This document shows, in pieces, positions 1 through 53,007 of a stretch of DNA of 53,007 bases (within the stretch, counting starts at the first letter, position 1; each line of letters begins with the position of its first letter). Origin of the DNA: an uncultured Gammaproteobacteria bacterium. GTDB lineage: Bacteria; Pseudomonadota; Gammaproteobacteria; Arenicellales; JAANXG01. Under the pieces are notes generated by a model. That model searched no databases. It saw nothing but the letters and a program-made list of their open reading frames with translations, and was not told the DNA's origin. The stretch is taken from NCBI GenBank assembly GCA_947259175.1, contig CAMYKW010000016.1, forward strand, positions 1 through 53,007. The letters are read 5' to 3'. Made by a program: the position numbers and the translations under genes.

Positions 1-2
1 CA

Positions 3-98
3 AAGTGGCTGGGCGAGACCATGGATCTTGACCTCGCGGTGTTCGGGGCATGGCAGGCGGATCATCGGCGCACCGGCCACGCGGTCCAGACGCAATGA
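3..98 (+). CDS. possible 3' end of an unrecognised gene (truncated by window edge)
   Basis: One frame is open from the left edge to a TGA at 96-98 and would give about 31 residues ending HRRTGHAVQTQ. I do not recognise the family. The fragment is too short to tell a real C-terminus from chance. Its only support is that it is open to the edge and is followed by a long hairpin at 166-249, as the end of a transcription unit would be. Confidence 0.2.
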   Translation, partial: KWLGETMDLDLAVFGAWQADHRRTGHAVQTQ

Positions 99-165
99 TT
101 GGCCTTGCTTGGATCACTAAAACGAAAAACTCAGCTCTGACCGCTGCGCTGCGTCATGCGGCAAA

Positions 166-249
166 CGTTAAGGGTTATTCGACGCCTGCCCCACACAGGC
201 CTCTCATCAACAGTCTCAATCTCGCGCAGGCGTCGAACAACCCTTAACG
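166..249. repeat. 24-bp inverted repeat with 36-nt loop
   Basis: The arms 166-189 and 226-249 are reverse complements with one mismatch in 24 positions. The left arm begins CGTTAAGGG and the right arm ends CCCTTAACG. The loop (190-225) has no obvious inner pairing. No T-run follows on either strand, so it is not a textbook intrinsic terminator. The stem is continuous and lacks the unpaired spacers of an integron attC site. It could be a bidirectional 3' hairpin or a relic of a small mobile repeat. Confidence 0.7.
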
Positions 250-397
250 GTAGCGGCCGTTAAAAAATCGAGCTGGAATACGCAGCAAGTTGCTACTTAT
301 ATCCGTCATTCAGACGTGACTGATCTTCCGCATCTGAATGGCCGGTGTAGGCTCAAACTTGGATATCTGCCGTCGATTCGCTGGCAAGACCAGTTCA

Positions 398-808
398 TCA
401 CGCGCCATCCGCTTCCTGAATTGACAGTTGGAGACGCGCGTCATGGGTTGTATGGTGCTCATGAAACCAGCTATGCACCCACTCAGTGATCGCACGGTCA
501 TCCTTCTGCAATCCGTATTGCTGCTCGAATATCATCAAGGTGACCTCATTAAGCAGTCGTTGATGATCCGCGTAATGTTTCACATAATCGTCGCTATAAC
601 CATGTGCCAGCATTATCGTCTCCTCGCGCGCAAAGTGGTTGCTGGCACTACTGTATAGCTGCACGAGATGATCGATGATAGTGGCTTTGGAGCGACTCGA
701 TCCAAGGTGGTCGGAAAAACGATTCAGTAGCCGGATAAGGTAGCGGTGGTCTGCGTCCAAGATCGGCTCGCCAATTGAGAACTCGGGTTTCCATTCGATA
801 ATCTTCAT
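398..808 (-). CDS. bacteriohemerythrin (O2-binding di-iron protein)
   Basis: The 136-residue protein is the size of a single-domain hemerythrin: a soluble four-helix bundle that binds O2 reversibly at a non-haem di-iron centre. All seven iron ligands of the family can be assigned: His21 (DADHR), His58 and Glu62 (HFARE), His78 and His82 (HYADH), and His118 and Asp123 (HHTTHD). There is no signal peptide or fused signalling domain, so it should be cytoplasmic. Bacterial relatives are used for oxygen sensing, storage or delivery; which one applies cannot be told here. It stands alone, with more than 650 bp without a gene upstream. That upstream stretch contains overlapping hairpins. Confidence 0.93.
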   Translation of the reverse strand: MKIIEWKPEFSIGEPILDADHRYLIRLLNRFSDHLGSSRSKATIIDHLVQLYSSASNHFAREETIMLAHGYSDDYVKHYADHQRLLNEVTLMIFEQQYGLQKDDRAITEWVHSWFHEHHTTHDARLQLSIQEADGA

Positions 809-1477
809 GTATATTCCTCACCGAGTTAGTACATCGCGAAGATTGCCGGGACGGTAGCCCCCCGGGAAACAGACTTCCCTCGACGGGCGCCATCGAGGAA
901 AAGCGGCTTAGCCAGAAGGAATACCTCCATTTAAGGTTAGGATGCTGCATACGAACGGCCAGTTTGACGCGACTAAAGGGTATATCTAGAAGATACACGT
1001 ACGTTCAACGCAACAGAACTTACTATCTATGGGGTCTCGTTATCCACTTTCACTTGATGTGTCTCGATGGGGTATAGGTCATCGCCGAGGAAGACTCTAT
1101 TTTTAGCGGGTTTAGCCGCCAAATCCCAAGGCGTTGGCACAGCTTGTTCGAACGATCAGTCAACGGGTCGGACTGTAAATGGAGTTCATGGACTAGCGCC
1201 GTGGGATATCGAGAACAGTTACCTCAATTCGGCCGCGGCTGTCACTCGGATGTTTCCGAACTGTAGCAACTGCAAGGCCCGTGTACTGTTTTCGGTCGTT
1301 CCGGCGCATGCCACGATGCAGTGTTCTCTAAGTGTTTTAATTTGCGCTTTACGCCATAGAACAACCAAGGGATCAGCCTTTTTTCATTTCGCAATAGGTA
1401 CGCGATGACCAACCGGGCGCTGCCTGAGGTAATCCATGGCGAGTTGAGGGTTCAAAATCTCCAGTAGCAAGCCCTGC
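809..1477. other. intergenic stretch without a supported gene
   Basis: No frame here looks like protein. A 113-codon rightward frame at 1067-1408 shows no family motif, and its composition does not persuade me. Apart from the hairpins at 846-898 I see nothing I can name. Together with the next intergenic stretch this makes the first 2.2 kb much less gene-dense than the rest of the window. Confidence 0.5.
846..898 (-). promoter_or_regulatory. overlapping hairpins in the hemerythrin 5' leader
   Basis: Three short hairpins share arms. CCGGG 846-850 pairs with CCCGG 861-865; GGGAA 864-868 with TTCCC 875-879; CCTCGA 878-883 with TCGAGG 893-898. Because neighbouring stems use the same bases, the middle one competes with both others, the layout expected of an attenuator or switch. 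It lies 38-90 nt before the hemerythrin ATG (808). I could not match it to a known riboswitch class; the conserved GEMM-I (c-di-GMP) core is absent. Confidence 0.35.
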
Positions 1478-1945
1478 TCAGATGGCAGGAAAATCCTTCG
1501 CGAACCTAGCAATCCACTCCTGGGCTGCCTCTTCACCGCTGAGCAGCCGCCCTTCTTTATCTTTCACTTCGGTTTTGTAGAGCTCGATATGGCAGATTTG
1601 CTCCACCATTCGAACACGGAAGGAATCGTTCTCGCCCAAGAATTGTACACCGACGGAATACTCCCCGTGTTCGCGCCGGCACCAAACTACCCGCCCGTTC
1701 ACCTCAAAGACGGGCTCGATTCCAGTAATGCGCACAACGATATCGGCACCAACCGCCAAGTAACTTTGACTACCGAAGGCCAAGCCACCAAAGCTGACAT
1801 TCTTCAGACGTTGCCTGGAGGCTCTGAGACTGTTGTCGATTCTGTACTCGATGGGGACGTCCGATGGGTGACGTATAAAACTACGCATAACCACTTCGCC
1901 GGTCAGGCCTTTGGTTTCCCCGATGATGTGAGCAGATCCGTCCAT
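1478..1945 (-). CDS. PilZ-domain protein (probable c-di-GMP effector)
   Basis: The protein has 155 residues. The PilZ signature is present: Arg21 and Arg25 (RSFIRHP) for the RxxxR element, and Asn49-x-Ser51-x-x-Gly54 (NVSFGG) for the [D/N]xSxxG element, followed by a beta-rich stretch ending in GVQF. This fold binds cyclic di-GMP and passes the signal to motility, polysaccharide or other outputs. There is no transmembrane segment. The ATG at 1945 has a GGAG about seven bases upstream; the internal ATG at 1888, right at the domain start, has no such site. No partner gene is adjacent, so the output is unknown. Confidence 0.88.
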   Translation of the reverse strand: MDGSAHIIGETKGLTGEVVMRSFIRHPSDVPIEYRIDNSLRASRQRLKNVSFGGLAFGSQSYLAVGADIVVRITGIEPVFEVNGRVVWCRREHGEYSVGVQFLGENDSFRVRMVEQICHIELYKTEVKDKEGRLLSGEEAAQEWIARFAKDFPAI

Positions 1946-1989
1946 GACTTCTCCGTAGCATAATTCAGGCCAAGTGTGCTCGCGCTAAA

Positions 1990-2012
1990 AGACGGGCCAC
2001 CTTGTCGTGGCC
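1990..2012 (-). terminator. probable intrinsic terminator downstream of the DUF4345 region
   Basis: GGCCAC (1995-2000) pairs with GTGGCC (2007-2012) around a six-base loop. Read leftward, the stem is followed by CGTCTTTT. The T-run is short, so the call is moderate. Confidence 0.4.
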
Positions 2013-2101
2013 GACATAGCGCAACTGATCCGGTGCAAACCAAAAACCGCCACCGGTTCATACTCTTAGGCCTGGGGCTACATAGAGCCACCGCAACTAC
2101 T

Positions 2102-2269
2102 TCACCGAGTCTTGGTTGGGAACGCCAAGCATGACGGAACTAACCCACCCAACGTGGACAAGACTTTGACGGAAAGCGGCAAGAATTCGCCACCCGCACG
2201 TTTTGCCAGCAACAATCCTCGGCTTCCGTACGAGCTAAATACACTCGTTTTTTGGTCGTTCTTCGTCAT
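2102..2269 (-). pseudogene. truncated second copy of the DUF4345 gene start
   Basis: This frame begins with the same ATG, ribosome binding site and first 22 codons as the DUF4345 gene (start MTKNDQKTSVFSS), because it lies in the downstream copy of the 99-bp repeat. It then runs into unrelated sequence (KRAGGEFLPLS) and stops at 2102, giving 55 codons. The 22 residues cover the cytoplasmic lead and the beginning of the first membrane helix, so a working product is unlikely. It overlaps the 3' end of the intact gene in another frame. I read it as a by-product of the duplication. Confidence 0.45.
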
Positions 2270-2301
2270 TGGTAAACTCCGCTGAAAAGGTAACGGCGGC
2301 G
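2203..2301. repeat. 99-bp direct repeat, distal copy
   Basis: Identical by eye to 2687-2785 at a constant offset of 484 bp. The match starts at TTGCCAGCAACAATCC and ends at GTAACGGCGGCG, and breaks sharply at both edges. It holds the last 21 or so codons of the DUF4345 frame. Confidence 0.9.
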
Positions 2302-2753
2302 CAAGCGCTTCCGGCGGCGATCTGACGGGCGACTTTTATCCTTCGATGGCGCGTTAGGTCCAGAAAGCAAATCACGCCAATAGCGATTTCGACCACGGCT
2401 GCACCCACAAGTCCACTGTGCGGAATTCCGTCAATCGCCATACTCAACAAGCGAGACAGGCCGTACGACAGGTAAATCGCCGTCGCCGTGGCGAGTGACG
2501 GGATGGCGAACTCCGACCTGAAAACGCCAGCCAACATTAGCAGTCCCGCGATGAGCAACGCGCCGGCCGGTGCCTTTAACTCATTAGCAAGACTGACATT
2601 GGAGCCGATATCGATCCCATAGTCGCGATAAAAGGCGTTTGGTGCGAACAGGATCGTCGCCGCAATACCTGCTGCGATTAGCCCGCTTGCCAGCAACAAT
2701 CCTCGGCTTCCGTACGAGCTAAATACACTCGTTTTTTGGTCGTTCTTCGTCAT
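2235..2753 (-). CDS. DUF4345-type small membrane protein
   Basis: The 172-residue protein has about four hydrophobic helices (roughly 16-36, 62-80, 84-104 and 118-134) and the DUF4345 pattern: a helix, a short YRDYGI-type loop, then ELKAPAGALLIAG and later YGLSRLLS. The biochemical function of the family is unknown. The ATG at 2753 has GGAG about eight bases upstream. The last 21 or so codons (2235-2301) lie in the distal copy of the 99-bp repeat, read in a different frame from the start, so the native C-terminus may have been replaced. It follows the SDR gene on the same strand and is probably co-transcribed with it. Confidence 0.8.
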   Translation of the reverse strand: MTKNDQKTSVFSSYGSRGLLLASGLIAAGIAATILFAPNAFYRDYGIDIGSNVSLANELKAPAGALLIAGLLMLAGVFRSEFAIPSLATATAIYLSYGLSRLLSMAIDGIPHSGLVGAAVVEIAIGVICFLDLTRHRRIKVARQIAAGSACAAVTFSAEFTNDEERPKNECI

Positions 2754-2785
2754 TGGTAAACTCCGCTGAAAAGGTAACGGCGGCG
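2687..2785. repeat. 99-bp direct repeat, proximal copy (gene start region)
   Basis: This copy carries the ribosome binding site, ATG and first 22 codons of the DUF4345 gene. The distal copy is at 2203-2301. Only this 99 bp is shared: sequence on either side differs at once, so it is not what remains of a complete 484-bp tandem duplication. Confidence 0.9.
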
Positions 2786-2819
2786 AACGGCGGCGCTGGC
2801 GCGCCGCCCGAACCGGGTG

Positions 2820-3677
2820 TCAGGCTACTGCCCTCCATACACCCGTCGCCGCAATCTCCCGTGCATAGTCGGAAAAACTTCTCGGCGGACGCCCGAGCGC
2901 CCGTTGCACGCCATCGGTCAGGTAGGCATTGCGGCCGTCAAGTACGGTCGAGAACAGATAATCCAGCATCCAGACGACGTCTTTTGGTGCGCCGGATGAG
3001 GCGACCTCAGCAACGAATGCGTCGTGGGGAACCGGGACGTATGCGATGTCGCGGTCGCTCGCGCGCGAGATCTCAGCCGCCACGTCGGCGAGTGTTAGCA
3101 TCCGGGGACCGGTGACCTCGTAGACTTCGCCGGTATGCCCCGGCTCGGTCAGGGCGGCGACTGCGACATCGGCGATATCATCGACGTCTACGAACGGCTC
3201 GGGCGTATCGACGGCCGGTAGCGTAATCTGGCCGGCCTGCACCATTTCCACGAATGCGCCCTCGGAGAAGTTCTGGTTGAACCAGCTCGCGCGGACCACC
3301 GTCCAGTCGACGCCGCTGTCCTGCACGATGCGCTCGCACGCCTGGGCTTCTTCTTCGCCTCGGCCCGAGAGCAGCACCAGGCGCTTGACGCCGTGTTGCT
3401 TCGCCCGATCCACGAATGCCTGAATCGAATCTGTTGCGCCGGGAATCGCCAGGTCCGGGGCATAGTTGATATACACGGTTTCGACGCCAGCCAGGCACTC
3501 GTCCCAGTTGGCCTCATTGTTCCAGTCGAAAGACGGAAATGCCGACCGTGAGCCCTTTCGAGTCGGAATTCCCTTGGCTTCGAGGCGCTCTACAATTCGC
3601 CGGCCCGTTTTGCCGGTGGCTCCAAGAACGAGGATTAAACCCCCCTGTGCCTGGTCTTGGATGTTTGTCGATGACAT
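2820..3677 (-). CDS. NmrA/SDR-family NAD(P)-dependent oxidoreductase
   Basis: A 285-residue atypical short-chain dehydrogenase. The nucleotide-binding glycine motif GATGKTG is at residues 19-25, followed by an alternating beta/alpha pattern; LVLLSGRG and the FVDVDDIADVAVAAL stretch are typical of NmrA-like proteins. The Tyr-x-x-x-Lys of classical SDRs is not clear, as is usual for the subgroup, so it may be a redox sensor or a reductase; the substrate cannot be named. I chose the ATG at 3677 over one 33 bases upstream because it has AGGAG at good spacing. It lies between an AraC regulator and DUF4345 on one strand, probably one regulated unit. Confidence 0.85.
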   Translation of the reverse strand: MSSTNIQDQAQGGLILVLGATGKTGRRIVERLEAKGIPTRKGSRSAFPSFDWNNEANWDECLAGVETVYINYAPDLAIPGATDSIQAFVDRAKQHGVKRLVLLSGRGEEEAQACERIVQDSGVDWTVVRASWFNQNFSEGAFVEMVQAGQITLPAVDTPEPFVDVDDIADVAVAALTEPGHTGEVYEVTGPRMLTLADVAAEISRASDRDIAYVPVPHDAFVAEVASSGAPKDVVWMLDYLFSTVLDGRNAYLTDGVQRALGRPPRSFSDYAREIAATGVWRAVA

Positions 3678-3782
3678 GGCTTGCTCCTGTTGAGTTGGTG
3701 TGCAAGACAATCATCGCGGATCGCTGCTTTTGGTTCTTGACCCCAGGCGCCTGTCTTTTGACGTTTCGTGCCAACCGCGGAA

Positions 3783-4820
3783 TCAGGTGGGTTTTGACTG
3801 CGCCTTGATGCGGAACGATCTCGGCGTCTGTCCCGCCCATCGCTTGAAGGCGCGATTGAATGCGCTTTGTTCCGAAAAGCCCGTCAGGAAAGCGACCTGC
3901 GCGAGGGGGTACTCTGTCTCCTCCAGCAGGCGCTGGGCGAGCTCCCGGCGAGATTCGTCGACCAAGGTCTGATACGAATACCCGCGATCAGACAGGTGCC
4001 GCTGCAATGTTCGGCCGCTAAGCCCAAGGCAGCCCGCGATGTCTGAGATCCTCGGAACACCCGCGCTGAGGGCTTGCGACACCTGTATGCGGACGCGGCG
4101 CTCGAGCGACGCGCTGTCGTCGTGCTTCGACAGCTCCTCATCCAGGTGCGAATCAAAGAACTTCGAGATGCTCCGGTCGCCGAGCCGATTCGGCCGTTGC
4201 ATCAGCTCGCTCGATACCAATAGCGCATCCATCTCCGTACCAAACCGGACCGGACAACCGAAATGGCGTTCGTGGGCGGCCGTCGACCGCGGTGCCTTGT
4301 GCCTGAAGAAGATCTCCAGCGGCTTGAATTCAGTGGTAGAGACTTCCTGGCTGATCGCCGCGATACTCGCGATCGTCGCCTCATTGGATAGGCGCAGCCC
4401 GAGCCGTCGCTTGCCGTCACGGTGGAGCTGCATATAGACGCCCACGTCGGCGTCCCAGACCTGGTACGTTGCAACACTGGTGAGCAAGCGAGCGTATCGC
4501 TCGGCTCGTTCGCAGGAGCCGCGCAGACTCAGTGCAGACTTCCACGCGAGACCGAACGCCCCGTAGTCTTCGCAGCGCATCGTTGCCCCAACTCGCAGCG
4601 GCAGATCGATCGCGTTCGGATCGGATCGCGCGATTCGCTCGAGGAAGGCGTAATAGTCTGTGTCCGCCACCATGAGCTTGGGGTCAACCGGACTGTCAGG
4701 GTCTACGCCAACAGACTCCAGCAAGGCGCGCTTGTCCAGCCCGTCGTCGACCTGGCGGACTACCTTGTGAACGAACAGTGATGTAATCTGGCCCACGTCA
4801 GAGGAGTAACATGAAACCAA
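3783..4820 (-). CDS. AraC-family regulator with arabinose-binding-type N-terminal domain
   Basis: In this 345-residue protein, residues 1 to about 210 resemble the ligand-sensing domain of the OruR/ArgR-like AraC group (RVGATMRCEDYGAFG, FFRHKAPRSTAAHERHFGCPVRFG). The last 100 or so residues hold the double helix-turn-helix (ISDIAGCLGLSGRTLQRHL and VAFLTGFSEQSAFNRAFKRW). Such proteins activate neighbouring catabolic or stress genes in response to a small molecule. It sits 105 bp before the SDR gene on the same strand, so it probably controls the SDR-DUF4345 pair. The inducer is unknown. Confidence 0.9.
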   Translation of the reverse strand: MVSCYSSDVGQITSLFVHKVVRQVDDGLDKRALLESVGVDPDSPVDPKLMVADTDYYAFLERIARSDPNAIDLPLRVGATMRCEDYGAFGLAWKSALSLRGSCERAERYARLLTSVATYQVWDADVGVYMQLHRDGKRRLGLRLSNEATIASIAAISQEVSTTEFKPLEIFFRHKAPRSTAAHERHFGCPVRFGTEMDALLVSSELMQRPNRLGDRSISKFFDSHLDEELSKHDDSASLERRVRIQVSQALSAGVPRISDIAGCLGLSGRTLQRHLSDRGYSYQTLVDESRRELAQRLLEETEYPLAQVAFLTGFSEQSAFNRAFKRWAGQTPRSFRIKAQSKPT

Positions 4821-4932
4821 TATGTTGTGAAGACGCGCGCGCCCGGAAGGATGACCTCCCTTCGGTCGGCGGGTCGTCGTTCAATTTCCCGCCAACTTCG
4901 CTGATCGTTGTTGAACATCGGCAAGAAGCTAA

Positions 4933-5187
4933 CCCGCATTTCTCACCAGGATCCCGGATGCTGGCGAAGAGACCGGGCGACTGGACGCCGCGCTGGAACG
5001 AAACCCATAGCCGTCGCTATGGGTTGAGTGAAGCGCAAGTGCAGGCGTTCGAGATCGAGCCAGGGCCGGGATAGGCGGGATTGTCTCAACACGGTGTATT
5101 TCATGAATTCGGCACAGAGCTGCGCCTGCCGGCATTGCCCCGCGCCGCTCCGGGCTTGATCGGGGACTGTCGGGTGAGAACGCGCCG
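4933..5187. repeat. non-coding repeat element, relative of the one at 17.6 kb
   Basis: Bases 4933-4966 match 17580-17613 exactly (34 bp). A 10-bp hairpin follows (5002-5011 with 5016-5025, around CCCATAGC/GCTATGGG), and a tail ends CCAGGGCCGGGATAG at 5060-5074, like 17795-17809. In the outer pair of the hairpin, A-T here is G-C in the other copy, so pairing is kept. A degenerate right end resembling the terminal inverted repeat (GGTGAGAA) may lie near 5173-5187. The two 108-bp inserts of the 17.6-kb copy are absent. The gap from 4821 to 5190 holds no gene. Confidence 0.65.
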
Positions 5188-5190
5188 TCG

Positions 5191-6867
5191 CTACAGGATA
5201 TGCCGGCGTTTGAGCCACGACGTCAACCACGCGATGCGCCGCGGATCCTGGTTCGACGCCATCTGGGCATTGCGCAACATGGCCAGCGCCGAATCCTTAT
5301 AGCCCCCACGCCGCGGATCGAGGCCCTCGGCCTTTTGGAACATCAACGCGTAATCGCGCGCCATCAAGGCGTACGCATAGCTGTCGTCCGGATCGAGCTC
5401 CACCGCCTGGCGCGATGCGTCGATCGACTGTTGATACTCACCCAGACGGTAGTGGAGAAATCCTTTCATGTTGAAACCAAAAGGATCCGTGGGGCGCTTG
5501 TCGATATACGCGTCGATATCCTCGAGCGCCGTCCGGTACTGGAAGAACGAGTTGACGTTATAGATGGCAGAGTACTTGTAGGGCGCCGGATGAACCGGGT
5601 CGAGCCGCCTGGCCCGCTTGAGCAGCGGTTGCACGTGATTGGGACGCCGGCCGACAATCACGTTGAGGCGGGCCAGCGCCATCACGACCTCAAAATCGTC
5701 GGGACGCGTTTTGATATCGTTTTCCAACCGACGGATGCGCTGCGCCAACGCTTCGTCCTGCGCACAGGAATAAAGGTCCTGTCCCGCTAACGGCAGATCC
5801 TTGCCGGTCGATTGCGGCACGGAGGACAACAGGTGCACGTAAGGATAGTTACCCTGCTCCACCATCCACGTGGGATTGGGACCCATCACCACCAACCGGC
5901 GCTGATGCACGATATCGAACTTCCAACCCGACCCGGTGCGGCAAAACAAAAACGGTGCGTTGTTCCATCCCTTCTTGTTGCCGAAGTACACCACCGCATG
6001 ATCTCCATCCTGCCGTATCTCATAAGGCGCGCCGCGCCAGTGTCCCAGCGCCGCCTTGGTGCGCTGGTCGGGACGATTCTGATCGCCCATCGCCAGCTTG
6101 GTCATCTCGGTGTAGACGTCGGTTTGGATGTGTGAGCCCTCGCCCGCCCACTTGCTGAGCATGATGCGCCACGCCTGGTCCGCGGTGGATGCGCCGGCGG
6201 CGGGCATCGCCGGGCGGACGGTGGGCGCAGGGTCCGCATCGCGGTAACGGGCGAGCTGTCGCGTGGCGCCGGCGCCGCCGGCCGGCAGCTCGGCGTCGAG
6301 TTTGGCAATCGATCCCGGCGTGTATTCCCGCTGATGCTTGATCTGGGCGCGTCGCTCGAGTTCCTCCATCACCGCAATCAGACCGGTGCCGATATCCTGC
6401 TGGAGGAAATAGGGTTTGAGTTGCAGATCTTCGATATAACCGCTGAATGCGTCGGTGAACACATCCTCCAGTTCATACGCGACCTCCAGCTTGACCTGCT
6501 TTTCCGTGTCCGCCAGCAGCAGCAACAGACCGCGTCCCTCGAATTCGCGGCCGATCTGCCAACGGTTGGCAATATCCGCGGCCAGTTCCTGAATCGCGCC
6601 GGCGGCGCCCAAGTCCGGCACCGTCACGATCAACGCCTCGATGTGGAAGCGCTCGGCAATCCGAGTCAGATAGCGGTGCGCACCCTCCTCGTAGTTTTCC
6701 AGCAGCGCGGCGTAATCGAACAAATAGCGATTGTCCTGCGGTCGCTGCTCCAGCGTAAAAGACGCCAATCTTTCCGGTGCGTCCGGATTCCCGGGGAAGT
6801 AACGCGCCAGCGCCAGCACCCCCCCGGCCACAACCAGCAGCACGATGAGCCAGCGCAGGCCGTGCAT
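5191..6867 (-). CDS. TPM-domain (YgcG/DUF477-like) protein with C-terminal TPR repeats
   Basis: This 558-residue protein opens with a hydrophobic segment (about 4-25), either signal or anchor. Residues about 45-180 match the TPM domain (LFDYAALL start, LIVTVPDL, then GLLLLLADTEKQVKLEVAYELEDV). The middle (about 230-380) is an unassigned region rich in aromatic residues. From about 385 to 540 come TPR-like helices (YKYSAIYNVN, GFLHYRLGEYQQSIDASRQAVELDPDD, YALMARDYALM). TPM proteins often neighbour LemA and act in the envelope; their activity is poorly defined. The gene begins five bases after the LemA stop, so the two are surely co-transcribed. The TPR tail on a TPM protein is unusual and suggests a scaffold role. 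Confidence 0.82.
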   Translation of the reverse strand: MHGLRWLIVLLVVAGGVLALARYFPGNPDAPERLASFTLEQRPQDNRYLFDYAALLENYEEGAHRYLTRIAERFHIEALIVTVPDLGAAGAIQELAADIANRWQIGREFEGRGLLLLLADTEKQVKLEVAYELEDVFTDAFSGYIEDLQLKPYFLQQDIGTGLIAVMEELERRAQIKHQREYTPGSIAKLDAELPAGGAGATRQLARYRDADPAPTVRPAMPAAGASTADQAWRIMLSKWAGEGSHIQTDVYTEMTKLAMGDQNRPDQRTKAALGHWRGAPYEIRQDGDHAVVYFGNKKGWNNAPFLFCRTGSGWKFDIVHQRRLVVMGPNPTWMVEQGNYPYVHLLSSVPQSTGKDLPLAGQDLYSCAQDEALAQRIRRLENDIKTRPDDFEVVMALARLNVIVGRRPNHVQPLLKRARRLDPVHPAPYKYSAIYNVNSFFQYRTALEDIDAYIDKRPTDPFGFNMKGFLHYRLGEYQQSIDASRQAVELDPDDSYAYALMARDYALMFQKAEGLDPRRGGYKDSALAMLRNAQMASNQDPRRIAWLTSWLKRRHIL

Positions 6868-6872
6868 GGCGG

Positions 6873-7844
6873 CTATGGGGTTTTCCGGCCAAAGGGATCG
6901 CGCAGTCCTTCCATCGCGGTGGATTCCGCCTGGAAATAAGGCTTGGCCTCAAAACCCAGCAAGTCGGCGATCACGTTGGACGGGAATTTGAGGGTCTTGG
7001 CGTTGTAGCGGCGTGAGAACTCGTTGTAATTGCGCCGCTCAACGGCGATCCGGTTTTCGCTGCCCTCGATCTGGTCCTGCAGCGCCAGAAAATTCTGACT
7101 GGCCTTCAGGTCCGGATAGTTTTCCACCACCGCAAAAAGCCGCGCTAAAGCCGATTTGACCTCTCCCTGGGAGGCTTCCAGCGCGCGCAGTTGTTCAGAG
7201 GTCCGCGGCGGCTGCCCGGCCAGAGCGCTGGTCGCACCGAGGGCATTGGCCCGCGCCTCGGTGAGCGCGGTGAGTGTCTCACGCTCGTGCTGCATATAAG
7301 TCTCGACGCCGTCGATCAATACCGGCACCAGGTCGAGGCGGCGCTGATACTGATTTTCCACCTGCGCCCAGCCGGCATTGACCTTCTCCCGGGCGTCCAC
7401 CAATCCGTTGTAGATCAGCAGGATGGCCACTCCCACCAGCGCAACGATGACAACGACAAAGATCGATACAGAAAAAGTTCTAGCGTTTCCCATGGTCTTA
7501 CTCCTTTCTTGATCCAAGGCCTGCAAATCGATGACCCGGTGCCCGGATGCGGTCACCGGTTGTTGTGCGCCGGCTTGCGTCGCGGGCGCCGCGGGTGGCG
7601 GCTGCGGGGTCCACTGCCGGCCACCGATCAATCCGATGACGAAGATGCCGCCGCAGAGAATAAACAACATGACCAGACGCCGCCGGGACGCATCCCGCCC
7701 CCCGACTACACGCCGGGTGGCCAGTTCGTCACGCGCCTGTTGCGCCGACAAGGCATCGCGCAGCCGTTGCGCCTCTCGCTCAGTGATCTTGCCGTCTTTG
7801 CGCATTTGTTCAATGCGCGCGGCGTCGGAAGATGGTGTGGTCAT
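6873..7844 (-). CDS. lemA: LemA-family protein with an N-terminal membrane extension (apparent fusion)
   Basis: The frame has 323 codons. Residues 118-323 are a complete LemA protein: short lead, membrane helix about 125-145, then NGLVDAREKVNAGWAQVENQYQRRLDLVP and the helical domain through RYNAKTLKFPSNVIA. Residues 1-117 are extra: a short charged helix (KDGKITEREAQRLRDAL, SHOCT-like), a second membrane helix at about 57-75 and a Pro/Ala/Gln-rich linker. At codon 118 (ATG at 7493) there is a strong AAAGGAG seven bases upstream, inside the frame, so a normal-length LemA may also be made alone. Between the DUF2089 and TPM genes with gaps of nine and five bases. Confidence 0.85.
   Translation of the reverse strand: MTTPSSDAARIEQMRKDGKITEREAQRLRDALSAQQARDELATRRVVGGRDASRRRLVMLFILCGGIFVIGLIGGRQWTPQPPPAAPATQAGAQQPVTASGHRVIDLQALDQERSKTMGNARTFSVSIFVVVIVALVGVAILLIYNGLVDAREKVNAGWAQVENQYQRRLDLVPVLIDGVETYMQHERETLTALTEARANALGATSALAGQPPRTSEQLRALEASQGEVKSALARLFAVVENYPDLKASQNFLALQDQIEGSENRIAVERRNYNEFSRRYNAKTLKFPSNVIADLLGFEAKPYFQAESTAMEGLRDPFGRKTP
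7491..7507 (-). promoter_or_regulatory. internal ribosome binding site and ATG of standalone LemA
   Basis: AAAGGAG (7501-7507 on the minus strand) precedes ATG (7493-7491) by seven bases. One frame away, TAA follows GGAG directly, as if an upstream gene once ended there. That would fit either a recent fusion by a single-base change or a sequencing error. Confidence 0.6.
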
Positions 7845-7853
7845 GGCCTCCCC

Positions 7854-8213
7854 CTATAAACCGTCAATCAAGCGCATGCCGCGTTTCGCCGAAATGCGGC
7901 CGGCTTCGACGTCGTCCAGAATCTGCTGTTTGCGGCGCTCGTCCGAGCGGCGCTCGTCCTCGAGATGCTGGATGAGTTTGTCCAACCGGTTGCGCACCGT
8001 GGGGTATGACACGCCCAGCACTTCCGCCATCTGCTTCAGGCTGCCGCTGGCGAGTACGAACAACTCCACGAACTGCTGCTCCTCGGGACTCAGCCGATAC
8101 AGGCGGGGGGTGTGGAAATCACCGGCATGGGCGAAGCCGCAATCGTCACACGTCAGCCGCGTGATGCGCATGCTGGCGCCGCAATAACCGCACCGATTGT
8201 GAACAAAAGACAT
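7854..8213 (-). CDS. DUF2089 zinc-ribbon / helix-turn-helix regulator
   Basis: A 119-residue protein. Cys8, Cys11, Cys22 and Cys25 (CGYCG...CDDC) form a zinc ribbon; residues about 58-82 (LKQMAEVLGVSYPTVRNRLDKL) are a helix-turn-helix; a charged tail resembling SHOCT follows (VEAGRISAKRGMRLI). DUF2089 proteins are predicted DNA-binding proteins often found beside envelope-stress genes. I took the ATG at 8213, with GGGGGCG before it, over an in-frame TTG at 8228. It is first in the DUF2089-LemA-TPM unit and the likely regulator of that unit. No operator was identified. Confidence 0.85.
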   Translation of the reverse strand: MSFVHNRCGYCGASMRITRLTCDDCGFAHAGDFHTPRLYRLSPEEQQFVELFVLASGSLKQMAEVLGVSYPTVRNRLDKLIQHLEDERRSDERRKQQILDDVEAGRISAKRGMRLIDGL

Positions 8214-8255
8214 GGCTCGCCCCCGCAAAAACCAATATTATGTATGTATAGGATC

Positions 8256-8283
8256 ATAATAGTTAATATTTATTATTTTTCAA
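8256..8283 (-). promoter_or_regulatory. sigma-70-type promoter for DUF2089-lemA-TPM
   Basis: On the minus strand TTGAAA (8283-8278) and TATTAT (8261-8256) are separated by 16 bp in a markedly AT-rich island, about 40 bp before the DUF2089 start. The AT-richness contrasts strongly with the surroundings. Confidence 0.6.
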
Positions 8284-8383
8284 GGAACATTGATTAATAT
8301 TTTTAAGCCGCGGGGGGTCCCGGCAGTTTCCCGCCAGGCGGCCGCTGCGCAGCGGGTGCGCAGCGAGTGGTGGGTGGCGTCGG

Positions 8384-8566
8384 TCAGTCGTCGCCGGTGG
8401 GCTTGTCGGCGTCGCGGAAGTGTCGCAGCAGAAACTGTTCCTCGGACGGCGACAGGTCGAAGCGGCGCGCGGCCTCGGCAATGGCGGAAGCGGTGTAACG
8501 GCGCTGCTCGGAGAGCCAGCGCACCGCGTTGCGCAGCGGCTCACCCTTGGGCTGTAGATCGGACAT
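8384..8566 (-). CDS. small conserved-looking protein of unknown function
   Basis: A 60-residue acidic helical protein beginning MSDLQPKGEPLRNAVRW, with a middle helix SAIAEAARRFDLSPSEEQFLLRHF. This layout (QPxGExLRxAVxW, then an FDLSPxEExFL segment) resembles small uncharacterised proteins I recall from proteobacteria; I know of no assigned function. A longer frame extends upstream to 8806, but that part is low-complexity Arg-rich shadow of other sequence. The ATG at 8566 has only a weak ribosome binding site, so expression is uncertain. Confidence 0.55.
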   Translation of the reverse strand: MSDLQPKGEPLRNAVRWLSEQRRYTASAIAEAARRFDLSPSEEQFLLRHFRDADKPTGDD

Positions 8567-8663
8567 GGGCGTATCAATGATACACGCGGCAAAAGACCAC
8601 TTACGTGTTACCACCGTGGTTGCTGTCCACCACCGCGCCCCGCGAATCCCTGCGCGAGGCGAG

Positions 8664-8720
8664 TGAACGCCACCGCCTACGTTGTCAGCACCGGCAGCGG
8701 TGTTCCGGCGGTGGCGTTCA
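8664..8720 (-). terminator. long GC-rich hairpin at the end of the lipoprotein gene
   Basis: TGAACGCCACCGCC (8664-8677) and GGCGGTGGCGTTCA (8707-8720) are perfect 14-bp complements, with an inner CACCG/CGGTG pair in the loop. The right arm includes the stop codon of the lipoprotein gene at 8718. No T-run follows, so it may protect the 3' end or act in Rho-assisted termination. Confidence 0.5.
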
Positions 8721-9326
8721 ATATCCCAGTATATTGCGCCGCGTACGCTCCGCCGGGATGCGCACGTCGGGCGCCGGTGCGTCACCCATATGCAGGCGGA
8801 GTTCAAAGTATCCAGCCAATTGTTCGCGAATCATGCGCACGGTCACGAACGACATGCTCTGCGGCAGGCCGTGCTTGGCACAAAGCAGGCGGCGCACCTC
8901 GGGTTGGCGTTCCGAGTACAGTTCCATGACCGTCGCCACCACCTCGAAATCATTCCCGGGTGAATCGTCCCGCGTGCCGGCATGGATGAATCTGCCTTGC
9001 GCCAGTTGAAACTTATTCAACTGGTAAACCTTGAAAATCACGAACTCATCGGGATCAACAGTCTGTGGCGAGCTGCGCGCCGTGGAGACTTGTATTTCGC
9101 AATACGGCAGATATCGGTTGACGTCGCGGATGTGCATCAATCGGTTACGCTGGAAAAACACATGTTCGGTACCGGCGGGTATGGTGACGGGCCGGGTGAG
9201 CACCAGCAGTGAATCCACCGGCACGGAAAAATACGGTGAATTTTCGTTGCCGTGGACGTGCCTTTGATAGTATCCGTGACACGCAGTTAACAGCGCCGCG
9301 ACCCCGATGATTAGATACCGTTGCAT
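8718..9326 (-). CDS. predicted lipoprotein, unknown function
   Basis: A 202-residue protein. The N-terminus MQRYLIIGVAALLTAC is a lipoprotein signal with lipobox LTAC and modified Cys16. The mature part is beta-rich (VPVDSLLVLTRPVTIPAG, FVIFKVYQLNKFQLAQGRFIHAG) with one Cys pair candidate (CEIQ, LLCAK). I recognise no family. I prefer the ATG at 9326, preceded by AGAGGTG, over the GTG two codons upstream. It is transcribed away from the SIMPL gene, sharing a 164-bp intergenic region with it. Confidence 0.75.
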   Translation of the reverse strand: MQRYLIIGVAALLTACHGYYQRHVHGNENSPYFSVPVDSLLVLTRPVTIPAGTEHVFFQRNRLMHIRDVNRYLPYCEIQVSTARSSPQTVDPDEFVIFKVYQLNKFQLAQGRFIHAGTRDDSPGNDFEVVATVMELYSERQPEVRRLLCAKHGLPQSMSFVTVRMIREQLAGYFELRLHMGDAPAPDVRIPAERTRRNILGY

Positions 9327-9490
9327 GAACACCTCTTGCGCGACTGGGGCATGTGGAAACCGGTTATTAGATTATGAGCGGCGAAACTAAGTTCCAGCTC
9401 ATATGCAATATTCAGCCATAGTTCAGCATAATCGTGGATAATGCCTTGTCCATGCTCCATATCAATCAACGACCGGTTTGAGGGAATCCG

Positions 9491-10195
9491 ATGAAAATTA
9501 TTAGCTTAGCGACACTGGGATTGCTGATCACCACCCCGGTGGCCATCGCCGCCACCGATCAGGCTCCAGCCACGATTACCGTGAACGGCGAAGGCAGTGT
9601 CAGCGCGGCGCCCGATATGGCGGTCGTAAATACCGGGGTGGTAACACGCAGTGACACGGCTTCCGATGCGCTGGAGCGTAACAACGCGGCGATGACGCGG
9701 GTGATGAGTCTGTTGAAGCAATACGCTATCGAAGACAAGCACGTTCAAACCACGGGCTTCAATGTCCAGCCGGAAATCGATTACAAGAAGCGGACCCAGC
9801 CGCCAACCGTTATCGGTTACCGCGTAACCAATGGCGTCACGGTGAAGGTCCACGACCTCGATGTCCTGGCGCGGATCTTGGATGCGCTGGTCCAGGCAGG
9901 CAGCAATCAGGTCTCCGGCATCCAGTTTACTTTCAAGGACGCGTCCGCGCTCAAGGAACAGGCCCGGCGCAATGCGTATCGCGACGCTCGTGCGCGCGCC
10001 GAACTGTACGCCGAAGAGGCAAAGGTCGAGCTGGGATCGATCCAACTGATCACCGAAGGCCCGGTAAGCGCGCCCCTGCCCCGCCGCACTTATCGCGCGG
10101 CAATGGCGGAGGGGGCGGCGGCGGAGGTGCCGGTGGCCGTGGGAGAAAATGAAATCCGGGCGACGGTCAACGTGGTGTTCAACGTGTTGCCGTGA
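9491..10195 (+). CDS. SIMPL-domain (DUF541) periplasmic protein
   Basis: The 234-residue protein has a clear signal peptide (to about Ala20). The SIMPL/DUF541 pattern follows: ITVNGEGSVSAAPDMAVV at the mature start, then TTGFNVQPEIDY, GYRVTNGVTVKVHDLDVLARILDALVQAG and ARRNAYRDARARAELYAEEAKVELG. E. coli YggE is the best known relative and has been linked to oxidative stress; the molecular activity is unknown. It probably acts in the periplasm or outer envelope. Alone on the plus strand, with an inverted repeat 25 bp downstream (CACCAGGCAC at 10220 and its complement at 10293) that is too widely spaced for a strong terminator. Confidence 0.9.
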   Translation: MKIISLATLGLLITTPVAIAATDQAPATITVNGEGSVSAAPDMAVVNTGVVTRSDTASDALERNNAAMTRVMSLLKQYAIEDKHVQTTGFNVQPEIDYKKRTQPPTVIGYRVTNGVTVKVHDLDVLARILDALVQAGSNQVSGIQFTFKDASALKEQARRNAYRDARARAELYAEEAKVELGSIQLITEGPVSAPLPRRTYRAAMAEGAAAEVPVAVGENEIRATVNVVFNVLP

Positions 10196-10362
10196 CCCGC
10201 GACTACCGCTAAACACCGTCACCAGGCACCGATATTTCGTTTGCGTCGGCGAACCCGGTGCATATTTCAAGCCGCGATTCATGCTGGTGATAGTGCCTGG
10301 TGTTCGCTTGCACCTTCGAAATCGCCTACACTCCACACATCCCGTCAACACGGGAGGTGGTG

Positions 10363-10884
10363 ATGCATCCGTTCTGGCTGGTTTTCATCGTGGCGGCCAT
10401 GGCCGGCTGCCAGGCAACCGGCACCGCGCCGGTCACCGACTATCGTGTCGGCGCCGCTGGGCCCCCGGCCATTGACTCCCCTGCCCCTGGCTCGCGATCC
10501 GCCCCGCGTCATCCCCACGCGGTCAGCCGCGCACTGAACGGTCATTACTCATCCTGGCGCGGCGTGCGCCACCGTTATGGCGGCACTTCGCGCCGCGGCG
10601 TGGACTGCTCGGCGTTCGTGCAACTCACGTTTCGCGAAGTATTCGGCATGCAATTACCGCGCACCACGCGGGAACAGTCCCGTCTCGGACAGCGCGTTTC
10701 CAAACGCACTCTGGCCCCCGGTGATCTGGTGTTCTTCAAAACCGGATGGTTCGACCGGCACGTTGGCGTGTACGTGGGCGACGGCAGGTTCATTCACGCC
10801 TCAGAATCGCGAGGCGTTACCAAATCGTCACTGCAGGACCAATACTGGCGCAAGCGGTACTGGAAGGCACGGCGAGTACATTGA
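10363..10884 (+). CDS. NlpC/P60-family lipoprotein (peptidoglycan endopeptidase)
   Basis: A 173-residue lipoprotein with lipobox MAG-Cys16, a Pro/Ala-rich linker to about 50 and an NlpC/P60 domain from about 60 to the end. Catalytic residues fit the family: Cys82 (VDCSAFV), His133 (RHVGVYVG) and His145 (FIHAS). This resembles E. coli Spr/MepS and NlpC, which cut cross-links in the peptidoglycan; I infer the same. The ATG at 10363 has GGAGGT at ideal spacing, so the 21 extra codons of the longer frame are rejected. Confidence 0.9.
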   Translation: MHPFWLVFIVAAMAGCQATGTAPVTDYRVGAAGPPAIDSPAPGSRSAPRHPHAVSRALNGHYSSWRGVRHRYGGTSRRGVDCSAFVQLTFREVFGMQLPRTTREQSRLGQRVSKRTLAPGDLVFFKTGWFDRHVGVYVGDGRFIHASESRGVTKSSLQDQYWRKRYWKARRVH

Positions 10885-10963
10885 CCTGGAAACTCGGATG
10901 GCGGCGGGGTTGCATGACGAGGTTTTGATAAAGCCGGAACTCCGCCGCAGTCGGGGCCTAATT

Positions 10964-11863
10964 CTAGCCGCGGGCGAAGTCTCCGGCGCCGGTCGGCGCG
11001 GCTGGGCTGGGGCTGGAGTCGGCGTCCTGTTCCTGCTCGGTCAGGGCCACATGAATATGTTCAATATACTGCACGATCGAGTGATCTTCGAAGTGATCGA
11101 TCTTGCCCTGCTTCACTCCTTTCACGAATCCCCGCCATAAGTCCTTGGTGCGCTGCCATCCATTCACCCGGCGAATCTTTCCGTCGGCGTTCAAATAGAC
11201 CTCTTCCCCGGAGTGCCGGTATCCCATCCATGCCGGCGGTACGCGCGTAACCACGTCGTTGTTGTTCACCCACCGGTTGTAATCGAGTTTACAAAAGTGC
11301 ACGAAGCGTTTGTCGCCGACTCGCGGGCTGCCGAAGGTTTGCAGTTGTTGCGGATTGGAGGGAATATGGGAAAGCATGCACCGCCCGGCGCAAATCGTCG
11401 CCATGGCGCCCCCCAGCGAGTGGCCGGTAAACCACAATGTCTTGGCGTTGCTTATGAGCGCCCGTTCAATACGCGGCCACAAGTCATCGACTTCGCGTTT
11501 GAAGCCGCGATGCACGCGCCCCATGGTTTCCGACAGCGCGGTAATGGCGTTGGCGTCTGCGCGTATATCGTTCCATTCGTTGGGCTCGGTGCCGCGGCAC
11601 GCGATGACGCAATCGACGTCGTTTTCGAACTTGTAAGCCTGCGCGCCGTCGCGATCGAAAAACTCCACATGATCGAACCGCAAACGCTTGACTGCCCGTA
11701 CCGCTTCGGGCTCCGGTAAGTAGGCGATCATGGCCAGCTCGGCAAACAGTAAAGATCGCCGCAAGTCGCTGAGATCAAGGATTGCACCCGGCAAGTCCGA
11801 GTACAATCCGATCTCGTCAGCGGTGTGTTGAGATATCGGAGTGTGGTCGATATTCGCGGTCAT
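10964..11863 (-). CDS. class 3 (alpha/beta-hydrolase) lipase
   Basis: A 299-residue protein with no signal peptide. The nucleophile elbow GHSLGG places the catalytic serine at 149; Asp203 (NNNDVV) and His261 (FEDHSIVQY) complete the triad of the lipase-3 family. The oxyanion region CRGTEPNEWNDI also fits. Proteins of this kind hydrolyse triacylglycerols or phospholipids. Without a secretion signal it is either cytosolic or exported by another route. The last 20 residues are low-complexity (DADSSPSPAAPTGAG). Divergent from the PQQ-type gene, and convergent with the NlpC gene across a 79-bp gap. Confidence 0.88.
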   Translation of the reverse strand: MTANIDHTPISQHTADEIGLYSDLPGAILDLSDLRRSLLFAELAMIAYLPEPEAVRAVKRLRFDHVEFFDRDGAQAYKFENDVDCVIACRGTEPNEWNDIRADANAITALSETMGRVHRGFKREVDDLWPRIERALISNAKTLWFTGHSLGGAMATICAGRCMLSHIPSNPQQLQTFGSPRVGDKRFVHFCKLDYNRWVNNNDVVTRVPPAWMGYRHSGEEVYLNADGKIRRVNGWQRTKDLWRGFVKGVKQGKIDHFEDHSIVQYIEHIHVALTEQEQDADSSPSPAAPTGAGDFARG

Positions 11864-11984
11864 AAACGGTTTCCGCCGGTTTCCAGCGGGGCGTCATATT
11901 TTAATGCGCCGGCTGGAAATATAAAGACCGGCGAGTCGAAACACCTTAATATATTACTCGATTCAAGAGAGGGTTCGAGATGCC

Positions 11985-13193
11985 ATGACTTCCCTGATGC
12001 GCAGCTTCATTATCACCTGCATCGCGCTGGTATTTTTCACCATGGCGCCGCGCGGCGCCGCGGCGCGCGACGGGTTGGTCGACGCCGAGGTGACCGTAGA
12101 AGGGCAGCGCTACGCGGTCAAGATTCCGGCCGGATACCGGCTCGAATTCCTCACCGGGGAAATGAACCGTCCGCGGTTCCTGCACTTCACCGCCAACGGC
12201 GACCTGCTCGCGGGATCCAGAAGCGGCAAGGTTTACCGCATCCCCCCGCCGTATACCCGGCCCGAGGTGTTGACCAAGTTCCCGGATTATCCGCACAGCG
12301 TGGTGGTGCGCGGCGAGACACTTTACGTCGCCGACACGGACGGCCTGTACCGGGCCCGTTACAAACCGGGTGGCTCACGCCTCAAACACAAGGATTTCAG
12401 CCTGGTGGCGCCATTACCCAGCGGAGGCGGCCACAGCAGCCGCACGGTGAGCGTCGGTCCCGATAACCGGCTCTACCTTGGTATAGGCATCAGCGGCAAC
12501 TGTCCCAACGAGTACCTCGACGATGCGTACGATTTCGAGAACCGGCGCGGCGGCGTGTTCGTCGTCGATGAATCCGGCGACCGGCCGCAGTTGCGGCCCT
12601 ACTCCTCGGGGCTGCGCAATCCCATCGGTTTCGCCTGGCATCCGGTAACCCAAACCCTGTATGCGAACAACAACGGACCCGATCATTGGGGATACGAGCT
12701 GCCGCGTGAGTATTTTGGTCCATTGAATGACGGGTCTTTTCACGGCATGCCGTGGTATCAGTACGTTGACGGGCGTTTTCAGCGCGACCGGTGCATTCGC
12801 GCCCAACCGCCGCGGCCGGCGGCCGACGCGGTGCCGCCGGAAGTGACATTCGATGCCCGCAACGCACCCATGGGCATGGTGTTTGTGTCCAAGGGTGCGC
12901 TGGACCTCGATTTCGAGGGCGATGCGATCGTCGCGCTGCATGGCTCCTGGGCCACGCGGCCACGCGGTGGTTATGCCGGGGACCCGGCCACGCGCCGAAA
13001 CCCCAAGTTGGTCCGAGTGTTGTTCGCGGAGGGCCACGCAAAGCGAGTGACCGATCTCATCACCGGATTTCAGTTGGCGGACGGCCGCCGCTGGGCACGT
13101 CCCTGCGGCGTCGCCATCGGACCCGATGGCGCCCTGTACTTCACCAGCGACGGGGGTACACACGGCTTGTTCCGCCTGCGGCGGATTGAATAA
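11985..13193 (+). CDS. periplasmic PQQ-dependent sugar dehydrogenase-like beta-propeller protein
   Basis: A 402-residue protein with a signal peptide (about 1-27, ending RGAAA). The rest is the six-bladed propeller of the soluble glucose/sorbosone dehydrogenase family: LYLGIGISGNC, PYSSGLRNPIGFAWHP, ANNNGPDHWG, MGMVFVSKGAL, ALHGSWATR and RPCGVAIGPDGALYFTSD. Characterised relatives oxidise aldoses with PQQ in the periplasm. No PQQ biosynthesis gene is in the window, so either cofactor comes from elsewhere or the protein is a non-catalytic relative; the exact substrate cannot be assigned. The ATG at 11985 is used; another 12 bases later is possible. Confidence 0.82.
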   Translation: MTSLMRSFIITCIALVFFTMAPRGAAARDGLVDAEVTVEGQRYAVKIPAGYRLEFLTGEMNRPRFLHFTANGDLLAGSRSGKVYRIPPPYTRPEVLTKFPDYPHSVVVRGETLYVADTDGLYRARYKPGGSRLKHKDFSLVAPLPSGGGHSSRTVSVGPDNRLYLGIGISGNCPNEYLDDAYDFENRRGGVFVVDESGDRPQLRPYSSGLRNPIGFAWHPVTQTLYANNNGPDHWGYELPREYFGPLNDGSFHGMPWYQYVDGRFQRDRCIRAQPPRPAADAVPPEVTFDARNAPMGMVFVSKGALDLDFEGDAIVALHGSWATRPRGGYAGDPATRRNPKLVRVLFAEGHAKRVTDLITGFQLADGRRWARPCGVAIGPDGALYFTSDGGTHGLFRLRRIE

Positions 13194-13304
13194 CCCGGCT
13201 TACCGTTGAATCTCCCCGCCTCGGCAGCCGTTTTCGCCTCGGTACGACGCGGTACCGATAACTCAAGCCCTCAAGCCGACTGTGTTGCAGCAACAGAGTG
13301 TGTT

Positions 13305-13763
13305 CTATTTTTCCGGTTGTTCCTTGCCGCCCACCGCACCTTCGTAGGCCTCTTTGGTGGCGCGGCCAGCCGCTCCCGCGGCCTCCGTGCTAGCGTCCCA
13401 TGCATCCTTCGACACCTCTTTGGTTTTATCCCAGGCCTTGTCGGCGTATTCGCCGGTTTTCCGGGCGCCGCTCTTGGTGGCATCCCACACTTCCTTCGAC
13501 GTTTCCTTGGTCTCATCCCACACCTCCTTGGAGGTCTCCTTGGTTGCCTCCCAGGCCTCCCGTGATATCTCCTTGGTCGCCTCCCAGGTCTCCGCACCCT
13601 TGTGCATTCCCTGGTCGAGCACCGTGGGCTCCGGCGTGCCCGGTTCCACAACCTCCGGCGTCACCGGACCCGGGGTGTTGGCGCCGCTGTCCGCCATCAA
13701 CTGCGGTGAACACACGCCAAGCAGGCTAAACATCAAAACTAATTTGGGATCATATACGCGCAT
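13305..13763 (-). CDS. exported LEA-like protein with 11-residue helical repeats
   Basis: From the ATG at 13763 the product has about 152 residues: a signal peptide (hydrophobic VLMFSLLGV, ending near QLMADS), a Pro/Thr/Glu-rich stretch, then about six tandem repeats of an 11-residue unit of the type EATKETSKEVW with variants (EISREAW, DETKETSKEVW, DKTKEVSKDAW). The period of 11, with evenly placed charged residues, is that of group 3 late-embryogenesis-abundant proteins, which stay unfolded when wet and protect membranes or proteins during drying or freezing. Function here is inferred from the repeat only. The start is uncertain, with a weak ribosome binding site; the open frame reaches 13826. 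Confidence 0.7.
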   Translation of the reverse strand: MRVYDPKLVLMFSLLGVCSPQLMADSGANTPGPVTPEVVEPGTPEPTVLDQGMHKGAETWEATKEISREAWEATKETSKEVWDETKETSKEVWDATKSGARKTGEYADKAWDKTKEVSKDAWDASTEAAGAAGRATKEAYEGAVGGKEQPEK

Positions 13764-13928
13764 ACGCTCTACACACACTGTGGATGCGACCCTATTGTAC
13801 CCGCCCCGATCGTTTGCCGTCGCCATATTTTTGATCTACGTCGCCAGCGGCGCGCTGCGCTTGTCCGCGGCTCGACCCGTGGGCGCGTGCACCGGTCGCT
13901 TTGCAGGGAACCGGCGCTCGCGAACGGA

Positions 13929-14723
13929 TCATGTTTTGGCATGCAGAAAGCGCAGGCAGTCGACGTTGACGTAGGCGTGTCCTTGCATGGGGGTAACGGA
14001 CGCAAGCAACCGAAAGCCACAGTCCGGTTCACCGAGGTGATCGATCACCAATATCGCCTCGTGGAAGTCCTCGTACTCGGTATAGTCATTCACGGTGATC
14101 ACCGTGCGGATGCCGGCGCCGGTCGCGGACAACAAGCCGTTTCGCGAATCTTCGAACGCCAACACGTGACCCGCGGACAGCTTTAATCGCTGGAGGACGA
14201 GCTCATAGATATCCGGAGCGGGTTTCTTGTCCGACGCATCCTCACCGGCGCCGATCACCTCGAACCAATCCGGAGCGTTAGCATGGACCGCCGTCTGCAA
14301 CAGCGCCTCCACGTTTATCCGCGAGGTCGTGGTGGCAATCGCCAGGCGCAGGCCCTCGGCGCGGGCCTCCTGCAACAAGCGCTTGATACCGGGCCGCGCC
14401 GGAATCCCACGCTGTCTGACTATTTTGACGAAATGTTCGGTTTTCACCGCATGCAGCTCATCGATGTACATTTCCAGGTCGCGGTCCAAGGCGAAATCCG
14501 GGCGATAGTGCTGCACATAATGGTGTAGGCGTTCTTTCCCGCCATGCACAGCCAACAGCCGCCCATAAAGCGCCGGATCCCAGTCCCAATCGAGGCCAAA
14601 CTCCCTGAATGCGGCGTTATAGGCGAGCCGGTGCCCGTCTCGCTCGGTGTCCGCCAGCGTCCCGTCGACGTCGAAAATTAGCGCCTGTAAGCCGGCGCCG
14701 TTTATCGGTGATTTAGAACTCAT
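13929..14723 (-). CDS. HAD-superfamily phosphatase, CbbY/GPH-like
   Basis: A 264-residue protein with all four HAD motifs: Asp18 and Asp20 (FDVDGTLADTE), Thr131-Ser134 (ATTTS), Lys166 (SDKKPAPDIY) and the acidic pair 191-192 (FEDSRNG). The alpha-helical cap after motif I is the C1 type of CbbY, phosphoglycolate phosphatase and beta-phosphoglucomutase. The long C-terminus after motif IV (to GFRLLASVTPMQGHAYVNVD) resembles the CbbY group found in autotrophs, where it removes xylulose-1,5-bisphosphate. No RuBisCO gene is in view, so the substrate is open. Confidence 0.85.
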   Translation of the reverse strand: MSSKSPINGAGLQALIFDVDGTLADTERDGHRLAYNAAFREFGLDWDWDPALYGRLLAVHGGKERLHHYVQHYRPDFALDRDLEMYIDELHAVKTEHFVKIVRQRGIPARPGIKRLLQEARAEGLRLAIATTTSRINVEALLQTAVHANAPDWFEVIGAGEDASDKKPAPDIYELVLQRLKLSAGHVLAFEDSRNGLLSATGAGIRTVITVNDYTEYEDFHEAILVIDHLGEPDCGFRLLASVTPMQGHAYVNVDCLRFLHAKT

Positions 14724-14770
14724 TGAAACTCCATAACAATTTCCGGGATTAGCGCTCAGCGCATTACATG

Positions 14771-14799
14771 TTGCGTCGATCCCGCCTTTGTAGTAAAAA
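14771..14799 (+). promoter_or_regulatory. candidate promoter of the dksA-like gene
   Basis: TTGCGT (14771-14776) and TAAAAA (14794-14799) are 17 bp apart, about 42 bp before the ATG. The -10 match is only moderate. It lies in the short divergent region shared with the HAD gene. Confidence 0.35.
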
Positions 14800-14841
14800 T
14801 GCGCGCTTATTTTTTCTCAGGTGTACCTTAGGAGTCCAGAT

Positions 14842-15513
14842 ATGGCGGCCACTTCCAAGAAGAAGGCCAAAGCGAAAAAGAAGACGTCGAAGAAGAAGGT
14901 AGCGAAAAAGACCAAGAAAACGGCGAAAAAGGCAGTCAAAAAGAAGGCGGCGAAAAAAGTCGCCAAAAAGAAGAAAAAAGTTGCAGCCAAAAAGAAGCCG
15001 GTAAAAAAGAAAGCCACCAAAAAGCCTGTTAAAAAGCCTGTCAAAAAGAAGGCGTCGGCGGCCCGCAAGAAATCGCGCCCCATCATCAAGATGATGGGCG
15101 ACACCATCGTTCATGGTATCGAACCCTACAACGCCAAGCGGGGCGAAGAATACATGAGCGATCAGCAACTCGATCATTTCCGCACGATTCTGGAGAATTG
15201 GCGCGGTCAGCTGGTGGACGACATTTCCCGTACCATCCATTCGATGCAGGACGAAACCATTAATCATCCCGATCCTACCGACCGCGCAACGCAAGAAACG
15301 GATATGTCGCTGGAGTTGCGCAGCCGCGACCGCGAGCGCAAGCTCATCAAGAAGATCGACGACACGTTCCTGCTCATCGATGCGGGCGACTACGGCTTTT
15401 GTGAAAACTGCGGGGTGGAGATTGGCATCCAGCGTCTCGAGGCCCGTCCTACCGCAACATTGTGTATCGACTGCAAGACGTTGGACGAGATTCGCGAACG
15501 GCAGGTAATTTAG
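14842..15513 (+). CDS. dksA: DksA-type RNA polymerase-binding protein with a lysine-rich histone-H1-like tail
   Basis: The ATG at 14842, with AGGAG eight bases upstream, gives 223 residues. Residues 1 to about 80 are almost only Lys, Ala, Val, Thr and Pro (repeats such as KKPVKKPVKKK), as in bacterial histone-H1-like tails. The rest is a normal DksA: coiled-coil (LDHFRTILENWRGQLVDDISRT...), acidic tip DPTDRATQETD, and the zinc finger Cys187, Cys190, Cys208, Cys211. DksA enters the secondary channel of RNA polymerase and works with ppGpp at stress-responsive and rRNA promoters. The tail should bind DNA or RNA; poly-Lys DksA proteins are known in some gammaproteobacteria. Confidence 0.92.
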   Translation: MAATSKKKAKAKKKTSKKKVAKKTKKTAKKAVKKKAAKKVAKKKKKVAAKKKPVKKKATKKPVKKPVKKKASAARKKSRPIIKMMGDTIVHGIEPYNAKRGEEYMSDQQLDHFRTILENWRGQLVDDISRTIHSMQDETINHPDPTDRATQETDMSLELRSRDRERKLIKKIDDTFLLIDAGDYGFCENCGVEIGIQRLEARPTATLCIDCKTLDEIRERQVI

Positions 15514-15568
15514 ATCCGCTGTCATCCCGCTACCGGTCAAAGCCGTAAGCGCTGTTGGCCGCAAAACG

Positions 15569-16537
15569 ATGTCCATCATCGAGTCCGAATTTCGACCCGC
15601 AATCTGGTGTCGCGGCCCGCATGTGCAGACGCTATGGCCGCATTTTTTCCGTTTCGTCCCCCGCCCGGTGTACCGCCGGGAACGCCTCGAACTGGACGAC
15701 GGCGATTTTCTCGATCTGGATTGGTTCGAGCCCGGCGGCGATGGACCGCTGGTGCTGGTGCTGCACGGCCTGGAAGGTTGTTCGCGCTCCCACTATGTTC
15801 GTGGTCTGGTCGCTGCCCTGGCGCAACGTAATATTCGCACCGTGGTGATGCATCACCGCGGCTGCAGCGGTGAACCGAACCGCTTGAATCGCAGCTACCA
15901 TGCCGGAGAGACCGGCGACTTCGATACCGTGTTGAACCGCGTGCACGAGCGCGAGCCAGACACGCGCTTGGGTGCGGTCGGTTTTTCCCTGGGCGGCAAC
16001 ATGCTGCTGAAATGGCTGGGCGAGAATGCTGATACATCGTTGCTATCGGCGGCAGTGGCCGTGTCGGTCCCGTTCCTGCTCGCGGAAGGGGCGCGTCGCA
16101 TGCAGCGGGGATTCTCGCGCATCTATCAGTGGCGCTTGATTAAACAGATGAAGCAGTCTCTGACCCGGAAGTACGCCAACCGGCAGGCGCCGGTGGACAT
16201 GCAGCGCGTACGCGGGCTCGACAACTTCTGGACCTTCGACGATCAGGTCACCGCCCCGCTCCACAACTTTTCCGGCGTCGATGACTACTATGCACGCAGC
16301 AGCAGCCGCCAGTTTCTTGGCACTATCGGTACCGACACCTTGATCGTGCACGCAAGCGATGACCCATTGATGACGCGGGCGGTGCTTCCGCAAGAACATG
16401 AACTATCCGGCAAAATACATCTGGAGATAAGCCCGCGCGGCGGTCATGTGGGCTTTGTTGCCGGCCGGCCGTGGCGCCCGCGGTACTGGCTCGATGAGCG
16501 GGTGGCGAACTATCTCAGCGGCAAGCTGAAAGCTTAG
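15569..16537 (+). CDS. yheT: YheT-family alpha/beta hydrolase
   Basis: A 322-residue protein matching the YheT/ABHD1-3 group: opening FRPAIWCRGPHVQTLWP, HGLEG at 66-70, VVMHHRGCSGEPNRLNRSYHAG and the nucleophile elbow GFSLGGN with Ser140. The C-terminal GGHVGF supplies the catalytic His. Members are predicted carboxylesterases or lipases; the natural substrate of the bacterial enzymes is not known. It follows dksA by 55 bp on the same strand and probably shares its transcript. Convergent with the isocitrate dehydrogenase gene, with only four bases between the stops. Confidence 0.9.
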   Translation: MSIIESEFRPAIWCRGPHVQTLWPHFFRFVPRPVYRRERLELDDGDFLDLDWFEPGGDGPLVLVLHGLEGCSRSHYVRGLVAALAQRNIRTVVMHHRGCSGEPNRLNRSYHAGETGDFDTVLNRVHEREPDTRLGAVGFSLGGNMLLKWLGENADTSLLSAAVAVSVPFLLAEGARRMQRGFSRIYQWRLIKQMKQSLTRKYANRQAPVDMQRVRGLDNFWTFDDQVTAPLHNFSGVDDYYARSSSRQFLGTIGTDTLIVHASDDPLMTRAVLPQEHELSGKIHLEISPRGGHVGFVAGRPWRPRYWLDERVANYLSGKLKA

Positions 16538-16541
16538 AACG

Positions 16542-17543
16542 CTAGAGCCTTTCAATCACCGCATCCGTGAACTCCCGGGTGCCGGCTTCACCGCCCAGAT
16601 CGCGTGTGATGCGATCGCCGCTGGCGATAACCTTCCTGATCGCGGTACGGATGCGCTTGGCTTTCTCGGACATGTCCAGTTGGTCCAGCATCAACGCCGC
16701 CGCCAAGATCAGAGCCGAAGGATTGGCGATCTTCTTTCCCGCAATGTCCGGCGCCGAACCGTGCACGGCTTCGAAAATCGCAACTTCATCGCCGATGTTG
16801 GCGCCGGGCGCCATACCCAACCCACCGATCAATCCGGCGCATAGATCGGAAATAATATCGCCAAACAGATTCGTCGTGACAATGACGTCAAACTGGTGCG
16901 GATTCATCACCAATTGCATACAGGTGTTGTCAACAATCATCTCGACGCTCTCGATATCGGGATACTGTTTGGCGATCTCTCGCGCCACATTGAGAAACAA
17001 ACCGGATGTCGCCTTGAGAATATTCGCCTTGTGCACGACGGTGATTTTTTCCCGATTACGCCGTTGCGCCAGCTCGTACGCGAATCGAATCACGCGTTCC
17101 GAGCCGGCGCGCGTAATCACGCTCACTGATTCGGCCCGCGATCCATCCGGAGAAGTTTCCTGGCGTTCTCCGGAGTACATTCCCTCGGTGTTTTCGCGAA
17201 TGGTGATTATGTCGATATTGTGATAACGCGACTGCACCCCGGGACGTGTAATGGCGGGGCGCACGTTGGCGTAGAGATCAAAAATCTTGCGCAGCTGAAC
17301 ATTGATCGACGCAAACCCCTTACCCACCGGCGTCGTCAATGGCCCCTTGAGGGCGACGCCGTTTGCGCGAATAGACGCCAGTGTCTCTTCAGGCAAAATG
17401 TCTTTGCCCGCCTCGGAGGCAGCGACACCCGCCAGTTGGGTGTCGTAGCTGAAGCCGCAGTCCAACGCATCCAGCACGCGAAGCGCGGCGTGCGTAATCT
17501 CAGGACCGATGCCGTCGCCGGGAATTACTGTAATAGGACGCAT
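16542..17543 (-). CDS. NAD-type isocitrate dehydrogenase (isopropylmalate dehydrogenase family)
   Basis: This 333-residue protein converts isocitrate to 2-oxoglutarate in the citric acid cycle. It has the short form of the family (GDGIGPEIT start, KGPLTTPVGKGFASIN, RENTEGMYSGERQ, VVHKANILKATSGLF, VDNTCMQLV, NLFGDIISDL, AVHGSAPDIAGKKIANP). SIN in the substrate loop and TEGMYSG favour isocitrate over isopropylmalate or tartrate; homoisocitrate dehydrogenase is the nearest alternative. The nested repeat element begins 33 bp upstream of the start, so the promoter lies in or beyond the element. Confidence 0.88.
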   Translation of the reverse strand: MRPITVIPGDGIGPEITHAALRVLDALDCGFSYDTQLAGVAASEAGKDILPEETLASIRANGVALKGPLTTPVGKGFASINVQLRKIFDLYANVRPAITRPGVQSRYHNIDIITIRENTEGMYSGERQETSPDGSRAESVSVITRAGSERVIRFAYELAQRRNREKITVVHKANILKATSGLFLNVAREIAKQYPDIESVEMIVDNTCMQLVMNPHQFDVIVTTNLFGDIISDLCAGLIGGLGMAPGANIGDEVAIFEAVHGSAPDIAGKKIANPSALILAAALMLDQLDMSEKAKRIRTAIRKVIASGDRITRDLGGEAGTREFTDAVIERL

Positions 17544-17625
17544 ATACCCCTCGTGTACTTAGTTGAAATCCATGACTAGCCCGCATTTCTCACCAGGATC
17601 CCGGATGCTGGCGCAGGAGTCGTGC

Positions 17626-17733
17626 CCAGCTACTATTCTCAGCAATCCACATCAGGAATTTAGGCTGTCTCTTCATAGAATTGACGTCACGAGTCTTTCC
17701 GATGCATGCCGGGAATAGTAGCTGGGCGCCTGG
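17626..17733. repeat. 108-bp repeat unit, copy 1
   Basis: It begins CCAGCTACTATTC and carries the complement GAATAGTAGCTGG close to its other end, so it has 13-bp inverted ends of its own. Nine differences from copy 2 by eye, about 92% identity. Confidence 0.85.
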
Positions 17734-17810
17734 AGCGAGACCCATAGCGAGCTATGGGTCGAGTGAAGGCCAAGCGCAGGTGCGCGAGGACCAGCCAGGG
17801 TCGGGATAGT

Positions 17811-17918
17811 CCAGCTACTATTCTCAGCAATCCACATCAGGAATTTAAGCTGTCTATTCACATAAATGACGTAACGAGTCTTTCAGGTGCATGCCAGGAA
17901 TAGTAGCTGGGCGCCTGG
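17811..17918. repeat. 108-bp repeat unit, copy 2
   Basis: Same orientation and same length as copy 1, with the same 13-bp inverted ends. Its last bases run into the right terminal inverted repeat of the whole element. Confidence 0.85.
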
Positions 17919-17931
17919 TGAGAAATGCGGG

Positions 17932-18366
17932 CTAGCATTGCTGCCACGGCAAACCGTCATGCCGCCAGCCGGAGATCGTGCTGCGTCGATGATTGTCGTC
18001 CAGCGGGCCTTCGAACCCGGTATCGACGTGGCACACGTTTTTTATCCCCGACTCGATCAACGCCCTGCCGGCTTCAACGGAGCGACGTCCACTGCGGCAG
18101 ATGAGTATCACCGTCGGCGGATCGTCCTCTTCGGCACCCAAAAAACCGCCGAGCAACACCTCACGCACCTGCGCCACGAAGCGGGGATTCACCGTCCAGT
18201 CGGGCTCATCCAACCATGGGATATGAATGGCGTCGCGCGGATGCCCGATCATCAGGTGTTCCATCGTGGAGCGGATATCGATGAGCACCGCCTGCGGGTT
18301 ATTCTGCAGCAGTTCAAAAGCCGCTTTCGGCGATACGTCCTGGGGCCGTGGGGCATCTTTACTCAT
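17932..18366 (-). CDS. rhodanese-like sulfurtransferase
   Basis: A 144-residue single-domain rhodanese. The active-site loop CRSGRRS is at 90-96 with catalytic Cys90; VLIDIRSTMEHLMIGHPRDAIHIPW is the usual entry motif and VDTGFEGPLD the usual exit. Such proteins carry sulfur as a persulfide for tRNA thiolation, iron-sulfur assembly or sulfur oxidation. The TAG stop (17932-17934) lies inside the terminal repeat of the neighbouring element, so the last residue and the stop come from the element. The ATG has GGAG six bases upstream. Confidence 0.9.
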   Translation of the reverse strand: MSKDAPRPQDVSPKAAFELLQNNPQAVLIDIRSTMEHLMIGHPRDAIHIPWLDEPDWTVNPRFVAQVREVLLGGFLGAEEDDPPTVILICRSGRRSVEAGRALIESGIKNVCHVDTGFEGPLDDNHRRSTISGWRHDGLPWQQC

Positions 18367-18432
18367 GGCATTCTCCGTCAGATCGAATACGACACTGCTA
18401 TTCTAGCCAAACTTATGGGCGTATAAATATTA

Positions 18433-18873
18433 TTATTTTTCCAGCGTGAGGGTAACCGGTCCATCGTTGACCAGCCGCACCTGCATCGACGCCCCGAATC
18501 GCCCGGTCGCCACGTATTCGACACCGACGCTACCTAGGGCAGCCACAAAGCCATTAAACAACGCCTGCGCCGTCTGGGGCGGCATGGCTGCGGAAAAATC
18601 CGGGCGCCGCCCCTTCCCGGTTTCGCCATACAGGGTGAACTGCGGCACCACCAGTACCTGGCCCCGGACTTGCAGCACCGAGTATTGAAAATGCCCCGCC
18701 TGGTCAGCGAAAACCCGCAGATTGGCGACCTTGTCGGCCATCGGCTGCAACACCGATTCAGCATCGTCGCGGCCGAAGCCGACTAACAGCAGCAGCCCGC
18801 CGGCGATCTCACCGATCAGTTCATCATCTACCGTAACCGACGCACAGCGGACGCGTTGCAGGAGAATTCTCAC
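18433..18873 (-). CDS. dtd: D-aminoacyl-tRNA deacylase
   Basis: From the GTG at 18873 the protein has 146 residues, the family's normal length, beginning (V)RILLQRVRCASVTV. It hydrolyses D-amino acids wrongly attached to tRNA and also clears Gly-tRNA-Ala. Diagnostic segments are LLLLVGFGRDD, QVLVVPQFTLYG (active-site SQxT-like strand, here PQFT) and the C-terminal VNDGPVT. A TTG nine bases further upstream is possible, but the GTG reproduces the usual N-terminus. It sits just after the pnp terminator on the same strand. Confidence 0.93.
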   Translation of the reverse strand: MRILLQRVRCASVTVDDELIGEIAGGLLLLVGFGRDDAESVLQPMADKVANLRVFADQAGHFQYSVLQVRGQVLVVPQFTLYGETGKGRRPDFSAAMPPQTAQALFNGFVAALGSVGVEYVATGRFGASMQVRLVNDGPVTLTLEK

Positions 18874-18904
18874 CGATATCAAGAAACGACGAACGCTTCG
18901 CCAT

Positions 18905-18926
18905 AAAAAAGGGGCCTGACGGCCCC
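18905..18926 (-). terminator. intrinsic terminator after pnp
   Basis: Read leftward: GGGGCC, loop GTCA, GGCCCC, then six T. This is a textbook Rho-independent terminator 28 bp beyond the pnp stop. Confidence 0.9.
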
Positions 18927-18954
18927 CGATAACTGTGTACCCGAGACACGTTGG

Positions 18955-21045
18955 TCACGCTGCATTGTCGATCGCTTTCATGCTCAGGCGGATGCGGCCC
19001 TGCTTGTCGACCTCCAGGACTTTGACCTTGATCACATCTCCCTCCGACAGCATGTCGCTGACGTTCTCGACACGCTTGTTGGAGATCTGTGAGATATGCA
19101 CCAAACCGTCTCTGCCGGGCAGGATGTTAACGAACGCGCCGAAGTCCATCAGCTTGACCACACGGCCTTCGTAGGTCTTACCAACCTCCACATCGGCGGT
19201 GATATCCTCGATGCGCCGGCACGCTTCCTGTCCCGCCGCATTGTCAACCGAAGCGACCTTGATCGTACCGTCATCACTGATGTCGATGGTGGTGCCGGTC
19301 TCCTCAGAAATAGCACGCACCGTCGCGCCGCCCTTGCCGATGACGTCGCGGATTTTTTCCACCGGAATCTTGATCGTCAGAATTCGCGGCGCCCACTCGG
19401 ACATCTCCGGTCGCGGGGTGGAAATGGCTTTGGCCATTTCACCCAGGATATGCATCCGGCCGTCGCGGGCCTGTTGTAACGCGACCTCCATGATCTCCTT
19501 GGTGATACCGTCTATCTTAATGTCCATTTGCAGGGCCGTGACTCCAGTCGGCGTACCGGCAACCTTGAAGTCCATGTCGCCAAGATGGTCCTCATCACCA
19601 AGAATGTCGGTCAATACTGCGAATTGCTCACCTTCCTTGATCAGACCCATGGCCACACCCGCAACCGGCGCTTTGATAGCCACACCGGCATCCATCAACG
19701 ACAAGCTGGTGCCGCATACGGTGGCCATAGAGCTGGACCCGTTGGATTCGGTGATTTCCGACACTACGCGCACCACATAGGGAAAGTCATCCATGGGCGG
19801 CAACACAGCGGCAATCGCCCTTTTCGCCAATTTCCCGTGCCCTATTTCGCGGCGCTTGGGTGACCCCACACGGCCGGTCTCACCTACACAGAACGGCGGA
19901 AAGTTATAGTGCAGCATGAAGCGATCGCGGCTTTCCCCTTCCAAGGCGTCGATGATCTGGGCGTCGCGTTCGGTGCCCAGAGTGGTGGTCACAATGGCTT
20001 GAGTTTCACCACGGGTGAATAACGCCGATCCATGGGTGCGGGGCAATGCGCTCACGCGGCACGCGATGTTACGCACCGTGCGTGTGTCGCGCCCATCGAT
20101 TCGCGGCTCGCCGGCGAGGATTCGGCCCCGCACAGTATTCTTTTCGAGGCTCTTAATCGATCCTTTGACCGCGTCGATGAGTTCCTGCTCGGAATCATCG
20201 TCCGTCAGGGAGGATACAACGCGCTCACGGATTTCAGCGAGCTGGTCCTGACGCTGTTGCTTGTCCGCGATGTGATACGCTTCAGCGATATCACTGTTAC
20301 AAAGATCCGTGACTCTGCTGCCGAGGGTGGAATCCTCCTCCGGAGGATTCCACTCCATGGGAGTTACGCCAACTTCGTCGGCAAGTTCGCGGATGGTACG
20401 AATCGCGGCCTGCAAATGTTCATGACCGAACAACACGGCGCCCAACATCTCCTGCTCGCTGAGTTCATCCGCTTCGGACTCCACCATCAAAACCGCACTG
20501 TCCGTTCCGGCGACCACCAGGTCGAGCTTGGATCCATCATTCAATGAAGAGATGCTCGGATTCAAGACGTACTCTCCATCCAGGAAGCCCACCCGGGCGG
20601 CGCCGATCGGACCATTGAACGGTATACCGGACAATTGCAGTGCCGCAGAGGCCCCGATCATCGCCACAATGTCGGGATCGATCTCCGGATCCACCGACAT
20701 CACGGTGGCGATTATCTGTATTTCGTCGGAAAATCCTTTCGGGAACAGCGGGCGGATGGGACGGTCGATCAGGCGGCAGGTGAGGACGGCTTTCTCGGAG
20801 GGCCGGCCTTCCCGTCGGAAGAAGCCCCCTGGTATCCGGCCTGCGGCGTACGTTCGTTCTTCGAAATCGACTGTTAGCGGGAGGAAGTCCCGCGCCAGCC
20901 TACTCCGCTGGCATACGACTGTCACCAACACCGACGTATCTCCGCAACTGGCGACTACGGCCCCGGTGGCCTGGCGGGCTATCTCACCTGTCTCCAGCTT
21001 GAAATTATGCTGGCCATATTGAAACTCTTTTACTACTTTAACCAC
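18955..21045 (-). CDS. pnp: polynucleotide phosphorylase
   Basis: The 696-residue length is normal. Two RNase PH-like halves form the phosphorolytic core ([28 protein letters not shown] in the first; [22 protein letters not shown] and [16 protein letters not shown], with the catalytic aspartates, in the second). A KH domain ([25 protein letters not shown]) and an S1 domain ([34 protein letters not shown]) follow. It degrades RNA 3' to 5' with phosphate and is a degradosome partner in relatives. Last gene of the rimP-pnp block, 17 bp after rpsO and ahead of a strong terminator. Confidence 0.98.
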
Positions 21046-21062
21046 TGTATTTTCTCCACCGC

Positions 21063-21332
21063 TTATTTCCGCAGACCCAGTTTACCGATCAAAGATCGAT
21101 AACGCTCAACGTCCCTAGCTTTCAAATAATCAAGCAACTTGCGCCGCTGATTTACGATTCGCAACAATCCCTGTCGGGAGTGATGGTCATGAATATGAGT
21201 TTTAAAATGCGACGACAAGTCCTTGATGCGCTCGGTCATCAACGCAATTTGGACCTCCGGTGAACCGGTGTCGGCGCTAGCGCGCTGATGTTCGCTGACA
21301 ACCTGCGCTTTTTGTTCGGCAGTTAAAGCCAT
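21063..21332 (-). CDS. rpsO: ribosomal protein uS15
   Basis: An 89-residue protein with the complete S15 pattern ([49 protein letters not shown]). It binds the central domain of 16S rRNA early in 30S assembly. In E. coli it represses its own mRNA; the leader here (21333-21461) would be the place for that. It has its own promoter candidate and is followed at once by pnp, as in E. coli. Confidence 0.98.
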
Positions 21333-21380
21333 AACTTTCCTCTGTGTTCTTAACGGGTTACCTGGAAAAACGGCCCGCGT

Positions 21381-21409
21381 ATTCTAACTGCACACCCTGG
21401 CTGTCACAA
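21381..21409 (-). promoter_or_regulatory. rpsO-pnp promoter
   Basis: Minus strand TTGTGA (21409-21404) and TAGAAT (21386-21381) with a 17-bp spacer, about 49 bp before the rpsO ATG. It would allow rpsO-pnp expression independent of the upstream operon. Confidence 0.55.
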
Positions 21410-21461
21410 CCAGACGCGTAAGTTGCCACGCACGCCAAAATTTATTTTTAAAGACAATCAC

Positions 21462-22406
21462 TTACTGAATGTGAAACAACCGCTTTGGGGCCACGCGGCC
21501 ATCCGCCAGAACCTGCCCGACGCCCAGAAACCCGGCTTCTTTCGCGTACAGGCGCACCCATCCCGACGAAGGTGCGCTGGCCGCGCGCACCGGTTGCCCG
21601 CGGCACAGGTAGTAGGCGGCATCGGTCGATAACATTACGTCCGGCAAGTTGGATAAGCCCTCGTCCGCGGGAATCAACAATCGGTCGAGTTCCGCGACAC
21701 TATCGGTGCTTCGAAGCTGCTCCAATGAAATCGCATTGTCGACGGTGAACGGCCCGACACCGGTGCGTCGCAGAGAGGCAACATGGGCGCCACATCCCAG
21801 TCGCTCACCCAACTCGTGGGCGAGGGTGCGCACATAAAACCCACTCGAGCAGTGCAATTCGACTTCTATGCTGTCCGTAGTCAGACGCCGCCAGGTTGCC
21901 TGGTACACATTGACAGCCCTGGGTTTGCGCTCCACTTCGATGCCCTGACGAGCAAGTTTATACAGTGGCTGACCACGATGTTTTATTGCGCTGTACATTG
22001 GCGGTACCTGCTGAATACTACCGCGAAAGGTGGCTAACGCCTCCTCTACCTCTTCATCCGAAACGTCCACTGGTGCACTGAACACGGACTCGCCCTCCGC
22101 ATCGCCGGTGTCGGTGGACACTCCGAGTCGGAATACCGTGATGTATCGTTTGTCCGCATCCAGAAAAAAACTGGAAATCTTGGTGGCCTCACCAAAACAA
22201 ATCGGCAACAACCCGGTGGCAATGGGATCGAGACTCCCGGTATGACCCGCTTTGCGTGCTTTATAAATCGCTTTAGCTTCCTGTAGCGCCCCGTTGGAAG
22301 TCAACCCAACAGGTTTATCCAGCAATAAAATCCCCTGGATGTTGCGGCCACCGCGTCGTCTACTCTTATTCAATACCGGATCAACCTTTGGAATCGGTAT
22401 CGACAT
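21462..22406 (-). CDS. truB: tRNA pseudouridine-55 synthase
   Basis: The 314-residue enzyme makes pseudouridine at position 55 of the T-loop in tRNAs. The catalytic Asp60 lies in GHTGSLDPIATGLLP; GILLLDKPVGLTSN, KRYITVFRLGVSTDTGDAEG and SSGFYVRTLAHELG are family signatures. A C-terminal PUA-like domain follows (VMLSTDAAYYLCRGQPVRA, LYAKEAGFLGVGQVLADGRVAPKRLF). Its start overlaps the end of rbfA by 26 bp, which points to translational coupling. Confidence 0.97.
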   Translation of the reverse strand: MSIPIPKVDPVLNKSRRRGGRNIQGILLLDKPVGLTSNGALQEAKAIYKARKAGHTGSLDPIATGLLPICFGEATKISSFFLDADKRYITVFRLGVSTDTGDAEGESVFSAPVDVSDEEVEEALATFRGSIQQVPPMYSAIKHRGQPLYKLARQGIEVERKPRAVNVYQATWRRLTTDSIEVELHCSSGFYVRTLAHELGERLGCGAHVASLRRTGVGPFTVDNAISLEQLRSTDSVAELDRLLIPADEGLSNLPDVMLSTDAAYYLCRGQPVRAASAPSSGWVRLYAKEAGFLGVGQVLADGRVAPKRLFHIQ

Positions 22407-22764
22407 CGGGATGCGCTGCGGTATCGATTAACTTCGACAACTTGTTTCCATTTTCGATACTAGTGTCGTAGACGAAACTAATTCTCGGACTGGTACGCAA
22501 ATTCAAGTCGTGGCTCAACTCGCGGCGTAAGAAACCGCTCGCATGTTCCAGGGCCGTCAACAAATGTTCCCTGTCGGCGGGATCATCTTCCCGATTGAGC
22601 CGAGTGACATATACCTTGGCGTTTTTCAGGTCCTTACTCAGGTCCACACCGGTCACGGTAACGAATCCAATACGCGGATCATTAACGTGACTCGCTAGTA
22701 ACTTGGCGAGTTCGCGCTGCACGAGTTCTGCAACCCTGCGCGTGCGGCTGAATTCTCTGGGCAT
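22381..22764 (-). CDS. rbfA: 30S ribosome-binding factor A
   Basis: A 127-residue KH-fold protein (RRVAELVQRELAKLLASHVNDPRIGFVTVTGVDLSKDLKNAKVYV, later LRTSPRISFVYDTSIENG). It binds 16S rRNA helix 45 in immature 30S subunits and is needed for late maturation and cold growth. It lies 22 bp after infB and overlaps truB. Confidence 0.97.
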   Translation of the reverse strand: MPREFSRTRRVAELVQRELAKLLASHVNDPRIGFVTVTGVDLSKDLKNAKVYVTRLNREDDPADREHLLTALEHASGFLRRELSHDLNLRTSPRISFVYDTSIENGNKLSKLIDTAAHPDVDTDSKG

Positions 22765-22786
22765 GTCGTGGCAACGCGTTTGTCAG

Positions 22787-25396
22787 CTATAACTTGGCCC
22801 GAACTTCAAAAGTCTTGAACATCTCAAGTTGGTCGCCCACCTTGACATCGTTGTAGTTCTTGATGCCCACACCACATTCGAGGCCGGCCTTGACCTCGCT
22901 CACATCCTCCTTGAATCGCCGCAAAGAATCGATTTGACCCTCGAAAATTACCACGTTATCCCGCAGTACGCGGACCTTTTCGTTGCGGCGAGCAATGCCG
23001 TCGGTGACGTAACATCCGGCGATGACGCCAATCCTTGGCGCCCGGAAGACGTCCCGTACCTCGGCGTTGCCGACAACCTCTTCCTTGATCTCCGGCGCCA
23101 GCATGCCGGTCATCGCGGCCTTGACCTCATCCACAACGTCATAGATCACGTTGTAATAGTGCACATCGACGCCTTCGCCTTCGATAAGCTTGCGCGCGGT
23201 GGCATCGGCACGAACGTTGAAACCCACTATGATCGCATTCGACGCCATGGCCAAGTTGACATCGGACTCACTGATGCCCCCCACCATACCGTGGACTACG
23301 TTGACACGAACTTCGCTGGTGGACAACTTCTCCAATGCCTCGGTCAGCGCTTCCACGGATCCTTGCACATCGGCCTTGATCACCAGATTGAGGCTCTTCT
23401 GTTCGCCCTCGTCCATCTGCTGAAACATATTTTCCAGTTTGGCGGCCTGCTGCCGTGCAAGCTTGACTTCTTTGTGTTTCCCCTGACGAAATAACGCGAT
23501 CTCCCGCGCCTTGCGCTCATCGGTGACCGCCAGCATCTCGTCTCCAGCCACCGGCACCCCGGACAGTCCCTGAATCTCCACCGGCGTCGATGGACCAGCC
23601 TCTTTTATCCGTTTGCCGGCGTCGTTGGACATTGCACGTACACGCCCGGTTTCACGTCCGGCTAAAATCACATCGCCATGATGCAATGCGCCTTTTTGCA
23701 CGAGTATCGTCGCTACCGGACCCCGGCCCTTGTCCAGCCGGGCCTCGACCACCAGCCCGGACGCCAAACCGCTGCTTCCGGCTTTCAAATCCAGCAATTC
23801 GGATTGCAGCAGCACTGAATCGAGCAGCTGTTCCACTCCCTCGCCCGTTTTTGCGGATACCGGCACCATCAGCACATCGCCACCCCACTCCTCGGGTATG
23901 ACATCGTGGGTCGCCAGATCCTGTTTCACCCGATCTGGATCCGCCTCTTCCTTATCGATCTTGTTGATCGCTACCACGATCGGCACGTCGGCGTTCCTGG
24001 CATGATGTATCGCTTCCACCGTCTGTGGTTTAACGCCGTCGTCGGCGGCAACCACCAGAATTACGATGTCGGTGGCCTGCGCCCCGCGGGCGCGCATCGC
24101 GGTGAACGCCTCGTGGCCGGGAGTATCGAGAAAGGTGAGCACGCCCTTGGATGTGCGCACCTGATACGCGCCGATATGCTGGGTGATTCCACCCGCCTCA
24201 CCGGCGGCGACCTTAGCTTTGCGGATGTGATCCAGAAGTGACGTTTTACCGTGATCGACATGCCCCATTACCGTGACCACCGGCGGTCGCGCGCGCGCTT
24301 CTCCTTCCTCCCGCTGCTGATCGAGCAGCAAAGCTTCCGGATTGTCCGGCGCCGCGGCTTTGGCTTGGTGACCCATCTCCTCGACCACTAGAATCGCCGT
24401 GTCCTGATCCAGGACCTGATTGATGGTGACCATGGTACCCATCTGCATCAACACCTTGATCACTTCGGCGGCCTTGATGGACATCGCCACTGCGAGCTCG
24501 GCAACGGTAATCGTCTCCGGGATGGTCACCTCGCGCTTGACCGGCTCGGTGGGCCGCTCAAACCCGTGCTGGGTAGACGTAGTCTTGACCTTCTTCGGTC
24601 GCTGCATGTCGCGGGACTTGCGCCGCCCCTTGAGACTGCCGGAGACATGCAGTTCATCTCGGGTACGCCTGCCCTTGCGCTCAGCCTTTTTCGGCCGTTC
24701 GTCTTTTTTCTTTTCAGGCGCGGCGACGGGGGCGGGCGCCACTTCAGGCGCCGGCGCTTCGCTTGGCGGCTCCACGGTCTCCGCAACCTCGACCGTGGTG
24801 GGCGCTTCCTGCGCCTCTTCGGCTGCCACCTCCGCGGTTATTTCCTCCGCGACTTCGGTGATTGCCTCCACCGCGGCGGCGGCCTCTTCCGAGGTCAACT
24901 CGGGCTGCGGCTGCGTGGGCTCGGCTGTTGTACCGGTCTCTTCCGCCGCCGGTGGTAGTTGCTCGGCCTCCGCGGCGGCCTTCTCGGCAGCCTCCGCAGC
25001 GGCGGCCTCGGCGGCGGCCTGCACAGCAGCCTCAGCGGCGGCGGCTTCTTCCGCTGCCGCCTGACGTCGTTGGCGTTCCTGCTCCTCGAGCACCTCGCGC
25101 TTGACGAAGGTTCGGCGCTTACGTACCTCGACATGAATGGTTCGCGAGGTGCCGGTACGTGACGTCTGCTTGATTTCAGCCGCCGTCTTGCGCTTGAGGG
25201 AAATCTTGCTGCGCTTGGGAGTTAAGGTCCGCTGATCACCACCGCGCAGGTATGAAAGCAACGTGACTTTCTCATCTTCGCTGAGCGGATCCTTTGGTTG
25301 CTTACCGTCGATCCCCGCGTCCGCCAGCTGTTGAATCAGCTTCTCGGTTCCAATGCCGATCTGTTCTGCGAAACTTCTTACCGTAACTTGTGACAT
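22787..25396 (-). CDS. infB: translation initiation factor IF-2
   Basis: From the ATG at 25396 the protein has 869 residues. Order: N-terminal IF2-N fold ([20 protein letters not shown]), a long Ala/Glu-rich and then Lys/Arg-rich variable region (about 100-285), a second IF2-N, then the GTPase core with GHVDHGKTS at about 378-386, DTPGHEAF and NKID, and domains II to IV. IF-2 brings fMet-tRNA to the 30S subunit and promotes subunit joining. The longer frame starts at a GTG 12 bases upstream; [10 protein letters not shown] is the usual beginning. Fourteen bp separate it from nusA. Confidence 0.98.
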
Positions 25397-25410
25397 CACC
25401 GTTCCCACCG

Positions 25411-26922
25411 TTACTCGTTCTCCGCGACCTCTGCTTGTTCGAACCAGTGAGCGCGCGCCGCCATAATTAGAGCCGCCGCCCGCTCGTCTTCGAGTTCAAT
25501 ATCCGAAATCTCCAACAACTCGTCCATCGCACATTCGGCCAGATCCTCTCTCGTGCGGATACCGTGGCTGGCCAGCAGGCGCGCCGTGTGCTCGTCCATT
25601 CCATCGAGCTCCAACAAATCCGCCTGTGGCTCCGCCAACTTCAACTGCTCTTCCTGGGCAATCGCCCGGGTCACCAATGCGTCTTCCGCCCGGCTGCGCA
25701 ATTCATCCACCAATTGTTCATCAAACTCCTCGATGTCCAGGAGTTCCTGTCTGGGCACATATGCCACCTCTTCCAGTGAGGTAAAACCTTCCTGAACCAG
25801 AATGCCCGCGACGTCCTCGTCAACGTCGAGTTGTTCCATCAACATACCGCGAATGTCTTGGGATTCGCTTTCCGCCTTCTCTACCGCCTCTTGATCCGTG
25901 AGGATGTTGATCTCCCAACCGGTGAGCTCAGAAGCGAGTCGCACGTTTTGCCCGCCGCGGCCGATCGCCTGAGACAACTGGCTCTCATCGACCACAACGT
26001 CCATCGCTCTTAGCTCTTCATCCACGACGATCGACTCGACCTCCGCCGGCGCCAGGGCGTTGATCACGAATTGCGCCGGATCTTCCGACCACTTGATGAT
26101 GTCCACACGCTCTCCGGCGATCTCGTTGGACACGCTCTGCACGCGGGACCCGCGAATACCGACGCACGCGCCGACCGGGTCAATCTTGGGATCATTGGAT
26201 TTAACCGCGATTTTCGCACGCAATCCGGGATCCCGGGCGGCGCTCAGGATCTCGATGATTCCCTCTCCGGCCTCAGGGACCTCCAGCTGGAACAACTGAA
26301 TCAACAGCTCCGGCGACACGCGATCCAGAAACAATTGCGGTCCCCGTGGCACCGGCCGTACATCGCGAAGGATGGCGCGTATCCGGTCTCCGGGGCGCAG
26401 ACCTTCGCGCGGAATCATTGCCGATTTCGTGAGCACCGATTCCGCACCCCCAAGGTCGACGATGGCGTCCCCGCGCTCCAATCGCTTGACGACCCCGGAG
26501 ACCATCTCATTTTTACGTGGCTCGTACTCCGAGACGATGCGCTCGCGTTCGGCCTCGCGGACCTTTTGCATGATCACCTGTTTCGCAGCTTGTGCGGCGA
26601 TGCGGCCGAAATCCACTGGTTCCAGCGGCTGTTCGATGAATTCTCCTATTTCCATCTCGGGGTGCTCCAATCGAGCCTGGGTAAACCGGATCTGACGGTC
26701 CGGGAACTCGAGCTCTTCTTCGTCGGAGATCACTTCCCAACGGCGATAGGTGTCGTAATCACCGGTATCGCGATGGATATTCACGCGCGCATCAATATCC
26801 TCGCGGTGGCGCTTACGTGTCGCGGTCGCCAACGCAGCCTCAATCGCCTGAAAGATCACGTCTTTCTCGACGCCCTTTTCCCGGGACAACACGTCCGCCA
26901 TCAATAAGATTTCGTTCGCCAT
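25411..26922 (-). CDS. nusA: transcription termination/antitermination factor NusA
   Basis: A 503-residue protein with the proteobacterial layout: RNA polymerase-binding N-terminus ([18 protein letters not shown]), S1 domain ([23 protein letters not shown]), two KH domains ([32 protein letters not shown] and [19 protein letters not shown]) and two C-terminal acidic helix-hairpin-helix repeats that bind the alpha subunit. It modulates pausing and termination and, in E. coli, controls its own operon at the leader terminators upstream of rimP; such terminators are present here. Confidence 0.98.
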
Positions 26923-26970
26923 TACTATCGCTCCTAACCGGCCGTCTCATTCATTCGTTGACCCGGCCAC

Positions 26971-27441
26971 TCAATTCTGTCGCTGGTACTCCGGCACCAC
27001 ACGTGCCTTTTCAATATCATCGAACGGCAAATCATAGGGTTCACCGTCCACTTCCACGACCACCATATCGTCGGTTACTTGCTGCAATACACCGGTAAAC
27101 CGGCGCCGACCCGCCACATAGTGATGGGTCTTCACCTTCACTTCGCTTCCCACTGCCTGCTCAAAATGGCGCCGTTTGCTCAAAGGGCGGTCCATACCCG
27201 GCGAAGACACTTCCAAGGTGTAGCGGTCCGGCAGCGGATCCTCGACATCGAGGATAGCGCTCAGCTGGTGGCTGACGCGGGCGCAGTCATCTACGGTCAC
27301 GCCGTCGGGCCCGTCGATATACACCCGCAACACCGTAGATCCACCGCTTCCCGCCAGTTCGACCGCCAGCACTTCGAACCCCAACGCCGCGGCGCCGGGC
27401 TCCAGCAGTCCGTGCAACCTGGTGTTGGTCAGTGATGCCAT
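26971..27441 (-). CDS. rimP: ribosome maturation factor RimP
   Basis: A 156-residue protein from the ATG at 27441 (AGG eight bases upstream; an in-frame TTG two codons earlier is rejected). Family landmarks: LEVLAVELAGSGGSTVLRVYIDGPDGVTVDDCARVSHQLSAILDVEDPLPDRYTLEVSSPGMDRPL. It binds early 30S intermediates and helps uS12 to join. First gene of the block. The ATG lies 18 bp past a strong terminator, which suggests that read-through controls the operon. Confidence 0.97.
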   Translation of the reverse strand: MASLTNTRLHGLLEPGAAALGFEVLAVELAGSGGSTVLRVYIDGPDGVTVDDCARVSHQLSAILDVEDPLPDRYTLEVSSPGMDRPLSKRRHFEQAVGSEVKVKTHHYVAGRRRFTGVLQQVTDDMVVVEVDGEPYDLPFDDIEKARVVPEYQRQN

Positions 27442-27458
27442 ATCCAACCTGTGTTAAC

Positions 27459-27484
27459 AAAAAAGTGGGCGCTCGGCCCACTTT
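27459..27484 (-). terminator. leader terminator (attenuator) just before rimP
   Basis: AAAGTGGGC (27462-27470) pairs with GCCCACTTT (27476-27484) around five bases and, read leftward, continues into six T. Transcripts coming from the tRNA-fMet promoter must pass it to reach rimP. Confidence 0.85.
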
Positions 27485-27544
27485 GGAATTCTCCGCGTTG
27501 TTGTGTTCCCTCGCGAACGCAGCCATAGCCCGCGTTTTGCGCCC

Positions 27545-27573
27545 AAACACAAAGCCCCGCAATGTAGCGGGGC
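27545..27573 (-). terminator. terminator immediately after tRNA-fMet
   Basis: GCCCCGC (27554-27560) pairs with GCGGGGC (27567-27573), loop of six. Read leftward the stem is followed by TTTGTGTTT. With the next one it forms a tandem of terminators between the tRNA and rimP. Confidence 0.8.
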
Positions 27574-27588
27574 CGAAGGCAGAAAATT

Positions 27589-27665
<77 letters not shown>

Positions 27666-27678
27666 TCAAGGCGGCAGG

Positions 27679-27707
27679 ATTGTACGCGATTCCAGGGGGC
27701 AGTTCAA
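27679..27707 (-). promoter_or_regulatory. promoter of tRNA-fMet and the rimP-nusA-infB operon
   Basis: Minus strand TTGAAC (27707-27702) and TACAAT (27684-27679) with an optimal 17-bp spacer. The tRNA 5' end is 13 bp beyond the -10 box. One of the best promoter matches in the window. Confidence 0.8.
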
Positions 27708-27756
27708 GCACCTGTATCTCCAACTCCTTGAAAACAAAACACTTCAGGAGCAGGGA

Positions 27757-27795
27757 GTTAGGGCCGGGTTATGGCAAAGCGGCGCAAGCCCTAAC
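27757..27795 (-). repeat. inverted repeat downstream of nuoN
   Basis: GTTAGGGC (27757-27764) and GCCCTAAC (27788-27795) are perfect complements with a 23-base loop, 12 bp beyond the nuoN stop. No T-run; it may mark or stabilise the 3' end of the nuo transcript. Confidence 0.4.
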
Positions 27796-27807
27796 GCACC
27801 GTGCGGG

Positions 27808-29268
27808 CTAGGAGACGAAACCGTTCATTACGCTGGCCACCGCAGTGAGACACAGTTGCTGAATCGGGCCGATCCAGGGAAGCACCAGCAGCACCGCCCA
27901 GGCGTTTACACCCATCACAACCTTCAAGTCGGTCGCGGCCTCGATGGCCTGCACACCCTCATCAGGGGGATCGAAATACATGAGTTTTATGACGCGTAAG
28001 TAGTAGAACGCGCCCACCACCGCGAACAATACGGCAATCACCGCCAGCCATACCAGATTGACGTCGATGATCGCCTGAATGACCGACAGTTTCGCGAAAA
28101 AACCCACCGCGGGAGGAATTCCGGCCATGGATATCATCAACAGCAACATCAATGCCGCGTACCACGAGTTCCGTTGGTTGAGTCCCTTCAAGTCATCGAG
28201 TTCGTCGGCTTCGAATCCCTCCCGGGACAATAGCAAGATCATTCCGAAGGCACCCAAACTCATGAACGCGTAGACAAGAATATAAAAGAACGCAGCGCTG
28301 TAGCCCGTCGGCGTGCCGGCCAATATCCCAAGCAGCATGAAACCCATATGGGAAATCGCCGAATACGCCAGCATGCGCTTGAGATTGGTCTGCGCTATGG
28401 CGATGAGGTTACCGGTGCCGATCGACAACACCGCGAGAATGATCACCATGTCCCGCCATGTGCCGTGCAAGTCTTCCAAGCCGCCGATCAACAACCGAAT
28501 GACAATTGCAAAACCGGCGATCTTGGGGGTGGTGCCGATAAACAGCGTGGTTGACGTCGGCGCCCCATGGTAGACATCGGGCACCCACATATGGAAGGGC
28601 ACCACACCCAGTTTGAATGCCAGGCCCACGAGGACGAAAACCAGCCCGAAAATCAACACCACGTCATCCGCCGACATGCCACCGACCGCCTGGCGTACCG
28701 TCGGTATATCCAGACTCCCCGTCAAACCATACAGGATCGACATGCCGTATAACATCATTCCCGAGGCCAGGGCGCCGAGCACGAAGTACTTCATCGCCGC
28801 CTCGGTGGCCAGCGCAGAGTCTCGCTGGAAAGCGACCATCGAATATAGGCTCAGCGACAGCAGCTCCAGACCCAAATACAGCACCAGGAAATGATTTGCC
28901 GATGCCATCACCATCATTCCAACCACCGCGAACAGCCCAAGCACAAAATACTCTCCTTTGTACAGGCCGCGCGCTTCGATGTAGTCACGGGAGTAAACGA
29001 ATACCACGAGTGTTATCAGGCAAATCGCAATTTTGACGACATCCGACAAGGCATCGTCGACAAACATATTATTGAAGGTGAATACCGGTTCCGCAGAGAA
29101 ACTCGACAGCGAAAGCAATGCGCCCACTCCCAACGTAAGCAGGGTCAAGCCATAGCTGATCACGCGCTGTTCTTTGCGGATGTACAAGTCAACCACAAGA
29201 ATCAAGCACGCCATTGTAAATACGAACAGTTCAGGGATCGCCGGAGTGACGTTGAGTGTGCCGTTCAT
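27808..29268 (-). CDS. nuoN: NADH-quinone oxidoreductase subunit N
   Basis: A 486-residue antiporter-like membrane subunit of complex I with many hydrophobic helices. It is one of three proton-pumping channels. Landmarks include FVLGALASGMMLYGMSILYG, LVGLAFKLGVVPFHMWVPDVYHGAPT with the channel lysine (FKLG), and LKRMLAYSAISHMGF. Last gene of the nuo operon; 13 bp separate it from nuoM. Confidence 0.97.
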   Translation of the reverse strand: MNGTLNVTPAIPELFVFTMACLILVVDLYIRKEQRVISYGLTLLTLGVGALLSLSSFSAEPVFTFNNMFVDDALSDVVKIAICLITLVVFVYSRDYIEARGLYKGEYFVLGLFAVVGMMVMASANHFLVLYLGLELLSLSLYSMVAFQRDSALATEAAMKYFVLGALASGMMLYGMSILYGLTGSLDIPTVRQAVGGMSADDVVLIFGLVFVLVGLAFKLGVVPFHMWVPDVYHGAPTSTTLFIGTTPKIAGFAIVIRLLIGGLEDLHGTWRDMVIILAVLSIGTGNLIAIAQTNLKRMLAYSAISHMGFMLLGILAGTPTGYSAAFFYILVYAFMSLGAFGMILLLSREGFEADELDDLKGLNQRNSWYAALMLLLMISMAGIPPAVGFFAKLSVIQAIIDVNLVWLAVIAVLFAVVGAFYYLRVIKLMYFDPPDEGVQAIEAATDLKVVMGVNAWAVLLVLPWIGPIQQLCLTAVASVMNGFVS

Positions 29269-29281
29269 TTCGATGCCTTGA

Positions 29282-30757
29282 TCACAGTTTTGACACCGCC
29301 GTCTGCGCGACCAGATTTTCCACAGAGGCGTGCATGATATCGAGCACCGGAAACGGCCACACGCCCATAATCAAAACCGTTGCCGCCAACAGGGCAAGGA
29401 ACACGACTTCCCGCGCGGAGATATCGCTGAGCGCCTCGACCGCATCATTGGCCACCGCACCGTAGATTACGCGTTTGTACATCCACAGCGTATAGGCGGC
29501 GCCGAAGATCAATGTCGTACCGGCCAACACCGCGTACCAAACGTTGACTTTAAACGCGCCCAGGATCACCAGAAACTCGCCGACAAACCCGGACGTGCCT
29601 GGCAGCCCCGCATTCGCCATCGCGAACAACATCATGAACGACGCGAACACCGGCATGGTATTGGCCACGCCGCCATAACTGGAGATCTGACGAGAGTGCA
29701 TACGATCGTACAACACGCCCACGCACAGGAATAACGCGCCGGATATGAATCCATGAGAGATCATCTGCGCGATGCCGCCCTCGATGCCCTGCTGATTGAA
29801 GATGAAGAATCCCAAGGTGACAAAACCCATATGCGCAATGGAAGAATAGGCAATGAGCTTCTTCATATCCTCCTGGACCAGGGCCACCAATGCGATGTAA
29901 ATGATCGCGATTAGGGACAACGCAATCATCACACCGGCCAGTGCATGGCTGGCGTCCGGCAGGATGGGCAGATTAAAGCGAAGGAATCCATAGCCCCCCA
30001 TCTTCAACATGATCGCCGCCAGGATTACCGAGCCGCCGGTGGGCGCCTCCACGTGCGCGTCCGGTAACCAGGTATGCACCGGAAACATGGGGACTTTCAC
30101 CGCGAACGCGGCAAAGAACGCAATAAACAGCAGGATCTGTTGTTTGATGTCGAGCGGCAACAGGTAGTAGTCGGGAATGCTGAAACTGCGGCTTTGTTGG
30201 TACAGGTAGATAAACGCCACCAGCATTAGCAACGACCCAAGCAGCGTAAACAGAAAAAACTTTATCGTCGCATAGATGCGATTGGGCCCACCCCAGATGC
30301 CGATAATGATAAACATCGGAATCAGCATCCCCTCCCAGAACACATAAAAGAGGATCGCGTCCAGCGCCGAGAATACACCATTCATGAGACCTTCCATAAT
30401 CAGGAAAGCAGCCATGTACTGCGCCACCTTGGTCTGAATGATCTGCCAACCGGCGATCACTACGATCACGGTCAAGAACGTCGTCAGCAAAATGAAAGGC
30501 AGCGAGATTCCGTCGATGCCAAGGTGATAATGGATATTAAAGGTGGCAATCCATGGCGCGAGCTCGGTGAACTGCATTACCGCCGTGGTCTTGTCGAAGC
30601 CGCCATACAGCGACAAACTGAACAGAAAGGTGATTATCGAAAACGCCAGCGCGATCTTGCGCGCGATAGGCGCGCGCTCGTCGCCTCCTGTGGCGAGCAC
30701 CAGCACACCACCCACGATCGGGGTCCAGATCACAAGGCTTAACAGGTGTGCATCCAT
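29282..30757 (-). CDS. nuoM: NADH-quinone oxidoreductase subunit M
   Basis: A 491-residue proton-pumping subunit. It carries LGIDGISLPFILLTTFL, the conserved Glu region FWEGMLIPMFIIIGIWGG, the channel lysine (FAVKVPMFPVHTWLPDAHVEAPT) and MKKLIAYSSIAHMGFVTLG. Located between nuoL and nuoN, as in the standard order. Confidence 0.97.
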   Translation of the reverse strand: MDAHLLSLVIWTPIVGGVLVLATGGDERAPIARKIALAFSIITFLFSLSLYGGFDKTTAVMQFTELAPWIATFNIHYHLGIDGISLPFILLTTFLTVIVVIAGWQIIQTKVAQYMAAFLIMEGLMNGVFSALDAILFYVFWEGMLIPMFIIIGIWGGPNRIYATIKFFLFTLLGSLLMLVAFIYLYQQSRSFSIPDYYLLPLDIKQQILLFIAFFAAFAVKVPMFPVHTWLPDAHVEAPTGGSVILAAIMLKMGGYGFLRFNLPILPDASHALAGVMIALSLIAIIYIALVALVQEDMKKLIAYSSIAHMGFVTLGFFIFNQQGIEGGIAQMISHGFISGALFLCVGVLYDRMHSRQISSYGGVANTMPVFASFMMLFAMANAGLPGTSGFVGEFLVILGAFKVNVWYAVLAGTTLIFGAAYTLWMYKRVIYGAVANDAVEALSDISAREVVFLALLAATVLIMGVWPFPVLDIMHASVENLVAQTAVSKL

Positions 30758-30761
30758 ACGG

Positions 30762-32735
30762 TCAGAACTTCAAAAACAGGGTCATCAACAAAAACAATCC
30801 AATGATCATGGCGAAAGCATAGTGATAAACATAACCGGTCTGGATGTGACGGATGATTCCTGAAAACCAACCCACCACGCGGGCGGTACCGTTCACCATC
30901 CAGCCGTCGATCACTTTAGCGTCCCCGATTTGCCAGAACACATGACCGATGCTGCGAATGCCGCGAGCGATCACCCGCTCGTAGAATTCGTCGAATCCGT
31001 ACTTGTTCATCAGCGTGCGGTAAATAGCGCTGAACTTCACCGCCAGCTTGCCCGGAAGCTCCGGCTTATCGATGTACATAACCCATGCGGCTATCGCCCC
31101 GACCAGAAATAACCAGAACGGCGGCGCCAGCATCCCGTGCAGCATAATCCCGAGCAGCAGTTCTACGCCGGTGGCGTCGGGAACTTCGTGGGCAAGTTGG
31201 GCCAGTGTGTCATGCTCCGGCAGCACCTTTAACGACTCGCCAAAAAATCCACCAAACAGCATCGGCTCCACATACCAGGCGCCGATGACCACGGATGGTA
31301 TCGCCAGCAACACCAACGGCACAGTGACCACCCATGGCGATTCCTTGACGTGACGCCGGACCTCCTGGTCCATGCGCGGCCTGCCGTGGAACGTAAGAAA
31401 CAACAGCCGGAAGCTGTAAAACGAGGTAACAAACACGCCGGCCGTCAATGCGATGTAAGCGAATCCGGATCCCGGCAGTTTCGATAAATGCACCGCCTCG
31501 ATGATCGCGTCCTTGGAGAAGAAACCGGAAAACCCCGGGAAACCGACCAGCGCCAACGTCCCGATGACGGCAGTGAGGTAGGTGATCGGCAACGGTTTGC
31601 GCAGTCCGCCCATGGCGCGCATGTCCTGCTCGTGATGCATAGCAATGATTACCGAACCCGCGGCCAGAAACAGCAACGCCTTGAAAAACGCATGGGTCAC
31701 AAGGTGAAACATTCCAGCGGCATAGGCGGATGCGCCCATCGCCACGGTCATATATCCAAGCTGAGACAACGTCGAGTACGCCACCACGCGCTTGATATCG
31801 TTCTGCACCAAACCGATCAGGGCCATGAAGAACGCGGTGATGGCGCCGATCACCATGACTACGCTGAGGGCGGTTTCAGAGAGCTCATACAACGGCGACA
31901 TGCGGGCGATCATAAATATTCCCGCGGTGACCATTGTCGCGGCATGGATCAGCGCGGAAATCGGCGTCGGGCCCTCCATGGAATCGGGCAACCACACATG
32001 CAGCGGCACCTGGGCGGACTTGCCCATGGCGCCGACGAACAGAAGCAGGCAAATAAGCGTGATCCAGGTCGTTTCTACGCCCAAAAACGGTACCGTCACC
32101 GCGGCTGCTTGGGGCGCCGCCGAGAAAACCGCCGAGTAATCCAGGCTGCCGAACAAGAACGCGATGGCCGCGATACCGAGCAAGAACCCCAGGTCCCCGA
32201 CCCGGTTGACCAGGAATGCCTTGAGATTGGCGGCAATCGCCGACTCCCGTTGAAACCAGAAACCAATCAGCAGGTAGGACACCAGACCCACGGCTTCCCA
32301 ACCGAAGAACAACTGCAGGAAGTTATTGGACATCACCAGCATCAACATCGCAAAAGTAAACAACGCGATGTAACTGAAGAATCTCTGATAGCCGGGATCA
32401 TCGTGCATATAGCCAACGGTGTATATATGCACCATTAAAGAAACGAACGTGACCACCGCCATCATTGTGGCGCTGAGTTCATCGATTAAAAATCCGATCT
32501 CGAACGGTACGCCGCCGCTGATCGCCCATGTGTACAGCGAACCGTTGAATTTGTTTCCGGCGAGCACGTCAAAATAGACCACCAATGACAATACGAAAGA
32601 AAGCGCCACGGCGGAAATGGTAATTGTGTGTGCGCCGGCGCGCCCTATCTTCTTCCCGAACACACCGGCGATGATGGATGCCACCAAGCAACTCAAGGGA
32701 ATAGCCACATAAATCAATTGCATGTTTTCAAACAT
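30762..32735 (-). CDS. nuoL: NADH-quinone oxidoreductase subunit L
   Basis: A 657-residue subunit, the largest membrane subunit, at the distal end of the membrane arm. Landmarks: IDELSATMMAVVTFVSLMVHIYTVGYM, FFGWEAVGLVSYLLIGFW, GAMGKSAQVPLHVWLPDSMEGPTPISALIHAATMV (channel lysine) and IKRVVAYSTLSQLGYM. The long C-terminal part (beyond about 500) forms the lateral helix that runs along the arm. Four bp before nuoM. Confidence 0.97.
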   Translation of the reverse strand: MFENMQLIYVAIPLSCLVASIIAGVFGKKIGRAGAHTITISAVALSFVLSLVVYFDVLAGNKFNGSLYTWAISGGVPFEIGFLIDELSATMMAVVTFVSLMVHIYTVGYMHDDPGYQRFFSYIALFTFAMLMLVMSNNFLQLFFGWEAVGLVSYLLIGFWFQRESAIAANLKAFLVNRVGDLGFLLGIAAIAFLFGSLDYSAVFSAAPQAAAVTVPFLGVETTWITLICLLLFVGAMGKSAQVPLHVWLPDSMEGPTPISALIHAATMVTAGIFMIARMSPLYELSETALSVVMVIGAITAFFMALIGLVQNDIKRVVAYSTLSQLGYMTVAMGASAYAAGMFHLVTHAFFKALLFLAAGSVIIAMHHEQDMRAMGGLRKPLPITYLTAVIGTLALVGFPGFSGFFSKDAIIEAVHLSKLPGSGFAYIALTAGVFVTSFYSFRLLFLTFHGRPRMDQEVRRHVKESPWVVTVPLVLLAIPSVVIGAWYVEPMLFGGFFGESLKVLPEHDTLAQLAHEVPDATGVELLLGIMLHGMLAPPFWLFLVGAIAAWVMYIDKPELPGKLAVKFSAIYRTLMNKYGFDEFYERVIARGIRSIGHVFWQIGDAKVIDGWMVNGTARVVGWFSGIIRHIQTGYVYHYAFAMIIGLFLLMTLFLKF

Positions 32736-32741
32736 GTATCG

Positions 32742-33047
32742 TCATCCCTTCAGCGTGTCTAAATCTTCCACATTGATCGTATGCCGGTTGCGGAACAATA
32801 CGATCAGAATCGCCAGTCCGATAGCGGATTCCGCCGCTGCCACGGTGAGTATGAAAAACACGAACACCTGACCCGCCGTATCCTGGAGGTAATGGGAAAA
32901 TGCAAGGAAGTTTATATTTATCGCGAGCAGCAGAAGTTCGATGGCCATCAACAGTATGACGACATTCTTTCGATTCAAGAAGATGCCGATCACACTCAAA
33001 CAGAACATGATTGCGCCAAGTATCAAATAGTGCGAAAGCGGAATCAT
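32742..33047 (-). CDS. nuoK: NADH-quinone oxidoreductase subunit K
   Basis: A 101-residue subunit with three membrane helices. The conserved glutamates of the proton path are present ([17 protein letters not shown] and [19 protein letters not shown]). The ATG overlaps the nuoJ stop by one base, so translation is probably coupled. Confidence 0.97.
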
Positions 33048-33661
33048 TATTGCTCGTCCTTGCGCCGTTCGGCGGCCATCTTCACCAAGCGGATTCGGTC
33101 CTCACGTTGAACCGCGACTTGCTCGGCAGGATTCTGATACTTGGTCTCCGGTCGTTTGCGCAGTGTCAACGCGATTGCCGCAATGATTGCGACCAATAGA
33201 ATCAGCGCCGCGATCTCAAACGGATAGACATAGAAGGTATACAGCAATCTCCCCAGCTCCTTGGTATTACTGTAATCCTCGCCATGGGGCTCGGGGCGGG
33301 GCATATTCTGCTGATCGAAGCTATCGGCGCTCAGCACGATAACCATTTCCACGACCATCAGCAGCGCGACCAAGCCTCCGATTGGCAAATACTCTCCGAA
33401 ACCCTCACGCAGCCGGGTCAAATTGACGTCCAGCATCATCACCACGAACAGGAATAGCACCATTACCGCGCCGACGTAGACGAGAACCAGAACGATGGCC
33501 AGAAATTCCGCTTCTAGTGTCATCCAAACACAGGCGCCGCTAACAAACGCCAGCACCAGAAACAGCGCCGCCTTTACGGGATTACGAATGGTAATCACCA
33601 TCGCCGCGGCGAAAACCATGATTGCCGCAAAAAAATAAAAGGCCAGTTGTGTAAATGACAT
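33047..33661 (-). CDS. nuoJ: NADH-quinone oxidoreductase subunit J
   Basis: A 204-residue subunit with five predicted helices, including the region of the pi-bulge helix ([20 protein letters not shown]). The soluble C-terminal tail ([25 protein letters not shown]) is typical. It is preceded by a 111-bp gap, the largest in the operon, which contains a short open frame. Confidence 0.96.
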
Positions 33662-33672
33662 TACAGTTTGAC

Positions 33673-33789
33673 TTATTCTGGTTTCGTCAACGACTTCCCG
33701 CCGCAGCCCGGGCTTTCACCGCCCGGTTTGTTGTTGATTAGGTCGTGATGTTTTTCAAACGCCTGTTCATAATTATCGGTACGGCGCAT
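33673..33789 (-). CDS. 38-residue open frame between nuoI and nuoJ
   Basis: The frame opens with an ATG at 33789 that overlaps the end of nuoI by 17 bp in another frame and is preceded by GAGG at five bases. It closes at 33673, 11 bp before nuoJ. The product would be small and polar: an N-terminal [18 protein letters not shown] helix, then a Gly/Pro/Cys-containing part ([11 protein letters not shown]). I do not recognise it. It fills an otherwise unusual gap and is tiled like the genuine genes, but a chance frame of this length is quite possible. Confidence 0.35.
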
Positions 33790-34264
33790 CCGTGCCTCGC
33801 GCAGCCGCAATCTCCGCTTCATATTGATCTCCGATCGCCAGCAGTTGCTCTTTAGTGATCACGTTCTCTCCCCGATTTTCAAAGTGAAATTCATGGATAT
33901 GAGTTTCAACAATTGAGTCGACCGGACATGCCTCTTCACAGAAGCCGCAATAAATACACTTGAACAGATCGATGTCATAACGGGTTGTTCGCCGCGTCCC
34001 GTCTTCCCGTTCTTCCGACTCGATGGTGATTGCCGCCGCCGGACATACCGCTTCGCACAGCTTACAGGCGATGCACCTTTCTTCGCCATTGGGATAGCGG
34101 CGTAACGCGTGTAACCCGCGAAAACGCGGCGATTTCGGCGTCTTCTCCTCCGGGTATTGCACGGTAATCTTTCTTGCAAACAGGTGCCTGCCCGTTACCC
34201 GTAGCCCCTTCAATAATTCCCAGAGCAGAAAACTGCGAAGTAATTGTCTCACTCTCGTGTTCAT
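33773..34264 (-). CDS. nuoI: NADH-quinone oxidoreductase subunit I
   Basis: From the ATG at 34264 the protein has 163 residues, the usual length. Two 4Fe-4S clusters (N6a and N6b) are bound by Cys64, 67, 70, 74 ([11 protein letters not shown]) and Cys103, 106, 109, 113 ([11 protein letters not shown]), each set completed by the other motif's last Cys. It passes electrons from NuoG to NuoB. The frame extends 21 codons further upstream into nuoH, which I reject. Confidence 0.97.
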
Positions 34265-34280
34265 ATCAACTTGACCCACA

Positions 34281-35321
34281 TCAGTGAAACATATGTCCGA
34301 GTGGCGTGAAGAACATGAAAAATCCAAGTACCGCTATCCACACCAAGGTAACCGGAATGAACACTTTCCAGCCCAGTCGCATAATTTGGTCATACCGGTA
34401 TCGCGGGAACGTAGCGCGAAACCATAAGAAAAAGAACAGCACCAGTGCGGCCTTGCCGATGAACCACAAACCAGGCGGCACTATGGTAAACGGCGTGTCG
34501 ATCGGCGCGTGCCATCCGCCGAGAAACAATATCGCCGTCAATGCCGAGATCAAGATGATGTTGGCGTATTCGGCGAGAAAAAATACCGCGAATGTCATAC
34601 CCGAATATTCCACATGAAACCCGGCAACTATCTCAGATTCGCCTTCGGCGACATCGAATGGTGCGCGGTTAGTTTCCGCAACTCCGGAGATGAAATAAAC
34701 CAGGAACAGTGGAAACAGCGGCCAGACATACCAATCGAGAAAACTGCCTTGTTGACCGCGCACAATTTCTCCCAGATTCAGGCTGCCCGCGGCCATCAGC
34801 ACACCCACTAATGCAAACCCCATTGCGATTTCATAGGCGACTATCTGCGCAGCGGAGCGCATCGCCCCAAGGAACGCATACTTGGAGTTCGACGCCCAAC
34901 CGGCGATGATGACTCCGTACACACCCATGGACGTCAGCGCCAGAATGTACAACAAACCGGCGTCGATATTGGTCAAAAGCAAGGTGTCGGACACCGGTAT
35001 CACCGCCCATGCCGCCAGCGCCGCGGTAATCGAAATCACCGGCGCCACGAGAAACAAATAGCGGTTGGCATTGGTCGGAATCGCTGCTTCTTTCAGCAGT
35101 AACTTCAAGGCATCGGCGATCGGTTGCAGCCATCCGCGGGGACCGACCCGGTTCGGTCCGATGCGTATCTGCATATATCCAATCAATTTACGCTCCGCAT
35201 AGGTGGTATACGCCACCGCCAGCAGCAGCGGTATCAGAATCACCACGATCTTGACGACGTTGATCAGCGTTACCTGTATCCAATCCGGCCAACCCTGCAT
35301 GTAGGAAAGCATTAGCTCCAT
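34281..35321 (-). CDS. nuoH: NADH-quinone oxidoreductase subunit H
   Basis: A 346-residue membrane subunit that forms the quinone cavity and links to the pump modules. Landmarks: [62 protein letters not shown] and [19 protein letters not shown] single base separates it from nuoG. Confidence 0.98.
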
Positions 35322-35322
35322 C

Positions 35323-37686
35323 TCATGACACCTTCACGATTCGAACCATGCCGACCCCTCCCAAGGGCGCCGTCTCATGGTAACCGGACGGGATATAAAC
35401 ACTGTCCGTCGGTACACGTTCGTCGATGATCAGATCAAGTTCGACGCTCGATTCGCCCATATGCGCGTGAATCCGGTCACCGTTCTCCACCGCCAGTTTG
35501 CCCGCTTGCTCTGAATTCATATACGCCGCCGGCGCCGGGTTGTCCCGCGTGGCTTGTAACGCGGGCGCCCGCCGAACATAGGGATCGACTTTATACAGCG
35601 GTACGTCCAACACGCGCTCTACATCGATTCCTTTGCCGTTGGCCGGCGTCTCAGGTTCGCTCAGCATGCGCGGCATGTCATGGGGCTGGTATGCATCAGC
35701 ATCCCATACAAGCTCGCGCCGAACCTCTTCGGACGAGACGTATTCAAAATCCGGCTGATCCAACAAGTTGCCGATCACCCGCAGCACTTTCCATAACGGG
35801 CGTGCCTCGCCTTGCGGCGGCACCACCCCGGTGGTGCTCTGTGCGCGTCCTTCGCAGTTTACGTAGGTGCCTGAAGTCTCGCTGAACGGCGTAACAGGCA
35901 GCAACACGTCGCCGGGGACACCGTCTTCGATGTCGAACGCGGTCATCCGCACGACGAACTCTGCGGCGTCAACGGCGTCCGCAGCCACGCGGCTTTCGAG
36001 ACAATCGAGTTGCGGCTCCAGGCCCATCAGCAGAAAAGCCTTGCGCGGTTCGCGCAACATGTCCAACGCGTGCAAGCCGCCTTCACCGACGTCCTGACCG
36101 ACCGGGCCACGATGAGGCACGCACCCTGCGAGCCACCCGCCCACACTGTTGGCCTCCGCTAGAACTCCGAGACGGGCCCCGGTTCGGGTTTGTAGCGCTT
36201 GCGCCAGGCCCCGCAGCACCGAGAACTGCGGATGCGCGATGGCCGACAGACCCAAGACGATATGGGCATCTTTCCCGGCTTGTTGCAGCAGCTCGGCGAT
36301 CTCCCGCTCGCTTTGCGTCGGCTCGCTCGACGCCCAGGCGCGCAGACCACCGGGCGCATCTGCGCTGTCCCCCATCGCCGCCACCACGCGGGCCAGCGCA
36401 TAGGGGATTTCTTCCGGAGGTGCGATCACCTTGCCGGCCAGATCAAAATGAAACGAATAATCCAAGCTGTTGATGGCCATGACACGCGCGCCCCGCAAGC
36501 TGGCCTTGCGCACGCGCAGACCCAGCAGCGGTTGATCCTTGCGGATGTTTGCACCGACCAATAAAACCGCCTTGGCATGTTCCAGGTGCTCGATGGGCGA
36601 CCCCAGCGTGGGGAACAACGGTGCAATATCGTCATCGCTGAAATCGGATTGCCGCAACCGGTGATCGATATTATGGCATCCCAGAGACCGCATTAATTTC
36701 TGCGCCAGAAAGAACTCCTCGAGAGTCGCTGTGGGGGTCACCAGGGCGCCCAGTTGCTGCGCACCGTGATGCGACAGCACGGCTCTGACGCCTTGCACGG
36801 TGTAGCGCAGCGCGGTCTCCCAGTCCGTTTCCATCCAGTTACCGGACTCATGAATCTTCGGCACCAGCAGGCGATCCGCACTATTGAACGACTGGTAACT
36901 GAAGCGATCGCGGTCGGACAACCAACATTCGTTTATAGCGTCGTTTTCCACCGGCAACACCCGCTTGACCACGTTGCGCAGACTATGCATCTCAAGATTG
37001 GTACCCACGCAATCATGCGGGCTCACCCCCGACCCCGCCACCAGCTCCCAGGACCGGGCGGTGAATCTGTAAGGCTTATTCGTCAGCGCCCCAACCGGAC
37101 AAAGGTCAATCATGTTGCCTGAAAGCTCGGAATCGACGGTGCGACCGACGTAGGTGCCGATCTCCATGTGCTCGCCGCGGCCGGTGGCGCCCAGTTCCAT
37201 GACGCCCGCGATCTCTTGGCCGAAACGCACACAGCGGGTGCAGTGTATGCATCGCGTCATCTCGGTCGCGATGAGAGGACCGATGTCCTTGTCCTTTACC
37301 ACCCGCTTGTTCTCGGTGAATCTGGACACATCCTTGCCGTAACCAACGGCCTGGTCCTGCAACGGACACTCACCGCCCTGGTCGCACACCGGGCAGTCGA
37401 GCGGGTGGTTTATCAGCAGAAATTCCATCGTCCCTTTCTGGGCTTCCACCGCCAGTGGCGACGACGTGTATACCTTCATGCCGTCGGTGATGGGGGTCGC
37501 GCACGCGGGCATCGGCTTGGGGGCCTTTTCGATCTCCACCATGCACATACGGCAGTTTGCCGCGACCGACAGCTTCGGGTGATAACAAAAACGCGGGATA
37601 TAAATGCCAGCCTCATCTGCGGCTTGGATCACCATCTTCCCTGCTTCAACTTCCAGTTTTCTACCGTCAATCTCGATGGTCGGCAT
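35323..37686 (-). CDS. nuoG: NADH-quinone oxidoreductase subunit G
   Basis: This 787-residue subunit belongs to the NADH-oxidising peripheral arm. The N-terminus binds one 2Fe-2S (Cys34, 45, 48, 62) and two 4Fe-4S clusters (His94, Cys98, 101, 107; and Cys146, 149, 152 plus the Cys of DLCPVGAL). The rest is a molybdopterin-oxidoreductase fold without cofactor, as in all NuoG, ending in a formate-dehydrogenase-like C-terminal domain. Twelve bp after nuoF. Confidence 0.97.
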
Positions 37687-37698
37687 CAGTGGATCTCT

Positions 37699-39000
37699 CT
37701 AATAAACCGCCGCTTCCGCTTGCCGATAATTTACGGGACGACGCTGCCTGGGGGCGATCATCGCCTCAAACTCGCCGCGGAAATGTTTGATAAAACTCTG
37801 AACCGGCCACGCGGCGGCATCCCCCAAAGCACAGATGGTTCGTCCCTCGATGCGGTTGGCAACGTCCACCAGCAGGTCGAGGTCCTCCGGCCGGCCCTTA
37901 CCGGCGCGAATACGTCGAATGGTGCGGTACAACCAACCGGTACCTTCACGGCACGGGGTGCACTGGCCGCAGGATTCGTCTTGGTAAAAGTACGCGATGC
38001 GCTCCAGCACCCGGACCATGCACGTATCTTCATCCATGACGATTACCGAACCGGCGCCGAGCATGGAACCTGCCTTCGCCAGGGAATCGTAATCCATATT
38101 ACAACCCATGATGATGTCCGCGGGCATGACCGGCACTGACGACCCGCCTGGAATTACCGCTTTGAGTTTCTTGCCGTCGCGAACGCCACCGGCCATTTCC
38201 AACAACTCGACAAACGGAGTCCCCATTGGAACCTCAAAGTTACCGGGTTTGTTGACATGCCCGGATATGGAAAAAATCTTGCTGCCGCCGTTGTTGGGTA
38301 AACCCAGGTCCAAAAACCACTGTCCCCCGTTGCGCATGATGGTGGGCAGTGACGCCAGGGTCTCGGTGTTATTCACGGTGGTTGGACGACCGAACAAACC
38401 ATACTGCGCAGGAAACGGCGGTTTAAATCTCGGTTGTCCCTTCTTGCCTTCAATGGATTCCAGCAACGCCGTTTCTTCGCCGCAGATGTAGGCGCCGGCC
38501 CCCAGATGCGTATGAATCTGGAAATCGAAGCCGGAACCCAGGATATCGGCACCCAACAATCCAGCGGCCCGGGCTTCGTCCAGGGCCTGCTCGAAGCGTT
38601 GATAGGGTTCGATGAACTCTCCGCGAATGTAGTTGTAGCCCACGCTGGCGCCGATAGCATAAGCGGAAATCGCCATGCCCTCGATCAACGCATGCGGATT
38701 GTAGCGCAGGATATCGCGGTCCTTGCAGGTTCCCGGTTCGCCTTCATCGGAGTTACAGACCAGGTATTTCTGACCCGGTGCGTTACGCGGCATGAAGCTC
38801 ATCTTCAAGCCGGTGGGAAAACCAGCGCCGCCTCGGCCGCGCAATCCGGAGGTCTTGATCTCTTCAATGATCTCCTCGCTGGGCGTCTTGTCACGGAGTA
38901 TCTTTTCCCATGCCTGATATCCACCGGTGCTCCGGTAGGAATCCAAAGTCCACGGCTTCTCGACACCGTGCTGGGGCAGGCACACGCGCACTTCAGGCAT
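37699..39000 (-). CDS. nuoF: NADH-quinone oxidoreductase subunit F
   Basis: A 433-residue subunit that carries the NADH site, FMN and a 4Fe-4S cluster. NADH/FMN motif [10 protein letters not shown] at 55-64; [16 protein letters not shown]; cluster ligands [15 protein letters not shown] plus a later Cys. I use the ATG at 39000 (GGAG seven bases upstream); it overlaps the end of nuoE by eight bases. The longer frame starting at 39072 lies wholly within nuoE and is not needed. Confidence 0.97.
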
Positions 39001-39475
39001 CACTGTTCTCCAACTCGTCGAGGATCGCATCAATTCGTTCCGGGGTGAGATGTTCGTGATAGGCGTCGCCAACCTGCATCATCGGCGCGCCTGCGCACGC
39101 CCCGAGACACTCGACTTCTTTCAAGGTGATGCCGCCACTGGGGGTGGTATCCCCGATTTTGACTCCCAGCCGCTCCTCGAGGTGTTGTATCACCTCGTCG
39201 GAGCCGCGCAGCATGCAGGAAATATTGCTGCACACGCAGATCTTGTGCTGGCCGACCGGATGCAAATCGTACATGGAATAAAAGGTCGCAACCTCGCGCA
39301 CCCTTATCGGCGGCACGCCCAAGAATGCGGCGATCCAATCCATGACCTGTGTGCTCAAGTGGCCTAATTCTCGCTGCGCGATACTGAGCGTGGCCATCAA
39401 CGCCGCCTGTTTATGCTCCGGCGGATACTTGTCGATCTCGCGATTGATTTCGTTTACGGCCTGCTCGGACAACAT
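38993..39475 (-). CDS. nuoE: NADH-quinone oxidoreductase subunit E
   Basis: From the ATG at 39475 the protein has 160 residues. It is a thioredoxin-like 2Fe-2S protein with ligands Cys82, Cys87 (CSNISC) and Cys123, Cys127 (CLGAC), forming cluster N1a next to FMN. The 58 extra codons of the longer frame overlap nuoD and are not part of the gene. Confidence 0.97.
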
Positions 39476-39480
39476 TTCAG

Positions 39481-40734
39481 TTACCTGTCGATCTCCCCAA
39501 AAACGATATCTTGAGTGCCAATTACCGCCACCACATCGGCCAGCATATGCCCCTGGCACATCTCGTGGATAGACGAAAGATGGACGAATCCGGGAGCACG
39601 TATCTTCAGACGATAGGGTTTGTTCGCGCCATCGGAAATCACGTAGCAACCGAATTCACCTTTCGGCGCCTCTACCGCCGCATAGGCCTCGCCTTCCGGG
39701 ACGCAGTATCCTTCCGTGAACAACTTGAAGTGGTGAATTAGCGACTCCATATCGCCCTTCATCTCGCCGCGGCGCGGAGGCGCTATCTTGTGGTTATCAA
39801 TCATCACCGGTCCGGGATTTTGTTTCAGCCAGCGAACGCACTGGCGGATAATCCGGTTTGACTGACGCATTTCTTCCATGCGCACCAGGTAGCGATCATA
39901 ACAGTCACCAACAACACCTACCGGAATATCGAAATCCATTCGATCATACGCCGCGTATGGCTGCTTCTTGCGCAAGTCCCATTCAATTCCCGAACCGCGC
40001 AACATGACGCCGCTGAAACCCATTTGCATGGCACGCTCCGGACTGACGACGCCGATACCGACGGTACGTTGTTTCCAGATCCGGTTGTCCGTCAATAGGG
40101 TTTCATAGTCGTCTACACATCCCGGGAAACGCTCGGTGAAATCCCAAATGAAATCTAGCAGTGAACCCTGGCGGTTTTCATTCATACGCGCCACATCTTT
40201 CTTTCCATGTATCTTCGTAGGCTCGTACTGCGGCATCTGATTGGGGAGATCACGGTGCACGCCTCCAACACGGTAGTAGGTCGCGTGCATGCGCGCCCCG
40301 GATACCGCTTCGTAGCAGTCCATGAGATCTTCCCGTTCCCGGAAGCAGTACAGGAACATTGTCATTGCGCCCAGATCGAGACCGTGGGTTCCAAGCCACA
40401 ACAGATGGTTCAGGATTCGCGTGATTTCGTCGAACATCACCCGTATGTACTGCGCGCGCTCCGGAGCCTCTATTCCCAGCAATTTCTCGACCGCGCGAAC
40501 ATATCCATGCTCGTTGCACATCATGGACACGTAATCCAACCGGTCCATATACCCGATGCTTTGGTTGAAGGGCTTGTTCTCGGCAAGCTTTTCGGTGCCC
40601 CGGTGCAACAATCCGATGTGCGGATCGAGGCGCTCGATCACCTCCCCGTCCATTTCCATCACCAGCCTCAGCACCCCGTGAGCGGCGGGGTGTTGCGGAC
40701 CGAAGTTCATTGTGTAATTACGAATTTCGGCCAC
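39481..40734 (-). CDS. nuoD: NADH-quinone oxidoreductase subunit D
   Basis: This 417-residue, 49-kDa-type subunit lines the quinone pocket with NuoB. Signature regions: [58 protein letters not shown] and the C-terminal DIVFGEIDR. Separate from nuoC, unlike the fused nuoCD of E. coli, and overlapping it by 17 bp. Confidence 0.98.
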
Positions 40735-41326
40735 CGAAGCCCTCCTCTCTGATTACGCGCGGTACCAGCGTGCGCGCCTCGATGCTGACCGGCTCGTACA
40801 CCACCCGCCCCTTATCCGGGTCGTAACGCATTTCCACGTTGCCAATCAACGGAAAGTCCTTGCGGAACGGGTGCCCGATAAAACCGTAGTCAGTCAGTAT
40901 TCGGCGCAGGTCCGGGTGACCTAAAAAGACAATACCGAACAGGTCAAAGGCCTCGCGTTCAAACCAGTCGGCAGACGACCATACGTCAACCACCGAGTCG
41001 ATCACCGGCGGGTCTTCGCCGATAAAGGCCTTGAGGCGGACACGGTGATTGTTGCTTAGGGAAAGCAGATGATAAACCACCGCAAACCGCTTGTTCGGAC
41101 GCGGCAGGCTGGGGTCCTCCTCGCCGTAGCTTGAATAGTCCACACCGCAAAGATCGATCAACACTTCGCATTGCAGCGAGGGGTTATCGCGAAACGTTTC
41201 GCATGCCTCTTGAATCCGGGCGGCGTCTATTTCAAACGTGATTTCACCGCGATGCTCTTTAGTGCCAATTATGGCATCGCCAAGAGATTGTGTGGCGCGC
41301 GCCGCGATGACCTCGTTTGTCGCCAT
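40718..41326 (-). CDS. nuoC: NADH-quinone oxidoreductase subunit C
   Basis: The 202-residue, 30-kDa-type subunit shows [73 protein letters not shown]. It forms part of the connecting module between the NADH and quinone ends. Its 3' end overlaps the nuoD start. Confidence 0.97.
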
Positions 41327-41342
41327 ACGTCGTTAGAATCCG

Positions 41343-41819
41343 TCAACGGGCAATTGTGTTGGTACGGCGAATCTTCTTTTGTAGTTGAAGAATACCGTAT
41401 AACAAGGCCTCGGCAGTGGGCGGGCACCCGGGAACATACACATCCACCGGAACGACTCGATCGCAGCCGCGCACTACGGCGTACGAATAGTGGTAGTAAC
41501 CTCCTCCATTCGCACACGAACCCATGGAAATCACCCACTTGGGTTCCGGCATTTGATCGTAGACTTTACGCAACGCCGGCGCCATTTTATTGACCAGAGT
41601 GCCGGCGACGATCATTACGTCGGACTGCCTGGGACTGGGACGGAACATGATTCCGAAACGATCAAGGTCGTACCGCGATGCCCCGGCATGCATCATTTCA
41701 ACGGCACAGCATGCGAGACCAAATGTCACCGGCCACATCGAACTGGTTCGTGTCCAGTTAATCAATTTGTCCGCGGTCGTGGTGACCCAACCCTGTTCAA
41801 GTATTCCTTCTATAGACAC
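41343..41819 (-). CDS. nuoB: NADH-quinone oxidoreductase subunit B
   Basis: A 158-residue subunit that binds the last 4Fe-4S cluster (N2) before quinone. Ligands are the adjacent Cys37-Cys38 ([11 protein letters not shown]), the Cys of [15 protein letters not shown] and that of [15 protein letters not shown]. Three bp separate it from nuoA. Confidence 0.98.
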
Positions 41820-41822
41820 TCT

Positions 41823-42179
41823 CTACTCCCACTCGAGGGCACCCCTTACCCATTCATAAATGAATCCAACTACTAAGATCCCGAGAAACAGCATCATCGA
41901 CAGGAAACCGAACATCCCGATTTCCTCGAGCACTACCGCCCACGGGAACAGGAATGCAATCTCGAGATCGAAGATTATGAATAGAATCGCGACCAGGTAA
42001 TAACGCACATCAAATTTCATGCGCGAATCTTCGAACGCTTCGAAACCGCATTCGTAGGGCGAACCTTTCTCAAGATTGGGCTTATTGGGAGCAAGAACCC
42101 GGCTGAACGCAATGGCCCCCATACCGACCATCGCGCCGATACCGAGGAATATCAGGATCGGGACGTAGTTCTGTAGCAT
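41823..42179 (-). CDS. nuoA: NADH-quinone oxidoreductase subunit A
   Basis: A 118-residue subunit with three membrane helices. [42 protein letters not shown] is the family block, including the conserved Cys of the loop near the quinone site. First gene of the 14-gene operon. Confidence 0.98.
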
Positions 42180-42539
42180 TACGCTCTCAACTTCGAATTT
42201 CGAGACATGCGTCTTCCGTTACGCCCCCTGGGTGAGACGCGCTGTGGCTCCAACTGACTGTGAACACGGCGTGTGACGAATCGCGCGCAGATGGTTCAAG
42301 GTGGTAACCCCACCATACGCAGGCGAAGACCGCGGTAGAGTCTAAGTCGCAGCCCGGCGGCAAGTCAAGAAAGCCGGGGCCCAAGCTTGACCGCCAAGCG
42401 GCGCCGCGATCCGGTTCCGGCGGAGGCGTATGAAATGACCCTTGGGCGTTGAAGCGGCGACCGCATCGGCAATCCTGCACACGCGGTGATTTCGCTCCGC
42501 GGACCGAGCATCGATCGTAAGCCTGCGTACCTCACCGAT
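42180..42539. other. intergenic region between tRNA-Leu and nuoA
   Basis: No gene is seen in these 360 bp. The region should hold the nuo promoter and a long leader. A candidate promoter lies at 42339-42368; I saw no clear terminator after the tRNA and no recognisable FNR or ArcA box by eye. Confidence 0.5.
42339..42368 (-). promoter_or_regulatory. candidate nuo operon promoter
   Basis: Minus strand TTGACT (42368-42363) and TAGACT (42344-42339) with an 18-bp spacer, about 160 bp before the nuoA ATG. The -35 is close to consensus; the -10 is moderate. Confidence 0.4.
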
Positions 42540-42624
42540 TGGTGCCGAAGGCCGGACTCGAACCGGCACGGCTTGCGCCACCGCCCCCTCAAGACGGCGT
42601 GTCTACCAATTCCACCACTTCGGC
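42540..42624 (-). tRNA. leuU: tRNA-Leu (GAG)
   Basis: An 85-nt class II tRNA with encoded CCA. Anticodon loop TTGAGGG gives GAG; the D-arm GGTGGAATTGGTAGACACG and the long variable arm are typical of tRNA-Leu. It begins three bases after the secG stop, probably on the secG transcript. E. coli leuU has the same anticodon and the same position after secG. Confidence 0.95.
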
Positions 42625-42627
42625 TCG

Positions 42628-43053
42628 TTACGGTGACTTCGGCGGATCGCCGGAGTCAGCGCCCGCTCCTTCCGACTCTTGCGGTGCCGGAACTGACGGC
42701 ACGTCACCCTGCGCGTCCTGCGCGGCCTGCCCGGGCGCGGCTGGAACATCCTGGTCTTGTTCGGTCGTCGCGGGTTCGGTTTGTACTTCGGCGGCGGGTT
42801 GTTCGGTCACGCTGCGAGACTCGATCGCGCCGGTATACACATAGGCCAAAGCCATACTCGTAAAAAAGAACACCGCCGCCAACCAGGTGGTGATCTTACT
42901 CAAGAAAGTCGCCGATCCGCGGGCTCCGAATAAGGTCTGCGAACCACCACCGAACGCGGCGCCCATATCCGCTCCACGTCCCTGTTGCAACAATACCAGC
43001 ACCACGATCGCGACTGCGGTCAGCACATGAATTACTAGCAAAATGTTGGCCAT
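42628..43053 (-). CDS. secG: protein-export membrane protein SecG
   Basis: A 141-residue auxiliary subunit of the SecYEG translocon with two helices (ILLVIHVLTAVAIVVLVLLQQG and ITTWLAAVFFFTSMALAYV) around the conserved GRGADMGAAFGGGSQTLFGARGSATFLSK loop. The C-terminal 55 or so residues are a Glu/Gln/Pro/Ala-rich tail, common and variable in the family. Followed directly by tRNA-Leu. Confidence 0.96.
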   Translation of the reverse strand: MANILLVIHVLTAVAIVVLVLLQQGRGADMGAAFGGGSQTLFGARGSATFLSKITTWLAAVFFFTSMALAYVYTGAIESRSVTEQPAAEVQTEPATTEQDQDVPAAPGQAAQDAQGDVPSVPAPQESEGAGADSGDPPKSP

Positions 43054-43063
43054 ACCCAGCTAC

Positions 43064-43813
43064 TCACCCGGCGCGACAGACATTGAGAAATTCTTCGGCG
43101 TGCAGTGACGCCCCGCCGATCAAACCGCCATCGATATCAGGCTGACCAAACAATCCCTGCGCGTTGGCTCCTTTTACGCTGCCGCCATACTGGAGGCGCA
43201 AACCGTCGGCAATCGCGCCGTCGAGAGCAGCCAGTTTGTCGCGTATGAATTGATGCACCGCTTGCGCTTGTTCCGGCGTTGCGGTCATTCCGGTACCAAT
43301 CGCCCATACCGGTTCATACGCAATCACCGCTTGGCCGAATGCTTCGATTCCAACGGTATCAACGACCGCATCAAGCTGCCTGGCTATCACCGTTTCGGTA
43401 TCGTTGTCCACGCGTTGTTCGAGAGTCTCGCCCACGCATAGAATGGGCACCAAACCATGTTGCTGCGCGGCGCGAAATTTTTCGGCGACGACATCATCGC
43501 TCTCGCCGTAAAGCGCGCGGCGTTCCGAATGACCGACGATGACATAGGTGCACCCCAAATCCCGCAACATCGGACCCGACACCTCTCCGGTGTAGGCGCC
43601 GGCATCGTACACGTTGAGGTTTTGTGCGCCGTAGCTGATACCGCTACCGTCGAGGGCCGCCGCCACCAACGAGATCAACGTGAATGGCGGGCACACCACA
43701 ACTTCTGCGTTCTTCACGTCAGCGAGCCCGGACCGAATCCCCTCGATCAACGCCGCGGCCTCGGATTGCGTTCCATTCATCTTCCAGTTTCCGGCAACTA
43801 TAGGACGACGCAT
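43064..43813 (-). CDS. tpiA: triosephosphate isomerase
   Basis: From the ATG at 43813 the protein has 249 residues, starting MRRPIVAGNWKMNG. The active-site triad is Lys11, His95 (VGHSERR) and Glu167 (AYEPVWAIGTG). It interconverts dihydroxyacetone phosphate and glyceraldehyde-3-phosphate. The longer frame (33 codons upstream) lies over the promoter region and is rejected. Ten bp before secG. Confidence 0.97.
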   Translation of the reverse strand: MRRPIVAGNWKMNGTQSEAAALIEGIRSGLADVKNAEVVVCPPFTLISLVAAALDGSGISYGAQNLNVYDAGAYTGEVSGPMLRDLGCTYVIVGHSERRALYGESDDVVAEKFRAAQQHGLVPILCVGETLEQRVDNDTETVIARQLDAVVDTVGIEAFGQAVIAYEPVWAIGTGMTATPEQAQAVHQFIRDKLAALDGAIADGLRLQYGGSVKGANAQGLFGQPDIDGGLIGGASLHAEEFLNVCRAG

Positions 43814-43883
43814 GTTGATATTTCTCCGTAATGTATGGGAATCAGTGGCCTGGCTGAAGATTGCGGTGTGTGAAAAGCGCGCG

Positions 43884-43912
43884 ATGTTACCGCTCACGGC
43901 CGTATAAAGCAA
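43884..43912 (-). promoter_or_regulatory. candidate tpiA-secG promoter
   Basis: Minus strand TTGCTT (43912-43907) and TAACAT (43889-43884) with a 17-bp spacer, about 70 bp before the tpiA ATG. Confidence 0.45.
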
Positions 43913-43961
43913 TGAGCCGGCGCCGCGGTGCCCGGTATCGATCAGGTTCGGGTCTTTACCG

Positions 43962-45359
43962 TCAGACTACAGTCGGGCGCAGCTCTTCGGAAACCGCCGC
44001 CGATCTGACGATATCGGCCAATTCCTGCCCGATCAGCGCCACCTGCTCGGCATCGTTGCCCTCGACCATTACCCTGATCACCGGCTCGGTACCCGACGAA
44101 CGCAAAAGTACGCGCCCATTGCTCACAAGCTTGCTCTCCGCGGCCCGCACCGCCGCCTGAATCGTCTTGCTACGTTCGATATTCAGATGTCTGGGCGCCG
44201 TTTCTCCAGGCACACGCACATTGATCATGGTCTGGGGAAACACTTCCATGCCGTGTTTCAGCTCCGCCAAGGACTGCTGGCGCACCACCATCGCCTGCAG
44301 AACCTGGAGCGCGGCGATTATGCCGTCGCCGGTGGTACTCTTGTCGAGGCAAATAATGTGACCCGAGGATTCGCCGCCCAAGTCCCAGTGCTCTTGTTTA
44401 AGCAGGTGCAGGACGTATCGATCACCCACCGGGGCGCGCCGAAATGGGATATGGTAACGCGCACAAGCCTGTTCCAGACCTAGATTCGTCATCAAAGTAC
44501 CGACCACACCGCCGTGTAATTGGCCCACTGCTTTTCTCGACGTCGCCAAGATATAAAGGATCTGATCGCCGTCCACCAACTCACCGTTGTGATCCACCAG
44601 CAACACGCGATCCCCGTCACCGTCGAGCGCTACACCCATGTCGGCGCCCAGCTCACGAACCTTGTTCATCAGCATCTGAGGATGGGTGGACCCGCATTCG
44701 CGGTTGATATTGAAGCCATCGGGCCGGTTGGCAATGGGAATCACCTCCGCGCCCAGCTCCTCAAACACGTTCGGCGCTACGTGATAAGCAGCCCCATGGG
44801 CGCAGTCTACTGCGATGGTCAATCCATTCAACGTGAGTTTATGAGGAATCGCGCTCTTACAGAACTCTATGTATCGACCTGCCGCGTCGGGAAACCGCTC
44901 CGCCTTCCCCAGTTGCGCCGACGGCACGATGGTCATCGATTGCTGCATATGACGTTCAATTTCCAATTCCACTTCGTCGGGCAACTTTTCACCGTCGGGG
45001 GAAAAGAATTTGATTCCGTTGTCCTCATACTCGTTGTGGGAGGCGCTGATCACGATTCCCGCCAACGCCCTGGCGGTGCACGTGAGGTAGGCAATACCCG
45101 GCGTCGGCATCGGGCCCAACAGGGAAACGTCGACACCCGCTGCAGACAATCCGGCTTCCAAAGCGGACTCCAGCAGATAACCGGAGACTCGCGTGTCTTT
45201 GCCGATAATGACCTTGCCGTCCGACACGCTACCGCCCCCCAGCACTCGGCCCGCGGCCCATCCAAGCTTTAGTACGCTCTGCGGGGTTATCGGCTCCTCT
45301 CCGACGCGGCCGCGTATGCCGTCGGTGCCGAAGTATCGTTTTTGCGGTGCGGGGTTCAA
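43962..45359 (-). CDS. glmM: phosphoglucosamine mutase
   Basis: The 465-residue enzyme converts glucosamine-6-phosphate to glucosamine-1-phosphate for UDP-GlcNAc. Phosphoserine loop ISASHNE with Ser107; metal loop DGDGDRV; sugar loop GESSGHI; phosphate loop [15 protein letters not shown]. The only usable start is a TTG at 45359, which gives the expected N-terminus ([14 protein letters not shown]) but has no obvious ribosome binding site; this may keep expression low. It follows folP after 204 bp. Confidence 0.96.
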
Positions 45360-45500
45360 GATCGATTGAACGCGGGAAATTGAGTCACTGAAATGATGGC
45401 AAGCTGCTATTTTGCCAACTTATTAGACAAAAAACCATTGATCTGCATCGTGCATCGGTCACTCTGTGAAGCTCCCGGCCGTGCAGTACCGGGCGGCGAG

Positions 45501-45530
45501 CCCCAACGTACCACCGAAATGGCGTTGGGG
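45501..45530. repeat. hairpin between folP and glmM
   Basis: CCCCAACG (45501-45508) and CGTTGGGG (45523-45530) are perfect complements with a 14-base loop, about 35 bp beyond the folP stop. No T-run follows leftward. It may slow or process the transcript before glmM. Confidence 0.4.
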
Positions 45531-45563
45531 ATCTTTCAGCAGGCAGCGGGGATAATCCAGGGA

Positions 45564-46433
45564 CTAACCCCGGTCGGCGACGACCTCCTGCATGCGTACC
45601 GCGTCGCGGGTCATCTTGACGTCGTGGACGCGCACGATATGAGCCCCCTGTTGAACCGCATACAGCGCCAGGGCGATGCTCGCCGCGGCCCGTTCGCCCA
45701 CTGGGATATCCAATAAGGCGCCGATCATTGATTTGCGCGATAAACCCACCAGGATCGGTGCGTCCAAGGCGGACAACGCGCCGAGGTTACGCAGCAGTAC
45801 CAGATTGTGCGCCACGGTTTTACCGAAACCGAACCCCGGATCCACAATGACGGATGCGGCGGGTACACCCGCTGCGAGGCATGCCTCGCGCCGTGCGCGA
45901 AGGAATTCGATCACATCCGCCACCACGTCATCATATGTCGGGGACTGCTGCATGCTGCGCGGCTCGCCTTGCATATGCATGACACAGACCGGCACTCCGC
46001 ACGCCGCTGCGGCGCCCAGCGCCCCTTCGCGGCGCAATCCGCAGACATCATTGATCAACCCCGCACCCGCCGCGACGGCGTGCTGCATCACGTGTGGTTT
46101 GGAGGTGTCTATGGAGATCGGAACGGCCAGCGCGTCGTGCAACGCCTCGACTACCGGAATTACCCGGTCCAGCTCCTGTTGGACGCTAACCGGTTGCGCT
46201 CCCGGGCGAGTGGATTCACCGCCGACATCGATGATGTCTGCGCCCTCGGTGACCATCTGCTCCCCGCGCCGCAGCGCCGACGCCGGGTCCGTAATTTGAC
46301 CGCCATCCGAAAAAGAATCCGGGGTAAGGTTCAACACCCCCATTATCGCCGTGCGCCGCAGATCCAGCGCACGGCCACCGCAATTCAAGAAAGTGATGGG
46401 AAGACGATCAGGGTTGGTCGCCGGCCGGCTCAT
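45564..46433 (-). CDS. folP: dihydropteroate synthase
   Basis: A 289-residue TIM-barrel enzyme that joins p-aminobenzoate to the pterin in folate synthesis. Landmarks: [79 protein letters not shown] and a final VRVHDV. It overlaps the ftsH end by 26 bp, the usual ftsH-folP-glmM order. Confidence 0.97.
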
Positions 46434-48321
46434 CGAGTCGCGGCTTAACTTTGGGTCGGCCCTGGGGTTGTTCCTTGTCCGATGGCGAGCGCGAGGAGGT
46501 GTCCCCGAGATCCTGAGGCGGCTTGGGATCCTTACCGGCCATGATATCGTCGATCTGGTCGGATTCCAGCGTTTCCCACTCCATCAACGCCTTGGCCATT
46601 ACCTCGACCTTGTCGTGATTGTCCTCGAGTATCTTGCGCGCACGGGCGTACTGCTCGTCTATGATACGGGTGACCTCGCCATCCAATTTCTGGGCGGTAG
46701 TCTCGCTCAGATTGCGGTGGGTCACCACGTCACGGCCCAGAAACACTTCCGCCTCGTTGTCGCCGTAAACGCGCGGTCCCATGTCGTCACTCATTCCCCA
46801 GCGCGCCACCATCTTGTGGGCAAGTTCCGTCGCCTGCTCGAAATCGTTGGAAGCGCCTGTGGTCATTTGTTTCATGAATACTTCTTCAGCGATCCGCCCA
46901 CCCATTAATACCGCAATCCTGGCGAGCAGATACTCGCGGTCGTGACTGTAACGGTCTTCCTCCGGAAGCTGCATCGTGACTCCCAGCGCGCGGCCACGCG
47001 GAATGATGGTGACCTTGTGCACCGGATCGGTGTTCTTCAATAGCTTGGCGACAACGGTATGACCCGATTCATGATAGGCGGTATTGAGGCGTTCATGCTC
47101 CGGCATTACGATGGAACGGCGTTCGACACCCATGATCACCTTGTCCTTCGCCTTTTCGAAGTCCTCCATATTCACCAGCTTCTTACCCGCACGTGCCGCG
47201 AACAAGGCGGCCTCGTTTACGAGGTTCGCCAGATCAGCGCCGGAGAATCCCGGCGTGCCGCGGGCAATCACATTCGCATCGACGTTGTCGGCAACCGGGA
47301 CCTTGCGCATATGCACCTTCAGGATCTGCTCGCGACCACGAATGTCGGGCAACGGAACATGCACCTGCCGGTCAAACCGCCCCGGTCGCAATAGCGCCGG
47401 GTCGAGCACGTCCGGTCGGTTGGTTGCGGCGATTACGATGACCCCCTCACTTCCCTCGAATCCATCCATTTCCACGAGGAGTTGATTAAGGGTCTGTTCC
47501 CGCTCATCGTGCCCGCCGCCGAGACCGGCACCTCGCTGCCGTCCCACCGCATCGATTTCGTCTATGAAGATGATGCACGGCGCGTGCTTTTTCGCCTGTT
47601 CGAACATGTCTCGCACCCGGGAGGCGCCCACCCCGACAAACATTTCCACAAAGTCCGATCCCGAGATCGAGAAGAACGGAACTTTGGCTTCGCCGGCAAT
47701 CGCTTTCGCCAATAACGTCTTTCCGGTGCCGGGACTTCCGGTCATCAGTACGCCGCGGGGGATGCGACCGCCGAGCTTCTGAAACTTCGACGGGTCTCTG
47801 AGGAACTCGACCAACTCGCCGACTTCCTCCTTGGCCTCCTCAACGCCGGCGACGTCCTCGAAGGTAATCTTGTTCGTTTCCTCGGTGAGCATGCGCGCGC
47901 GGCTCTTGCCGAAACTCAGCGCACCACGGCCGCCGCCCCCTTGCATCTGCCGCATCAAATAAATCCACACACCGATGATCAACAGCAACGGGAACCAGTG
48001 CACGAGGATCTGGGTAAATATGGAAGGCGCCTCTTCCGGACGAGCCTCAATCTGCACGCCGCTTTCGATAAGATCCCCCACCAAACCGCGATCATCCGGG
48101 GAATAGGTCATCAGGGACTGCCCGGAGGTCGTCTCCGCATAGATATTCTTGCCCTCGATCGTGACCCGTTTAATGCGTCCTTCCTTCACTTCCTGAAGAA
48201 AGGTCGAGTACTCAATTTTCTGGTTGCGTGCCGTTTCGCGCGGGGCGAAATTATTGAATACCGCCATTAACACCATGGCGATCACCAACCATAAAATCAG
48301 ATTTTTAGTAAGGTTGTTCAA
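46408..48321 (-). CDS. ftsH: ATP-dependent zinc metalloprotease FtsH
   Basis: A 637-residue membrane protease. Two N-terminal helices (about 8-24 and 104-124) frame a periplasmic domain. The AAA domain has Walker A GSPGTGKT at 195-202 and Walker B IFIDEID at 251-257. The zinc site is HESGH at 417-421. It degrades misfolded membrane proteins and regulators such as LpxC and sigma-32 in relatives. Normal length; the last 40 residues are a charged, Pro/Ser-rich tail. Confidence 0.98.
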
Positions 48322-48385
48322 ACTGCCACCTTAAGATTCAGTATTTAGTATCTTGAGAATCTGGAAAATTCCATCGACCAGCTCG

Positions 48386-48415
48386 GTTATAGGGTTGACC
48401 CGGTCAAGTATCCAA
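48386..48415 (-). promoter_or_regulatory. candidate ftsH promoter with an internal palindrome
   Basis: Minus strand TTGGAT (48415-48410) and TATAAC (48391-48386) with an 18-bp spacer. Inside the spacer is the 13-bp palindrome TTGACCCGGTCAA (48395-48407), well placed for a repressor operator. About 65 bp before the ftsH ATG. Confidence 0.4.
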
Positions 48416-48434
48416 TGGTTCCCCTAGCATTCTG

Positions 48435-49106
48435 CTATGGAACAACTCCGCGCACAACCGGTTTACCGCCTGTATCACCGACAAAGCCCTTCGCCAATAA
48501 ATATAACTCCCGGCTTTTTGCCCGCGACGCTGCGGGCTTACGTATAACGCAGTCACAAAAGTATAGTTCACAGCGGCGACGAAACCCGATCACGCTGTCA
48601 CCGGCGAACAATTTGACCAGAAAACCGCCCCCGCGCGCGAGAACGGCGACCGCCAATGCCAAACTGTTCTCCAGCAGCGCGATCCCTCGCGACTCGTCGA
48701 CGTCGCGTATACCGCTTATATTGGGGGCCATATCCGAGATTACAAGATCAGCGCGTCCATCCCCCCCGAGGTGGGCAATTATGCGTTGTTTTACCGCGGC
48801 ATCGGCAATATCTCCGTGCACCACGATAACACCCGGTATCGGTGCCATTGGCTGCACATCGACGGCGATCGCGCGTCCCGTGACTCCGATTCGTTCCCGC
48901 ACATACTGGGTCCAGCCCCCCGGCGCCGCGCCGAGTTCCACCACCGTCATTCCCGGACGCAACAGTCGGTCGCGCTGGTCGATTTCAATCAACTTGTAAA
49001 CCGCGCGGGAGCGGTATCCATCCGCTTGCGCCTTGCGCACATAGCCATCGCGTATGTGCTGCTGCAGCCAATGTTTGCGTTTGCGCTTTTTTGCCCTCAC
49101 TATCAT
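48435..49106 (-). CDS. rlmE: 23S rRNA (uridine-2552-2'-O)-methyltransferase
   Basis: From the ATG at 49106 the protein has 223 residues. Basic N-terminus (KKRKRKHWLQQHIRDGYVRKAQADGYRSRAVYKLIEI) with catalytic Lys38, SAM motif ELGAAPGGWTQ at 57-67 and DMAPNISG. It methylates the ribosomal A-loop, late in 50S assembly. The longer frame (26 codons upstream) is rejected; GGGGTGG precedes the chosen ATG. Divergent from yhbY, as in E. coli. Confidence 0.96.
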   Translation of the reverse strand: MIVRAKKRKRKHWLQQHIRDGYVRKAQADGYRSRAVYKLIEIDQRDRLLRPGMTVVELGAAPGGWTQYVRERIGVTGRAIAVDVQPMAPIPGVIVVHGDIADAAVKQRIIAHLGGDGRADLVISDMAPNISGIRDVDESRGIALLENSLALAVAVLARGGGFLVKLFAGDSVIGFRRRCELYFCDCVIRKPAASRAKSRELYLLAKGFVGDTGGKPVVRGVVP

Positions 49107-49138
49107 CCACCCCGTAACTTGGGAGTCTGCGTTAACCC

Positions 49139-49432
49139 ATGGCCTTGTCGGGTAAACAGAAGCACTTTCTTCGCGGCCTTGCACACCACTGCAAAGTTTC
49201 CGTGACCGTAGGCGCCGCCGGTTTGACCAGCAACGTGTTACAGGAAATCGACACTGCGTTGCAACATCACGAGCTGTTAAAGGTCAAATTACCGGTATCC
49301 AGCCGCGATGAACGGCGGTCCATGGCCACACAGATCTGTAATCGCACCCGCACTGATTTGGTGCAATTGATCGGTCGCATGTGCGTAATCTATCGTGCCG
49401 GAGAGGAGCCCGTCATCAAATTGCCTCAGTAA
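49139..49432 (+). CDS. yhbY: CRS1/YhbY-type RNA-binding protein
   Basis: A 97-residue protein with the CRM domain: KQKHFLRGLAHHCKVSVTVGAAGLTSNVLQEIDTALQHHELLKVKL, and the ending IGRMCVIYRAG. E. coli YhbY associates with the precursor of the 50S subunit. Divergent from rlmE across only 32 bp, so the two promoters overlap. Confidence 0.95.
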   Translation: MALSGKQKHFLRGLAHHCKVSVTVGAAGLTSNVLQEIDTALQHHELLKVKLPVSSRDERRSMATQICNRTRTDLVQLIGRMCVIYRAGEEPVIKLPQ

Positions 49433-49443
49433 CACTGCGCATC

Positions 49444-50229
49444 ATGTGCCTGCTATTTTTCGCCGTCGATCAGCACCCCGGCTATCGTCTCGTGATCGCG
49501 GCCAACCGTGACGAGTACTACCGGCGGCCCACCCAGTCCGCCGGTTTTTGGACCGACGCCCCGCATGTGCTGGCCGGTCGCGACCTCAAGCAGGGCGGCA
49601 CCTGGCTGGGAATCACCCGCAACGGCCGCTGGGGCGCCGTCACCAACTACCGCGAAGTCAACCCCAAGCAGCCCCATGGTTCCCGCGGACACTTGCTGCA
49701 AGATTATCTGACCGGCGACGAGAATGCCGAAACCTACATCGAAAAACTCGCTCGCCGGGCCGACCGGTACGCGGGTTTCAACCTGATTGTCGCCGATGAT
49801 TCTCTCGTTGTTTACTACTCGAACCGCGGCGGCGATCCGCAGATATGCGGCGAGGGTGTTTATGGCCTCAGCAACCATTTACTCGATTCTCCATGGCCCA
49901 AACTCACCGAAGGAAAAAACCGGGTTGTTGAGTTACTGGCGCACCCGGAAGATCTGAGTCCCGAAAACCTGTTTCTAATGCTCGGCAATCGACGTATGAC
50001 GGAAGCCGGGTTGCCGGATACCGGTGTCGGTGAGGAGTTGGAACGCCTGCTGTCACCCGCATTCATCAACAACGACGATTTTGGAACCCGCTGTTCCACC
50101 GTGATTCTCATCGATCGCAACAGTACGGTCCGATTCATCGAGCGCACCTACCCGTCATCCGCCGGACGACCGCCGTCACCGGAAAAATTCCGGGCCGCAT
50201 CTCACCGGTTCACCATTCACAGGCTATAA
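49444..50229 (+). CDS. NRDE-family protein (TANGO2-like)
   Basis: From the ATG at 49444 the product has 261 residues and begins MCLLFFAVDQHPGYRLVIAANRDEYYRRPT, with the signature NRDE at 21-24. GGTWLGITRNGRWGAVTNYRE and CSTVILIDRNSTVRFIERTY are also characteristic. Cys2 would become N-terminal after Met removal, as in Ntn hydrolases. The human relative TANGO2 has been linked to haem and lipid handling; the bacterial role is not settled. Eleven bp after yhbY, probably the same transcript. Confidence 0.9.
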   Translation: MCLLFFAVDQHPGYRLVIAANRDEYYRRPTQSAGFWTDAPHVLAGRDLKQGGTWLGITRNGRWGAVTNYREVNPKQPHGSRGHLLQDYLTGDENAETYIEKLARRADRYAGFNLIVADDSLVVYYSNRGGDPQICGEGVYGLSNHLLDSPWPKLTEGKNRVVELLAHPEDLSPENLFLMLGNRRMTEAGLPDTGVGEELERLLSPAFINNDDFGTRCSTVILIDRNSTVRFIERTYPSSAGRPPSPEKFRAASHRFTIHRL

Positions 50230-50260
50230 TCAGAGAGATTAACACCTTGGGAGAGGTACC

Positions 50261-51502
50261 TTGCGAAAGCTGTTGATTTTGGCGGTTTTGTTGCCGGTCC
50301 TGGCATACGCCGGCGTCAAGGGATATTTGTGGTATTCGATCTACAGCCACATGGAGGATATAAAAGAGGCCGCGGCGCCGGTGGCCAAGATCGAGTATAA
50401 GAACATTCGCGCCCCGCTTACTGAGCCGTTCGGCGTCACCGGCATTACCGTCGAGCCACACATGGTTTCCGACACAATCCAAATCGGTTCGGCGCTGATC
50501 CATACCACCGGACTCAGAGACCTCTATGAACTGGCGAAAACAAGTTTTGACGAAGAACTGCCGAATAAACTGGAAGTCAGCCTGGATCGACTCTCCATCG
50601 ACCTCAATGGCGAAACAGCGTCTTTGCTGGCTAATAATCAGAAGTCGAACCTATTCGGTACGCCATTCGATGCGATGGCATGCGGCGATCGCGAATTTTT
50701 CAGCCCCACCGACCTGATCGCGATGGGATACGAAGAACTTTCGGTGGATACGAAGCTCAGTTACCGGCCGAATCGGATCAAGGAGAGCGTAGACTTTTTC
50801 GTCAAGTTCCGCGTCCGAGAGGCCGCTTCCCTGGCGTTGGACATATCCATACCGAAAAGCCAGGCGCCGACTTCTCGCGCGCAGTTGACGGTTCAGATCC
50901 CTCAGTTGAGAGATTTCTCGATACATGTTGAGGATTTGTCTTTTAACGAAAGGCGGAATCAATATTGCGCCAATTTATCGGGACTCTCGGTGGACGAGTT
51001 CGTCGAGCGACACCTTAATCAGGTCAAGGTCTATGCCGCCAACAACGATTTTCCAGTGAGCGATGAACTGCTGGCTGCCTACCGCAATTATGTGACCAAA
51101 TCGGGCAATATTACCGTCACCGCCAATCCTTTGGACCCGGTTGATCTGATGACGTTGTTTACGCTGAATCCCCGCCAGTTACTCGAATGGCTCAGTCTGG
51201 ACGTAAACATAGCCGGTAAGAATATCCAACAGTTGATGGTGATCACCGTGGTGGAAGAAGGACCCGAGGAAGAAACCAAACCCAAAGTCATACCGGATAC
51301 CTACAAACCGACGCAGATCTCCGAACTGAAACAACACGTCAACCGGTTGCTGAAGATCCGTACCGTGGACGGGAAACTGCACCACGCCTATCTGAGCTTC
51401 GTAGGCAGCGACTCCCTGTTGCTGACCCAGGAATTGGTGGGCGGCTCAGCCACTTTCCGCGTACCCATCGAGCAGATCGACGAGGTTCGGGTGCTGTACT
51501 GA
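50261..51502 (+). CDS. membrane-anchored or exported protein of unknown function (413 residues)
   Basis: The TTG start at 50261 has GGGAGAGG at good spacing and gives an N-terminal hydrophobic segment (LLILAVLLPVLAYAGVKGYLW), a signal or anchor. The long mature part is predicted mixed alpha/beta: IEYKNIRAPLTEPFGVTGITVEPH, then several amphipathic strands, and a final LKIRTVDGKLHHAYLSFVGSDSLLLTQELVGGSATFRVPIEQIDEVRVLY that reads like a small beta domain. The opening faintly recalls DUF945/AsmA-like lipid-facing proteins, but I would not assign it. Downstream of the NRDE gene on the same strand; convergent with DUF4149. Confidence 0.75.
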   Translation: MRKLLILAVLLPVLAYAGVKGYLWYSIYSHMEDIKEAAAPVAKIEYKNIRAPLTEPFGVTGITVEPHMVSDTIQIGSALIHTTGLRDLYELAKTSFDEELPNKLEVSLDRLSIDLNGETASLLANNQKSNLFGTPFDAMACGDREFFSPTDLIAMGYEELSVDTKLSYRPNRIKESVDFFVKFRVREAASLALDISIPKSQAPTSRAQLTVQIPQLRDFSIHVEDLSFNERRNQYCANLSGLSVDEFVERHLNQVKVYAANNDFPVSDELLAAYRNYVTKSGNITVTANPLDPVDLMTLFTLNPRQLLEWLSLDVNIAGKNIQQLMVITVVEEGPEEETKPKVIPDTYKPTQISELKQHVNRLLKIRTVDGKLHHAYLSFVGSDSLLLTQELVGGSATFRVPIEQIDEVRVLY

Positions 51503-51529
51503 CCATTTTCACGGCGGGTCCCGGAAATC

Positions 51530-52006
51530 TTACCTCGGTTCAGCTCCGTCCCTGCTACCTCGCCAGCGAATCACCAGCAACAGTCCCAGCAGGCTGTTGA
51601 TCACGTACAGGGTTGTGGAGATGCGATGCAGCGCGGCGAAACGCTGTTGCAGTTCCGAGCCGGGAATCCACGCACCGCCGACGACGAGCTTGATGGCCGC
51701 CATCTGCGGCGCCACAACAGCGTGATTGATGAGGGTGAGGACGAGCATCATGGCCAGAAACCACATATTCCAGCAACGCAACCAACCGGGCCGGCGATCC
51801 AGGAACAGCATCATTAATAACAACACCCCGCCGCAAATGAATCCGATCACATTCACGGTTGCGAACAACCGTCCGGCAACAGCGCCAGCCGCACTGCGTT
51901 CCAACATCGCGAACAACGTCGGCGCCACGACATAGCCCACCGCCCAAATCGCGCCGACCCATAACGTGAGCAGGATGCGTTCCAGCGGTGCCCGAATTCC
52001 GGTCAA
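51530..52006 (-). CDS. DUF4149-domain membrane protein
   Basis: A 158-residue protein with four predicted helices (LLTLWVGAIWAVGYVVAPTLFAML, LFATVNVIGFICGGVLLLMMLFL, WNMWFLAMMLVLTLINHAVVAP, ISTTLYVINSLLGLLLVI) and a conserved His between helix 3 and 4 (RFAALHRIST), all as in DUF4149. Function unknown; the family often follows carB-greA in gammaproteobacteria, as here (15 bp after greA), so it is probably part of that operon. Confidence 0.88.
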   Translation of the reverse strand: MTGIRAPLERILLTLWVGAIWAVGYVVAPTLFAMLERSAAGAVAGRLFATVNVIGFICGGVLLLMMLFLDRRPGWLRCWNMWFLAMMLVLTLINHAVVAPQMAAIKLVVGGAWIPGSELQQRFAALHRISTTLYVINSLLGLLLVIRWRGSRDGAEPR

Positions 52007-52021
52007 GACGGGGACACCTTT

Positions 52022-52498
52022 TCAGTCGACGCGTATTTTTAGGATTTCGTATTCGCGGACGCCGCCCGGCGTGTTGACTTCCACTTCATCTCCGACCTGC
52101 TTGCCAATCAGCGCGCGACCAATAGGAGAACTGAAGGATATTTGCGCATTGTCCAAATCCGCTTCCAGGTCACCCACTATCTGATAGGTGACCTGTTCGT
52201 CGGTGTGAAGATCATAGAGATCGACGTGGGTGCCGAAGATCACGCTGTCCGCGGCATGCAAACGGGCGGTATCGATCACCTCGGCGCGCGCCAGATACGC
52301 TTCTAGTTCTGCGATCCGGCCCTCGATGAAGCCTTGCTGATTTCGCGCGGCTTCATACTCGGCGTTCTCCGACAAATCACCATGGGACCGGGCCTCGGCG
52401 ATGGCCTGAATCACTTGCGGACGGTCAACGGACTTCAAGCGCTTCAGCTCGTCTTGCAGTTTTTCCGCACCGGCGGCGGTCAGGAGTACGCGTTTCAT
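52022..52498 (-). CDS. greA: transcription elongation factor GreA
   Basis: 158 residues, the normal length. The N-terminal coiled-coil carries the catalytic acidic tip ([36 protein letters not shown]) that enters the polymerase channel and triggers cleavage of backtracked RNA; the C-terminal domain has [23 protein letters not shown]. The ATG overlaps the carB stop as ATGA, implying coupled translation. Confidence 0.98.
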
Positions 52499-53007
52499 AG
52501 GGTGATATGTTGATGTAAATCCTGTAACCGGTTAACCGTCTCTATGCCCAACACGCTGTGCGCGGCGCAAGCGGCCCGCGCCGCGGCCAGGGTGGTGAAA
52601 TACGTAACTTTATGTTGCAGCGCTTCACGCCTGATGGTGTATGAATCCTTGAGGCTTTGTTTCCCCGCGGTCGTATTCACGATCAAATCGATCTCACGAT
52701 TTTTAATCATATCAACCACATGCGGGCGGCCCTCCTTTACCTTATTCACCGTCCGCACCGTCAGGCCCGCGGCGCTCAACACCGCCGCCGTGCCGCTGGT
52801 TGCGATTAACTCGAATCCATTGTCGGCGAAATATCGCGCAATTTCGGTCACCGCCTGTTGATCACCCGTTTTCACCGATATCAGTGCTCTGCCGGATTGA
52901 GGAATTTCCGCTCCCGCCGCGCGTTGCGATTTGTCAAACGCCTCACCGAAATTCTTACCGATACCCATGACCTCCCCGGTGCTCTTCATCTCCGGCCCGA
53001 GTATGGT
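52495..53007 (-). CDS. carB: carbamoyl-phosphate synthase large subunit, C-terminal part (gene continues beyond the window)
   Basis: The frame is open to the right edge (first codons T-I-L-G-P-E) and gives the last 170 residues of a protein of about 1070. It covers the end of the second synthetase half ([15 protein letters not shown]) and the MGS-like allosteric domain ([70 protein letters not shown]), where UMP and ornithine bind in relatives. It makes carbamoyl phosphate for arginine and pyrimidines. Stop codon overlaps greA. Confidence 0.97.

Follow-up and report, generated by a model that had tools for sequence, protein, structure and literature searches.

A structured MITE with IS1380-type ends that carries two copies of a second, smaller MITE in a gammaproteobacterial genome

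The usual view of bacterial MITEs is that they are what deletion has left of insertion sequences (ISs). Short mobile DNAs of another kind, the REPINs, depend on RAYT proteins. REPINs are short hairpin elements that have no transposase gene of their own (PMC3116915). The pneumococcal repeats BOX, RUP and SPRITE are folded and insert into one another, BOX being modular in construction, and the pneumococcal models, when applied to three other genera, are reported to have identified no cases (PMC3049150). In Coxiella burnetii, the MITE called QMITE2 is described with an IS1111 inserted in it (PMC5896051), and TIMEs and mosaic non-autonomous transposons are described as mosaics that derive from the Tn3 family and are moved in trans (PMC4133298). 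Among eukaryotes, the piggyBac superfamily makes a 4-bp duplication of the TTAA type, with TTAG and CTAA variants, and the IS1380 family serves as its outgroup (PMC10813416). Searches of the open-licence literature by concept and by literal end sequences returned no report that we recognised as describing the elements presented below, and these searches yielded no report of a MITE with an interior fold that crosses phyla and ends that differ.

The window, by which we mean the whole 53,007-nucleotide stretch of DNA that was analysed, belongs to an uncultured gammaproteobacterium whose assembly comprises 4.18 Mb in 121 contigs (97.7% complete). An earlier note on this DNA had described a nested, transposase-less element of 360 bp with perfect 22-bp inverted ends, in which two 108-bp units of about 92% identity flank a 77-bp middle. 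The overall design is confirmed (Table 1), and some of the dimensions need correction. The edges of 17576-17935 do form a perfect 22-bp inverted repeat, made of CTAG and the 18-nt sequence CCCGCATTTCTCACCAGG, and the element is non-coding: no open reading frame of at least 100 amino acids is contained in 17580-17931, and the frame at 17887..18426 (+) starts inside and runs out. The units are a direct pair (17626-17738 and 17811-17923; 113 nt, 90% identity, spacing 185), each bounded by 13-bp perfect inverted ends (CCAGCTACTATTC) as described, but their 100-nt cores (17626-17725 and 17811-17910) are 91% identical and their length is better given as 102 bp, with one extra base on each side as stand-alone copies suggest. 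The 10-bp hairpin proposed for the middle is present (17739-17748 and 17751-17760), in an interval between the 102-bp units that measures 83 bp (17727-17809) rather than 77 bp. When folded, the element lies 12.4 SD below shuffled sequences as RNA and 8.65 SD below as DNA. Rfam scans at gathering scores, which covered the window and ten loci, matched only tRNAs. At permissive settings, the element and two relatives returned either no match or matches far below gathering, mostly to microRNA-type hairpins, the best being mir-2068 (23.5 bits, E 0.0065, where the gathering score is 99). With inverted ends, a target duplication and many copies, and without a transposase gene, the outer element is a MITE.

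Table 1. Features of the window that bear on the nested element, with coordinates counted from the first nucleotide of the window
Feature	Position	Strand	Basis or remark
Outer element, non-coding, 360 bp	17576-17935		22-bp perfect inverted edges, including CTAG
Target duplication CTAG, left copy	17576..17579		Orthologous site in G001 (L337) is empty, with one CTAG
Left terminal inverted repeat CCCGCATTTCTCACCAGG	17580..17597	+	15 of the first 16 bases are those of one end of an IS1380-family IS (L312/L334)
Rod (domain 1), 5' strand, interrupted by unit 1	17598..17624	+	Alignment A1 and pair counts
Unit 1, 102-bp inner MITE YCCAGCTACTATTC...GAATAGTAGCTGGR, left site	17625..17726	+	Stand-alone relatives exist
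Remainder of rod (domain 1), with tip hairpin 17739-17760 and 3' border GGGATAG	17727..17809	+	R1 match
Unit 2, 102-bp inner MITE, in the position of outer-element domain 2	17810..17911	+	
Right end, with terminal inverted repeat at 17914-17931	17912..17931	-	
Target duplication CTAG, right copy	17932..17935		Includes, at 17932-17934, the TAG stop of the - strand rhodanese-domain gene
Rhodanese-domain gene, stop codon used as target	17932..18366	-	Pfam PF00581, ORF list
Isocitrate/isopropylmalate dehydrogenase gene, neighbour	16542..17543	-	Pfam PF00180; anchor for finding orthologous sites
Second outer-element copy, unit-less, flank CTAA, right end decayed	4929..5190 (right border approximate)	+	R1 match
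Two tRNA genes	27592-27665 and 42543-42624	-	Only gathering-score Rfam matches in the window

The outer end is matched at 116 places in the host genome when up to three mismatches are permitted, compared with 2 for a reversed control pattern. Among the matches listed, at least 37 pairs have ends less than 700 bp apart (one of these, L083, has four mismatches and is spurious), and at least 49 complete units can be counted on the same terms. The assembly breaks at this family, with 14 outer ends lying within 100 nt of a contig end (for example L094, L110, L111, L049, L063, L067 and L109) and runs of N inside some copies, and thus all copy numbers are lower bounds. As the earlier note anticipated, the parts are not fixed in every copy. 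Five copies have no unit (239-242 bp end to end), several have one unit at the right site (250-263 bp) and three have two units (352-355 bp; the window element, L070 and L096), with a truncated fourth in L101. The relative near 5 kb in the window likewise has the left outer end and the middle and no units, as had been stated, although its right end has decayed. Six short copies of 165-171 bp (L065, L076, L086, L097, L098 and L100) have only the left arm and the right end, with one unit between them. Since subtracting the unit spacing of 185 from 352 leaves 167, copies of this size are the expected product of recombination between two direct units, and they probably arose in this manner. Other copies are plain deletions or chimaeras.

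The CTAG at each edge had been offered as a possible target duplication, and both the flanks of other copies and the empty sites in relatives bear this out. Equal 4-bp flanks are present in 26 of the 37 end pairs (22 CTAG, 2 TTAG, 1 TTAA and 1 CTAA), whereas shuffling the right flanks among copies gives a mean of 18.5 equal pairs and reaches 26 in none of 10,000 trials. Because CTAG is palindromic and favoured, most of these equal flanks cannot by themselves separate duplication from site preference, and only three of the 26 are non-palindromic (2 TTAG and 1 CTAA). Equal flanks other than CTAG number four against 0.30 expected, again with none of 10,000 shuffles reaching the observed value. 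Among the 11 unequal pairs, six differ by one base and five, including the spurious L083, by more. Empty orthologous sites were found in three of the five same-genus relatives, all at the stop codon of the rhodanese-domain gene, where G001 has a single CTAG, G005 has CTAA and G004 has TTAA. On the basis of these empty sites, the window element landed on the stop codon of this gene. At the orthologous site of G002, the stop codon is TGA and there is no YTAR. The encoded protein ends in PWQQC in all six genomes (the window and the five same-genus relatives), followed by TAG in the window, G001 and G005, by TAA in G003 and G004 and by TGA in G002.

Both strands of YTAR contain a stop codon, and therefore an insertion at a stop codon supplies its own stop. 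In 15 of the 26 equal-flank copies, a flank coincides exactly with the end of an open frame of 100 codons or more, compared with 21.8% of 491 control YTAR sites in flanking DNA; as these controls include intragenic sites where an insertion would be harmful, the enrichment may reflect survival instead of targeting. The symmetric stop within the target is a simple reason why such elements can land at gene ends with the protein left intact. In G003, a different outer-type element (L338, 2539-2733), unit-less and degenerate, occupies precisely this rhodanese stop codon, between flanks CTGG and TTAG. Either this site has been used repeatedly or an old insertion has been lost elsewhere.

The 102-bp unit has a distribution of its own. 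The host genome has 114 occurrences of its exact ends, G002 has 12 and G004 has 7, and the seven other genomes searched have none; among the latter are G001, G003 and G005, three of the five same-genus relatives, all of which have the outer end. If the unit is mobile, it should also be found outside the outer element, as the earlier note had reasoned, and this is what we observe. Of the complete units in the host-genome stretches, which number at least 49, 34 are in the context of an outer element (for 19, between the rod end and the right end) and 15 lie outside recognised contexts of this kind, a count that takes L292 and L297 as stand-alone even though they abut ends of other outer families. 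Exact 4-bp duplications at the 102-bp borders accompany three of the 15, namely the two units of a tandem pair in the form CTAA-unit-CTAA-unit-CTAA (L274) and a unit between TTAG and TTAG (L288). Two others have flanks that are one base short of a duplication (L051, TTAG/CTAG; L294, CTAA/CTAG). Ten of the 15 directly abut a YTAR at one or both borders (background 0.0021 per position); L275, L281, L284, L290 and L292 have none. The 102-bp unit is thus a separate MITE with its own inverted ends and its own YTAR duplication. The two families, which the earlier note supposed to be unrelated, may yet be related, for both duplicate YTAR and start with YCC. Certain YTAR-less units adjoin GGGACCGT on the left (L281 and L290) or ACAACGGYCCC on the right (L284 and L290), as if the unit in L290, and in part those in L281 and L284, lay in the tip of yet another hairpin family.

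Units also fall into subfamilies. The two units within one element are 73% identical in L096, 78% in L308, 88% in L070 and 91% in the window, while unit 1 of the window and unit 1 of L070 are 99% identical. This divergence within elements, taken together with the near-identity across copies, suggests that units entered outer elements more than once and that filled outer elements were later copied. A single inverted unit was noticed, in L098. No autonomous partner with unit ends appeared among the listed unit-end matches from the host genome and nine relatives or in the stretches that were inspected.

Nesting is therefore real, and it is mainly that of the unit in the outer element. The proposal that one small element had been inserted twice into another holds as regards its presence at two sites, but neither site is a simple insertion. 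When the sequences are compared by eye, the right unit begins after GGGATAG and ends before CGCCTGG, in place of domain 2, and the left unit takes the place of 11-13 bp of the 5' strand of the rod. The unit thus appears to have replaced the variable domain 2. The further suggestion that the two families use each other as landing sites is borne out in this one direction. Candidates for the reverse arrangement are L285, where a unit stops after about 46 nt at a CTAG and is followed by the IS1380-like end CCCGAATATTGCACCAAGG, with the contig ending before the other side is reached, and the abutting pair in L297. In another gammaproteobacterium, an element with IS1380-like ends can be seen by eye within the rod of an outer-type element (L190:4470-4874 and L216:408-683), so such pieces do land in one another. 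Other guests recognised by eye are a hairpin, GTAGGGTGCGCCATGCGCACC, lodged with its inverse in the outer-element rod (L165:1914-2225 and L177:6696-7006), which we take to be REPIN-like, and another module of about 70 bp in outer-type elements of L156, L226 and L243.

The middle of the element, in which the earlier note saw only a hairpin, is a conserved fold common to two phyla. We aligned 31 hand-picked unit-less elements (alignment A1), of which 27 come from 70 listed end pairs and four are host-genome copies; the excluded pairs differ in length, contain additional modules or show no recognisable core, some of them having only their ends in common. Nine of the 31 rows, from four bins, are Acidobacteriota by record title or taxonomy. 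In the consensus fold, a closing stem formed by the inverted ends leads into a long rod of about 125 nt (segments of 126-130 nt throughout), and both-side changes are found in 27 of 50 pairs. Pairwise identity of the rod falls as low as 31% (median 52%). Of its cells, 95.0% are paired compared with 81.3% after shuffling, a level that none of 500 shuffles reaches. The covariation score of the rod is 0.389, against 0.150 for shuffled alignments (0 of 500 reach it) and at most 0.091 when the structure is slid, with the provisos that kinship of sequences can exceed shuffles without any structure and that a structure taken from its own alignment is favoured over slid versions. Folded singly, six of seven sequences lie 5.9-9.9 SD below shuffles and L158 only 1.8, and small G/A internal loops can be seen by eye to flank the tip stem on either side in most of these folds, L214 being an exception. 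GU pairs outnumber AC by 86 to 21 in all rows and by 26 to 8 in nine representatives. This excess leans towards the + strand acting as RNA or folded DNA, and it is modest when set against 34.6 to 20.3 for shuffled partners. The rod points in the same direction as the gene whose stop is used in eight cases and in the opposite direction in seven, which does not support selection of the rod within the mRNA of host genes. A fold kept for so long probably serves the mobility or upkeep of the element. Uses we can think of are binding of a transposase or host factor, protection of a transcript and aid to excision when the DNA is single-stranded.

Outer ends are also found in at least 114 stretches of named genomes from Gammaproteobacteria, Acidobacteriota and other groups. 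R1, a covariance model of the rod alone that was built from 20 of the 31 A1 rows, gives 40 matches among 80 of these stretches, Acidobacteriota included. Within the host genome, R1 scores 102.9 bits (4951-5078) for the unit-less copy at 4929 and 107.6 for L077, which has one right unit, and it scores 53.8 (17696-17813), 56.3 and 58 bits for the two-unit elements of the window, L070 and L096. In a sample of 274 genomes from the class, the model matches 33, representing 29 of 222 genera. In a phylum-level sample it matches 20 of 299, namely the host genome, one other member of the class and 18 genomes that all belong to a single family outside it. Since metagenome bins make up many of these records, an apparent jump between phyla could result from mis-binning; for Acidobacteriota, this is countered by nine rows of the alignment that come from four bins and have a divergent rod type of their own.

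Around 14 of 31 R1 loci, but around none of 90 random places in the same loci, there is an inverted repeat with at least 11 of 14 bases matching and a YTAR on both sides; the flanks are equal in ten of these 14, and 17 of the 31 loci lack the combination. The R1 match begins 16-20 nt inside the left end in all 14. The ends themselves differ (CCCTCATATCTCACCAGG, CCTGCATATTGCAGCTGT, CCCGGAAGTTGCATGAAG, CCCGGATTTTTCATGAGG and others), which indicates that the rod is a part of its own that stands behind different IS1380-like ends. R1 has no match in six IS1380 loci (L121, L122, L123, L310, L312 and L334), and the idea that the rod is an IS1380 leftover is unsupported as far as these tests go. Plasmids and phages were considered as carriers, and blastn gave no match in either for the unit-less relative L144 and none in plasmids for the window element.

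The ends suggest the IS1380 family as the probable source of the transposase. In a single-contig genome of the order (G040), an IS1380-family IS of 1784 bp is present in three copies, and the two that were examined are flanked by TTAG/TTAG (L312) and CTAG/CTAG (L334) and share the ends CCCGCATATSTCACCAA. Over the first 16 bases, its individual ends, CCCGCATATGTCACCAA and CCCGCATATCTCACCAA, share 14 and 15 with the outer-element end. A further IS1380-family IS, in L310, has TTAG on both sides. L123, from a sister genus, has one end, CCCGCATTTCTCACCG, that matches 15 of 16 bases. L122 has CTAG on both sides and matches 13 of 16. Thirteen IS1380 loci were searched for ends; a convincing pair was obtained only in L310, L312 and L334, and L121-L123 were assigned by inspection. 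The best agreement with the outer end was the 15 of 16 of the L312/L334 right end and of L123, with no autonomous IS among these loci carrying exactly the 18-bp outer end. The host genome has one full-length match to the IS1380 transposase profile PF13701 (C24:50454-51722), none being in the window element, and the ends of this IS, CCYGGATATTGCACGA, match the outer end at only 11 of 16 bases. Pfam searches found three PF13701 matches in G004 and one weak match in G003, and 29 of 109 genomes of the order have one. The outer element bears IS1380-like ends and the 4-bp duplication but has no transposase, and is accordingly not a member of the family, even though its ends are of that kind. Mobilization in trans by an IS1380 transposase is therefore a proposal that draws on the likeness of ends and target. 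G001, G005 and G008 have many outer-end matches and no match to PF13701. G008 and G012, members of the same family, have 219 and 124 outer-end matches (up to one mismatch), and in G008 the outer ends have expanded without a visible IS1380 partner.

Several other readings of the units deserve consideration. We regard it as extremely improbable that the 360 bp are one fixed element whose units arose by internal duplication rather than from a second mobile family. The two window units do share direction and most of their sequence, and the 99% identity with unit 1 of L070 means that a unit-bearing outer element was copied. However, a fixed element would not come with zero, one or two units, nor would paired units diverge as far as they have in L096 and L308, nor would the unit ends be missing from G001, G003 and G005 where the outer end is present. 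The 15 of 49 complete units that lie outside, three with exact YTAR duplications, speak against it as well, and we treat it as ruled out by stand-alone units with duplications such as those of L274 and L288. Less readily dismissed, though still improbable, is a unit that is not mobile at all but is a cassette, swapped at hairpin positions by recombination at its inverted ends, with stand-alone copies as the exception. Such swapping would account for the replacement, rather than extension, of domain 2, for the inverted unit of L098, for the 12 of 15 stand-alone units without an exact duplication and for the failure to see an autonomous element among the listed matches. Recombination at the unit ends does not predict that 10 of 15 stand-alone units are flush with YTAR, and the tandem arrangement of L274 also speaks against it. 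We favour a mobile unit.

Comparable questions surround the mover and the rod. IS5-type transposases also have a YTAR target, and a family of this sort might move these elements, in which case the resemblance to IS1380 would be coincidental. The abundance of outer ends in G001, G005 and G008, where PF13701 has no match, is what such a mover would lead us to expect, but IS1380 ISs share both 15 of 16 end bases and the 4-bp YTAR duplication, and in other genera the rod elements have ends that are variations on this pattern; we judge this alternative to be quite improbable. The rod could also be a by-product of hairpin DNA, shaped by foldback gene conversion or cruciform repair and not by selection. 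Known repair routes preserve complementarity in long inverted repeats, and neither the lack of a preferred direction relative to the gene nor the modest GU excess demands more than this. Against it, the 31-sequence consensus has internal loops that stay unpaired between stems with compensatory changes, the loops adjacent to the tip are seen by eye in most of the seven single folds, and the length of the segments is nearly constant. We consider a by-product unlikely, though it is the alternative that we take most seriously.

The explanation that best fits all of these observations, and one that we hold to be likely, is that the locus is a non-autonomous, IS1380-ended transposon of about 240 bp that carries two non-autonomous elements of 102 bp. 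Its basic form would be an inverted end, a structured rod, a variable domain and a second inverted end, and it presumably moves by cut-and-paste through its IS1380-type ends with transposase supplied in trans. On landing it duplicates a 4-bp YTAR target, as the flanks and empty sites show, and at a stop codon it regenerates the stop. The 102-bp unit would have taken the place of domain 2 after GGGATAG and of part of the 5' strand of the rod, and, judging from the many copies with identical junctions, the lodged unit would now be copied with the outer element. Recombination between direct units would then yield the 165-171-bp forms. In the nested units, hitch-hiking of one non-autonomous element on another can be counted.

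We judge this to be a new structured MITE family with nested cassettes. A broader view, which we advance tentatively and at somewhat less than even odds, is that the outer element belongs to an undescribed, phylum-crossing family of mobile structured non-coding elements, in which a selected rod of about 125 nt with covarying stems and loops in fixed positions, acting as RNA or folded single-stranded DNA, is combined with exchangeable IS1380-type ends and hairpin cassettes. If true, this would be a structured satellite that adapts to any available IS1380 transposase and has stop codons as safe landing sites. One fold that occurs in two phyla with varying ends is hard to fit with the usual reading of MITEs as deletion remnants, and the claim that the interior of the element acts in mobility or upkeep is testable.

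Several known systems lie close to these elements. The IS1380 family (PF13701) has the ends CCCGCATATSTCACCA and the 4-bp YTAR duplication seen at the window element, but the latter lacks a transposase and its rod model finds no match in the six IS1380 loci. REPINs differ in that the elements described here have DDE-type ends and a 4-bp duplication. The piggyBac superfamily is eukaryotic, and the available portion of the source mentions neither a structured rod nor nested cassettes (PMC10813416). TIMEs, as far as that account extends, are non-autonomous mosaics like those described here but do not have IS1380-type ends (PMC4133298). The guest of QMITE2, in the case described, is a full IS, whereas the guest here is itself non-autonomous and is present twice (PMC5896051). 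In comparison with BOX, RUP and SPRITE, at least as these are presented in the relevant part of the source (PMC3049150), the rod, ends and cassettes vary separately here, and the rod crosses phyla. The short non-coding elements treated in a review likewise have inverted ends, a target duplication, strong folding and IS-like ends (PMC10969869). What sets the present elements apart from those is an interior fold that is conserved across genera and two phyla with differing ends, rather than the remnant of one IS, and a second MITE family that is carried as cassettes.
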